Shown: piece after piece, positions 1 to 43,112 of the stretch | Numbering within the stretch: position 1 is the stretch's first letter | Layout: every line of letters starts with the position of its first letter | Source: Candidatus Omnitrophota bacterium | GTDB lineage: Bacteria; Omnitrophota; Gorgyraeia; Duberdicusellales; 4484-171 | DNA length: 43,112 bases | Reading direction: 5' to 3' | Assembly (NCBI GenBank): GCA_024542985.1 | Contig: JAMXCX010000009.1 | Coordinates: 1-43,112 of the forward strand | The notes under the pieces: model-generated | What the model saw: the letters and a program-made list of their open reading frames with translations, nothing else | Told to the model about the DNA's origin: nothing | The model's database searches: none | Program-made: the position numbers and the translations under genes

Positions 1-1551
1 GTAGAGTTTTCCGGCAGGATGCTTTCAGTGCAGTTGGGCCCGGGGCTTTTGAGCGGCGTTTATGACGGTTTGCAGAATCCTCTTTTTGAACTGGCAGAAA
101 AGTTTGGTTTTTTTCTGGCTCGGGGCGAGCAGCTGGATGCTTTGGATTTTAATAAAAAGTGGCATTTTACTCCTCTGGTTGAAGCTAAAAAAGATAAAGT
201 GGTAAAAGGAGTACCTTTGGGATGGGTTCAGGAAGGCATATTTAAACATTTTATTATGGTTCCTTTTGATATGGAAGGCGAATATGAAGTTGAATCTATT
301 GCTAAGGAAGGTGATTATACTGTTAAAGATAAAATCGCTAAAGTAAAAGGGCCTAAAGATGAATTAATTTCTTTGAATATGTTTTTTGATTGGCCGATAA
401 AAGTTCCCATTGAGGCCTACCGGCAAAAATTTACGCCCCAAGAAACTTTAATTACCAAAGCCCGTATTATTGATACTTTTTTCCCGGTGGCTAAAGGCGG
501 AACATATTGCATACCCGGTCCTTTTGGAGCCGGTAAAACTGTTTTGCAGCAGCTCACCAGCCGTTATGCCGAGGTAGATATTGTTATTATCGCTGCTTGC
601 GGTGAAAGAGCCGGCGAGGTTGTTGAGACCTTGCGGGAATTTCCTAAAATAATTGATCCCCGTACCGGCAAATCTTTGATAGAAAGAACCATTATTATTT
701 GCAATACTAGCTCTATGCCGGTTGCAGCCAGGGATGCTTCTGTGTATACAGCTGCGACTCTGGGTGAATATTATCGGCAGATGGGTTTGGATGTTTTGTT
801 GCTGGCTGATTCTACCTCACGTTGGGCTCAAGCTATGAGAGAGGTTTCCGGCCGATTAGAAGAAATTCCCGGAGAAGAAGCTTACCCGGCATATTTAGAA
901 TCACGCATTGCTGAATTTTACGAGCGTTCGGGATTAGTTGAACTGCCCAATGGAGATAAGGGAAGTCTTACTATCGGCGGAACAGTAAGCCCGGCCGGAG
1001 GTAACTTTGATGAACCGGTAACTCAATCTACCTTGAAAGTAGTGGGAGCTTTCCACGGTCTTTCCCGGGAACGCTCTAATGCCAGAAAATTTCCTTCTAT
1101 AGATCCCCTGGAAAGCTGGTCAAGATATAAAAGTGTAGTTGATGCGAAAGCTTTAAAAAAAGCAAAAGATATTTTATTCCAAGGTAATGAAGTTGATCAA
1201 ATGATGAAAGTAGTAGGAGAAGAAGGAACTTCCATGGAAGATTTCCTATTTTATCTTAAAGCCGAATTCCTGGACAGTGTATATTTACAGCAAAATGGGT
1301 ATGATGAGGTGGATGCGGCCACAAGTTTAGAAAGACAGCAGTATGTATTCAATAAGATATCTGCCATATTGAGCAAAGATTTTGTTTTTGCCCAAAAAGA
1401 ACAAGCCCGGCAAGAGTTTTATAAATTAAGGCAATTAGCAATAGACTGGAATTATAAAAAATGGGAATCAGAAGATTTTAAAAAGCAGGAAAAAGTGCTA
1501 GATGATTTTCTTAGTAAACATGTGGCAGTAGAAACAAAAAACGCGGGGTAA
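1..1551 (+). CDS. atpA: V/A-type ATP synthase catalytic subunit A, 5' truncated by window edge
   Basis: P-loop GPFGAGKTVLQ, ADSTSRWAQAMREVSGRLEEIPGEEAYPAYL and SPAGGNFDEPVTQSTL motifs; frame is open to position 1 and the N-terminal ~70 aa are missing. Confidence 0.96.
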   Translation, partial: VEFSGRMLSVQLGPGLLSGVYDGLQNPLFELAEKFGFFLARGEQLDALDFNKKWHFTPLVEAKKDKVVKGVPLGWVQEGIFKHFIMVPFDMEGEYEVESIAKEGDYTVKDKIAKVKGPKDELISLNMFFDWPIKVPIEAYRQKFTPQETLITKARIIDTFFPVAKGGTYCIPGPFGAGKTVLQQLTSRYAEVDIVIIAACGERAGEVVETLREFPKIIDPRTGKSLIERTIIICNTSSMPVAARDASVYTAATLGEYYRQMGLDVLLLADSTSRWAQAMREVSGRLEEIPGEEAYPAYLESRIAEFYERSGLVELPNGDKGSLTIGGTVSPAGGNFDEPVTQSTLKVVGAFHGLSRERSNARKFPSIDPLESWSRYKSVVDAKALKKAKDILFQGNEVDQMMKVVGEEGTSMEDFLFYLKAEFLDSVYLQQNGYDEVDAATSLERQQYVFNKISAILSKDFVFAQKEQARQEFYKLRQLAIDWNYKKWESEDFKKQEKVLDDFLSKHVAVETKNAG

Positions 1552-1554
1552 AAA

Positions 1555-2856
1555 ATGAGAAAAGTTCACAACAGAATACTTAGCATAGCCGGCAATGTTA
1601 TTACTGTTAAAGCTAGTGATGTAGCCTATGAAGAACTGGCAGAGGTAACAACTTCCCGGGGGAAGTCTTTGGCCCAGGTTATAAAACTTGAAGAAGACAT
1701 TGTGTCTTTGCAGGTTTTCTCGGGAAGCCGGGGCATATCTACTGATGATGAGATTAGGTTTCTTGGGCATCCTATGAAAGTTGCTTTTTCAGAAAACATG
1801 GTAGGAAGAATTTTTGACGGAAGCGGTAAGCCTAGAGATAATGGCCCGGCTTTAACCGATAATTTGATTGAGATAGCCGGCCCTTCAGTTAATCCCGCTA
1901 AGAGAATAATCCCTAAAAGGATGATAAGAACTAACATTCCCATGATAGATGTATTTAACTCTTTAGTTGTTTCCCAGAAGCTGCCTATCTTTTCAGTATC
2001 CGGAGAGCCATATAATGAGTTACTGGCTCGAATCGCTCTTCAGGCCGAAGTGGATATGATTATCCTCGGAGGAATAGGCCTTAAACATGATCAGTACATG
2101 TTTTTCAAGAATACCCTGGAAGAAGGCGGAGCTTTAAACAGGTCAATATTTTTTGTTCATACTGCTTCTGATCCTATAGTAGAAGGATTAATGATTCCGG
2201 ATTTATGTTTAGCCGTGGCTGAAAAATTTGCCTTAGGAGGGAAAGATATTTTAGTTTTACTTACCGATATGACTAACTTTTCCGATGCTTTAAAAGAGAT
2301 AGCCATAACTATGGAGCAAGTGCCTTCAAATAGAGGCTACCCCGGAGATTTATACAGCCAGCTTGCCAGAAGATATGAAAAGGCAGTCGATTTTGAGGGA
2401 GCAGGGTCAATTACTATTTTAGCAGTAACTACCATGCCCGGAGATGACGTTACCCATCCGGTTCCGGACAACACCGGCTATATTACTGAAGGACAGTTTT
2501 ATTTACGGGGAGGCCGCATCGAGCCTTTTGGTTCTTTAAGCCGGCTAAAGCAGCAAGTTAACGACAAGACTCGTAAAGATCACCGGGCGATTATGGATGG
2601 AATGATACAGCTATATGCTCAATATAAAGAGACCGAAGAAAAAAGAGCTATGGGGTTTAGGATGGGTGAATGGGATAAAAAGCTGTTAAAATACGGCATT
2701 TTTTTCGAATCGCAAATGATGGATTTATCAGTTAAAATTTCTCTAGAAGATGCTTTGGATAAGGGGTGGAAGATTTTATCAGAATGTTTCCACCCTCAAG
2801 AGACAAACTTTCGAACAGACTTAATAAATGAATTCTGGCCTAAGAACAATCAATGA
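1555..2856 (+). CDS. atpB: V/A-type ATP synthase subunit B
   Basis: Non-catalytic B subunit motifs ([52 protein letters not shown]); directly downstream of atpA. Confidence 0.96.
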
Positions 2857-3464
2857 TAAAAATCAGATTAACTAAAAATGAACTAAAAAAGCAAAAAGAT
2901 TTCCTCAAGAGGTTTCGGCGCTACCTACCTATGCTTATTCTTAAAAAGAAGCAATTGCAGTTAGAAATAATTAAGATACAGAAAATCATTAAAACTCTTG
3001 CCGGAGAGATGGATGTTCTAAGGAAAAGTATTATTTCTTGGGTAGATGTATTTGCTGAAAAGATGCCGATAGATGAGTATTTAAGGCTTAAAAAAATAAA
3101 CATCGAAGAAGGTAATGTCGCAGGTATAGATTTACCTCTATTCACAGGTGTTGAGTTTGAGCAAAAGGCTTACGATTTGATGTTAACTCCTTTGTGGGTT
3201 GATAAAGCCATAGAAGCCATAAAAGAAACAATTACCTTAAAAGCAAAATTACTTATTTATCATAAACAGATAGAAATCCTAAAAGAGGAACTTCGGATCG
3301 CTACCCAGCGGGTTAATCTTTTTGAAAAAATAAAGATTCCTGAATCTCAGGAAAATATCCGGGTTATACAAATTTATCTGGGAGAATTGCAGACTGCCGG
3401 AGTGGTAAGAGGAAAAATCGCTAAAGCTAAATTAGAGCGCAAGAGAAACGCTATCCTCCAATGA
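2853..3464 (+). CDS. atpD: V/A-type ATP synthase subunit D
   Basis: 203 aa coiled-coil protein; overlaps atpB by 4 nt; position and '[12 protein letters not shown]' C-terminal motif typical of V-type D. Confidence 0.9.
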
Positions 3465-5233
3465 TAGTTAAGATGAAAAAAATTACAGTCTTGGCTGTTG
3501 AAAAATATGCCGCTCATACCGTAGAGGCTTTGCGTAAATTAGGCTTTCTGCATGTAAGCCATATGCAGCAGCCCCAGGCAGATTATATAACATCCCTGGA
3601 ACATAAACTTATAGTATTGGATAAAGCCTTGCTGCTTTTAAAGGATGTAAGCAAACAAAAACAAGAGCGGGATAAAGAGAGATTACTTTCTTATGAAAAA
3701 GAAATAATGAATTTGTCCGAACAAAATCAGCATTATATAGCAGAAAAACAAAAAACAGAGGAAAAACTTCTTTGGTATAAAAACTGGGGGGATATTTCTT
3801 TAGTTTCAGTGGAGGAGCTAGAAAAAGCCGGGATTTTCATAAAGCTTTATTTATGCAGTAAATCTGAGCTCAAAAAAATTTCCCAGGATAAATGTGTGTA
3901 TGTTATCGGTCAAAAGGGTGGGCAGGTTCAAGTTGTTTTTGTGAGCGCTAACGAGGAAGAAACTTTGGGTTTCGCTCAGATAGGGCTGCCTCGAGAAGGA
4001 CAGCATTCTTCGCAAAGGAAAATGACAGCTATATCAGAGCATTTAGAAAAAATAGAAAAAAGATTAACAGAACTTTCTGCATATAGGAAGTCTTTTTTGG
4101 AATATAAAAAAGATCTTTTGAAAAATTTAGAGTTTTACAAAGTAAGGTTTGGAATGACTCACAAAGAAGGTATCTGTTGTTTGCAGGGGTTTTGCCCCCA
4201 AGGCTCAGTCAGCCAAATAGAAAAAGTAGCCAAACTTAAAGGGTGGGCGGTTATGATAGAGGAGCCGGAAGACCCTCTAGAGGTGCCGACGCTCGTAAGT
4301 TATCCGCGCTGGGCAAAGGCAATTAAGCCGATTTTCGACTTCATGGGTACGTTGCCCGGCTACAAGGAATACGATATAAGTCCCTGGTTTCTTTTATTTT
4401 TCAGCTTGTTTTTTGCCATGCTCATTGGCGATGCCGGCTATGGCTTTTTGTTTTTAGGGGTTACTTTTTTTGCCCGGCGTAAATTACCCAAGGCTCCGCG
4501 GGAACCTTTCTTTTTGATGTACGTTTTAGCTGTGGCAACTATTATCTGGGGAGCAGTTACCGGAACTTGGTTCGGAGCTGAAAAAATAGGGCAACTGCCT
4601 GGCTTTGAGGCATTAGTAATCGACAAAATCAATAGTTTTGCTGAAGGCAATCAAAATTTTATGATCTATATCTGTTTTTTAATCGGAGCAGTCCACTTGA
4701 CCTTAGCCCATGCAATTGTTGCCTTTAAATATATCAACTCATGGGTGGCTTTATCTCAAGTCGGCTGGATAATTATTGTCTGGACATCTTTTTTTATTGC
4801 CGGAAAATTAGTGCTTAGTAAAGCTATGCCCGGCTTTGCCTTAATTTTGGGACTCTTAGGCGTCTTGTTAGTAATTTTGTTTTCGAATTTTCAAAAGAAT
4901 ATATTAAAAGGAGCATTGATTTCTCTAGCTGATTTACCGCTTAAGGCCATTGGTTGCTTTGCCGACGTGGTTTCTTATTTACGGCTTTTTGCGGTTGGCT
5001 ATGCTAGCGTAGTTTTAGCTGTGACTTTTAATAATATGGCTTTTGATTTAGGGTTTAATACTATCTTTACCGCCGTCTTAGCGGCTTTTATTCTTTTTCT
5101 CGGACACAGCTTAAATATTGTTTTAGGTTTTATGGGAGTGATTGTTCACGGAATACGCTTAAATATGCTTGAATTTTCCGGACATCTTAATATGGAATGG
5201 TCAGGTAGGCAATATAAACCATTTAAGGAATAA
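3461..5233 (+). CDS. atpI: V/A-type ATP synthase subunit I (membrane stator a-like)
   Basis: Long soluble N-terminal half plus multiple TM helices; 'DVVSYLRLFAVGYASVVLA' and 'HSLNIVLGFMGVIVHGIRLNMLEFSGH'. Confidence 0.94.
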   Translation: MIVKMKKITVLAVEKYAAHTVEALRKLGFLHVSHMQQPQADYITSLEHKLIVLDKALLLLKDVSKQKQERDKERLLSYEKEIMNLSEQNQHYIAEKQKTEEKLLWYKNWGDISLVSVEELEKAGIFIKLYLCSKSELKKISQDKCVYVIGQKGGQVQVVFVSANEEETLGFAQIGLPREGQHSSQRKMTAISEHLEKIEKRLTELSAYRKSFLEYKKDLLKNLEFYKVRFGMTHKEGICCLQGFCPQGSVSQIEKVAKLKGWAVMIEEPEDPLEVPTLVSYPRWAKAIKPIFDFMGTLPGYKEYDISPWFLLFFSLFFAMLIGDAGYGFLFLGVTFFARRKLPKAPREPFFLMYVLAVATIIWGAVTGTWFGAEKIGQLPGFEALVIDKINSFAEGNQNFMIYICFLIGAVHLTLAHAIVAFKYINSWVALSQVGWIIIVWTSFFIAGKLVLSKAMPGFALILGLLGVLLVILFSNFQKNILKGALISLADLPLKAIGCFADVVSYLRLFAVGYASVVLAVTFNNMAFDLGFNTIFTAVLAAFILFLGHSLNIVLGFMGVIVHGIRLNMLEFSGHLNMEWSGRQYKPFKE

Positions 5234-5248
5234 AAAGGGAGGTAGGAT

Positions 5249-5695
5249 ATGATACAGGGTTTTGGCGATATGAATTTTTCTTTGACTTTAGCGGCAATCG
5301 GCTCAGCTTTAGGAACTGGGGTTGCGGGTATGGCTGCAATTGGTGCCTGGAAAAAGGCTTTTTCTCAAAACAAGGCAGCTCCTTTTACTTTGATTGCCTT
5401 TGTTGGCGCGCCGCTAACCCAGACAATTTACGGTATGATTTTAAGAAATAAAATCATAGCTGCTAAGCTTCCGGCTGACAATCAAACTTATATATATCTT
5501 ATGATTATTGGTTTTGTTGCTGGTTCAGCCATGGGAGTATCTGCCTATATGCAAGGTAAAGCCGCAGCCAGAGCCTCAGATGCCTTGGCCGAAACTGGCA
5601 AGGGATTTGGTCAATATATAATGGTTTTAGGAGTTATTGAGACAGTTGCCCTTTTTGTGATGATTTTCTGTATGATGGCTATACCGGGAGCTTAG
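5249..5695 (+). CDS. atpK: V/A-type ATP synthase proteolipid subunit K (double hairpin)
   Basis: 148 aa with four TM segments; PLTQTIYG motif in TM2 and VIETVALF in TM4; RBS ggaggtag. Confidence 0.93.
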   Translation: MIQGFGDMNFSLTLAAIGSALGTGVAGMAAIGAWKKAFSQNKAAPFTLIAFVGAPLTQTIYGMILRNKIIAAKLPADNQTYIYLMIIGFVAGSAMGVSAYMQGKAAARASDALAETGKGFGQYIMVLGVIETVALFVMIFCMMAIPGA

Positions 5696-5828
5696 ATGTT
5701 ACGTCAGAAACCTAAATTCTTGATTTTTCCTAAGAATTTGGTATTATTGAGCGATATGTTTTGGGCGAGGAAGGTGCGACTCTGGGACTAGCGAGAGGCA
5801 TTTATATTAGAATAGCACAATTATTAAC

Positions 5829-5903
5829 GGGCGGTTGGCGCAGTGGAAGCGCATCTCGTTTACACCGAGAGGGTCGTAGGTTCAAATCCTACACCGCCCA
5901 CCA
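5829..5903 (+). tRNA. tRNA-Val (anticodon TAC), CCA encoded
   Basis: Acceptor GGGCGGT/ACCGCCC, anticodon stem TCTCG-TTTACAC-CGAGA, T-arm GTAGGTTCAAATCCTAC, terminal ACCA. Confidence 0.95.
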
Positions 5904-5938
5904 TTATTAGTTGATAGTGTTAGTGAATAGTATTTAGC

Positions 5939-7669
5939 ATGGATTTAGAAACCCTTAGACATTCTTGTTCCCATATTATGGCTTCGGCTGTAAAGAAGCT
6001 TTATCCCCAAGCTAAATTAGGGATTGGTCCGGCTATTGAGAATGGCTTTTATTATGATTTTGATATTCCTTCGGGGATAAGCGAAGAGGACTTGGGTAAA
6101 ATTGAAGCTCTGATGAACAAGCAAATTAAAGAGGACTTTCATTTTACTCAGGAAGAATGGGCTAGCAATCAGGCAATAGATTTTTTTCAAAAACAAGGAG
6201 AAAAGTATAAGGTAGAACTTATAAAGGATTTAGGACAAGATAAGGTTTCAGTTTATAAACACAATGGGTTTTTGGATTTATGTAAAGGGCCGCATGTAGG
6301 TTCAACCAAACAGGTAAAATATTTTAAACTGCTTTCTACCTCAGGCGCATACTGGAGGGGAAGTGAAAACAACCCCCAATTAGTACGTATTTATGGCACA
6401 GCTTTTTTAAGCAAGGATGAGCTAAAGAATCATCTTAAGAATTTAGAAGAAGCGAAGAAAAGAGACCATCGCAAATTAGGAAGAGAATTGGAGTTATTTG
6501 ATATCTATTATGACCAGGCCGGAGCAGGTCTGCCTTTTTATTTGCCTAAAGGGGCAATCTTAAAAAAAATTATCGAAGATTGGGAAACAGAAGAGCACAT
6601 AAAAAGAGGCTATAAAATAGTAAGCACTCCCCATATTATGAATAAAAAATTATGGGAAAAAAGCGGTCACTTGGAATACTACGAAGATTTTATGTACTCT
6701 ATCGTTAAAGATAATCAGGAATTTATTTTAAAGCCCATGAATTGCCCGGGCCACATCCTTATTTATAAGTCAAAGTTGCATAGTTTTAGAGATTTGCCGT
6801 TAAGACTGTTTGAGTTAGGCACAGTTTACCGTTACGAAAAAAGCGGAGTATTGCACGGCCTTTTGCGGTTGAGAGGCTTTACTCAGGATGATGCCCATAT
6901 TTTTTGTAAAAAGGAAGATCTTTATTCAGAGATAAAAGGAGTTTTAGAATTTGTAAAGGTAGCTATGAAAAAGTTTGGATTCTCAAAGTTTAAAGCCGAA
7001 CTAAGCACTAGACCGGAAAAGTTTATCGGAGAGGCCAGCGATTGGGACGATTCAGAAAATGTTTTAGAAGAAGTTTTAAAAAAAGAAGGTTTTGATTATA
7101 GAATAAATAGAGGAGACGGCGCCTTTTATGGCCCAAAAATAGACATTAAGTTAAGAGATGCTATAGGCCGAGAATGGCAGTGCGCCACTGTGCAGCTTGA
7201 TTATAATATTCCGAAAAGATTCAATTTAACTTATCGGGCATCTTCCGGCGGCGAGCAGGAAGTCGTAATGATACATCGGGTAATTTTAGGAAGCATTGAG
7301 AGGTTCTTTGCCACCTTAATTGAGCATTATGCCGGAAAATTTCCTTTATGGCTTGCGCCGGTCCAGGTTAGCGTTTTAAATGTTACAGCTGAGGTAAAAG
7401 ATTATGCTTTAGAGGTAATGAAATCTTTGCAAAGCCAAGGGTTTCGGGTAGAGGCCGATACAAGAGATAAAACTTTACAGAAGAAGATAAGAGAAAAAGA
7501 GCTTTTAAAAATCCCTTACATGCTCATTGTAGGGAAAAAGGAGCAGCAGGAGAAAAAAGTTTCCTTGAGAAAACAAGGAACGAAGAATTTAGGGGCTATG
7601 GAATTAAAAGATGTTTTAGGTATATTAAAGAAGGAGGATGAAATAAGTGAAGTATGTGCGCGTAAATGA
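5939..7669 (+). CDS. thrS: Threonyl-tRNA synthetase, without N-terminal TGS domain
   Basis: Begins at the editing-domain HSCSHIMASAVKKLYP motif; DLCKGPHV; class II motifs; C-terminal anticodon-binding domain. Confidence 0.95.
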   Translation: MDLETLRHSCSHIMASAVKKLYPQAKLGIGPAIENGFYYDFDIPSGISEEDLGKIEALMNKQIKEDFHFTQEEWASNQAIDFFQKQGEKYKVELIKDLGQDKVSVYKHNGFLDLCKGPHVGSTKQVKYFKLLSTSGAYWRGSENNPQLVRIYGTAFLSKDELKNHLKNLEEAKKRDHRKLGRELELFDIYYDQAGAGLPFYLPKGAILKKIIEDWETEEHIKRGYKIVSTPHIMNKKLWEKSGHLEYYEDFMYSIVKDNQEFILKPMNCPGHILIYKSKLHSFRDLPLRLFELGTVYRYEKSGVLHGLLRLRGFTQDDAHIFCKKEDLYSEIKGVLEFVKVAMKKFGFSKFKAELSTRPEKFIGEASDWDDSENVLEEVLKKEGFDYRINRGDGAFYGPKIDIKLRDAIGREWQCATVQLDYNIPKRFNLTYRASSGGEQEVVMIHRVILGSIERFFATLIEHYAGKFPLWLAPVQVSVLNVTAEVKDYALEVMKSLQSQGFRVEADTRDKTLQKKIREKELLKIPYMLIVGKKEQQEKKVSLRKQGTKNLGAMELKDVLGILKKEDEISEVCARK

Positions 7670-8150
7670 AAGAATAATGGCCCAAACAGTGCGGGTAATT
7701 GGTTTAGACGGCGAACAGCTAGGAGTTTTCCCTCGTGATATAGCGCTAAACAAAGCCGAGGAACGAGATTTGGATTTAGTTGAAGTCGCTCCTCAGGCTA
7801 AGCCTCCAGTTTGCCGAATTATAGATTTTTCGAAATATAAATACGAACAGAAAAAAAAAGAGAAAGCAGTAAGAAAAAGCCAGAAACAAGCTCAATTAAA
7901 AGAAGTAAGAATAAGGCCTAGGATAGGCAGTCATGATTATGAGGTTAAACTCAAACATATAAAAGAATTTTTGGAGAAGCGCCACAAGGTGAGAGTAAGG
8001 ATGTGGTTTAGAGGTAGAGAAATTACCCATAAAGATATAGGAAATAGAGTGATTGACAGGCTAATCAAAGATATAGAAAAAGTGGGTAGAGTAGATAGGG
8101 CGGCCCATATGTTGGGTAAAACTCTAGTTTTAATTTTAAGCCCTAAGTAA
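7647..8150 (+). CDS. infC: Translation initiation factor IF-3 (GTG start, overlaps thrS end)
   Basis: VRVIGLDGEQLGVFPRDIALNKAEERDLDLVEVAPQAKPPVCRIIDFSKYKYEQ; RBS aaggagg; followed by rpmI-rplT. Confidence 0.96.
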   Translation: MKYVRVNERIMAQTVRVIGLDGEQLGVFPRDIALNKAEERDLDLVEVAPQAKPPVCRIIDFSKYKYEQKKKEKAVRKSQKQAQLKEVRIRPRIGSHDYEVKLKHIKEFLEKRHKVRVRMWFRGREITHKDIGNRVIDRLIKDIEKVGRVDRAAHMLGKTLVLILSPK

Positions 8151-8214
8151 TAATGTTGAGATTATAAATAAGATATTTTATCCGCTAAAAGCGGAGGCCA
8201 TCTAAGGAGGAATA

Positions 8215-8412
8215 ATGCCGAAATTAAAAACACGGAAGTCATTATCTAAACGTATAAAAATTACTAAGAAAGGCAAGGCCTTAAGGTCTAAAGCCGGCAG
8301 GCGCCATCTTATGAGCACAAAAAATAGAAAGAGAAAAAGAAATTTAAGACGCAAAGCCATAATTTCTGTAGGTAAGAAATTCATAAAAAGAGCAATGCCT
8401 TACGCTGCATAA
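8215..8412 (+). CDS. rpmI: 50S ribosomal protein L35
   Basis: PKLKTRKSLSKRIKITKKGKALRSKAGRRHL; RBS aaggagg; between infC and rplT. Confidence 0.95.
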   Translation: MPKLKTRKSLSKRIKITKKGKALRSKAGRRHLMSTKNRKRKRNLRRKAIISVGKKFIKRAMPYAA

Positions 8413-8426
8413 AAAAGGAGAAAAAA

Positions 8427-8774
8427 ATGAAAACTAATCATGCCGTGGCTTCCCATAAAAGAAAGAAAAAAGTCCTCAAAGTCGCTAGAGGGTATTGGGG
8501 AGAGCGTTCTAAAAAATACCGCCGGGCAGTTGAAACAATAAGAAGGGCATATTCATTCGCCTACGTGCATCGACGCACAAAAAAAAGAAACTTCCGGTCT
8601 CTTTGGATTATCCGAATTGGGGCAGCAATTAAAGAAAGAGGCTCTTCTTATCGGGAGTTTATGCATGCTCTTAAAGAGAATAAGATAATTCTTTCTAAGG
8701 ACATTTTAGCGCATATTGCCGCCCAATATCCGGAGATTTTTGATAAAATAGCTGAGGTAGCCAAAAATAAATAA
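8427..8774 (+). CDS. rplT: 50S ribosomal protein L20
   Basis: KVARGYWGERSKKYRRAVETIRRAYSFAYVHRRTKKRNFRSLWIIRIGAA. Confidence 0.97.
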   Translation: MKTNHAVASHKRKKKVLKVARGYWGERSKKYRRAVETIRRAYSFAYVHRRTKKRNFRSLWIIRIGAAIKERGSSYREFMHALKENKIILSKDILAHIAAQYPEIFDKIAEVAKNK

Positions 8775-8775
8775 A

Positions 8776-9171
8776 ATGAAGTATATAATTATTATTGGTT
8801 GTGGGAAAAGTGGTAAAGAGTTAGCACAAGAGTTGTCTAAGAGTGAAAACGTAGTGGCTGTAGATAAGAGCTTAAGAAATCTTGATACTCTAGGCGAGGA
8901 TTTTAATGGGAAGAAAGTATGGGCGGATGCTCTGGATATAAACACCCTAGAAGAGGCAGGCATTAAAGAGGCAAATGCTATTTTTCTCTTGACCGGGAAT
9001 GATAACCTTAATTTAGTTGTAGGTAAAGTTGCAAAGAGAAAATACGGCGTTAAAAAAGTTGTGCTTCAGGTAAATGATGCTATAAAAAAGAAGATATTCA
9101 AAGAAGAAGGGGTGGTTATTATTAATCGTACGCAGTTAATCGTAGAAACTTTAAAGAAAAGCATAGCTTAG
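8776..9171 (+). CDS. TrkA-N (RCK/KTN NAD-binding) domain-only protein
   Basis: Rossmann start MKYIIIIGCGKSGKELAQEL; 131 aa; lacks TrkA-C; directly upstream of a full TrkA. Confidence 0.85.
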   Translation: MKYIIIIGCGKSGKELAQELSKSENVVAVDKSLRNLDTLGEDFNGKKVWADALDINTLEEAGIKEANAIFLLTGNDNLNLVVGKVAKRKYGVKKVVLQVNDAIKKKIFKEEGVVIINRTQLIVETLKKSIA

Positions 9172-9223
9172 GTTTAAATATGGACGCGAACAAAAATGTT
9201 GTATCAATTTGTGAGGTAAAAAA

Positions 9224-9889
9224 ATGTATATTGTAATAGCCGGGGCAGGAAGATTGGGTCTTATTTTGGCCAAAAAATTAAGAGAAGATGACCATCAGGT
9301 TTGCCTCATTGATAAAAACGAAAGTTTATGCAACAAACTTGCCGGAGAACTAAAAAGCATTATGATTATCTGCGGTGATGCCACCTATCCGGACATTCTG
9401 AAAGAAGCAAAAATTGAAAAAGCTAATGTTTGTGTCAGCGCGGCTTCTCACGATGAGGACAATATAATCATTTGTTATTTAGCCAAAGAACTGTTTGGAG
9501 TACAAAGAACAGTAGCAAGAGTCAATGACCCCAAACATACCCCTCTTTATAAGTACATGGAAGTTGATAATCCTGTAGACTCTACATCTATAATCGCCCG
9601 CATTGTCGAAGAGGAAGCATCATTTACAGATGTTATGAGCCTTTTAAGCATAAAAAAGGGGAGACTTTCTATAGTGCGGGTAGATATCCCCGAAAATTCC
9701 CCGGTAGCAAACAAGCCTTTAAAAGATATTGTTTTACCGCACAATTCCGTTCTTGTTTCTATCTTAAGAGGCCCGGATATAATTATTCCTTACGGGTCAA
9801 CAGTAATATTGCCCGGGGATGAAGTGATTGCTGCTACACTGATTGATGCCGAGAAAGATTTACTTAAGTCTCTTATCGGGAAGATATAA
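9224..9889 (+). CDS. trkA: Trk system potassium uptake regulator TrkA (KTN + TrkA-C)
   Basis: MYIVIAGAGRLGLILAKKL plus C-terminal TrkA-C domain; upstream of trkH. Confidence 0.92.
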   Translation: MYIVIAGAGRLGLILAKKLREDDHQVCLIDKNESLCNKLAGELKSIMIICGDATYPDILKEAKIEKANVCVSAASHDEDNIIICYLAKELFGVQRTVARVNDPKHTPLYKYMEVDNPVDSTSIIARIVEEEASFTDVMSLLSIKKGRLSIVRVDIPENSPVANKPLKDIVLPHNSVLVSILRGPDIIIPYGSTVILPGDEVIAATLIDAEKDLLKSLIGKI

Positions 9890-9930
9890 TCCTGTAATTT
9901 AATAAGAGGATAAATAATAGATATAAATGC

Positions 9931-10017
9931 ATGAGAACAATAATCGGTATCATAATTGAGGTTCTTTTTTGTCTTTTTATAATTGCCGCAGGTTACGGAT
10001 TTTCTTTAGTGTTCTAA
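9931..10017 (+). CDS. Candidate 28-aa single-TM microprotein (MRTIIGIIIEVLFCLFIIAAGYGFSLVF)
   Basis: Short ORF fills most of the trkA-trkH gap; almost wholly hydrophobic; no close RBS seen, so tentative. Confidence 0.35.
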   Translation: MRTIIGIIIEVLFCLFIIAAGYGFSLVF

Positions 10018-10077
10018 AAATTCACTCATATTATCAAATGATGCTTTCGCTTATTAAATCATCTGCCGGATAAAGAC

Positions 10078-11562
10078 ATGATTATTTCTCCCGATAGGAA
10101 AGATTTTTCTACATTTTTTAATGTTTTAGGAAGGCTAATTCTAGGTTTAAGCTTTTTTATGCTAATTCCTCTTCTAGTCGCTGTTGTAAAAAAAGAAATT
10201 TCTCCTTTTTTTGATTTTCTTATAGGGTTTTCTATAACTGCTTCTTTAGGCCTCTTGCTTTTGATTATCTTTCCTGTAAAAAAAGAGATTGGTTGGGTAC
10301 ATGCCTTTTTTACTGTTAGTGTCGGTTGGCTTGCCTTTTCTCTATTAGGAGCAATCCCCTTGTATCTTTCTTCTCATTTTTTATCTTTTATAGATGCTTG
10401 GTTTGAGGCGATGAGCGGATTCTCCACTACCGGCCTCGTTCTCATACAGGATTTAGATCACCTTTCCTTTGCCCATAACATGTGGAGGCATCTTACTATG
10501 TTTATTGGCGGCCAAGGAATTATATTAGCAAGCCTGTCAATATTAACTAGGGTTCGTTCTGTCGCCTTAGGATTTTATATCGGGGAAGCAAGGCAAGAGA
10601 AAATATTGCCGAATGTGATTGACACAGCGAGGTTTATATGGAAGGTGAGTTTTATCTATTTAATATTAGGAGTGAGCACATTCTTTGTGATTCTTAACAA
10701 TCAAGGTATGCCTTTAATAAAGTCTTTGTTCCATTCTCTTTGGCTATTTTTCGCTTCTTTTGATACCGGTGGTTTCACACCGCAAGCTCAAAATATAGCT
10801 TATTATCACTCTTTTCATCTGGAGACAGCTACAATCGTTTTTATGATTCTGGGGGCGGTAAATTTTAATTTACATTTTTGGATTTGGAATAAGAGCAAAA
10901 AAGAGATTTTTAAAAACTTTGAGATAAGAACATTTTTGTTTACTCTCTTTTTTCTTACCTTTCTTTTTTATTTTTCTTATAGAGCTATGGCTAGCAATAT
11001 TATTTTCCGGAAAGGTTTCTATCAGCTGGTTTCGGCACATACCGGCTGTGGGTTTACTAACTTATCAGGAGGAGAAATAAATGGTTTTCCAACCCTGGCA
11101 TTATTTTCTATAATTTTTGCTATGATGATTGGCGGAGGGGTGTGTTCCACAACGGGCGGAATAAAGCTAATGCGTTTAGGGATTATTTTTAAGACTATTT
11201 TTATGGAGATTAAACGCTGGATGATGCCTCTTAAATCTGTGTATAAAGATAGATTTCACCATCTTCAAGATTTAATCCTCACGGATAAGAGGATAAAAGA
11301 AGCTTATTTATTCTTTACAATATTTATATTCACCTACATAGGCGGAGCAATAGTGGCTATTATGTTGGGATATCCGGCCTCACTGGCTTTATTTGAGTCT
11401 GTTTCAGCAACGGCAAATGTAGGTTTATCCGTTGGCTTAACCACTCCCGGCATGCCTTTGATTTTGAAGTTAGTTTATATTTTTCAAATGTGGGCAGGAA
11501 GATTGGAGTTTATTTCGATATTTGTTTCTTTGGGTTTTATTTTATCATTATTTAAAAAATGA
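10078..11562 (+). CDS. trkH: Trk/Ktr potassium uptake membrane subunit
   Basis: Four selectivity-filter-like loops: SGFSTTGL, SFDTGGFT, HTGCGFTNL, TANVGLSVG; ~10 TM segments. Confidence 0.93.
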   Translation: MIISPDRKDFSTFFNVLGRLILGLSFFMLIPLLVAVVKKEISPFFDFLIGFSITASLGLLLLIIFPVKKEIGWVHAFFTVSVGWLAFSLLGAIPLYLSSHFLSFIDAWFEAMSGFSTTGLVLIQDLDHLSFAHNMWRHLTMFIGGQGIILASLSILTRVRSVALGFYIGEARQEKILPNVIDTARFIWKVSFIYLILGVSTFFVILNNQGMPLIKSLFHSLWLFFASFDTGGFTPQAQNIAYYHSFHLETATIVFMILGAVNFNLHFWIWNKSKKEIFKNFEIRTFLFTLFFLTFLFYFSYRAMASNIIFRKGFYQLVSAHTGCGFTNLSGGEINGFPTLALFSIIFAMMIGGGVCSTTGGIKLMRLGIIFKTIFMEIKRWMMPLKSVYKDRFHHLQDLILTDKRIKEAYLFFTIFIFTYIGGAIVAIMLGYPASLALFESVSATANVGLSVGLTTPGMPLILKLVYIFQMWAGRLEFISIFVSLGFILSLFKK

Positions 11563-12101
11563 ATATATATTCGGCAAATTACAGGTTAAAAACCGTAAGA
11601 TACAGACAGATAAAAATTCTTTTTGTTTTTAGCATTTTCATTTTAAACGTGACCTATGTATTTGGGCAGAGCTCATCGATAAAAGAAATACTTAAAAATC
11701 CGAACTTATTCAATGGCAAGACAGTAGAAATCCAGGGAGAAGTTATAGGTGAGCCTTTAAAGGATGCCGATACCCAAGGAATATGGATAAATATAACATT
11801 CCAAGGCAGCAATATAGGAATTTTTTGTTCCCATGAGGAGGCTATTGTTCAGATAAGTCATTGGGGTAGTTATAAAGAAAAAGGAGACCAATTAAAGATA
11901 AGAGGTGTTTTTTATAAGGATTGTCCCGAACACCAGATAAGCGGAGTGCACTTAAAAAGTTTAGAAGTTATGCAAGAGGGAGAAGCCAGAGAAATCCCAG
12001 TATCTCTTCGTAAGAAAAAACTGGCAATCGGGCTTTTTGCAATCTGTTTGACAATAGGCGTTATTTATTCTATAAAGAGAAAATATGCAAGAAAGACTTA
12101 A
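11559..12101 (+). CDS. Membrane-anchored OB-fold-like protein (signal/TM, nucleic-acid-binding-type OB fold, C-terminal TM)
   Basis: N-terminal hydrophobic segment; IKEILKNPNLFNGKTVEIQGEVIGEPL...GIWINITFQGSNIGIFC OB-like pattern; C-terminal TM. Confidence 0.6.
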   Translation: MNIYSANYRLKTVRYRQIKILFVFSIFILNVTYVFGQSSSIKEILKNPNLFNGKTVEIQGEVIGEPLKDADTQGIWINITFQGSNIGIFCSHEEAIVQISHWGSYKEKGDQLKIRGVFYKDCPEHQISGVHLKSLEVMQEGEAREIPVSLRKKKLAIGLFAICLTIGVIYSIKRKYARKT

Positions 12102-13122
12102 CCAATTACAAGAGGAATTTAAAAAGGATCTTCAAGGCTCAAAAACCACAAAGGAGCTGAAGAATTTGAAAATTAAGTATTTAGGCCGAAAGTCTACACT
12201 TACTCAGCTTTTTGCTCAGATTCCAGCCTTGCCTAATGACCAAAAAGGCCTTTGGGGAAAAAAACTGAATTTATTTAAAGTAAAGATAAATTTGGCCTTG
12301 GAAAATAATGTAAAAATAGAAGACAGGGAAGAAGAAAGCCTGGATTTAACTTTTCCTTCTGCTTCTTGCCAAGAAGGTTCCCGGCATATTTTAACCACAG
12401 TCAATGAGAAGATTTGTTCTATTTTTGAAAGGTTGGGTTTTGCTGTTATTGAAGGAAGCGAAATCGAGGATGAATGGCACAATTTCGAAGCCCTGAATAT
12501 TCCCCTAGAACACCCCTCAAGAGATTCCTTTGATACTTTTTATTTAGATTTGCCCGCAAAGGATAAGGGGAAGTATCTTTTGCGAAGTCATACTTCACCT
12601 TCTCAAATACGAATCATGAAAAAAACTAAACCGCCCTTGGCAGTGATTTCACCCGGCAGAGTTTACAGGCCTGATGAAGTTGATGCGACGCATTCTTTTA
12701 TGTTTCATCAAATAGAAGGCTTTGTAGTGGGTGAGGCGATAAATTTTGCCCATTTAAAAGGAACACTTCTCTATTTCGCTCAAGAGTTCTTTTCTTGTGA
12801 TGTTGAGTTGCGTTTCCGTCCTCACTTTTTTCCTTTTACCGAGCCTTCAGCGGAGGTAGATATGTCATGCATTATGTGTAAGGGCAAGAAAAATAAGGAG
12901 ACAAAATGCAGTATATGTAAAAATAAGGGGTGGCTTGAGGTTTTGGGATGCGGGATGATTCACCCTAATGTTTTAGAAGCTTGTGGGATAAACGCGAAAA
13001 AATACCAGGGATTTGCCTTTGGAATGGGCGTAGAAAGAATAGTCATGCTTAAATACAGCATAGATGATATCAGGCTTTTCTACGAGAATGATATTAGATT
13101 TTTAAAACAATTTTCTATATAA
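12085..13122 (+). CDS. pheS: Phenylalanyl-tRNA synthetase alpha subunit
   Basis: LLRSHTSPSQIR, FMFHQIEGFVV, FRPHFFPFTEPSAEVD, GCGMIHPNVLEACGI, FAFGMGVERIVMLKY. Confidence 0.97.
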   Translation: MQERLNQLQEEFKKDLQGSKTTKELKNLKIKYLGRKSTLTQLFAQIPALPNDQKGLWGKKLNLFKVKINLALENNVKIEDREEESLDLTFPSASCQEGSRHILTTVNEKICSIFERLGFAVIEGSEIEDEWHNFEALNIPLEHPSRDSFDTFYLDLPAKDKGKYLLRSHTSPSQIRIMKKTKPPLAVISPGRVYRPDEVDATHSFMFHQIEGFVVGEAINFAHLKGTLLYFAQEFFSCDVELRFRPHFFPFTEPSAEVDMSCIMCKGKKNKETKCSICKNKGWLEVLGCGMIHPNVLEACGINAKKYQGFAFGMGVERIVMLKYSIDDIRLFYENDIRFLKQFSI

Positions 13123-13125
13123 GAT

Positions 13126-15162
13126 ATGAAATTTAGTTTAAATTTTCTTAAAGAGTTTTTAGATGTTAATGTTTCGGCTAAAGAGTTAGCAAAGCTTCTT
13201 ACCATGGCCGGTATGGAAGTAGAGCAGTTGGAAAGAATAGGCAGAGACTGGGTTTTTGATGTTGAGGTTACAACAAATAGATATGATTGGCTTTCGATTC
13301 TGGGAATAGCCAGGGAGGCGGCAGTAGTTTTAGGCAGAAAAATAAAAATCACATATCCTGTTTTTGTTAAAGAGTCGAGCCTTAAAGAACGAAATATCAT
13401 AATAGAGAAAAACCAAGATTGCCCGTATTATATCGGTAGAATTATAAAGAATGTACGAGCAGGGAGCCAGGTTAATTGGTTAAAAGAACGAGTCATGAAT
13501 TGCGGAATAACATCTGTTGATGCCATTGTTGATGTCACCAATTATTGCATGCTTAAATGGGGCAACCCTCTTCATGTATTTGATAATGACAAAATAGAGG
13601 GAAATGTCTATGTGCGCAGGGCCAGGAGCCAAGAACAGTTTATGGGTATTGACGGTAAACAGAGGTGCTTAGGAAAAAATAATTTAGTTATTGCTGACGA
13701 TAAAAAGATTATTGCTTTAGCTGGAATAATGGGAGCCAAAAATACGGAGGTAGACAATAATACAAAAAATATTTTTCTAGAGGGAGCTGTATTTTCGCCG
13801 CTTACTGTTCGCCGCTCTAGAAGAGCTATAGGCCTTGACACAGAATCTTCTTATCGTTTTGAAAGAAGAGTTTCCGGAGTTTTTCTGGAATATGCCTCTT
13901 TAGAAGCAGCTACACTAATAAGAAAATTATCCGGTGGAGTTTCTGGAGGGTGCCGGAAGGCAGGGCATAAGCCTAAGGAGCAGTGCAAAAGGATAGTAAT
14001 AAGCTTCTGTGATTTGGATAGTTATTTAGGCACTGCTATCCCCAAAATGGATGTAAAGAAAATACTTACCAATCTCGGCTTTAGTATCCATAACACAGCT
14101 AAGGATAAAATAACGGTCTTAGCCCCGATTTTACGGTTTGATGTAAAAAGAGAAATTGATGTTTACGAAGAAATCGCCCGGGTTTACGGTTATGATAAAA
14201 TATCGCCGCAAATCCCGTTTTTAACTGCTTGCTCCAATACAAATTTGCTTAAGTTTAGTAAGCACAATAACTATAACTTTAAAAATCAGGTAAGAAAGTA
14301 TATAGCTTTGTTAGGATTTCGAGAAATAATAACTCACAGTATAGAGAATCAAAAAGAGTTACGAGATCTGGATGATAAAGAAGTCGTATTGATTGTCAAC
14401 CCTTTGCGTAAACAAGAAGATTCTATGCGTACTACTTTGCTTTCCGGGATGGCTAAAGCTATGCGTCATAATTTAAATCGGAGTGTGAGTTTTTTACGCT
14501 TTTTTGAAGTCGCTAATATATATTATAAGGAAGCTAAAGGCTTTTGTGAAATCCCGGTTCTATCTTTAGGTATTAGCGGCAAATTAGAAGGGTTCTTTTA
14601 TTTAAAAGGAGCGATAGAAGAGTTATTTAATTATGTAAACCCAGTTAGATGTTTACTGTCTAACGGGGTAAAGGCCGCGGGGCTTAGCTTTGAAGAAAAA
14701 AGCGTAAAAAATTTTACCAATTCTTTGGCAATTACGGTTAATAACAAAATGGTAGGATTCTTGGGCAAATTGGATCGAAAGAAAAAAGAAAATCTAGGGT
14801 TAAAAGAAAATGTTTATTTTGCTCAGGTTAACTTATCGCTCATAGAAGATAAATCAGGAGAAAACAAATATAAACCTTTTAGTATATATCCGGCAGTTTA
14901 CAGGGATGTGAGTATTTCTTTAAGCAAAGGCGTAAAATTTAAGACAATTGAAAAAATAATTAATGAAGAATGCAGATACTTAAGTAACTTGCGCATTCTG
15001 GATACTTATAAAGGAAAAGATGTTCCTTCGGACGTGTCTGTTTTTACTTTAAGAGTTTTTTATCAATCTCCAAAAAAAACCCTAACTTCCAGTGAGGTTG
15101 ATTCTATTCATGAGCGGATACGCAATAGGCTTAGTCAGCAAGAAGGCATAAAATTGCGATAA
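13126..15162 (+). CDS. pheT: Phenylalanyl-tRNA synthetase beta subunit, short form lacking N-terminal tRNA-binding OB domain
   Basis: MKFSLNFLKEFLDVN..., VTTNRYDWLSILGIAREAAV, VDVTNYCMLKWGNPLHVFD, C-terminal FDX-ACB domain; 678 aa. Confidence 0.95.
   Translation: MKFSLNFLKEFLDVNVSAKELAKLLTMAGMEVEQLERIGRDWVFDVEVTTNRYDWLSILGIAREAAVVLGRKIKITYPVFVKESSLKERNIIIEKNQDCPYYIGRIIKNVRAGSQVNWLKERVMNCGITSVDAIVDVTNYCMLKWGNPLHVFDNDKIEGNVYVRRARSQEQFMGIDGKQRCLGKNNLVIADDKKIIALAGIMGAKNTEVDNNTKNIFLEGAVFSPLTVRRSRRAIGLDTESSYRFERRVSGVFLEYASLEAATLIRKLSGGVSGGCRKAGHKPKEQCKRIVISFCDLDSYLGTAIPKMDVKKILTNLGFSIHNTAKDKITVLAPILRFDVKREIDVYEEIARVYGYDKISPQIPFLTACSNTNLLKFSKHNNYNFKNQVRKYIALLGFREIITHSIENQKELRDLDDKEVVLIVNPLRKQEDSMRTTLLSGMAKAMRHNLNRSVSFLRFFEVANIYYKEAKGFCEIPVLSLGISGKLEGFFYLKGAIEELFNYVNPVRCLLSNGVKAAGLSFEEKSVKNFTNSLAITVNNKMVGFLGKLDRKKKENLGLKENVYFAQVNLSLIEDKSGENKYKPFSIYPAVYRDVSISLSKGVKFKTIEKIINEECRYLSNLRILDTYKGKDVPSDVSVFTLRVFYQSPKKTLTSSEVDSIHERIRNRLSQQEGIKLR
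14635..14674 (+). repeat. In-frame palindromic element inside pheT (translates as VNPVRCLLSNGVK)
   Basis: CCCAGTTAGA-TGTTTACTG-TCTAACGGGG imperfect inverted repeat at 14640-14668, located in a probable loop of PheT. Confidence 0.6.
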
Positions 15163-15204
15163 GCGTTTTTGCGTTGAATAAAATTCTTCCAAAAGATATC
15201 TTTC

Positions 15205-15233
15205 TTGAAATAAAAATCGGTAAATGTTATAAT
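15205..15233 (+). promoter_or_regulatory. Sigma70-type promoter for 6S RNA
   Basis: TTGAAA - 17 nt - TATAAT with TGt extended -10. Confidence 0.8.
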
Positions 15234-15239
15234 AATGCT

Positions 15240-15404
15240 GAAAAGAACCCTGCCTGTCTCGTTCGCAGGTAAGAACGCTAAGCCAACACTCTTTTTAAGG
15301 GAGCCAAATTTTCCAAACTGCTGTGGCAGCAAGGATGAGGTGCCCACTTGTATGAGCAAAGGACTTAAAGCGGTCTGCTTGTAACGGATAAAGGTGGGGT
15401 TTTT
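15240..15404 (+). ncRNA. ssrS: Probable 6S RNA
   Basis: ~165 nt; closing stem AACCCTGCCT (15246-15255) pairs with AGGTGGGGTT (15392-15401) including G-U pairs, followed by T-rich stretch; strong promoter just upstream; no plausible ORF; followed by rarA. Confidence 0.7.
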
Positions 15405-15427
15405 ATTAAAATCAGGAATAAAAAATC

Positions 15428-15496
15428 AAATATCAAAAAAAACCAAAATTAAAAATTTGAAATAAATATTTTTGATAATCTTGGATTTTGATATTT
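15428..15496. repeat. AT-rich inverted repeat in rarA 5' region
   Basis: AAATATCAAAA (15428-15438) / TTTTGATATTT (15486-15496), perfect 11-bp arms. Confidence 0.6.
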
Positions 15497-15520
15497 AATT
15501 TTAATAGTTGATTCTATAAG

Positions 15521-16765
15521 ATGAAAGAAAACGGTATTCCGTTAGCAGCTAAATTAAGGCCTCAAAACTTAGAGGAGTTTGTCGGCCAGGGGCACATCTT
15601 AGGAGAGGGGCGCTTGTTAAAAAGAGCTATTATTTCTAAGAGGATGTCTTCTTTGATCCTTTGGGGGCCGGCAGGGTGTGGCAAGACAAGTTTAGGCTTT
15701 ATAGTAGCTAAAGAATTAAATGCCGATTTTGAATACTTAAATGCAGCATTTTCTTCTGTAAGTGTAGTAAAGAAGATAATAGAAAAAGCAAGAAGCAGGG
15801 TGCAGAAAGAAGGGAGAAAAACTATTGTTTTTCTTGATGAGATTCATAGATTTAATAAGCTTCAGCAAGAGTCATTAGTGCCTGATACTGAAACAGGGAA
15901 TATAATTTTAATCGGAACTACTATATATAACCCGTATTATTACCTTATTCCTTCACTTCTTTCCCGCTCAATAGTGGCTCAATTTAGACCTTTATCTAAA
16001 GAAGATATAATTGTTATTTTAAAGAAAGCTCTTAAAAATAAAGATAAAGGCCTGGGTAACTTAGGTGTTCAGATTACCAATAAAGCCTTAGAATATATTG
16101 CAATTTCTTGTGCCGGGGATGCAAGAGGGGCTCTGGCGGCTTTGGAAATTGGTTCTTTTAGTACTCGCGCTTCCGGCGACGGAAAAATTATGTTTGATTT
16201 AGAGGTAGCAAAAGAGAGTATCCAAAAAAGAAGTTTTTATGATAAAAAAAATACTTATCATTACGATACAATTTCAGCTTTTATAAAATCAATAAGAGGA
16301 AGTAATGTGGATAGTGCTTTATATTGGTTAGCAAAGATGCTTAAAGGAGGCGAAGACGCAAGATTTATTGCCCGCAGGCTGGTTATCTTGGCCTCAGAAG
16401 ATATTGGAAATGCTAATCCTTTTGCCTTGGTTTTGGCAACCAGCTGTTTTAAAGCCGTAGAATTTGTGGGAATGCCGGAAGCAAATTTGACCTTGGCCCA
16501 AACTGCCATTTATCTTGCTTCCAGTCCCAAATCAAACTCTGCTTACTTAGCTATTAATGCTGCTTCTCGATACCTAGAGCAAGAAGAGACTAAGGAAGTA
16601 CCAACTCATTTGAAGAATCATTCCAAAGATTATAAATATCCGCATAGTTTTGGCGGATACGTAGAGCAGGACTACGGGATAAATAGAAAATACTATTTTC
16701 CTAAAGCGATAGGTGAAGAGAAAAAAATTAAAGATTTTTTAGATAGTTTAAAAAGAGTAAGCTGA
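15521..16765 (+). CDS. rarA: Replication-associated recombination protein A (AAA+ ATPase, RarA/MgsA)
   Basis: PLAAKLRPQNLEEFVGQGHILGEGRLL, GPAGCGKTS, VFLDEIHRFNK, C-terminal YKYPHSFGGYVEQDY. Confidence 0.93.
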   Translation: MKENGIPLAAKLRPQNLEEFVGQGHILGEGRLLKRAIISKRMSSLILWGPAGCGKTSLGFIVAKELNADFEYLNAAFSSVSVVKKIIEKARSRVQKEGRKTIVFLDEIHRFNKLQQESLVPDTETGNIILIGTTIYNPYYYLIPSLLSRSIVAQFRPLSKEDIIVILKKALKNKDKGLGNLGVQITNKALEYIAISCAGDARGALAALEIGSFSTRASGDGKIMFDLEVAKESIQKRSFYDKKNTYHYDTISAFIKSIRGSNVDSALYWLAKMLKGGEDARFIARRLVILASEDIGNANPFALVLATSCFKAVEFVGMPEANLTLAQTAIYLASSPKSNSAYLAINAASRYLEQEETKEVPTHLKNHSKDYKYPHSFGGYVEQDYGINRKYYFPKAIGEEKKIKDFLDSLKRVS

Positions 16766-16865
16766 ATAGTTTATTCTCTGGTTAGGTTTTTCTTGTTTTT
16801 TCCTGAAGTTATGATAGATTTTTACTGTAGAGAGTCAAGTTAGACCAAAAGGAACGCCTAAATAA

Positions 16866-17837
16866 ATGATTAAAGAAATATCTTCACCAAAACTAAAGAA
16901 TCCTGTTTTCATAGCTGCTTGGCCTGGAATGGGAGAAGTGGCTTACAGAAGCGCTCTTTTTTTAAAAGAAGTTTTGGGATTTAAAATTTTTGCTAAACTA
17001 GAAGCATATAAATTTTTTAAACCAGCAGCAGTAGCTGTCCAAAAGGGTATTATAAATATTCCCAATATTCCTGCCGGATTTTTCTATTATTGTGAAGGAA
17101 AGAACTTTCAAGATATAATTCTTTTTATCGGAGAAGCCCAGCCACCTTTGGAATATGCAGAGGCACTTTCTTTAGCGATTATTAATTTCATAAGGAAATA
17201 TAAAGTTAAGTTGATGCTCACTTTTGCTGCTAAGCCTGAATCCATTGACCACAAAAATAATCCGCAAGTTTTGGTAGTGTCAACTCATACTGATCTCTTG
17301 AAAGCTTTTGAAAAAGCAGGAGCTAATGTTTTGCAGGACGGTCAGATAAGCGGCCTTAATGGAATAATTCTCGGAATAGGCAAGAGGAAAAGTATAAAAG
17401 GAGTGTGTCTTTTAGGAGAAATCCCGTTTTATACGGCTCAAATTGAAAATCCCAAGGCAACAGCAGGTATCCTGAGGGTAGTTAATAAATATTTTAATAT
17501 GAATTTAAATCTTTCTCCGGTAACAGAAAGGAGCAAATTTATTGAAGAAGAAATCGAGAAACTAATTACATATTTAAAAGGAGATGTGCCTCAATCCGGG
17601 CCCATGCCTTTGAATGAAGAGGATATCGAAAAAATAAAAAAAGATTTAGCAGCTTACACAAAGTTACCGCAATCAGCCAGGGGGAAAATAGAGAATTTTT
17701 TTAAACAGGCACAAAAAGATGTGAGTGTGGCCAATAAATTAAAAAACGAGCTTGACCATTGGAATGTCTATAAGGAATACGAGGATAGATTTTTAGATCT
17801 ATTTAGAAAGAAAAATAATAAGAAGGAGACGCATTAA
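16866..17837 (+). CDS. PAC2 family (proteasome assembly chaperone-like) protein
   Basis: NPVFIAAWPGMGEVAYRSALFL and GLNGIILGIGKRKSIKGVCLLGEIPFYTAQIENPKATAGILRVV. Confidence 0.82.
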   Translation: MIKEISSPKLKNPVFIAAWPGMGEVAYRSALFLKEVLGFKIFAKLEAYKFFKPAAVAVQKGIINIPNIPAGFFYYCEGKNFQDIILFIGEAQPPLEYAEALSLAIINFIRKYKVKLMLTFAAKPESIDHKNNPQVLVVSTHTDLLKAFEKAGANVLQDGQISGLNGIILGIGKRKSIKGVCLLGEIPFYTAQIENPKATAGILRVVNKYFNMNLNLSPVTERSKFIEEEIEKLITYLKGDVPQSGPMPLNEEDIEKIKKDLAAYTKLPQSARGKIENFFKQAQKDVSVANKLKNELDHWNVYKEYEDRFLDLFRKKNNKKETH

Positions 17838-17965
17838 TATGTGTTTTCTTTTCTCAACAGCCTAAAGAACTACCAAATTATTTTTTTCAACAATTATCTT
17901 AAAAAAATTAACTAAACCGCCATTTTTCCACACAAGGCAAAAAATACTTTAGCCGAGAAATAATT

Positions 17966-18637
17966 TTGAAAGGTTTCTTAACAGAAAGGCTCCGCGAATT
18001 AGAGCAGTTAGCAAAATATTTAGGATTAGAAGAAAGGTTTCTTATTGAGAATGCATCAAGCAACCTTTTTGGAAAGATAGATAGCTTAGGGCTGGGCAGA
18101 AAAGTGCTTGTTATCGCCGGAAGAGGTAATAACGGCGCGGATACCTTAAGCTGTGCCAGGAAATTATTTAATGCCGGCTATAAGGTAGAAGTAGCAATTT
18201 TGTCCGAAAAAGAACTAGGTAAAGAGGCGCTATGGCAGAAAAATATCTTGGAAAAAATAAATATTACAATCCATGCCATCAAAGTTGATAATATCACTAA
18301 ACTAAAAAAACTTATCCAAAGCTGTGATTTTATACTAGAAGGTATTTTAGGAATAGGAGTTAAAGGAGAACTTGGGAGTTTTTTTAAGGATGTTATCCTC
18401 TCAATAAATGGAAGTGGTAAAATAATAGTTTCTTGTGATATTCCCAGTGGGCTCCAACCCGATCAGGGAACTATTTTAGGCGAAGCAGTCAAAGCCGATT
18501 ACACAATAACTTTTCTTGCAGAGAAGAGAGGATTTTTTTTGAATCAAGGACCGAACTGTTGCGGCAAGGTGTTTGTGACAGATATCGGAATATCGCTTAA
18601 GGCCTTAGAAATGATTGATAACTCTAGGGTAGAATAG
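17966..18637 (+). CDS. nnrE: YjeF_N-type NAD(P)H-hydrate epimerase (no kinase/dehydratase domain), TTG start
   Basis: VLVIAGRGNNGADTLSCARKLFNAGYKVEV, CDIPSGLQPDQGTILGEAVKADYTITFLAEKRG. Confidence 0.82.
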   Translation: MKGFLTERLRELEQLAKYLGLEERFLIENASSNLFGKIDSLGLGRKVLVIAGRGNNGADTLSCARKLFNAGYKVEVAILSEKELGKEALWQKNILEKINITIHAIKVDNITKLKKLIQSCDFILEGILGIGVKGELGSFFKDVILSINGSGKIIVSCDIPSGLQPDQGTILGEAVKADYTITFLAEKRGFFLNQGPNCCGKVFVTDIGISLKALEMIDNSRVE

Positions 18638-18749
18638 CTCAGGTTCAATAGATTTGAATAGAATTGGGGGATTGCTTCTTGCTAGGGAAGCAAGGTAATT
18701 ACTACAGAGGCATACCGAAGACTATAAAACTAAGCAAGGGAGGTGGCAA

Positions 18750-19388
18750 ATGAAGATAAGTTGGATAGGCCATTCTTGTTTTTTATTAGAAACTGATAAA
18801 GGTATAAAAATAGTTACTGACCCCTATGAGTCAGGAAGTTATTCCGGGGCCGTGGGCTATTCTCCGGTTAACATCCAGGCTGATATTGTTACGGTTTCCC
18901 ATTACCATGCTGATCATGGCCACACTAAAGAGTTCAAAACAGCTCAGATAGTCGATAGGGAAGGAAGCGTCAAAGTAAAAGATATAGAAATCAAAGGCCT
19001 AATGTCTTATCACGATGATAAAAAGGGAGACTTAAGAGGGAAAATTATAATTTTTGTTATTAAGGCAGAGGGTTTAAAAATAGTCCATTTCGGGGACTTA
19101 GGTACCCAAGACGTAGATGCAGATGAACTTAAAGATATTGATATCGCTCTTATTCCGGTAGGAGGAACATTTACCCTTGATGCAGAAGAGGCGATAGAAG
19201 TATTAGATAAAATAAATCCTAAGATAACCATCCCCATGCATTTTAAGACTCCAAAGCTAGGGTTTGGCATTGATGGAGTGGATGTTTTTCTGACAGGCCA
19301 AGATTATGAGAAGAAAGATATCTTGGAGGTAAATAGTCAAAACATAAACTCGTTTAAAAAGATAGTTGTTTTAAACCATCAAAGATAA
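18750..19388 (+). CDS. UPF0173-type metallo-beta-lactamase fold hydrolase
   Basis: MKISWIGHSCFLLET, VTVSHYHADHGH, IVHFGDLG, ALIPVGGTFTLDAEEA, TIPMHFKTP; RBS ggaggtgg. Confidence 0.9.
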   Translation: MKISWIGHSCFLLETDKGIKIVTDPYESGSYSGAVGYSPVNIQADIVTVSHYHADHGHTKEFKTAQIVDREGSVKVKDIEIKGLMSYHDDKKGDLRGKIIIFVIKAEGLKIVHFGDLGTQDVDADELKDIDIALIPVGGTFTLDAEEAIEVLDKINPKITIPMHFKTPKLGFGIDGVDVFLTGQDYEKKDILEVNSQNINSFKKIVVLNHQR

Positions 19389-19427
19389 TACACGAAATTA
19401 TAATTTTTCAAGTTCAAAGCAAAAGGC

Positions 19428-19519
19428 CTTAGCCGAAACTTGTGCTGAGCATCAGCATTTATCCTGTATTCCGAAAACGAAATACAGGGGAACCCCTTAC
19501 CCTATGTAACGTTTCTAAG
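19428..19519 (+). ncRNA. Candidate structured RNA or structured 3' UTR (class unknown)
   Basis: Closing stem CTTAG-(CCG)-AAAC / GTTT-CTAAG; inner hairpins TGCTGA-GCA-TCAGCA, CCTGTATT-N10-AATACAGG and TTAC-CCTAT-GTAA. Confidence 0.4.
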
Positions 19520-19532
19520 TCGGTGATAAATA

Positions 19533-19616
19533 TGCGAGGGAGGGGATTTGAACCCCTACAGTATCACTACCGCTAGCCCCTCAAGCTAGTGCGTCTGCCA
19601 GTTCCGCCACCCTCGC
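19533..19616 (-). tRNA. tRNA-Leu (anticodon GAG), no encoded CCA
   Basis: Reverse complement GCGAGGGTGGCGGAACTGGCAGACGCACTAGCTTGAGGGGCTAGCGG... with long variable arm, T-loop GGGGTTCAAATCCCC and matching acceptor. Confidence 0.93.
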
Positions 19617-19645
19617 GTAAAATCTAAAATTTCTGTGTTTTTATA

Positions 19646-20575
19646 TTAAGACTTTCTTTTATCCGTTATGTATTTGCTTTCAGGGAATTTTTTGGCTAAC
19701 GTTTTCATTTCTGCGCCTAGAGAATTTATTTGGGCGGTATGAGTAAAGTGTTTATCTAGGCTGCTAATTATGCCGATGGAAATAGTAAGGAACTCAAATT
19801 TATATATTTGGCCGTCACGGCCTTTTGTTTCTATATACCCTTTTATTTTATCACTTTTTTCAAAAAAATTTGGTGCGGCTGCATCAAAATCGTTAATTAT
19901 TTTTTTGGCAATATTTTCTGCATTATCAGGTAGGGTTATGATAACAAAATCGTCTCCGCCGACATGCCCTATAAAATCATGGATCGTTCCTCCTTTTTGA
20001 ATAGAGTCAATAAGTATATGCGCTGTTTTTTTTATGATGCTATCTCCTTTTTGGAAACCATAATAATCATTTAGCGCTTTAAAATTATCGATATCAATAT
20101 AAAGCATAGCAAAGTCAGACTTATTAGAAATTTTCTCTTCTAGCTCTTTAGCAATTGATACATTACCTGGTAAGCGAGTTAAAGGATTGGCGTCTAAGTT
20201 GGCGCTGGAACGGCGTATAAGCATTCTTACTCGGGCAACTAATTCTTTAGGGTCAAACGGTTTTAGCATATAGTCATCAGCCCCGGCCTCAAGGCCAGCC
20301 ACTTTGTCTTGTATTTCACCTTTTCCGGTGAGCATGAGTATAGGGGTATTTGAAAGAAGAGCGTCTTTCCTTATTATTCTGCATATTTCTGGTCCGGTTA
20401 AGTCAGGGAGCAAGTAGTCTAAAACTAAAAGGTTGGGGCATTTAGATTTTAAAGTCTCTAAGGCTTCATTACCCGTAGAAGCTTTCTCTAGCTCAAATTC
20501 ATCCATAAGGGTAGCCTCTAAAAGGTCTAAAATATCAGGGTCATCATCAACAACTAAAACTTTTAATTTATCCAT
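19646..20575 (-). CDS. Response regulator with REC and GGDEF-type (GGDDF) domain
   Basis: VLVVDDDPDI...LDYLLPDLTG...LKPFDPKE (REC); DIDNFKALNDYYGFQKGD and GHVGGDDFVII. Confidence 0.93.
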   Translation of the reverse strand: MDKLKVLVVDDDPDILDLLEATLMDEFELEKASTGNEALETLKSKCPNLLVLDYLLPDLTGPEICRIIRKDALLSNTPILMLTGKGEIQDKVAGLEAGADDYMLKPFDPKELVARVRMLIRRSSANLDANPLTRLPGNVSIAKELEEKISNKSDFAMLYIDIDNFKALNDYYGFQKGDSIIKKTAHILIDSIQKGGTIHDFIGHVGGDDFVIITLPDNAENIAKKIINDFDAAAPNFFEKSDKIKGYIETKGRDGQIYKFEFLTISIGIISSLDKHFTHTAQINSLGAEMKTLAKKFPESKYITDKRKS

Positions 20576-22049
20576 TTTTTACCACTTTCAAGGTGAAAAA
20601 AAAGGTAGTACCTTTTCCAAATTCAGATTCGACCCATATTTTTTCATTATGAGTATTGACGATCCTTTTTACCAAAGAGAGGCCAAGGCCGCTTCCTTTT
20701 TCTTTAAGGGTATCAGGGTTGTTCACTCTGTAGAATTCTTGAAAGAGTTTTTCTAAGTCATCTTTTTTTATGCCGTAACCTGTGTCTGAGACAGAAATAA
20801 TAGCTTCATTGCCGTTCTGCTCACATTTGATTGTAATTTTGCCGCCTTTAGGCGTAAATTTTATAGCGTTATTTATAAGGTTGATTAGAACTCTCTCAAT
20901 CAGATTTTTGTCCATGTATAGATTTAATCCTTTGGGAGCATTAAAGTTTAAAACCAATTCCTTAGCTTTTATTTGAGGTGTAAGGAAATCAGCTACGTCT
21001 TCAATTAGCTTTGCAATTTCACAAGGGGCTATTTTTACCTCTGTCTTACCTGATTCAATGCGGGAGATATCTAAAAGAGTATTTACTATGTCCATAAGTT
21101 TATTGACATTTTCATCAATCCTTAGCAGTCTTTTTTTTGCCTCTTCAGATAATTTACCAAACTTATCATCTACAAGCAGAGAAGAAAATCCTTTTACAGA
21201 TGTCAAGGGAGTTCGCAGCTCATGGGATACACTGGAGATAAAGTCTGATTTTGCTTTGCTTATAGTTTCAATTGCTCTTAAGCTTTTTACGAGTTCATTG
21301 GTCCTCTCTTTAATTCTTCTTTCTAGGTCGTCTTTTGAGTGATAAAGGTCTTCGAATAATTTAATATTATCCAGGCACTGATTAAGATACATACATATAA
21401 TTAAAAAAATTTCTTCATCCGACTTTTGAATTTCTGCAGAAAGTGTAGGATTAGATACCATAAATATGCTGTATATGCGTTCCGATGCTTTTATGGGGGA
21501 AATGAGTAAATCTTTAATTTGAAGATCGCAAGAAAGGCGTCTGTAAGTTTCTGATTTTTGAGACAATAACTGCGTTTGCGTCAGCACCTCTTTTTTGTAC
21601 TTCAATATATTTTTTATTATATTTATTTCATTGGGCTTAAAACCAATATTAACTTTTGGTTCTAAATTATCGAAACTCAGGAGTAACCCTTTTTTGAATC
21701 CTAAGTCATTTATAAGTTTTGCATCGATTTGTGTAAAAAGTTTTTCTGTATCAAGAATATGGACAGATGAAGTAATAAGATTTTTTATCAGGGTTAATTT
21801 ATTAAGTTTATCTTCTATTTCTTGTTGGTATAGATTTAATTCCATATCGCTTTTAATGATTAATTTTGCCTGTTGATCAAGATCCTGTATTGTCTTATCA
21901 AGATGATTCAGTTCTTTCCTTAAAACAGAGATAGCCTGCATTTTTTCTTTTAGGTAAAAGGAAAGAAGTACTATTATGGAAAAAAATACAATAACTATGA
22001 TAATAAGAGGATTTATGCCTGAAACGGCGTCAAGTATATCTACTGCCAT
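20568..22049 (-). CDS. Membrane sensor histidine kinase (TM, coiled coil, GAF-like, HisKA, HATPase)
   Basis: SHELRTPLTSVKGF H-box; NLINNAIKFTPKGG; DTGYGI; GSGLGLSLVKRIV; N-terminal TM. Confidence 0.94.
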   Translation of the reverse strand: MAVDILDAVSGINPLIIIVIVFFSIIVLLSFYLKEKMQAISVLRKELNHLDKTIQDLDQQAKLIIKSDMELNLYQQEIEDKLNKLTLIKNLITSSVHILDTEKLFTQIDAKLINDLGFKKGLLLSFDNLEPKVNIGFKPNEINIIKNILKYKKEVLTQTQLLSQKSETYRRLSCDLQIKDLLISPIKASERIYSIFMVSNPTLSAEIQKSDEEIFLIICMYLNQCLDNIKLFEDLYHSKDDLERRIKERTNELVKSLRAIETISKAKSDFISSVSHELRTPLTSVKGFSSLLVDDKFGKLSEEAKKRLLRIDENVNKLMDIVNTLLDISRIESGKTEVKIAPCEIAKLIEDVADFLTPQIKAKELVLNFNAPKGLNLYMDKNLIERVLINLINNAIKFTPKGGKITIKCEQNGNEAIISVSDTGYGIKKDDLEKLFQEFYRVNNPDTLKEKGSGLGLSLVKRIVNTHNEKIWVESEFGKGTTFFFTLKVVKNG

Positions 22050-23167
22050 AATGTTATTATAGTATTAACTGTTTCTAGGCTTATATTTTTGTATTCCTGG
22101 CTTGAATAAAAAGCGTAGTCTGAATATAGCCCTATTATTTTGAATTTATCGCCCAAGGACCGCTTTATTGCTGATATTTCTTCCGTAAAAGATTTTTTTA
22201 GTATTTTTTTTCGCGTCAAAGAGTTTACAATGAAAACTAATCCTTGGTTATTTTTTTTTATCGGAGCCAGTTTATTTTCCAGTTCGTTTAGCAGCAGGCT
22301 CGAGTCCATAAACATAATATACCCAGGTGTGTTTTCTCTTATCTCCCCCAGACATCTTAAAGAGCCATCTTGCAGGCACTCGAGGACATTGATGATATGC
22401 ATTTGACCGTTATATTTTATTCCTAAGGGATAAAAAGAGAAAAGATTATTTTTTAAAAAGCTGTCAAATTTTTCTTCCAAGTAATGCCTATAAATATTTA
22501 CTGCCGGCTGGCCATCGATTTCTGTGATTAAACCTCTGTCGGCCGAAGCTTTAGATATAGTAAAAGATTTACCTAAAGGCACAAAGTTTTCCAATTTTAA
22601 GGATTGTATTTCTAGGCCTTTTATTATAACATTGATTAGGCCTTCATCACCGGCATTATTTATAATTTGAGAATTATGGCGAGAATATTTTTTTACATAG
22701 CCGGCGCCTATAAGATTAAAACTTTTTCCTAAAGAGAATTTAACCCCTTTTAAATAGGGATAAGGATTAATGCCAGGTGACATGAATGAAAGAAGGCAAA
22801 ATTCAGATCTCTTTAGTTCTTTGAGTGAAGAGCGCAGCAAAGTTTCAATTTCTTGAGATTCACCGGTTTTTAAAAATGTTTCCTTTAATTCCACAGAAGC
22901 CTTATTGATACAGCAAGCGATAATTCCTTTAGAGATGACTTTTTCTTCAAAGATTAGGAAGGGCGCCCCTACGCCTAAAATTTTCTGAGGCTTTAAGGTA
23001 AGATTTATGGTTTTTAGAATAGCCGAAGGGTTATAATGCGGAGTGAATAAAACAATAAGATTACCTATGTTTTTGGGAAACATTGATTTTATTTTTAAGG
23101 AAACATCCTTGATTGCTTCTTCCTGCTTTTTCTCACTAAGGGCTATAGCAAATTCTTCGTTTTTCAT
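22040..23167 (-). CDS. FIST N/C domain sensory protein
   Basis: Overall FIST layout: N-terminal domain with GVGAPFL, C-terminal YLEEKFD...FYPLGIKYNGQ...CLGEIRENTPGYIM; overlaps histidine kinase gene by 10 nt. Confidence 0.8.
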   Translation of the reverse strand: MKNEEFAIALSEKKQEEAIKDVSLKIKSMFPKNIGNLIVLFTPHYNPSAILKTINLTLKPQKILGVGAPFLIFEEKVISKGIIACCINKASVELKETFLKTGESQEIETLLRSSLKELKRSEFCLLSFMSPGINPYPYLKGVKFSLGKSFNLIGAGYVKKYSRHNSQIINNAGDEGLINVIIKGLEIQSLKLENFVPLGKSFTISKASADRGLITEIDGQPAVNIYRHYLEEKFDSFLKNNLFSFYPLGIKYNGQMHIINVLECLQDGSLRCLGEIRENTPGYIMFMDSSLLLNELENKLAPIKKNNQGLVFIVNSLTRKKILKKSFTEEISAIKRSLGDKFKIIGLYSDYAFYSSQEYKNISLETVNTIITLWQ

Positions 23168-23458
23168 TGATTGTCAAGCTTAAGTCCGTCGAAACAAATG
23201 AGGATATCGCGGATGCTGGCCTGCAGAGCTTCATTTTTGAAGTATTTTAGAGGCAGGAGCAATAACCACGGGGAAGTGTTTAAAAAGCTATATATTTTCA
23301 TCACTTTTTAACTTATCATAAACAGGGTTAAAAATCAATATATTTGAGGCTTTTATCTTCCTAGGGGGCATTAGGTTCAGATAAATCGGTATATTTTCCC
23401 AGTTTTGAGGCTAGGAATGCTTTCTTTTATAGCCAAATTTTAGAGTTAGCGAAGTTTC

Positions 23459-23487
23459 TTGACATTTTTTGAGGTATATGCTATATA
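23459..23487 (+). promoter_or_regulatory. Sigma70-type promoter upstream of cvpA-nif3-dnaG-rpoD block
   Basis: TTGACA - 17 nt - TATATA with TGc extended -10, ~19 nt before the 23506 start. Confidence 0.75.
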
Positions 23488-23505
23488 CTAGATACATTAA
23501 AATCA

Positions 23506-24060
23506 ATGGAAATATCTGCTGAGCAAGCCTTTGTAGATTTATTTTTTTTAATTCTTTTCTTGAGGGTTGTTTATATAGCTATATCGCGGGGGATTTTATG
23601 TGAAATCTTTAAAGCGGTAGGGCTTTTTATAGCTACCATTTTTGCTTTTCACTATTATTTTTCCTTAGGAAATTATGTAAATAAAAAAGTATTATTTATA
23701 AGTAAAGAATACTTATATCCGTTATGTTTTTTTTTAATTCTTATAAGTATATGGGGTATTTTCAGTATTTTGAGGCTAATAATTACCCTTCTTGTTGTTA
23801 AGAAAAAAGATGTTTCTTTTCCAGAACGATGGCTGTCAGCCTTTGTGGGTTGGGGCAGAGCTGTTTTTCTATCAAGCGTAGTTATTTTTTTATTACACCA
23901 AGGTCCTTTTGAACCGGATTTTTTTCAGAAAACCATAGCCTACAGAATGTTTAAAAATATTAGCCCTAAAGTCTACTTAGCATTCTTTACGCTTTATAAA
24001 AAAGTTAATCCTAAAGCCGCGTTAAATAAAGAAATCGAAAAATATTATAAAGCACGTTAA
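23506..24060 (+). CDS. CvpA-like membrane protein
   Basis: 184 aa with 4 TM segments; 'ERWLSAFVGWGRAVFLSSVVIFLL' resembles the CvpA GxxRG.. region. Confidence 0.6.
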   Translation: MEISAEQAFVDLFFLILFLRVVYIAISRGILCEIFKAVGLFIATIFAFHYYFSLGNYVNKKVLFISKEYLYPLCFFLILISIWGIFSILRLIITLLVVKKKDVSFPERWLSAFVGWGRAVFLSSVVIFLLHQGPFEPDFFQKTIAYRMFKNISPKVYLAFFTLYKKVNPKAALNKEIEKYYKAR

Positions 24061-24145
24061 GATGCTGTTTTAGGCAAGGTAAGCAGATAACTTATAAGAT
24101 TTTCATAAGGTAATTTTAAATTAACTTAGAGGGAGGTTTAATGCG

Positions 24146-25105
24146 ATGAAGCTCAAAAGTCTTTACCGGGAGATGATAAACAAAGGCATTGAGGCAGATG
24201 TCCGCAGTCGGAGAGAAATTGAAAATATTCTAAAAAAGCGAAAGCATAAATATGAAAGCCTTAGTAAAAAAGAAAAAGATTATTTTGATTTAGATGCCTT
24301 ATTTAATCCTTTTTCAGACAGTAGGGTACTTTGTGGGGATCTTGAGAGTAATATAAAGTCAATAATTGTGGGCGTGGATGTTGAGGGTGAAGAGTTGGTT
24401 GTAGTCGATAGACTGAGAGCCAAGGGTAAAAAAATTGATTTAGCGTTTTCTCATCATCCTGAGGGGAAAGCTTACGCTAATTTTTATGAAGTGATGGATT
24501 TGCAAGTAGATATTTTTTCGGCAAAAGGAGTATCTTTAAGCGTTTCTGAAAAGCTTTTAAACGAGAGAAAGGAGCAAGTCTATAGACGCGTAAGTGCAGC
24601 TAACCATTCCAGGAGTGTAGATATCGCTCGGATTTTGGATATAAATTTTTTATGCATGCATACACCTTGCGATAATCTTGTTTATAAGTATCTAGATAAC
24701 GTTTTAGGCAAAGAAAAACCGTCAAATTTATCGAATATAATAGATATTCTTTTTAGTTTTCCGGAGTATATGGATGCCGCCAAAGCAAATAATCCGCCTA
24801 GTATTGTAATTGGCAATAAGAGCTCTCGTTGCCGTAATATCTATCTTGAGTTTACAGGCGGGACTGAAGGGCCGCAAAAAATATATAAGGAACTTTCTGC
24901 CCGAGGCATTGATACGATAGTTGCTATGCATCAATCTGAAGAGCATTTTAAAAAATGCAAAGATTCTAATATAAACGTGATTTTTGCATCACACATAGCT
25001 TCTGATAACTTAGGTATAAACCTCATGCTGGATCATTTAGAAAAAAAAGAGAAGTTTAAAATTTACGAGTTTTCTGGATTTAGAAGGTTCGCCCGTAAAA
25101 AGTAG
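24146..25105 (+). CDS. NIF3-like (NGG1p-interacting factor 3) protein
   Basis: IDLAFSHHPEG, AANHSRSVDIARILDINFLCMHTPCDN, FASHIASDNLGINLMLD metal-ligand-like motifs. Confidence 0.65.
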   Translation: MKLKSLYREMINKGIEADVRSRREIENILKKRKHKYESLSKKEKDYFDLDALFNPFSDSRVLCGDLESNIKSIIVGVDVEGEELVVVDRLRAKGKKIDLAFSHHPEGKAYANFYEVMDLQVDIFSAKGVSLSVSEKLLNERKEQVYRRVSAANHSRSVDIARILDINFLCMHTPCDNLVYKYLDNVLGKEKPSNLSNIIDILFSFPEYMDAAKANNPPSIVIGNKSSRCRNIYLEFTGGTEGPQKIYKELSARGIDTIVAMHQSEEHFKKCKDSNINVIFASHIASDNLGINLMLDHLEKKEKFKIYEFSGFRRFARKK

Positions 25106-25202
25106 GGAATAGAGAAATTAAAGTTATTACTGTCATAGATAATAATAAATAAAATTTTTAGTTGCTAAGAATTAAAATTCATTTTCTTTCCTACTCCCTA
25201 CT
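25101..25202. repeat. Imperfect inverted-repeat element spanning nif3-like stop codon and dnaG upstream region
   Basis: AGTAGGGA (25101-25108) / TCCCTACT (25195-25202) with AT-rich interior. Confidence 0.5.
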
Positions 25203-25220
25203 CGCGGCTATTATTAAAAT

Positions 25221-26999
25221 ATGATACCTCAAGCATTCATAGAGGAAGTCCAGTCTAGAACTGATATTGTGGAGGTAATTTCAAGTTACATTCCTGCAAA
25301 AAGAACCGGTAGAAATTTTAAGGCTCTTTGTCCTTTCCATGGAGAAAAAACCCCTTCATTTATAATAAGTCCTCAAAAACAAATCTTTCATTGTTTCGGC
25401 TGCGGAGAAGGCGGCGGAGTTTTTCAGTTTCTAGCCCTTATGGAGAAGGTGAATTTTCCGGAAGCCGTAGAGATGCTGGCTAGAAGGTTAGGGTTGGATG
25501 TGCCGTACAAAAACGAAAAGGCTTACAAAGCAAAGACCGTTCTTTATGAGGCAGTGAACGAAGCAGCTTCTTTTTTCCATAAAAAGCTTAAAAACGACAA
25601 AGAATACCAGCCTATTCGTAACTATTTAAATAAAAGAGGCATTGCAGATAAGACGATTGATAAATTTAAATTGGGATATGCTCCGGGCAATAACTCTCTT
25701 ATTAACCATATGCGTAAAGTTGGTTTTACGCTTGAAGTATTAGAACGGGCATCTCTTGTTACAGCTGGCAGAGGAGGGTTCCGCGACTTATTCCATGGCA
25801 GGATTTCTTTTCCCATTTTTGATGTACGTTCTCGGATAATAGGCTTTGGGGGAAGGATATATAAAGAAATGAAGGATTACCCAAAATACATAAATTCTTT
25901 AGAAAATGCTCTTTATAGCAAGAGAGACAATCTTTTTGGTTTAAATTTTTCCAAGGAAGATATTATTAAGGAAGGTAAAGCGATAGTAGTAGAAGGTTAT
26001 TTAGACATGATTATACCGTTTATGCGAGGAATAAAAAACATAGTTGCTTCTTTAGGCACAGCCCTTACTCTAGAGCAGATTCGGTTAATTAAAAGATATA
26101 CCTCCGGTATCATTTTGATTTATGATTCTGATAAAGCCGGCCAGAGGGCTACTTTAAGGTCTTTAGATTTGCTTTTAGAAAACAATTTAAGAGTTGATGT
26201 TGTAAGTTTACCCCAAGGCTATGATCCGGATTCGTTGATCATCAAAAACGGTAAAGATTGTTTTTTACAGTTGCTGGATAGGCGTTGTGATTTTTTTGAA
26301 TATAAGTTAAACATTCTAAAAGGAGCCCATGACGTAGATACAATAGGCGGTAAAAGTAAAATTGCTCAAGAAATGCTGACTACTATTGATAAATTAAATA
26401 GTGAAATAGAAAAATACGAGTATATAAAAAGATTAGCTAATAATTTAGGAATTAAAGAGGAAATTGTGATTGCTGAGTTCCAAAGCGGGTTTTCTAAAAA
26501 TAAAACTACTCGGATGAAAACTAAAGTTTGGCATACTCAAAGCAATAAAGATACAGAAAACTTTGTAGCCAACGAACCCTTATCAATTACCGAAAAAACT
26601 CTTCTCAAAGTAATACTGACAAATCCTAAAGCTTTTTCCTTAACAAAAAAGAATTTAAAAGAAGAGTATTTCCGTTCATATTTAGCCAGAAGGACAATTT
26701 CTTTTCTGTTTAACTCTTTAGGGGAAGTCAAAAACAATTATATACAGAAAATATTAAGAGAAATCAAAGATAAAGAAATCAGCAGTTTTATTTCCAAGAT
26801 TTTGATGGATGACGGCATACCTTCAGACAAAAATAGCTTTAAGGACAGCTTGCTTAAATTGCGTAAAATAGGCACTTTGCAGCTGAAGAAAAAATTGCAG
26901 GGCCAAATAAAACAGGCAGAAGATGACGGCGACCAAAAGAAACTAAAAGAGTTAATTAGAAAATATAGCAAAATTAATAACGGAATAAGGAATGGTTAA
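25221..26999 (+). CDS. dnaG: DNA primase
   Basis: [51 protein letters not shown]; Toprim VVEGYLDMI...[10 protein letters not shown]. Confidence 0.97.
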
Positions 27000-28539
27000 G
27001 AGGAAGATTTTAGACAGAAGCATAGGCCAATTAATCGATTTGGGTAAAAAGAAAGGCTATCTTACCTATGATGAGATAAACCATTTTCTATCCGAAGAGA
27101 TAACAAGCGTACAGGATTTAGATACTATCTTTGAACGCTTAGATTCTAAAGATATAACTGTTCTAGAGGCAAAAGAAGTTCCAGAATGGGAAAAGGAAAA
27201 GAAAAAACAAACTGCTACTACAACTCAGCCTATTGATGATCCGGTTAAGATGTATCTTAAACAAATGGGACAGATTCCTTTACTTTCCAGAGAAGAAGAA
27301 ATAAGACTAGCAAAAAAAATTGAAGATACAGAAAATAGTTTACGTGAGGAAGTGTTTCTTACAAGCACATCGCGGACGATATTTATAGAAATTTCAAAAA
27401 AGTTAATCAAAGAGGAGCTAAATCCAGATGACTTTGTTAAAGGAGAAATTGAGGACAAAGGAAAAGAAATAAAAAGAATAAGAAAACTTTATGGCAAGCT
27501 TTCGAGAGTAAAAAAGCGGGAAAGTCAAAAGAATGTCTTAAAGAATTTCAATTTCACTATAGGAATCATTGACCGGATAATTTTAGAAACTAAAGTTATT
27601 TCTTATGATATTGAAAAGGTAAAAAGAAAGATGGATAGAATTAAGGGTAGAAACAGATTCAAGGAGGCCCAGAGAAGAAGCCTTAAAAGAGCAAAAAATA
27701 AATTAATAAAACGTTTAGGTTTTTCTGAAAGTGAGACAAGACAGCGAATGAGGGCCATTTTAGAGAAAAATAGGCTCTACAATCATGCAAAAAGGACTCT
27801 TGTCGAGGCAAATTTAAGATTGGTGGTTAGTATAGCTAAGAAATATGTAAATAGAGGGCTTTCATTTTTAGATTTAATCCAGGAAGGCAATATCGGGCTT
27901 ATCAAAGCAGTGGAGAAGTTTGAGTATAAGAGAGGATATAAATTTTCTACTTACGCTACTTGGTGGATAAGGCAAGCAATAACTCGGGCTATTGCTGACC
28001 AAGCACGAACTATAAGAATACCTGTACATATGACAGAAACAATTAACAAAATAATTAGAATTTCTCGGCTTTTTATCCAGGAAAAAGGACGGGAACCTTC
28101 GGCTGAGGAATTATCTAAAGAGTTGAAGCTCCCTGTTTCTAAGATAAAGGATATTATGAAAGTATCTCAACAGCCAATATCCATACATACGCCCATCGGA
28201 GACGATGGAGATACTTCTTTCGGAGATTTTATAGAAGATAAAAAGGCAGTATCTCCGGCCAACGCGACTGTATTTTCAATGCTTAAAGAGGAACTAGAAC
28301 AGGCAATGGAAGGCTTAACCGGTAGAGAAAAGAGTATTCTTAGTTTGAGATTTGGCCTGGAAGACGGAAGTCCTAAAACTTTAGAAGAGGTAGGTACAGT
28401 TTTTAAGGTTACCAGGGAACGCATAAGGCAAATCGAGGCTAAAGCCTTAAAGAAACTAAGACATCCTAGTCGCTCACGCCGGTTGCAGACATTTTTAGAG
28501 CTTACCCTTTTTCGCGGGAAATTCCGCTCTCATAATTAA
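26992..28539 (+). CDS. rpoD: RNA polymerase primary sigma factor (sigma70)
   Basis: [57 protein letters not shown]; region 4 [26 protein letters not shown]. Confidence 0.97.
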
Positions 28540-28638
28540 TATTTATATTGGTATTTGTTGCTATCTTAAAGATAAATACAGCCGGGGATAGGCAGGTAGA
28601 TTTTTAGTGGCTTAGGGGTATAATTTTAGAATAAAAAA

Positions 28639-28667
28639 AGGGACTGTTGAAAAATGCAACAGTCCCT
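28639..28667. terminator. Strong 11-bp hairpin after rpoD; U-tract only on minus strand
   Basis: AGGGACTGTTG-AAAAATG-CAACAGTCCCT, preceded on + strand by AAAAAA. Confidence 0.6.
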
Positions 28668-28765
28668 GATTGCAATGATTAGAGAAAGATTTCAGAGATT
28701 AATAATCTCCGTAATCTCTTTTTAATCGTTGAAATCAGGCGCGGGTGCTATTACGTAACAGCGCC
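28667..28765 (+). promoter_or_regulatory. Structured leader upstream of gatC
   Basis: Nested pairing CAATGATTA/TAATCGTTG and AGAGATTA/TAATCTCT, then a second GGCGC...GCGCC hairpin containing palindrome GCTATTACGTAACAGC. Confidence 0.45.
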
Positions 28766-28779
28766 AAAAAAGGAACTTT

Positions 28780-29064
28780 ATGATAGATAAAAGAAGTGTA
28801 GAATATGTAGCAAACTTAGCCAGAATAACGATAACAGAGGCCCAAAATGATTATCTCGGAGAGCAGTTATCAAAAATAATTGATTATATTGATAAATTGA
28901 AAGAAGTGGATATAGAAAAGGTTGAGCCAATGCGCGGCCTGCATACCAAGAGAAACGTTTTTAGGGAAGATAAGGCTCTGGAATCATATTCGAAACACGA
29001 TATTTTGAAAAATTCTCCTTTAACAGAAGGCAATTATTTTAAAATCCCCAAGGTAATGGAATAA
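28780..29064 (+). CDS. gatC: Asp/Glu-tRNA(Asn/Gln) amidotransferase subunit C
   Basis: VEYVANLARITITEAQNDYLGEQLSKIIDYIDKLKEVD; upstream of gatA. Confidence 0.93.
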   Translation: MIDKRSVEYVANLARITITEAQNDYLGEQLSKIIDYIDKLKEVDIEKVEPMRGLHTKRNVFREDKALESYSKHDILKNSPLTEGNYFKIPKVME

Positions 29065-29076
29065 AACGCTAATTTA

Positions 29077-29096
29077 CCTGCCTGCCGGTAGGCAGG
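29077..29096. repeat. 20-bp palindrome CCTGCCTGCCGGTAGGCAGG
   Basis: Self-complementary with one G-T pair; GC-rich inside an AT-rich gap. Confidence 0.75.
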
Positions 29097-29110
29097 GACG
29101 AATATAAATA

Positions 29111-29144
29111 CGCTAATTTTTGCGAATAAAAATAAAAATTAGCG
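29111..29144. repeat. Perfect 11-bp hairpin CGCTAATTTTT...AAAAATTAGCG upstream of gatA
   Basis: Arms 29111-29121 and 29134-29144; ACGCTAATTT also occurs as a direct repeat at 29066-29075. Confidence 0.7.
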
Positions 29145-29160
29145 GTAATTAGTGTATATA

Positions 29161-30597
29161 ATGGAGGATTTAATTAATCTTACAGGTTTCGAGATTGCTC
29201 AAGACATAAAGAAAGGGCAATTTAACCAAGAGCAAGTTTACACTTTTTTTAAGGACAGGATAAAGAGGCTGGATCCTTCTTTGAAGAGTTTTGTAGAACT
29301 CTACCAGGAGCCGGTTTGTTCTGAAGGCTCCTCTGCTCTCAAAGGTTTGCCTATTGCCGTAAAAGATAATATTTGCATCAAAGGGAAAAAAATTACCTGC
29401 GCTTCTAAAATTTTATCTTCTCATACAGCTGTTTACGATGCCAGCTCAGTAAACTTATTGAAAAAAGCAGGATTAAATATTATTGGAACTACAAATATGG
29501 ATGAGTTTGCCTTTGGCTCTTCCACAGAGAATTCTTGCTACGGACCGACGAAAAATCCTTGGGATACAACTAGGGTCGTAGGTGGCTCAAGCGGAGGTTC
29601 AGCAGCTGCAGTAGCCGCAAGGCTAGTTCCCTTTGCTTTAGGTTCAGATACAGGCGGTTCAATCCGCCAGCCAGCATCTCTTTGCGGGGTAGTGGGTTTT
29701 AAACCGACTTACGGCTTGGTTTCGCGTTATGGACTGGTTGCTTTTGGTTCAAGTCTAGATCAAATAGGGCCAATAACTACAAATTTTATAGATTGCGCTA
29801 ATCTTTTAAATGTAATTTGCAGACCTGACAATAAGGATTCTACATCTGCTGATTTAGAAGTGCCTGATTTTACAAAAAGCCTACAAAATAATGTTGCAGG
29901 TTTAAAAATAGGCCTGCCTAAGGAGTATTTTGCTGAAGGGTTAAATCCAGAGATAAAAGAAGCCGTAGACGCGGCAATCTCAATTTTTAAAAAGAAAAAA
30001 GTAAAATTCATAGAAATAAGCCTTCCGGCTACAGAATATGCAGTAGCCACCTATTATATTATTGCTTCTTCGGAAGCAAGTTCCAATTTACAGAGGTTTG
30101 ACGGCATAAAATATGGGCTAAGAACTCCGGCATCGAGTTTAAGAAGCCTGTATGCTAAAAGCCGTCAAAATGGGTTTGGCGATGAAGTAAAAAGACGGGT
30201 TTTTCTGGGCACTTACAGCCTTTCCAGCGGATATTATGAGGCTTATTACTTAAAAGCGCTTAAAGTGAGAAGATTGATAAAAAAAGATTTTGATAAAGCC
30301 TTTACTGAAGTGGATGTTATTCTCACACCTACATCTCCTACTGCTGCTTTTAGAATCGGAGAAAAGACTCAAGAGCCTTTAAGCATGTATTTATCAGATA
30401 TCTATACTATATCTGCAAATTTAGCAGGGCTCTGCGCGGTGTCTTTCCCTTGCGGGTTTACAAGAGATAATTTGCCTGTAGGAGTGCAATTAATTGGCAA
30501 GGAGTTTGACGAAGCAGCTCTTATAAGACTAGGGTTTTCTTATCAAAATTGCACTGATTTTCATAAAAAAATACCACCGTTGGCAATGAAAAGTTAA
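29161..30597 (+). CDS. gatA: Asp/Glu-tRNA amidotransferase subunit A (ORF can extend to GTG at 29152)
   Basis: GLPIAVKDNICIKG, VVGGSSGGSAAAVAARLVPFALGSDTGGSIRQPASLCGVVGFKPTYGLVSRYG. Confidence 0.96.
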   Translation: MEDLINLTGFEIAQDIKKGQFNQEQVYTFFKDRIKRLDPSLKSFVELYQEPVCSEGSSALKGLPIAVKDNICIKGKKITCASKILSSHTAVYDASSVNLLKKAGLNIIGTTNMDEFAFGSSTENSCYGPTKNPWDTTRVVGGSSGGSAAAVAARLVPFALGSDTGGSIRQPASLCGVVGFKPTYGLVSRYGLVAFGSSLDQIGPITTNFIDCANLLNVICRPDNKDSTSADLEVPDFTKSLQNNVAGLKIGLPKEYFAEGLNPEIKEAVDAAISIFKKKKVKFIEISLPATEYAVATYYIIASSEASSNLQRFDGIKYGLRTPASSLRSLYAKSRQNGFGDEVKRRVFLGTYSLSSGYYEAYYLKALKVRRLIKKDFDKAFTEVDVILTPTSPTAAFRIGEKTQEPLSMYLSDIYTISANLAGLCAVSFPCGFTRDNLPVGVQLIGKEFDEAALIRLGFSYQNCTDFHKKIPPLAMKS

Positions 30598-30690
30598 AAA
30601 TGCAAAAAAAAGAAAATATTATTAAAGAAAATTTAAATAAAAGAGCCTTTATAGTTCTAATTCTTAATTTTTAATTGGTTATTTTTAATT
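30592..30690. repeat. AT-rich inverted repeat between gatA and gatB
   Basis: AGTTAAAAAT (30592-30601) / ATTTTTAATT (30681-30690), overlapping the gatA stop codon. Confidence 0.45.
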
Positions 30691-30700
30691 GGAACAAAGA

Positions 30701-32116
30701 ATGAGTGATTTTGAAACTGTAATTGGATTAGAGGTGCATACTCAGTTAAACACGAAGTCAAAAATTTTCTGCTCTTGTTCTACTAGTTTCGAAAACCGGC
30801 CTAATGTTAATATTTGCCCGGTTTGCTGCGGCTATCCGGGGACGTTGCCAGTTTTCAATAAGAAAGTTCTAGATTTAGCTGTGAGAGTTTGTCTGGCCTT
30901 AAGTTGTAAGATCAATAAGACTATATATTTCGAACGAAAAAATTACTTTTATCCGGATTTACCCAAAAATTACCAGATTTCGCAGTATAAAATGCCTTTA
31001 GGAGAAGGTGGTTTCCTAGAGCTTTCCAGCAAAAAAATAAGAATCAATAGGATTCATATGGAAGAAGACGCCGGCAAATTAGTTCATAAAGACGATTACT
31101 CTTTGGTAGATTTTAATCGTACGGGTACTCCGCTTTTAGAAATAGTCTCTGAGCCGGAGATTAACAGCCCTCAAGAAGCCTTTGATTATTTAAATGCTTT
31201 GAAACTTATCTTGCAGTATATTAATGTTTCCGATTGCGATATGGAAAAGGGGTCTTTACGCTGCGATGCCAATATTTCCTTACGAAAAAAAGGGAATACT
31301 CAATTAGGTACAAAAGTAGAATTAAAAAATATGAATACATTTAAGGGGGCTAGGACAGCTTTAGAATTTGAGATAAAAAGACAGACAAATGTATTAAATA
31401 GAGGTGAAAGAATAATTCAGGAAACCAGACTATGGGATACGGATAAAGCTAAAACAACAGCAATGCGCACGAAAGAACAAGCACAGGATTACCGCTATTT
31501 TCCTGAACCGGATCTCCTGGATTTTTCGGTTACTAAAGAAGTAATAGAAAAAGAAAAAAATTTTATAGGAGAGTTACCCTTGGAAAAGAAAAAAAGATTT
31601 TTGAAAATCTATAAGATTTCTATAAAAGAAGTAGATATATTTATCAATAGCCCTTTCCTGGCGGATTTTTTTGAAGAGGTGCTAAAGCATTATCCTAAGG
31701 ATCAGGAAGTATCCAACTGGTTCCTGGGGCCTTTTCTGGAACAAGTAAATACTTTAGGCGGTAAATTTGACCAAATAAAAATATCAGCTCATAATTTTGC
31801 AAAAATTATAAAGTATTTTTGTGAAGGAAAAATAAATAATCTGGCAGCAAAGAAAATTCTTTCTTTAAGTATTACCACAGATGACGATATAGATGCTATT
31901 ATAGAGAAGGAGAAACTTATCCAAATATCAGATAGAGGTGAATTAGAAGCTTTTATTGAAGAGGTCGTTGGCCTAAACCCTAAACCGGTACAAGAGTATC
32001 TGGAAGGAAAAGATAAGGCAATAATGTTTCTTGTTGGCCAGGTTATGAAAAAAACTAAGGGCAAGGCTAATCCTAAAATAACAAGGGAAATGATTGAAAG
32101 GAGGGTAAAGAAGTGA
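30701..32116 (+). CDS. gatB: Asp/Glu-tRNA amidotransferase subunit B (ORF can extend to TTG at 30689)
   Basis: FETVIGLEVHTQLNTKSKIFCSCS, CPVCCGYPGTLPVFN, RIHMEEDAGKL, DFNRTGTPLLEIVSEP. Confidence 0.97.
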   Translation: MSDFETVIGLEVHTQLNTKSKIFCSCSTSFENRPNVNICPVCCGYPGTLPVFNKKVLDLAVRVCLALSCKINKTIYFERKNYFYPDLPKNYQISQYKMPLGEGGFLELSSKKIRINRIHMEEDAGKLVHKDDYSLVDFNRTGTPLLEIVSEPEINSPQEAFDYLNALKLILQYINVSDCDMEKGSLRCDANISLRKKGNTQLGTKVELKNMNTFKGARTALEFEIKRQTNVLNRGERIIQETRLWDTDKAKTTAMRTKEQAQDYRYFPEPDLLDFSVTKEVIEKEKNFIGELPLEKKKRFLKIYKISIKEVDIFINSPFLADFFEEVLKHYPKDQEVSNWFLGPFLEQVNTLGGKFDQIKISAHNFAKIIKYFCEGKINNLAAKKILSLSITTDDDIDAIIEKEKLIQISDRGELEAFIEEVVGLNPKPVQEYLEGKDKAIMFLVGQVMKKTKGKANPKITREMIERRVKK

Positions 32117-33333
32117 GAAGAAGATTTATTATTTTATCAGCAGTTTTGGCAATAAGTGGGTTATTGGTTAAGGCAGATTTTTCTTTTGCCAAGGTAAGAG
32201 ACAAATTGTACCGGGAGCTGGAAATATTTGCCGAAGGCTTGGCTGTTATTGAGAAAAAATATGTAGAAAGTAAACCGGCTCAGGATTTAATCTATGGCGC
32301 TATGAAGGGTTTGCTTTTATCCTTGGATGTTTATAGCCAGTTTCTAGACCCTGACGATTATAAGAATCTTATGGTTGAAACAGAAGGTAAATTTGGCGGT
32401 TTGGGTATAGAAATTACCATAAGAGAAGGACTTCTTACTATCATTTCTCCCATAGAAGACACGCCTGCCTGGGAAGCGGGCATTATCGCCGGTGATATTA
32501 TTATTAAAATAGACGGGAAATTAACAAAAGATATTACTCTTAACGAAGCAGTTAAGAAAATGCGGGGTGAGCCGGGCACAAAAATTACTTTAACTGTTTT
32601 GAGAGAAAAGGATAGAAGCCTAAAAGACATAGAAATTACCAGGGGGATTATTAAAATAAAAGATATAAAGAGAGCGCTTATCTTAGAAGATGGTGTTGGT
32701 TACGTAAAGATATCCGAATTTAGAGAGAGTACGTCGAGAGATTTAGGAAAAGCCTTGGCTAAGATAAAAAAAGAAAAATTAAAAGCCTTAATTCTTGATA
32801 TGAGGAATAATCCTGGGGGTCTATTAAGCTCGGCTATAGAAGTCTCTAGCCGGTTTTTAGAGACAGGAAAAGTAGTTGTATCTACTAAATCCAGAAGTGA
32901 GGCAGAGAGCATTTATAAATCTATATCATTTAAGGAGAAATACTTGAATATTCCCATGGTAGTATTGGTAAATAAAGGCAGCGCTTCCGGAAGTGAAATT
33001 GTTGCCGCTGCTCTTCGAGAAAATAACCGGGCTATTCTTCTAGGAGTAACTACTTTTGGTAAAGGGTCAGTTCAAACTATAATTCCTTTGTCCGATGGTT
33101 CAGCTCTCAGGTTAACTACATCTAAGTATTATACTCCCAGCGGCAGAAGTATTCATGAAAAAGGGATTGATCCCGATGTCGTAGTAGAAAAGAAAATGAT
33201 TGAAAATGCAAAGGAAGATGTTTTTCAGAAGTTAGAAAAGAAGAAAGATTTTGAATATAAAAATGATTACCAGATAATAAGAGCTTTAGATTTGATCAAA
33301 GGATTGCTTGTTTTAGGAAACACTAAGCAGTAG
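32113..33333 (+). CDS. C-terminal processing peptidase (PDZ + S41)
   Basis: PDZ core GLGIEITIREGLLTIISPIEDTPAWEAGI; S41 motifs LDMRNNPGGLL, VNKGSASGSEIVAAALRENNRA, TFGKGSVQ. Confidence 0.95.
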   Translation: MRRRFIILSAVLAISGLLVKADFSFAKVRDKLYRELEIFAEGLAVIEKKYVESKPAQDLIYGAMKGLLLSLDVYSQFLDPDDYKNLMVETEGKFGGLGIEITIREGLLTIISPIEDTPAWEAGIIAGDIIIKIDGKLTKDITLNEAVKKMRGEPGTKITLTVLREKDRSLKDIEITRGIIKIKDIKRALILEDGVGYVKISEFRESTSRDLGKALAKIKKEKLKALILDMRNNPGGLLSSAIEVSSRFLETGKVVVSTKSRSEAESIYKSISFKEKYLNIPMVVLVNKGSASGSEIVAAALRENNRAILLGVTTFGKGSVQTIIPLSDGSALRLTTSKYYTPSGRSIHEKGIDPDVVVEKKMIENAKEDVFQKLEKKKDFEYKNDYQIIRALDLIKGLLVLGNTKQ

Positions 33334-33373
33334 ATTTTCGTTTTCACAATAATCTCAGCTATTATTAAGATAT

Positions 33374-34363
33374 ATGTATACTTTAGGCATAGAAACATCT
33401 TGCGATGAGACTTCTTGCGCAATTTTAGAAAAGCGTAAGGTTTTGTCCAACATTACAATATCTTCTTTAAAAGAACACAAAAAGTATGGTGGGGTAGTTC
33501 CTGAAATTGCTACGCGTGCTCACCTCAAGAATATCGATAAGGTTTTAGAGCTTAGCCAGAGAAAAGCAGGTATACTTTTGAAAAAAATAGATTTAATTTC
33601 TGTAACATATAAGCCAGGTTTGTTCGGAGCATTGGTCGTGGGGCTAAATTTCGCCAAAGCTTTATCTTTAGCTATTAATAGGCCTTTTGTCGGGGTTAAT
33701 CACCTTCACGCACATCTTTTTGCGCCTTTTTTAAATCAGAAAAGAAGAATCAAATTTCCCTTTCTAGGATTGGTTGTGTCTGGAGGGCATACCGGAATAT
33801 ACCGAGTGGATGATTTTGACAAAATAAAAATTTTAGGACAAACCAGGGATGATGCTTGCGGAGAAGTTTTTGACAAAGTAGCTAAAGCTTATGGGTTAGG
33901 TTATCCCGGAGGGCCTATCATTGACAGGCTTTTTAAACTTAAATATAAGAATGATTTTCGTTTTAAGTGCGGTAGAATAGGATTTGATTTTAGCTTTAGC
34001 GGGATAAAGACAGCGCTTATTTATAAAAAAATGGAGATGGAAAAAAAGGGAACTTTTGGCTTAAAAGTACGCCAACGGTTGGTTTCATCTTTCCAGTATG
34101 CGGCTTTAGAGACAATTATAGCTATTGTTTTAGACGCTAAGAATAAATTAAAAATAAAAAGTGTGGTCTGCGGCGGCGGAGTTATCGCTAATGAGTATTT
34201 GCGCAAGCGCCTAAAGGAGGAAAAAAGTAAAGGAATAGATCTTTTTATTGCTCCCAAAGAGTATTCGGGTGATAACGCAGCAATGGTTGCAGGATTAGGT
34301 TTTTATCTGTATAATAAGGGATACCAAAACAGCAATATAGGTTTAAAAGCGGAGGCCAATTAG
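33374..34363 (+). CDS. tsaD: tRNA N6-adenosine threonylcarbamoyltransferase
   Basis: LGIETSCDETSCAI, VNHLHAHLFAPF, LVVSGGHTGIY, CGGGVIANEYLR. Confidence 0.97.
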   Translation: MYTLGIETSCDETSCAILEKRKVLSNITISSLKEHKKYGGVVPEIATRAHLKNIDKVLELSQRKAGILLKKIDLISVTYKPGLFGALVVGLNFAKALSLAINRPFVGVNHLHAHLFAPFLNQKRRIKFPFLGLVVSGGHTGIYRVDDFDKIKILGQTRDDACGEVFDKVAKAYGLGYPGGPIIDRLFKLKYKNDFRFKCGRIGFDFSFSGIKTALIYKKMEMEKKGTFGLKVRQRLVSSFQYAALETIIAIVLDAKNKLKIKSVVCGGGVIANEYLRKRLKEEKSKGIDLFIAPKEYSGDNAAMVAGLGFYLYNKGYQNSNIGLKAEAN

Positions 34364-34789
34364 ATGATAGGTATGTTTTCTATGATACTGCGGTTGATTG
34401 TTGCCTTTATTTTCGGCAGTGTTCTCGGTTATGAGAGGGAAAAAAAGAGGGGAAGTGCGGGCTTAAGGACTCATATATTGGTCTGTATGGGGTCAGCATT
34501 AATAATGTTGACTTCTTTGCATCTTTATGATATGTATCAAGGTAAGGCTTCTGTTGATCCGGGAAGAATTGCCGCAGGCGTAGTCACCGGTATTGGGTTT
34601 TTAGGCGCAGGCACTATTATTAGAAGTAAAGAAGGCGTTAAGGGCCTGACTACCGCAGCGAGTCTTTGGATTAGTGCGGCAATTGGTTTAGCCGTAGGCT
34701 GCGGATATATAAGCGCTGCTTTAATCACCACAGTGATTACTTATCTATCTCTTTCGTATCTTAAAAAGGTAGAGCAAGAGATGCATTAG
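34364..34789 (+). CDS. MgtC/SapB family membrane protein
   Basis: GSVLGYEREKKRGSAGLRTHILVCMGSALIMLTS, GIGFLGAGTIIRSKEGVKGLTTAASLWISAAIGLAVGCG. Confidence 0.94.
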   Translation: MIGMFSMILRLIVAFIFGSVLGYEREKKRGSAGLRTHILVCMGSALIMLTSLHLYDMYQGKASVDPGRIAAGVVTGIGFLGAGTIIRSKEGVKGLTTAASLWISAAIGLAVGCGYISAALITTVITYLSLSYLKKVEQEMH

Positions 34790-34830
34790 ATAGATTTTGT
34801 TTGAAAGGATAATATTAGGGGGTGAATGGT

Positions 34831-35322
34831 ATGAGTAAACGAAGAGACGAAGACAAAATACTTGATGTTAGCGCTTCAATGCGGGGGAGTCTGGTTTTTT
34901 CCGATCCGGTAAATTTGCGAATAAATGGCAAATTTGAGGGCAACCTGTCAACCAAAGGGGTTTTGATCATCGGCAACGAGGCGGATATAAAGGCTGATAT
35001 TATAGGAGAAGAAATAACTATTTCTGGTACAGTAAAAGGGAAAATTAAAGCAACAGTAAGCCTTAAGTTCACATCTACAGCTCATGTAACAGGTGATGTT
35101 GAGATGTATAGGTTTTCCATTGAGGAGGGAGCCATTTTTAACGGCAGATGTAATATGCTTGATGGTAAAATTTCTTTAGAGGAAATATCTGATTATCTTT
35201 CTGTTGAAGAAAGTAAAATTGTCGAATGGGTTGATGATGGTAAAATTCCTGTAGAGAAAGAAGGCAGTAAAATGCTATTTGACCGCAAAAAAGTAGAGCA
35301 GTGGATTGCCCAGAAAACCTAA
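34831..35322 (+). CDS. Bactofilin-like domain fused to C-terminal excisionase/MerR-type HTH (ORF can extend to GTG at 34822)
   Basis: Beta-helix repeats RGSLVFSDPVNLRINGKFEGNLSTKGVLIIGNEADIKADIIGEEITISGTVKGKI, then ISLEEISDYLSVEESKIVEWVDDGKIPVEKEGSKMLFDRKKVEQWI. Confidence 0.85.
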   Translation: MSKRRDEDKILDVSASMRGSLVFSDPVNLRINGKFEGNLSTKGVLIIGNEADIKADIIGEEITISGTVKGKIKATVSLKFTSTAHVTGDVEMYRFSIEEGAIFNGRCNMLDGKISLEEISDYLSVEESKIVEWVDDGKIPVEKEGSKMLFDRKKVEQWIAQKT

Positions 35323-35440
35323 ATTTCTAAAAGTCAGAGATTCAATTCCTAGTTAATTATATCCAAGGTTTGTCGAATAAAAGAGTCAGCAACTCGAAAC
35401 AATAGACGTTTGTAGGGCATAAAACTATTACAGGTGAAAG

Positions 35441-35755
35441 ATGAAAGAAAAACTTCTTGCTACACGTGAGGTTTCTCATATTTTAGGAATTCCGGAAAAA
35501 GATATAATAGACTTAGCCAAAGCCAATCTTATCCCTCATTACAGAGTAGCCGGAGAATTTTTGAGGTTTAAAAGGGAAGATATATCTCGGGTTAAGCCTA
35601 CGATCAAAAAGAAATATAATGTTACTGACAGGAAACACCGCGGGGCGGAAAGGCTAAGAGATTTCTTTTATTTTAATGATTTCTATATTGTTTCTACGGT
35701 GATAATTGCTGTTTTGTTATGGTTTATAGTCAAAGATATAGTTTTTAGTGTCTAA
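35441..35755 (+). CDS. Excisionase-type HTH protein with C-terminal TM anchor
   Basis: LLATREVSHILGIPEKDIIDLAKANLIPHYRVAGEFLRFKREDISR followed by TM FYIVSTVIIAVLLWFIVKDIVF. Confidence 0.85.
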   Translation: MKEKLLATREVSHILGIPEKDIIDLAKANLIPHYRVAGEFLRFKREDISRVKPTIKKKYNVTDRKHRGAERLRDFFYFNDFYIVSTVIIAVLLWFIVKDIVFSV

Positions 35756-35919
35756 AAATAAACAGCTGCCTTTCACAACTTTCTTGCCCATCCTGCCTTT
35801 ACTCCGATATCAGAAAATCAGGGAGCAGTGTTTTCTAAGATGAAAGGGAATTCCGTTAGAGGAGTATTGGTGCCGCGCCTATAGCGTGTGGGCTCTGAGT
35901 TTAAGATAAGGAGAATATT

Positions 35920-36240
35920 GTGATAAATTTTGATGATTTTTCAAAATTAGATTTAAGAATAGGTAAAATTTTAGAGGTTAAGGCGCATCCTGATGCTGAG
36001 AAGCTCTATTTGTTAAAGGTAGATATTGGAGAAAAAACTATTTCTCTGGTTGCGGGAATGAAGCCTTTTTATTCTTCGGAAGATTTACTCGGTAAATTGA
36101 TAGTTGTCCTGGTTAATTTGGAGCCGAGAAATATTAGAGGGTTTTTATCCGAGGGCATGCTCCTTGCAGCTCAAAGTAAAGACGATGTAAGCTTGATAAT
36201 TTCTGACAAAGAGATTATCCCCGGTTCGCTGATAAGTTAA
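35920..36240 (+). CDS. Stand-alone tRNA-binding OB-fold protein (EMAPII/MetG-C/CsaA-like), GTG start
   Basis: DFSKLDLRIGKILEVKAHPDAEKLYLLKVDIGEKTISLVAGMKPFYSSEDLLGKLIVVLVNLEPRNIRGFLSEGMLLAA. Confidence 0.92.
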   Translation: MINFDDFSKLDLRIGKILEVKAHPDAEKLYLLKVDIGEKTISLVAGMKPFYSSEDLLGKLIVVLVNLEPRNIRGFLSEGMLLAAQSKDDVSLIISDKEIIPGSLIS

Positions 36241-36284
36241 GCGGAAATAAAAAGTAAACCCCCGTCAGCTTCAATCGGTAATGG

Positions 36285-36312
36285 CCACCGATTAAAATCG
36301 GTGGTTTTCTTT
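36285..36312 (+). terminator. Rho-independent terminator with a possible alternative anti-stem
   Basis: CCACCGAT-TAAA-ATCGGTGG followed by TTTTCTTT; upstream AATCGGT (36273-36279) can pair with ACCGATT (36287-36293). Confidence 0.8.
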
Positions 36313-36330
36313 AACGGGAGTAAAGCTAAT

Positions 36331-36741
36331 ATGCTAACAGATTATATAAAAGTAAAAACAAAAGGCAACAGCGACATCATAGATATTACTCTCCAAGTAG
36401 CAGGGTTTGTAGAGAGACAGAAGATAAAAGACGGTATTATTTTTTTATCTGTTATCGGCTCAACAGCAGCTATTACCACTATGGAGTATGAATCAGGGCT
36501 AATAAAAGATTTAAAAAGGGCATTCGAAGAAATCATCCCCTACAAAAAAGATTACGCTCATAATTTTACCTGGGCCGATGATAACGGGCACTCTCATTTA
36601 CGCAGTTCATTCATTAAGACAAGTTTTTTTGTTTCTGTCACCGCAAGCAAGCTTGATTTAGGAACTTGGCAGCAGATAGTTTTAGTCGATTTCGATACTC
36701 AGCCCAGAGATAGAAAAATAGTAGTTAAAGGTGTTATTTAA
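36331..36741 (+). CDS. YjbQ/UPF0047 family protein (ORF-track start 36301 lies in the terminator)
   Basis: DIIDITLQVAGFVERQKIKDGIIFLSVIGSTAAITTMEYESGLIKDLKRAFEEIIP, HLRSSFIKTSFFVSV, GTWQQIVLVDFD. Confidence 0.9.
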   Translation: MLTDYIKVKTKGNSDIIDITLQVAGFVERQKIKDGIIFLSVIGSTAAITTMEYESGLIKDLKRAFEEIIPYKKDYAHNFTWADDNGHSHLRSSFIKTSFFVSVTASKLDLGTWQQIVLVDFDTQPRDRKIVVKGVI

Positions 36742-36742
36742 A

Positions 36743-37567
36743 ATGGCCATTGATTTAAATAGAATTCTTGAGGATTTTGATTTAATATTCATTGATTTAG
36801 AAACGACAGGTTTAGATGTAGTTACCGGGGATTCTATCTGTGAGATAGGCGCATTTAAAATTAGGCAGAGAAAAACTGTAGACAAATTTCACAGTCTCAT
36901 TAACCCGAAAAAAGATGTTCCTAAAGAAGCCTACCAGATTCACAAAATATCTAATGAAGAATTAAAAAAAGCACCATACTTTGAGGAGATAGCTGATAAA
37001 CTCATGTCTTTTCTTAAGAATAGTATAATATGTGCTTATAATGTGGGTTTTGACGTGGGGTTTCTCAATCATCACCTAAAGGATATGGATTATATTCCTT
37101 TAAACAATCCGGCCATAGATATTCTTTCTATGGCTAGAGATGTACTTGATTTGTCAAGGTATAATTTAGAGGCAACAGCCAAATTTTTTAATATTGATTG
37201 CAACGGTAAGCTCCACCGAGCCCTGGAAGATGCCGTTTTAGCTTATGAAGTTTTTAAAAGACTGGCGGATATTTTTAAAGAGAAAAAAATACAAAAATTA
37301 GGTGAGTTTTTATCTCTTTATGGGTTAAATAACGAAATATTTGCAGCCGGTGAGAATAAAAAAGTATCTTTTATTAAAGAAGCAATTGACAATAAATCGT
37401 TTTTAAGATTGCGATATTTTTCTTCCGCTAATATCATAAGAGACGAAAAGGCAATTCCGCTTCGCCTTTTTCGGGAAAATAAGAATCTTTGTCTTTTATA
37501 CCAGGGCCCGGGGGAAAATTCTTCTCGCATAAGATTAAACCGTATTCTTGAAGCAGAGCACGCCTAA
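36743..37567 (+). CDS. DnaQ-like 3'-5' exonuclease with C-terminal WYL-like domain
   Basis: FIDLETTGLDVVTGDSICEIGAFKI, AYNVGFDVGFLNHHL, HRALEDAVLAYEVF; C-terminal IKEAIDNKSFLRLRYFSS...IPLRLFRENKNLCLLYQGPGENSSRIRLNRIL. Confidence 0.88.
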   Translation: MAIDLNRILEDFDLIFIDLETTGLDVVTGDSICEIGAFKIRQRKTVDKFHSLINPKKDVPKEAYQIHKISNEELKKAPYFEEIADKLMSFLKNSIICAYNVGFDVGFLNHHLKDMDYIPLNNPAIDILSMARDVLDLSRYNLEATAKFFNIDCNGKLHRALEDAVLAYEVFKRLADIFKEKKIQKLGEFLSLYGLNNEIFAAGENKKVSFIKEAIDNKSFLRLRYFSSANIIRDEKAIPLRLFRENKNLCLLYQGPGENSSRIRLNRILEAEHA

Positions 37568-37622
37568 TTAATGATTAATTTTTGGCCTACAACAAGTTTA
37601 ATGCCCTCCAGAATGAATTCAC

Positions 37623-37651
37623 TTTACAAAAGTAGTTTATATATTTACAAT
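37623..37651 (+). promoter_or_regulatory. Sigma70-type promoter for lrp-aminotransferase
   Basis: TTTACA - 17 nt - TACAAT, ~29 nt before the lrp start. Confidence 0.65.
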
Positions 37652-37679
37652 ATAAAATATAAATATAAAAGGAGGTAAT

Positions 37680-38162
37680 ATGGATGAGATACTAGAGATT
37701 TTAGAGGTCAATGCCAGAATTTCCTTAGAAGATTTACAGAAAATAACTCAGAAAAGTAAAAAAGAACTAAATCAGACAATAAAAACGTATGAAAAAAAAG
37801 GTATAATCGTTAAGTATAAAGCAGTAATTAATCGTCAGAAGATTAAGAATGATTCAAGAGTGGTTGCTTTGATTGAAGTCAAGGTGGCTCCCCAGAAAGA
37901 TGTTGGTTTTGACCTGATTGCTGAAAGAATTTACCGCTTTCCAGAAGTAAAAAGCTGCTATCTTCTTTCCGGAACTTATGATTTACTTTTAATTCTCGAA
38001 GGTAAGGATATTCATACTGTAGCTAGTTTTGTTTCTGAGAAGTTGTCCCCATTAAGCCAGGTAAAAGGCACGACCACCCATTTTCTTCTTAAAAAATACA
38101 AAGAAGATGGAGTGATTTTAGTAAAAGGTGAAAAAAATAGACGCCTGCCGATAACCTATTAG
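37680..38162 (+). CDS. Lrp/AsnC family transcriptional regulator
   Basis: N-terminal HTH; C-terminal RAM-like domain (RVVALIEVKVAP...FPEVKSCYLLSGTYDLLLILEGKD); RBS aggaggt. Confidence 0.88.
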   Translation: MDEILEILEVNARISLEDLQKITQKSKKELNQTIKTYEKKGIIVKYKAVINRQKIKNDSRVVALIEVKVAPQKDVGFDLIAERIYRFPEVKSCYLLSGTYDLLLILEGKDIHTVASFVSEKLSPLSQVKGTTTHFLLKKYKEDGVILVKGEKNRRLPITY

Positions 38163-38196
38163 AAGCTATAAGCCATAACTTTTATTAAAAGAGAAG

Positions 38197-39345
38197 ATGA
38201 TAGCCAAACGGATAAAACAAGTACCGCCTTCAGGGATAAGAGAATTTTTTGATCTGGTTCTGGGCATGCCGGATGTTATTTCTTTAGGAGTAGGGGAACC
38301 GGATTTTATTACTCCCTGGAGGATCAGGGAAAAAGCTATAACAGCTCTGGAGGAAGGTTTTACATCGTATACTTCTAATAGCGGGCTTTTTAGCTTACGC
38401 CGGGATATATCTAATAATTTTAAGAAAAAATATTCCTTAAGCTATAACCCTGACAAAGAAATTCTTATTACCGTTGGTGTAAGCGAAGGTTTTGATCTAG
38501 CTTTGAGAGCTATTTTAGATCCCAGGGATAAAGTTATAGTAGTAAGTCCTTATTATGTTGCTTACCCGGCTTTAGTTGAGATTAATTCCGGAAGAGCTAT
38601 CTATCTTGTTACCAAAGAGCAAGAGGGGTTTAAAATATCTCCTGAGGCTTTAAGTAAATTGGTGGAACAAAAACCTAAAGCAATAATATTGAATTATCCT
38701 TCTAACCCTACAGGCATAACTTATTCTCATCAAGAGCTAAAAGAGATTTGGCGGATTTTATCCCGGAAGGAAGTAATTATAATTAGCGATGAAACCTATG
38801 AGGAGCTTACCTACGAGCAGAAACATGTTTGTTTTTCTTCCTTGGATAAAAAAGCCAAACAGCAAACTATTTTGCTTAACGGATTTTCTAAGGGGCAAGC
38901 CATGACGGGTTTTCGAGTCGGATTCGCTTGCGGCAATGAAAAAATAATTTCTGCGATGACCAAGATACATTCCTATTCCATGCTCTGCGGACCTATAATT
39001 TCTCAAATAGCTGCTTGCGAAGCTCTAAGAGCAAAAGAGGACATTGCTTATATGCGCAGGGAATATAAAAGAAGAAGGAATTTTATTGCAGAAGAATTAA
39101 ACAGGTTAGGCCTTTTTACAATAAAACCCCAAGGAGCCTTTTATTGCTTTTCATCTTTAAAGAAGTATAAAGTGAACTCTTTAGATTTTGCTAAACAATT
39201 ACTATTTAAGGAAAAAATAGCAGTAGTTCCGGGCAGGGCATTCGGCAAGGATTTCGATTCTTATATAAGAATATCCTATGCTAATTCTTTGGATAACTTA
39301 AAAGAAGCAATCGTAAGAATAGAAAGATTCTTAAAAGCACTGTAA
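38197..39345 (+). CDS. Class I/II PLP-dependent aminotransferase
   Basis: VISLGVGEPDFITPWRI, YTSNSGLFSLRR, LNYPSNPTG, NGFSKGQAMTGFRVGFACG. Confidence 0.94.
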   Translation: MIAKRIKQVPPSGIREFFDLVLGMPDVISLGVGEPDFITPWRIREKAITALEEGFTSYTSNSGLFSLRRDISNNFKKKYSLSYNPDKEILITVGVSEGFDLALRAILDPRDKVIVVSPYYVAYPALVEINSGRAIYLVTKEQEGFKISPEALSKLVEQKPKAIILNYPSNPTGITYSHQELKEIWRILSRKEVIIISDETYEELTYEQKHVCFSSLDKKAKQQTILLNGFSKGQAMTGFRVGFACGNEKIISAMTKIHSYSMLCGPIISQIAACEALRAKEDIAYMRREYKRRRNFIAEELNRLGLFTIKPQGAFYCFSSLKKYKVNSLDFAKQLLFKEKIAVVPGRAFGKDFDSYIRISYANSLDNLKEAIVRIERFLKAL

Positions 39346-39365
39346 GCATCTTCAAGGCATAATTC

Positions 39366-39656
39366 ATGGTAGTTTCCCGCAAAATAAAAGTAGGCAAAAG
39401 ACATATCCCAGCATTCCTAATCAATCTTAGCACCAAAAATTTAATTATATTTCGTGGAACCAAAGGCTATGTTATGTGCGGTTACTTGAATTTAGGAGCT
39501 GCTAATAAATTTAATGATGTAGCAATAAAAATCACCGGTGTTTCCAGCATAAAAGAAGCTTTAGGGGGCAAAGTGCATTCTCTTAGCCGAGCTGCTAAGA
39601 GATTAGGTATTTATAAGAACCAATCCATAAGAGATGTTTTAAAGGTTATCGTTTAG
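39366..39656 (+). CDS. DUF1805 (YunC-like) protein
   Basis: NLIIFRGTKGYVMCGYLNLGAANKFNDVAIKITGVSSIKEALGGKV. Confidence 0.75.
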   Translation: MVVSRKIKVGKRHIPAFLINLSTKNLIIFRGTKGYVMCGYLNLGAANKFNDVAIKITGVSSIKEALGGKVHSLSRAAKRLGIYKNQSIRDVLKVIV

Positions 39657-39658
39657 TC

Positions 39659-40033
39659 ATGAAGAAGCAAAGAAGAAAGAATTTTGAGATAAGGTTTTGC
39701 GAGGCTATTTTGGAAAAACGCCCTAATTGTGTAGGTGTATTAATTTCTTTAGGCGATACTTATACTAAAGGAGGCTTTTATCAGGAAGGGTTAGGTGTCG
39801 ATAGGCGTTTAGCCATTTTGCGCCCCGAAGATCCTGTCATACGGTATAATTTGGCTTGCAGCCTTTCACTGATAGGTCAATCTCAAGAAGCCTTAGAGGA
39901 ATTAAAAAAAGCAATTTTGCTAGGTTATGATGAATATTCCTATATTTTAAGAGATTCCGATTTAGAAAATGTGAGAAAACTTGCATCTTTCAAAATATTT
40001 TTTAATAAACTAAGAAACTTAAAAAAAGAATAA
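39659..40033 (+). CDS. TPR-repeat protein
   Basis: NCVGVLISLGDTYTKGGFYQEGLGVDRRLAILRPEDPVIRYNLACSLSLIGQSQEALEELKKAI. Confidence 0.85.
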   Translation: MKKQRRKNFEIRFCEAILEKRPNCVGVLISLGDTYTKGGFYQEGLGVDRRLAILRPEDPVIRYNLACSLSLIGQSQEALEELKKAILLGYDEYSYILRDSDLENVRKLASFKIFFNKLRNLKKE

Positions 40034-40068
40034 GGTATAAATTAGCATTTTAAAATTAGGCTCTAACC

Positions 40069-42084
40069 ATGGTTGATCGAAGAAAATATATAAGAATAAC
40101 TACTGTTTTACCAATTGAATTTTTTGTTATTGATGAGGCCGGTAAAAAAGTTACTCCCTGGCTGCAAGGATTTACCCAGGATATAAGTAGGGGCGGCTTG
40201 TGTATTCAAGTAAACGATTTATGGCGGGGCTTTTGGGATAGATTTAGCTGGCGGGGAGCCCAGCTTGTTTTAAGAATAAATTTTCCTTTTCATAAACAAG
40301 CGGTATCTTTGAAAGTAAAAGTTTCTTGGATGAGTGAATACAAAATCAAAGACTTTACACAATACAAAATAGGAGTAGAGTTTTTAGAATCTGACAAAAA
40401 AACAATTGAAGCTCTTTTTAAATATGCAATAATCAAAAAAAGTGCTCCTTTTATCTTAGGTGGAGTCATTGCTATACTACTTATTTTTTCCTCAACTTTA
40501 TTATTACGCAACATTTCTCTCACTAAAGGAAGTAGGCAGTTAGTAAAAGATTATGTGGGTATTTTGGAGAAAGAAGAAAGTCTAGGAAATATTCTGGCGG
40601 AAGAACGCAAAGGCAAAGTATTTTTTGAAAAGCGGCACCAAGAGCTCAAAGAGATGATAACTATTTTAAAGAGAGAATTATCCCAGAAAATGGAAAGATA
40701 TGAAGCTTTATTGCTTAAAAGAAAAGGCAACTTTTTTTCTGAAGAAATGGATTCTCTTCAGAAAAGGATTTCTTTGCTTGAAACTGAGTTGACAGTTCTG
40801 AAGCGAGAAAGTGAATTTTTAAAGCTCAAAGGAAATGAAAAGAGAAAAGTGGAAGAAGAAATTGGAAAGAAAGTAATGCATATAGAAAAGGAAAGATTGC
40901 AATCTGTCCGTAAAATCGTAAAAGGTATGTATAGTTGGATTAAAAACCGCCAGGATCTTTCTACTGGCTTGGTGTTAAGCTACGAAGGAGACCGTACCCT
41001 AGAGAGGGTATACTTTACCTATGACCAAGCCATAGCTGCCATATTATTTTTGGCAATAGGAGACAAGGATAAGGCTGAGATGATATTAGACTTTTATTTA
41101 AAAAAGGCAAGCAGAGGCGAAGAAATTTATAATGCTTACTATGACCAGCGCCATGTATTTGAATATGTGATTCATAGCGGCCCTAATGCCTGGATAGGCA
41201 TAGCTGCTCTTTGTTATGCCAAAGAGACCGGGAGCCGGAAATATTTAGCAATTGCCGAGAAAGTGGGAGATTTTCTATTTAAAATGATGGCCAAAGGTGA
41301 AGGAGTAAAGGGAGGGCCTAAAGATGAATGGTATTCTACAGAACATAATCTAGATTCTTTTTCTTTTTTCAAGTTATTTTATGAGGTAACTAAAAAAAGA
41401 GAGTATTTAGACGCTGCGGATAAAATCAAGAAATGGATTGCTCAGTATACCTATACCAATTACGGGCCGCCGGTAAGCCGAGGCAAGGGTGATTCAACCA
41501 TAGCCACAGATACTTATGCTTGGTCAATAGCTGCCTTTGGTCCGGCAGCACTTTATTCTTTAAAGATGAATCCAGAAACAATTTTAGAATTTGCTATAGA
41601 AAATTGCGAAGTAGAGGTAGAATTTGTACGTAACGGAGGAGCAATCACGATAAAAGGGTTTGATTTTGCTAAAGTAAAAAATAGCCCTAGAGGAGGGGTA
41701 ATAAGCACTGAGTGGACTTCCCAGATGATTTTAGCTTTAGAAATTATGGCCAGCTATTTTAAAAATAAAAACTTAAACAAATCAGAAGATTATGCCCAAA
41801 GGGCTTTTCTTTATTTTAATGAATTACAAAAAATGATTATAACGTCTCTTTCTAGGGCTGGTAGAGAAGACCCTTGCCTTCCTTATGCTTCTAAGTTCTC
41901 CGTAGATACCGGACATGGCTGGAGAACTTCCCAGGGGAGCAAGACAGGTTCTTTGTCAGCAACAGCATATTTTTTACTCGCCTATTACGGATATAATCCC
42001 TTAAAAGCAAAATTTCTAGACGTCCATCTGAAAAATATTTACGATAAAAAGTTGAATAAGCTAAAAGTATCTTTGAGCCAATAA
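40069..42084 (+). CDS. PilZ domain - TM helix - coiled coil - six-hairpin glycosidase-like (alpha/alpha toroid) protein
   Basis: PilZ RRKYIR...DISRGGL; TM PFILGGVIAILLIFSSTLLL; heptad-rich coiled coil; helical domain with VYFTYDQAIAAILFLAIGD, HSGPNAWIGIAALCYAKETG, EWYSTEHNLDSFSFF. Confidence 0.8.
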   Translation: MVDRRKYIRITTVLPIEFFVIDEAGKKVTPWLQGFTQDISRGGLCIQVNDLWRGFWDRFSWRGAQLVLRINFPFHKQAVSLKVKVSWMSEYKIKDFTQYKIGVEFLESDKKTIEALFKYAIIKKSAPFILGGVIAILLIFSSTLLLRNISLTKGSRQLVKDYVGILEKEESLGNILAEERKGKVFFEKRHQELKEMITILKRELSQKMERYEALLLKRKGNFFSEEMDSLQKRISLLETELTVLKRESEFLKLKGNEKRKVEEEIGKKVMHIEKERLQSVRKIVKGMYSWIKNRQDLSTGLVLSYEGDRTLERVYFTYDQAIAAILFLAIGDKDKAEMILDFYLKKASRGEEIYNAYYDQRHVFEYVIHSGPNAWIGIAALCYAKETGSRKYLAIAEKVGDFLFKMMAKGEGVKGGPKDEWYSTEHNLDSFSFFKLFYEVTKKREYLDAADKIKKWIAQYTYTNYGPPVSRGKGDSTIATDTYAWSIAAFGPAALYSLKMNPETILEFAIENCEVEVEFVRNGGAITIKGFDFAKVKNSPRGGVISTEWTSQMILALEIMASYFKNKNLNKSEDYAQRAFLYFNELQKMIITSLSRAGREDPCLPYASKFSVDTGHGWRTSQGSKTGSLSATAYFLLAYYGYNPLKAKFLDVHLKNIYDKKLNKLKVSLSQ

Positions 42085-42199
42085 ACGCAATCAATATAAG
42101 CATATTTCTATATCTATACATAGTCTAAGGGGTTAGGTAATTATTTTTTGGATTTAACATCCTTTAAGAGTTTTGCTAGTAAAAGAGTTTGTAGCTGAT

Positions 42200-43108
42200 A
42201 TGGCCACTAAAGTTTTTAAAGCCGGTTTCGTAGCTGTTTTAGGAAGGCCCAATGTAGGTAAATCTACTTTGGTCAATGCTTTAATAGGCAGCAAGATAAG
42301 TATTGTATCGCCAATTCCCCAGACAACCCGCCATCAAATAAAAGGAATCATGAACTTAGAATATGCTCAAGTTGTCTTTGTGGATACTCCGGGCATACAT
42401 TCGTTTAAGGATAAATTAGCAGCGCATCTCAATGTTATAGCTAAGCGTTCTCTGGAGGGCTGCGAGTTGATTATTTACGTGGTTGATGTATCCCGTAGGC
42501 TGGGTCCGGAAGAGGACAAGCTGATGGAAATTATCTCTTCTCAAAAGATAAAAATTATTATGGTATTGAATAAGGTTGATTTAGGAGTAAAGTTTTTCAA
42601 TGACTATATTGATTTATGGGGTAAAAAGATTAAAAAAGGAAAAAACCCCTTAATATTATATTTACCGGTTTCTGCTAAAAAAGGAAAAAACTTAGAGGAG
42701 CTGAAGAATATCCTGTTAGATAATTTACCCGAGTCTTGCGCTTATTACGATAAAGATACCCTTACAGACTTTCCGCTCAAATTCAGAGTTGCTGATATAG
42801 TGCGGGAAAAACTATTTTTACAGTTGAAGAAAGAATTACCGCATTCTTTGGCTGTTGAGGTCGAAGAAATTAAAAGTAAAAGTAAAGTAATCAGCATTAA
42901 GGTAAATATTTATGTAGAGAGAAAATCACAAAAAAGAATAGTTGTTGGTAAAGGCGGACAGATATTAAAAACTGTCGGTATCAGCGCCCGCGGTGATATT
43001 GAAAAAATTTATAATAAAAAAGTCTTTTTAGACATCTGGGTTACGGTCCTGCCGGATTGGAAAACCAAACCCCGCATATTAAAAGAATTAGGCTATTGGT
43101 GGGCGTAA
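42200..43108 (+). CDS. era: GTPase Era (ORF can extend to TTG at 42173)
   Basis: GFVAVLGRPNVGKSTLVNALIGSKISIVSPIPQTTRHQIKGI, VDTPGIH, NKVD, C-terminal KH domain VVGKGGQILKTVGISAR. Confidence 0.97.
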   Translation: MATKVFKAGFVAVLGRPNVGKSTLVNALIGSKISIVSPIPQTTRHQIKGIMNLEYAQVVFVDTPGIHSFKDKLAAHLNVIAKRSLEGCELIIYVVDVSRRLGPEEDKLMEIISSQKIKIIMVLNKVDLGVKFFNDYIDLWGKKIKKGKNPLILYLPVSAKKGKNLEELKNILLDNLPESCAYYDKDTLTDFPLKFRVADIVREKLFLQLKKELPHSLAVEVEEIKSKSKVISIKVNIYVERKSQKRIVVGKGGQILKTVGISARGDIEKIYNKKVFLDIWVTVLPDWKTKPRILKELGYWWA

Positions 43109-43112
43109 CATA

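Follow-up and report, generated by a model that had tools for sequence, protein, structure and literature searches.

The neighbouring genes for bactofilin-HTH and HTH-TM form a module that is conserved in Omnitrophota. The first protein is a bactofilin to which a C-terminal winged helix has been fused, and the second, encoded directly downstream, joins a winged helix of the same class to a C-terminal transmembrane (TM) helix. We lean towards reading the pair as a cytoskeletal module, in which a bactofilin polymer would carry docking winged helices and HTH-TM would be its membrane partner. Bactofilins are scaffold proteins of wide occurrence, with partners known from few species, and a search of a collection of open-access papers gave no account of a winged-helix bactofilin or of an Omnitrophota bactofilin module. 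The pair was analysed in a 43,112-nt stretch of Omnitrophota DNA (the window); its features are listed in Table 1.

The two genes and their domains

The best start of the bactofilin-HTH gene is the ATG at 34831, downstream of AGGGGGTG. The original prediction had both reading frames right but began this one at 34822, which is an in-frame GTG. The protein matches the Pfam families Bactofilin (PF04519; 1.3e-24, 86.7 bits against a curated cut-off of 27.9) and HTH_17 (1.1e-8, also above the curated cut-off), as well as the NCBIfam model 'excise' (6e-11). Its AlphaFold model has a confident beta-helix followed by a winged helix (mean pLDDT 87.8), with BacA (2n3d) and TtBac (6rib) as the nearest folds. 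Pfam, NCBIfam and AlphaFold therefore confirm what had been predicted, a bactofilin-type beta-helix protein with a C-terminal excisionase/MerR-type HTH.

The next gene had been predicted to combine the same kind of HTH with a C-terminal TM helix, and this too was borne out. HTH-TM has an N-terminal winged helix (HTH_17, 9.8e-7), a basic linker and a single C-terminal hydrophobic TM helix, which AlphaFold models as a long helix (pLDDT ~93 over residues 81-100); hhalign relates its HTH to that of bactofilin-HTH (95%, E 4e-8). Both proteins have the winged-helix fold of HTH_17. The nearest solved winged helices for the pair are BldC, RacA and Xis, BldC being the nearest for HTH-TM by both fold and profile. 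Chance does not account for these domains, since both Pfam families are matched by each of the 68 aligned fusion homologues, and HTH_17 by each of the 66 homologues of HTH-TM.

Members of the HTH-TM family lack HTH_25, the RodZ domain, and match HTH_17 instead; no M23 peptidase domain of the LmdC type is found in the 104 aa of HTH-TM, which holds HTH_17 and the TM helix only. The idea that HTH-TM stands in for RodZ was rejected, because MreB and RodZ-like HTH_25 proteins are encoded separately in Omnitrophota. A promoter and terminator scan gave counts below those of shuffled sequences.

Residue F103 of bactofilin-HTH aligns with the polymerisation Phe (F105 in TtBac, F130 in BacA), and 94% of homologues (n = 177) have F or L there. 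The N-terminus of the window protein is MSKRRDEDK, while many other fusions begin with MAFKKK-like sequences that resemble the membrane-targeting peptide (of the type MFSKKKK) and may bind membrane unaided. In HTH-TM the juxtamembrane residues Y77, D80, F81 and Y82 are kept at 97-100%, among the most conserved residues beyond the winged helix, and conservation of this motif hints at an additional membrane-side contact.

Table 1. Features of the bactofilin-HTH/HTH-TM locus in the window
Feature	Position	Strand	Evidence
Bactofilin-HTH protein, 163 aa	34831..35322	+	ORF, Pfam, AlphaFold; homologues in 318/384 phylum genomes
Bactofilin beta-helix domain, residues 10-107, with F103	34858..35151	+	Pfam, AlphaFold, alignment
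C-terminal winged helix HTH_17, residues 115-162, with acidic recognition helix and E132 at the BldC Arg30 position	35173..35316	+	
HTH-TM protein, 104 aa; predicted N-in, tail-anchored	35441..35755	+	
HTH_17 domain of HTH-TM, residues 6-49; nearest solved fold BldC	35456..35587	+	
Juxtamembrane motif DFFYFNDFYI, residues 74-83	35660..35689	+	
C-terminal helix of HTH-TM including the TM segment, residues 80-103	35678..35749	+	
Upstream neighbours marking the syntenic slot: tsaD (33374-34363), mgtC-like gene (34364-34789)	33374..34789	+	

Distribution and gene order

An alignment search (E <= 1e-25) found the fusion in 318 of 384 genomes across Omnitrophota and in 216 of the 249 good ones; it also occurs in a further class, with a match in 45 of 49 genomes. 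HTH-TM matches were present in 367 of the 384 genomes at E <= 1e-3, some of them weak and perhaps to ordinary HTH proteins. Conservation of the pair among relatives had been named as a check on the original prediction, and the pair is indeed conserved: HTH-TM lies directly downstream on the same strand in 208 of 209 distinct fusions, the 209th being cut by a contig edge. The gap between the two genes has a median of 24 nt and is at most 50 nt in 67% of cases.

In the window the pair is preceded by gatA, gatB, a gene like those for C-terminal-processing proteases, tsaD and an mgtC-like gene. Sampled loci with long flanks show synteny across the whole block gatCAB-ctp-tsaD-mgtC-bactofilin-HTH-TM, and in many loci genes resembling those of the Wood-Ljungdahl pathway (named from sequence) follow the pair. 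Since the gatCAB-ctp-tsaD-mgtC block is equally stable, and since HTH-TM persists alone in some lineages, the two genes might be neighbours just because the order of a highly stable operon was inherited, and not be directly linked in function. We judge this improbable, because gene order alone does not explain why both proteins share a degenerate winged-helix class, and because, among the 209 distinct fusions, all those with room downstream were accompanied by HTH-TM.

Outside the phylum, 44 genomes of Auribacterota (the phylum of Candidatus Auribacter) gave no match spanning both parts of the fusion, their bactofilin matches ending with the beta-helix domain or shortly beyond it; two Brevinematales genomes likewise gave no match spanning bactofilin and HTH. 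One Candidatus Auribacter locus (L061, 4814-6486) has three tandem bactofilin-like genes, none of the three with a matching winged helix.

The assembly of the window's genome amounts to 1.57 Mb in 106 contigs, the window lying on contig C106. Two other contigs of this genome hold further bactofilin-HTH copies with internal stops and with no HTH-TM gene (L339, G000:C69, 5664-6128; L340, G000:C59, 6032-6489); the two share 74% DNA identity and are decaying duplicates or contamination. A contig labelled Candidatus Pacebacteria (L030, PFLP01000057.1) carries the Omnitrophota locus and is probably mis-binned; an Omnitrophica locus with seemingly identical proteins (L033) was dropped from both non-redundant sets after it. 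Elsewhere in the window, positions 40069-42084 encode a protein of 671 aa that has a PilZ domain at its N-terminus (3.9e-7) and probably a TM segment and coiled coil; its C-terminal half has weak, sub-threshold similarity to GH76/GH127.

DNA-contact residues

In the original prediction the two HTHs could link DNA or a shared partner to the cell envelope. The two winged helices were mapped onto BldC (contacts per PMC5859096), and as a control we used 30 HTH_17 paralogues, which include one bactofilin-HTH (L296), making the measured contrast slightly smaller rather than larger. The recognition helix has a net charge of -1.1 in bactofilin-HTH and -2.3 in HTH-TM, compared with +1.4 in the paralogues of the same genomes and +3 in BldC. 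At the position of BldC Arg30, whose mutation to Ala abolishes DNA binding (PMC5859096), Glu or Asp is found in 95% of the bactofilin-HTH sequences and in 82% of those of HTH-TM. The preceding residue is Tyr in 93% of the control paralogues, and this Tyr is absent from the bactofilin-HTH and HTH-TM families. Neither family has the basic recognition helix with base-contact residue that marks a DNA-binding HTH_17, and the original prediction had named the lack of a basic recognition helix as telling against it. A MerR-type fold with such losses is known in CbpM, which binds protein and has lost a Tyr and an Arg required for DNA binding (PMC4063869). By these residues, both winged helices look suited to protein rather than DNA.

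A few lineages (family f21) have Arg at the Arg30 position, yet their helix is acidic on average. We rejected the idea that an acidic residue here is tied to the bactofilin partner, because f21 has Arg both with and without that partner, making it a lineage trait.

The bactofilin winged helix and the wing of HTH-TM are oppositely charged. The former is -2.3 overall, with -2.0 and -2.1 in alpha-1 and alpha-2, and HTH-TM has a basic wing (+2.7), a basic linker and an invariant Arg42, so that HTH-TM may bind DNA or lipid weakly. These basic features of HTH-TM, the HTH_17 fold itself, with the DNA binders BldC and RacA among the nearest solved structures, and the scaffolding of ParABS by Myxococcus bactofilins via PadC (PMC5703909) all favour one or both winged helices binding DNA and so joining chromosome, bactofilin and membrane. 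Such a bridge is nevertheless very unlikely, given the net acidic recognition helices, the replacement of base- and phosphate-contact residues that same-genome paralogues keep, and the negative charge of the bactofilin winged helix as a whole. The DNA half of the predicted tether is thus unlikely; a link from cytoskeleton to membrane, or a shared partner, is still the best explanation of the anatomy and conservation of the pair.

HTH-TM without the fusion and coevolution

HTH-TM keeps its slot after tsaD(-mgtC) in lineages where the fusion gene is missing, a situation that the original prediction did not foresee. We found this in G012, G045, G047 and more genomes of families f8, f10, f21 and f36 (loci L155, L156, L157 and L353-L366); G012, G045 and G047 lack any match to Pfam bactofilin genome-wide. 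Because it is kept in lineages lacking the fusion, HTH-TM has a use beyond anchoring bactofilin-HTH.

Coevolution was evaluated by mean-field DCA on 177 bactofilin-HTH/HTH-TM pairs (Meff 127), with within-clade shuffles as control. Among these pairs there was no excess of HTH-HTH couplings, with 10 in the top 50 where 8.1 were expected and shuffles gave 10.9. The top-50 inter-protein score exceeded that of all 60 shuffles, possibly because of residual phylogeny, and some intra-protein contacts were plausible. A single fused reading frame (L051/L153, G284) was rejected as proof of contact, since a run of Ns joins the two genes in an artefact.

Two observations would suit winged helices that bind a common third protein: several families have HTH-TM in its usual slot but no fusion, with the reverse not seen where there was room, and HTH-HTH couplings are not in excess. 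HTH-TM would then serve generally as the membrane receptor, with bactofilin-HTH as a second user that only some lineages have, the two functionally linked with no mutual contact. We regard this as rather unlikely, though less so than the inherited-order or DNA explanations, because no third conserved gene specific to the pair was found, the neighbours being housekeeping or metabolic genes.

Proposed mechanism

In the direct docking that we prefer, bactofilin-HTH would polymerise via its beta-helix domain, as its family and the kept polymerisation residue suggest, and the C-terminal winged helices would be arrayed regularly along the polymer. They look like DNA-binding HTH_17 domains but seem to have been repurposed to dock proteins. 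HTH-TM is predicted to cross the membrane once, and its winged helix, on the cytoplasmic side, is the likeliest docking partner, so that the polymer would be held to this membrane protein or recruit it. The bactofilin winged helix and the wing of HTH-TM carry opposite charges, which fits a direct dock but does not prove one. Same-strand adjacency, synteny, presence throughout the phylum and the acidic recognition helices speak for this reading; the lack of HTH-HTH coupling excess, the retention of HTH-TM in lineages that lack the fusion and the MAFKKK-like N-termini of many fusions speak against it.

A more specific version, which we put forward tentatively as somewhat doubtful, has the two degenerate winged helices, one repeated along the polymer and the other anchored in the membrane, docking heterotypically, perhaps head to tail as in BldC but with no DNA. 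A DNA-binding fold would thereby have become a cytoskeleton-membrane coupler fixed in the phylum. The module may have a role in cell shape or envelope growth. If docking is true, the pair adds another MerR-type fold, besides CbpM, that switched from DNA to protein binding.

Comparison with known systems

The proposed docking agrees with known bactofilin modules, in which one membrane protein serves the bactofilin as client as well as anchor (PMC10945521, PMC12448750). LmdC of Hyphomonas and Rhodospirillum is a single-pass membrane protein whose gene adjoins a bactofilin gene, as that of HTH-TM does, and whose cytoplasmic part binds the polymer (PMC10945521). However, LmdC is an M23 endopeptidase and its binding motif is a beta-hairpin, whereas HTH-TM has no enzymatic domain and the Omnitrophota bactofilin has an added winged helix. 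In Caulobacter, overproduced PbpC can substitute for the membrane-targeting peptide of BacA (PMC12448750), a likeness in that a membrane client is able to supply the bactofilin's membrane attachment; PbpC differs in being a cell wall synthase that binds by a short N-terminal peptide and not by a winged helix.

RodZ, a membrane HTH protein on the MreB filament (PMC3599482), likewise places a membrane-anchored cytoplasmic HTH on a cytoskeletal polymer by protein contact, but its domain is HTH_25 and that of HTH-TM is HTH_17. CbpM shares the MerR-type fold and the loss of DNA-binding residues, and it binds a protein (PMC4063869), but it is the regulator of a J-domain co-chaperone, contains a coiled coil and lacks a TM helix. 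BldC, the closest match to HTH-TM, packs its winged helices head to tail (PMC5859096), but it contacts DNA through basic residues most of which the pair lacks, and it has neither TM helix nor bactofilin.

The proposed module would thus work like BacA-PbpC and LmdC, or like MreB-RodZ, while being built from unrelated parts. An almost uncultured phylum has put a partner-type domain into a bactofilin and kept the matching membrane protein adjacent, which makes a defined protein pair available for testing in laboratory hosts. The pair is a phylum-wide variant of the bactofilin-plus-membrane-partner modules.

Follow-up and report, generated by a model that had tools for sequence, protein, structure and literature searches.

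Computational analysis of domains, motifs, membrane segments, fold, conservation and gene linkage revealed that an open reading frame at positions 40069..42084 on the + strand of the window (the whole stretch of 43,112 nucleotides analysed here) begins with ATG and encodes a 671-amino-acid protein in which a PilZ domain, a single transmembrane helix, a probable helical hairpin and a predicted (alpha/alpha)6 barrel are joined in this order. The parts are of known kinds, and what is new is that a single polypeptide combines them and that this arrangement, along with a linked second envelope enzyme, is kept in much of the phylum Omnitrophota.

The reading we favor, a c-di-GMP-controlled periplasmic glycan enzyme, was ranked above all four alternatives weighed below, and its full statement as an Alg44-like inside-out c-di-GMP receptor with a periplasmic glycan-active barrel is considered moderately probable. 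The N-terminal PilZ domain would lie in the cytoplasm and be followed by one membrane helix, a periplasmic hairpin and the (alpha/alpha)6 barrel in the periplasm, where the barrel would act as a glycan-processing glycoside hydrolase using D319, E425, D481 and E548. Occupation of the RxxxR/(D/N)x(S/G)xxG pocket by c-di-GMP would alter the packing or oligomeric state of the PilZ domain, and this change, passed on through the membrane helix and the hairpin, would alter the access, position or partner binding of the barrel, with control running from inside to outside. In most relatives, the protein would join a secreted TPR-DUF3857-transglutaminase-like protein in a unit that remodels envelope or surface material. 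A putative relay of this kind from c-di-GMP to a periplasmic glycan activity fits everything found. A stricter version is put forward tentatively and with some doubt; it describes a one-polypeptide switch in which PilZ would directly gate a barrel that cleaves glycans in the periplasm and belongs to a glycosidase family not yet described, with a transglutaminase-like partner in many relatives, as an envelope-remodelling unit across much of the Omnitrophota.

To our knowledge, c-di-GMP control of surface polysaccharides is exerted on synthases or through separate subunits. If the favored reading is true, the covalent link between a receptor and a glycan-active domain on the far side of the membrane would provide direct switching from inside to outside, the cell may switch a surface activity from inside, and the protein would be the first concrete c-di-GMP output for the Omnitrophota; its parts are separately expressible and testable. 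The Omnitrophota are a little-cultured phylum for which predatory or symbiotic lifestyles have been proposed (PMC10066038), and the main text of that paper makes no mention of PilZ or c-di-GMP. In the literature library searched, no paper was found on a PilZ-glycosidase fusion, on DUF3857 transglutaminases or on c-di-GMP in the Omnitrophota.

The gene is single-copy in the source genome, and PilZ (residues 3-119) is the only domain of its product that exceeded the Pfam cut-off. The full-length AlphaFold2 model, calculated with an alignment of 29 orthologs as input, reached a pLDDT of 87 and consists of a beta-barrel at residues 8-105, a helix at 110-216 which includes the transmembrane segment, a break at 217-224, a second helix at 225-293, and paired helices thereafter. 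Promoter and terminator scans returned nothing usable, with promoter-like sites at chance level. The search for the same architecture and its neighbors across genomes, as called for in the original prediction, was carried out by scanning genome contigs with a barrel profile, which gave 201 relatives; the best 80 of these were kept for locus analysis, and all 80 come from Omnitrophota metagenome-assembled genomes (MAGs) or from MAGs labelled just "bacterium". Each complete copy among the 80 loci has the identical domain order. PilZ was found in frame with the barrel in 75 of the 80, and the five apparent barrel orthologs without PilZ were discarded as such, being cut by contig ends or, at locus L120, frameshifted so that PilZ is read in the adjacent frame. 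Among 384 Omnitrophota genomes, 183 matched the barrel protein at 1e-20, about 157 of them strongly according to a hand count from the match table. The one-chain arrangement that had been predicted is present in the reading frame and kept across much of the phylum, and conservation this wide rules out a chance product. Conservation is uneven along the chain, with a mean pairwise identity over 83 orthologs of 55% for the barrel in comparison to 37% for PilZ and 22-23% for the transmembrane helix and hairpin. At one place (L067:5125-8040, on a contig shared with L024) the PilZ-barrel frame is joined to an M20-type peptidase and the end of the barrel is missing; a true fusion was rejected in favor of a probable deletion or assembly join, the peptidase being a usual downstream gene elsewhere, and L024 and L067 were excluded from the alignments.

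The only strong hydrophobic segment of the protein lies at residues 128-146 (40450..40506; this and all further parts of the protein are on the + strand), with a 19-residue mean hydropathy of 2.59 in comparison to 1.26 for the runner-up. The topology analysis thus agrees with the single transmembrane segment that had been placed at about residues 130-150, and such a segment is conserved in 80 of 80 orthologs. Lysine and arginine residues were more numerous on the PilZ (N-terminal) side of the membrane (4.2 vs 3.1), a slight positive-inside bias which points to an N-in orientation. Three barrel relatives (L129, L130 and L131) have a signal-peptide-like N-terminus, in agreement with an exported barrel, and we infer that the barrel is placed in the periplasm. 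Past the membrane, a first long helix at residues 150-216 (40516..40716), part of the model helix 110-216, leads to the helix break at 217-224 assigned by DSSP on the model (40717..40740), a probable hairpin tip, and the second long helix at 225-293 (40741..40947) runs into the barrel. Length differences of the linker among orthologs fall mainly around residues 210-229, at the predicted helix break, which is consistent with two antiparallel helices and a hairpin tip that differs in length. In place of the coiled coil of about 130 residues proposed originally, the model has two long helices with a break between them, and this region resembles a hairpin more than a simple rod. The two helices in the model probably fold back as a hairpin, which would set the barrel near the membrane, so that a relay simply through a coiled coil may be too simple a picture.

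The gene neighborhood supplies a second candidate effector. A gene at 39659..40033 (+ strand), ending 35 bases upstream of the PilZ-barrel frame, encodes a small TPR protein without signal peptide (TPR_17, NF047558) that is probably on the same transcript, and a homologue was found upstream in 33 loci. Co-transcription with this adjacent TPR gene, as suggested beforehand, is plausible because of the short same-strand gap and this recurrence. The next gene upstream in the gene order, at 39366..39656 (+ strand), encodes a DUF1805 protein (PF08827), and in close relatives a DUF3857-transglutaminase gene sits between the DUF1805 and TPR genes. Clustering of neighbor genes showed that a secreted TPR-DUF3857-transglutaminase-like protein of about 790 residues is encoded upstream in 53 loci (e.g. 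L045:2344-4737), including 41 of the 51 loci having more than 4.5 kb of upstream sequence, and that its Cys-His-Asp triad shows no variation. This gene is carried by 102 of the 384 genomes, 83 of which also carry the PilZ-barrel gene (odds ratio 12.3, p 1e-22, a significance overstated by kinship among the genomes), and the two genes lie no more than 7 kb apart in 77 of 82 located pairs. This link is a new finding beyond the original prediction. In the source genome, a MAG of 88% completeness, no DUF3857-transglutaminase match was found and the usual DUF1805-TPR site is empty too; it is one of 74 PilZ-barrel genomes in which a close transglutaminase homologue was not detected, these MAGs being incomplete. 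The source genome also holds a frame of about 8943 residues (L132, G000 contig C20 around 22141-22335) with a weak transglutaminase-like match. In 11 loci (e.g. L124:4008-5156), the gene immediately 5' of the PilZ-barrel gene encodes an M48 (Ste24-like) membrane protease. Candidate phylum-wide links to Era, aminotransferase and DUF1805 genes were set aside, as they are found mainly in the source's own family and near relatives.

The linkage calls for comparison with LapD-LapG, in which an inner-membrane c-di-GMP receptor has a periplasmic output (PMC3032545). A likeness may be seen in the transglutaminase-like enzyme linked to most PilZ-barrel relatives, which was not found in the source genome. 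The sensor of LapD is a degenerate EAL domain whereas the sensor here is PilZ, and LapD controls a separate protease, whereas here a single chain holds both sensor and barrel, with a DUF3857 protein as the putative partner. A recruitment mechanism like that of LapD can be formulated, in which the barrel would be mainly a binding platform and c-di-GMP would set the capture or release of the transglutaminase-like protein as the true effector. The tight genomic linkage and the intact triad described above speak for such a mechanism, and the control of the periplasmic cysteine protease LapG by LapD via c-di-GMP provides the precedent (PMC3032545, PMC5231407). We nevertheless regard it as rather unlikely, given that in 74 PilZ-barrel genomes (incomplete as MAGs are), the source among them, no close transglutaminase homologue was detected, that the barrel is conserved far above the need of a pure binding platform, and that DUF3857 proteins and LapG belong to separate families.

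BcsZ and AlgL handle or trim the exported polymer for cellulose and alginate, respectively, and BcsZ is an (alpha/alpha)6 glycanase, a separate protein in the BcsA pathway. BcsA itself carries PilZ control (PMC8461298). PilZ control is coupled to an (alpha/alpha)6 glycanase within one pathway there, with the difference that PilZ is part of the synthase and the glycanase a protein of its own, whereas in the PilZ-barrel protein PilZ and the glycosidase-like barrel share one chain. Alg44, the Pseudomonas alginate co-polymerase, has a cytoplasmic N-terminal PilZ domain with RxxxR, one transmembrane helix and a C-terminal periplasmic domain (PMC8461298), and the order PilZ, single transmembrane helix and C-terminal domain is the same in the Omnitrophota protein, for which the periplasmic side of the barrel would be the corresponding location. 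The periplasmic part of Alg44 is, however, a membrane-fusion (HlyD-like) domain rather than an (alpha/alpha)6 barrel, and Alg44 is encoded in the alginate operon whereas the PilZ-barrel gene has other neighbors and no synthase alongside. A second alternative, that of an Alg44-like co-polymerase in which PilZ would activate a glycosyltransferase encoded elsewhere and the barrel would handle or trim the exported polymer, draws on this shared order of parts (PMC8461298), on the resemblance of the hairpin past the membrane to a membrane-fusion-type hairpin, and on a distant barrel relative sharing a reading frame with glycosyltransferase-like segments. It is judged distinctly improbable, in view of the commonest recurring neighbors in the locus set, which include no glycosyltransferase, and of the two large PilZ frames inspected in the source genome, which are kinase-like and PilB-like, neither of them a synthase. 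No synthase or glycan operon adjoins the PilZ-barrel gene.

The favored hydrolase reading concerns the barrel, residues 284-650 (40918..42018). Modelled alone from 69 sequences, the C-terminal domain gave a pLDDT of 89.8 and a pTM of 0.91, with six inner and six outer helices and with the barrel beginning near residue 284. Foldseek matched this model to MmpH (7qsj), the glycosidase 5z3c, YihS, cellobiose 2-epimerases and GH76 (E 1e-8 to 1e-6, TM about 0.6-0.7, 10-14% identity), and almost every one of the 50 best PDB matches is a glycosidase or a sugar epimerase. The predicted six-hairpin-glycosidase-like C-terminal half was thus borne out, the matches being to (alpha/alpha)6 glycosidases and AGE-type epimerases. 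The barrel fold is shared with the GH76 mannanases, MmpH and 5z3c at this low identity and with no curated family match, and the resemblance of the modelled barrel to solved structures is one of fold, not of family. Membership in GH76 was rejected on a weak and partial Pfam similarity (E 0.03, 14.2 bits in comparison to a cut-off of 25.9) and on the alignment of the catalytic DD pair to a non-acidic HSG region, and filing under GH127 or GH88 was rejected on weak Pfam scores below the cut-off. Since the barrel has no named family match in the libraries searched, Pfam and NCBIfam, it may represent a new carbohydrate-active enzyme family.

Four candidate catalytic acids stand out within the barrel: D319 in YDQ (41023..41025), E425 in TEHNLD (41341..41343), D481 in ATDTYAW (41509..41511) and E548 in EWT (41710..41712). 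All four are invariant in the orthologs (83 for D319) and survive in barrel relatives at 22-35% identity, D319 in 10 of 11 members of the wider superfamily and the other three in 11 of 11. The motifs FTYDQA, GPNAWIG and DEWYSTEHNLDSF, which had been singled out beforehand, are present and hold family-invariant residues. The active site of (alpha/alpha)6 barrels lies at the face formed by the N-ends of the inner helices, and the invariant acids lie at these N-ends. With inner and outer helices assigned by us from their alternation in the model, 18 of the 36 first-six positions of inner helices are invariant in comparison to 9 of 88 for outer helices (p=4e-6); of the 154 loop positions that precede the inner-helix N-ends, 42 are invariant. 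A relative at L129:942-4000 combines a signal peptide, the barrel and CBM11 and is encoded directly 5' of a GH94 phosphorylase gene, a pair which may indicate what class of substrate the barrel family acts on; the relative at L128 lies within a giant frame holding the glycosyltransferase-like segments mentioned above. Hydrolase is provisionally the preferred assignment over epimerase because the four acids persist in diverged relatives and because of these CBM11/GH94 and glycosyltransferase-like contexts. Barrel copies inside huge frames (1485 to >6600 residues as seen) were also noted at L126, L127, L128 and L130 in other Omnitrophota.

Some (alpha/alpha)6 barrels isomerise free sugars, and the AGE and YihS enzymes, which have the barrel fold in common with the present protein, act on free sugars. 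The barrel being an AGE-type isomerase or epimerase, or a lyase, instead of a hydrolase was considered still less probable than the co-polymerase. In its favor, YihS and the cellobiose 2-epimerases rank with the best fold matches, the orthologs keep H426 and H616 almost without exception, and the C5-epim_C profile gave a weak match in 10 of 29 family members; the wider relatives, however, keep the acids and lose H616, so that the paired catalytic histidines of AGE and YihS are not conserved across the wider superfamily, and the exported relatives have CBM11 and adjoin GH94.

The input side of the favored mechanism is the PilZ domain at residues 3-120 (40075..40428), predicted to be cytoplasmic, which matched PF07238 with E=3.9e-07 and 30.8 bits in comparison to a cut-off of 22.5 and forms the beta-barrel of the model. 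Both claimed c-di-GMP motifs align in register to 5vx6, the PilZ structure of YpfA from B. subtilis. The RxxxR motif in RRKYIR (R5 and R9; 40081..40095) is kept in 79 of 79 orthologs for R5 and 78 of 79 for R9, and in the DxSxxG motif DISRGG (residues 38-43; 40180..40197) the D/N at position 38 is kept in 77 of 78 and G43 in 78 of 78. The motif serine, present in DISRGG, is less constant in the family, position 40 being Ser in 36, Gly in 38 and Ala in 4 of the 78 orthologs. The other ligand residues of the pocket are kept in nearly all orthologs, and c-di-GMP would likely be bound by this domain. Loss of c-di-GMP sensing, leaving PilZ a mere anchor or scaffold for a periplasmic enzyme, is the least probable of the four alternatives, since the replacement of the serine by Gly/Ala in 42 of 78 orthologs is outweighed by both arginines, the D/N and the glycine being almost invariant while the transmembrane helix and hairpin drift. 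The original prediction thus withstood the three tests that it had named as refuting: the C-terminal half matches an (alpha/alpha)6 fold of glycosidase type, the membrane helix is predicted and conserved, and the PilZ ligand residues are kept.

The source organism probably makes c-di-GMP, because its genome contains 17 PilZ matches and 7 GGDEF matches, four of the latter with intact GGEEF/GGDEF cyclase motifs. On the same contig as the PilZ-barrel gene, three neighboring genes on the - strand of the window (19646-23167) encode a FIST-domain protein, a histidine kinase and a response regulator whose GGDEF domain is partial (GGDDF), possibly forming a c-di-GMP input module. The PilB-like type IV pilus ATPase of the source genome (L034) was also observed to have a C-terminal PilZ domain.
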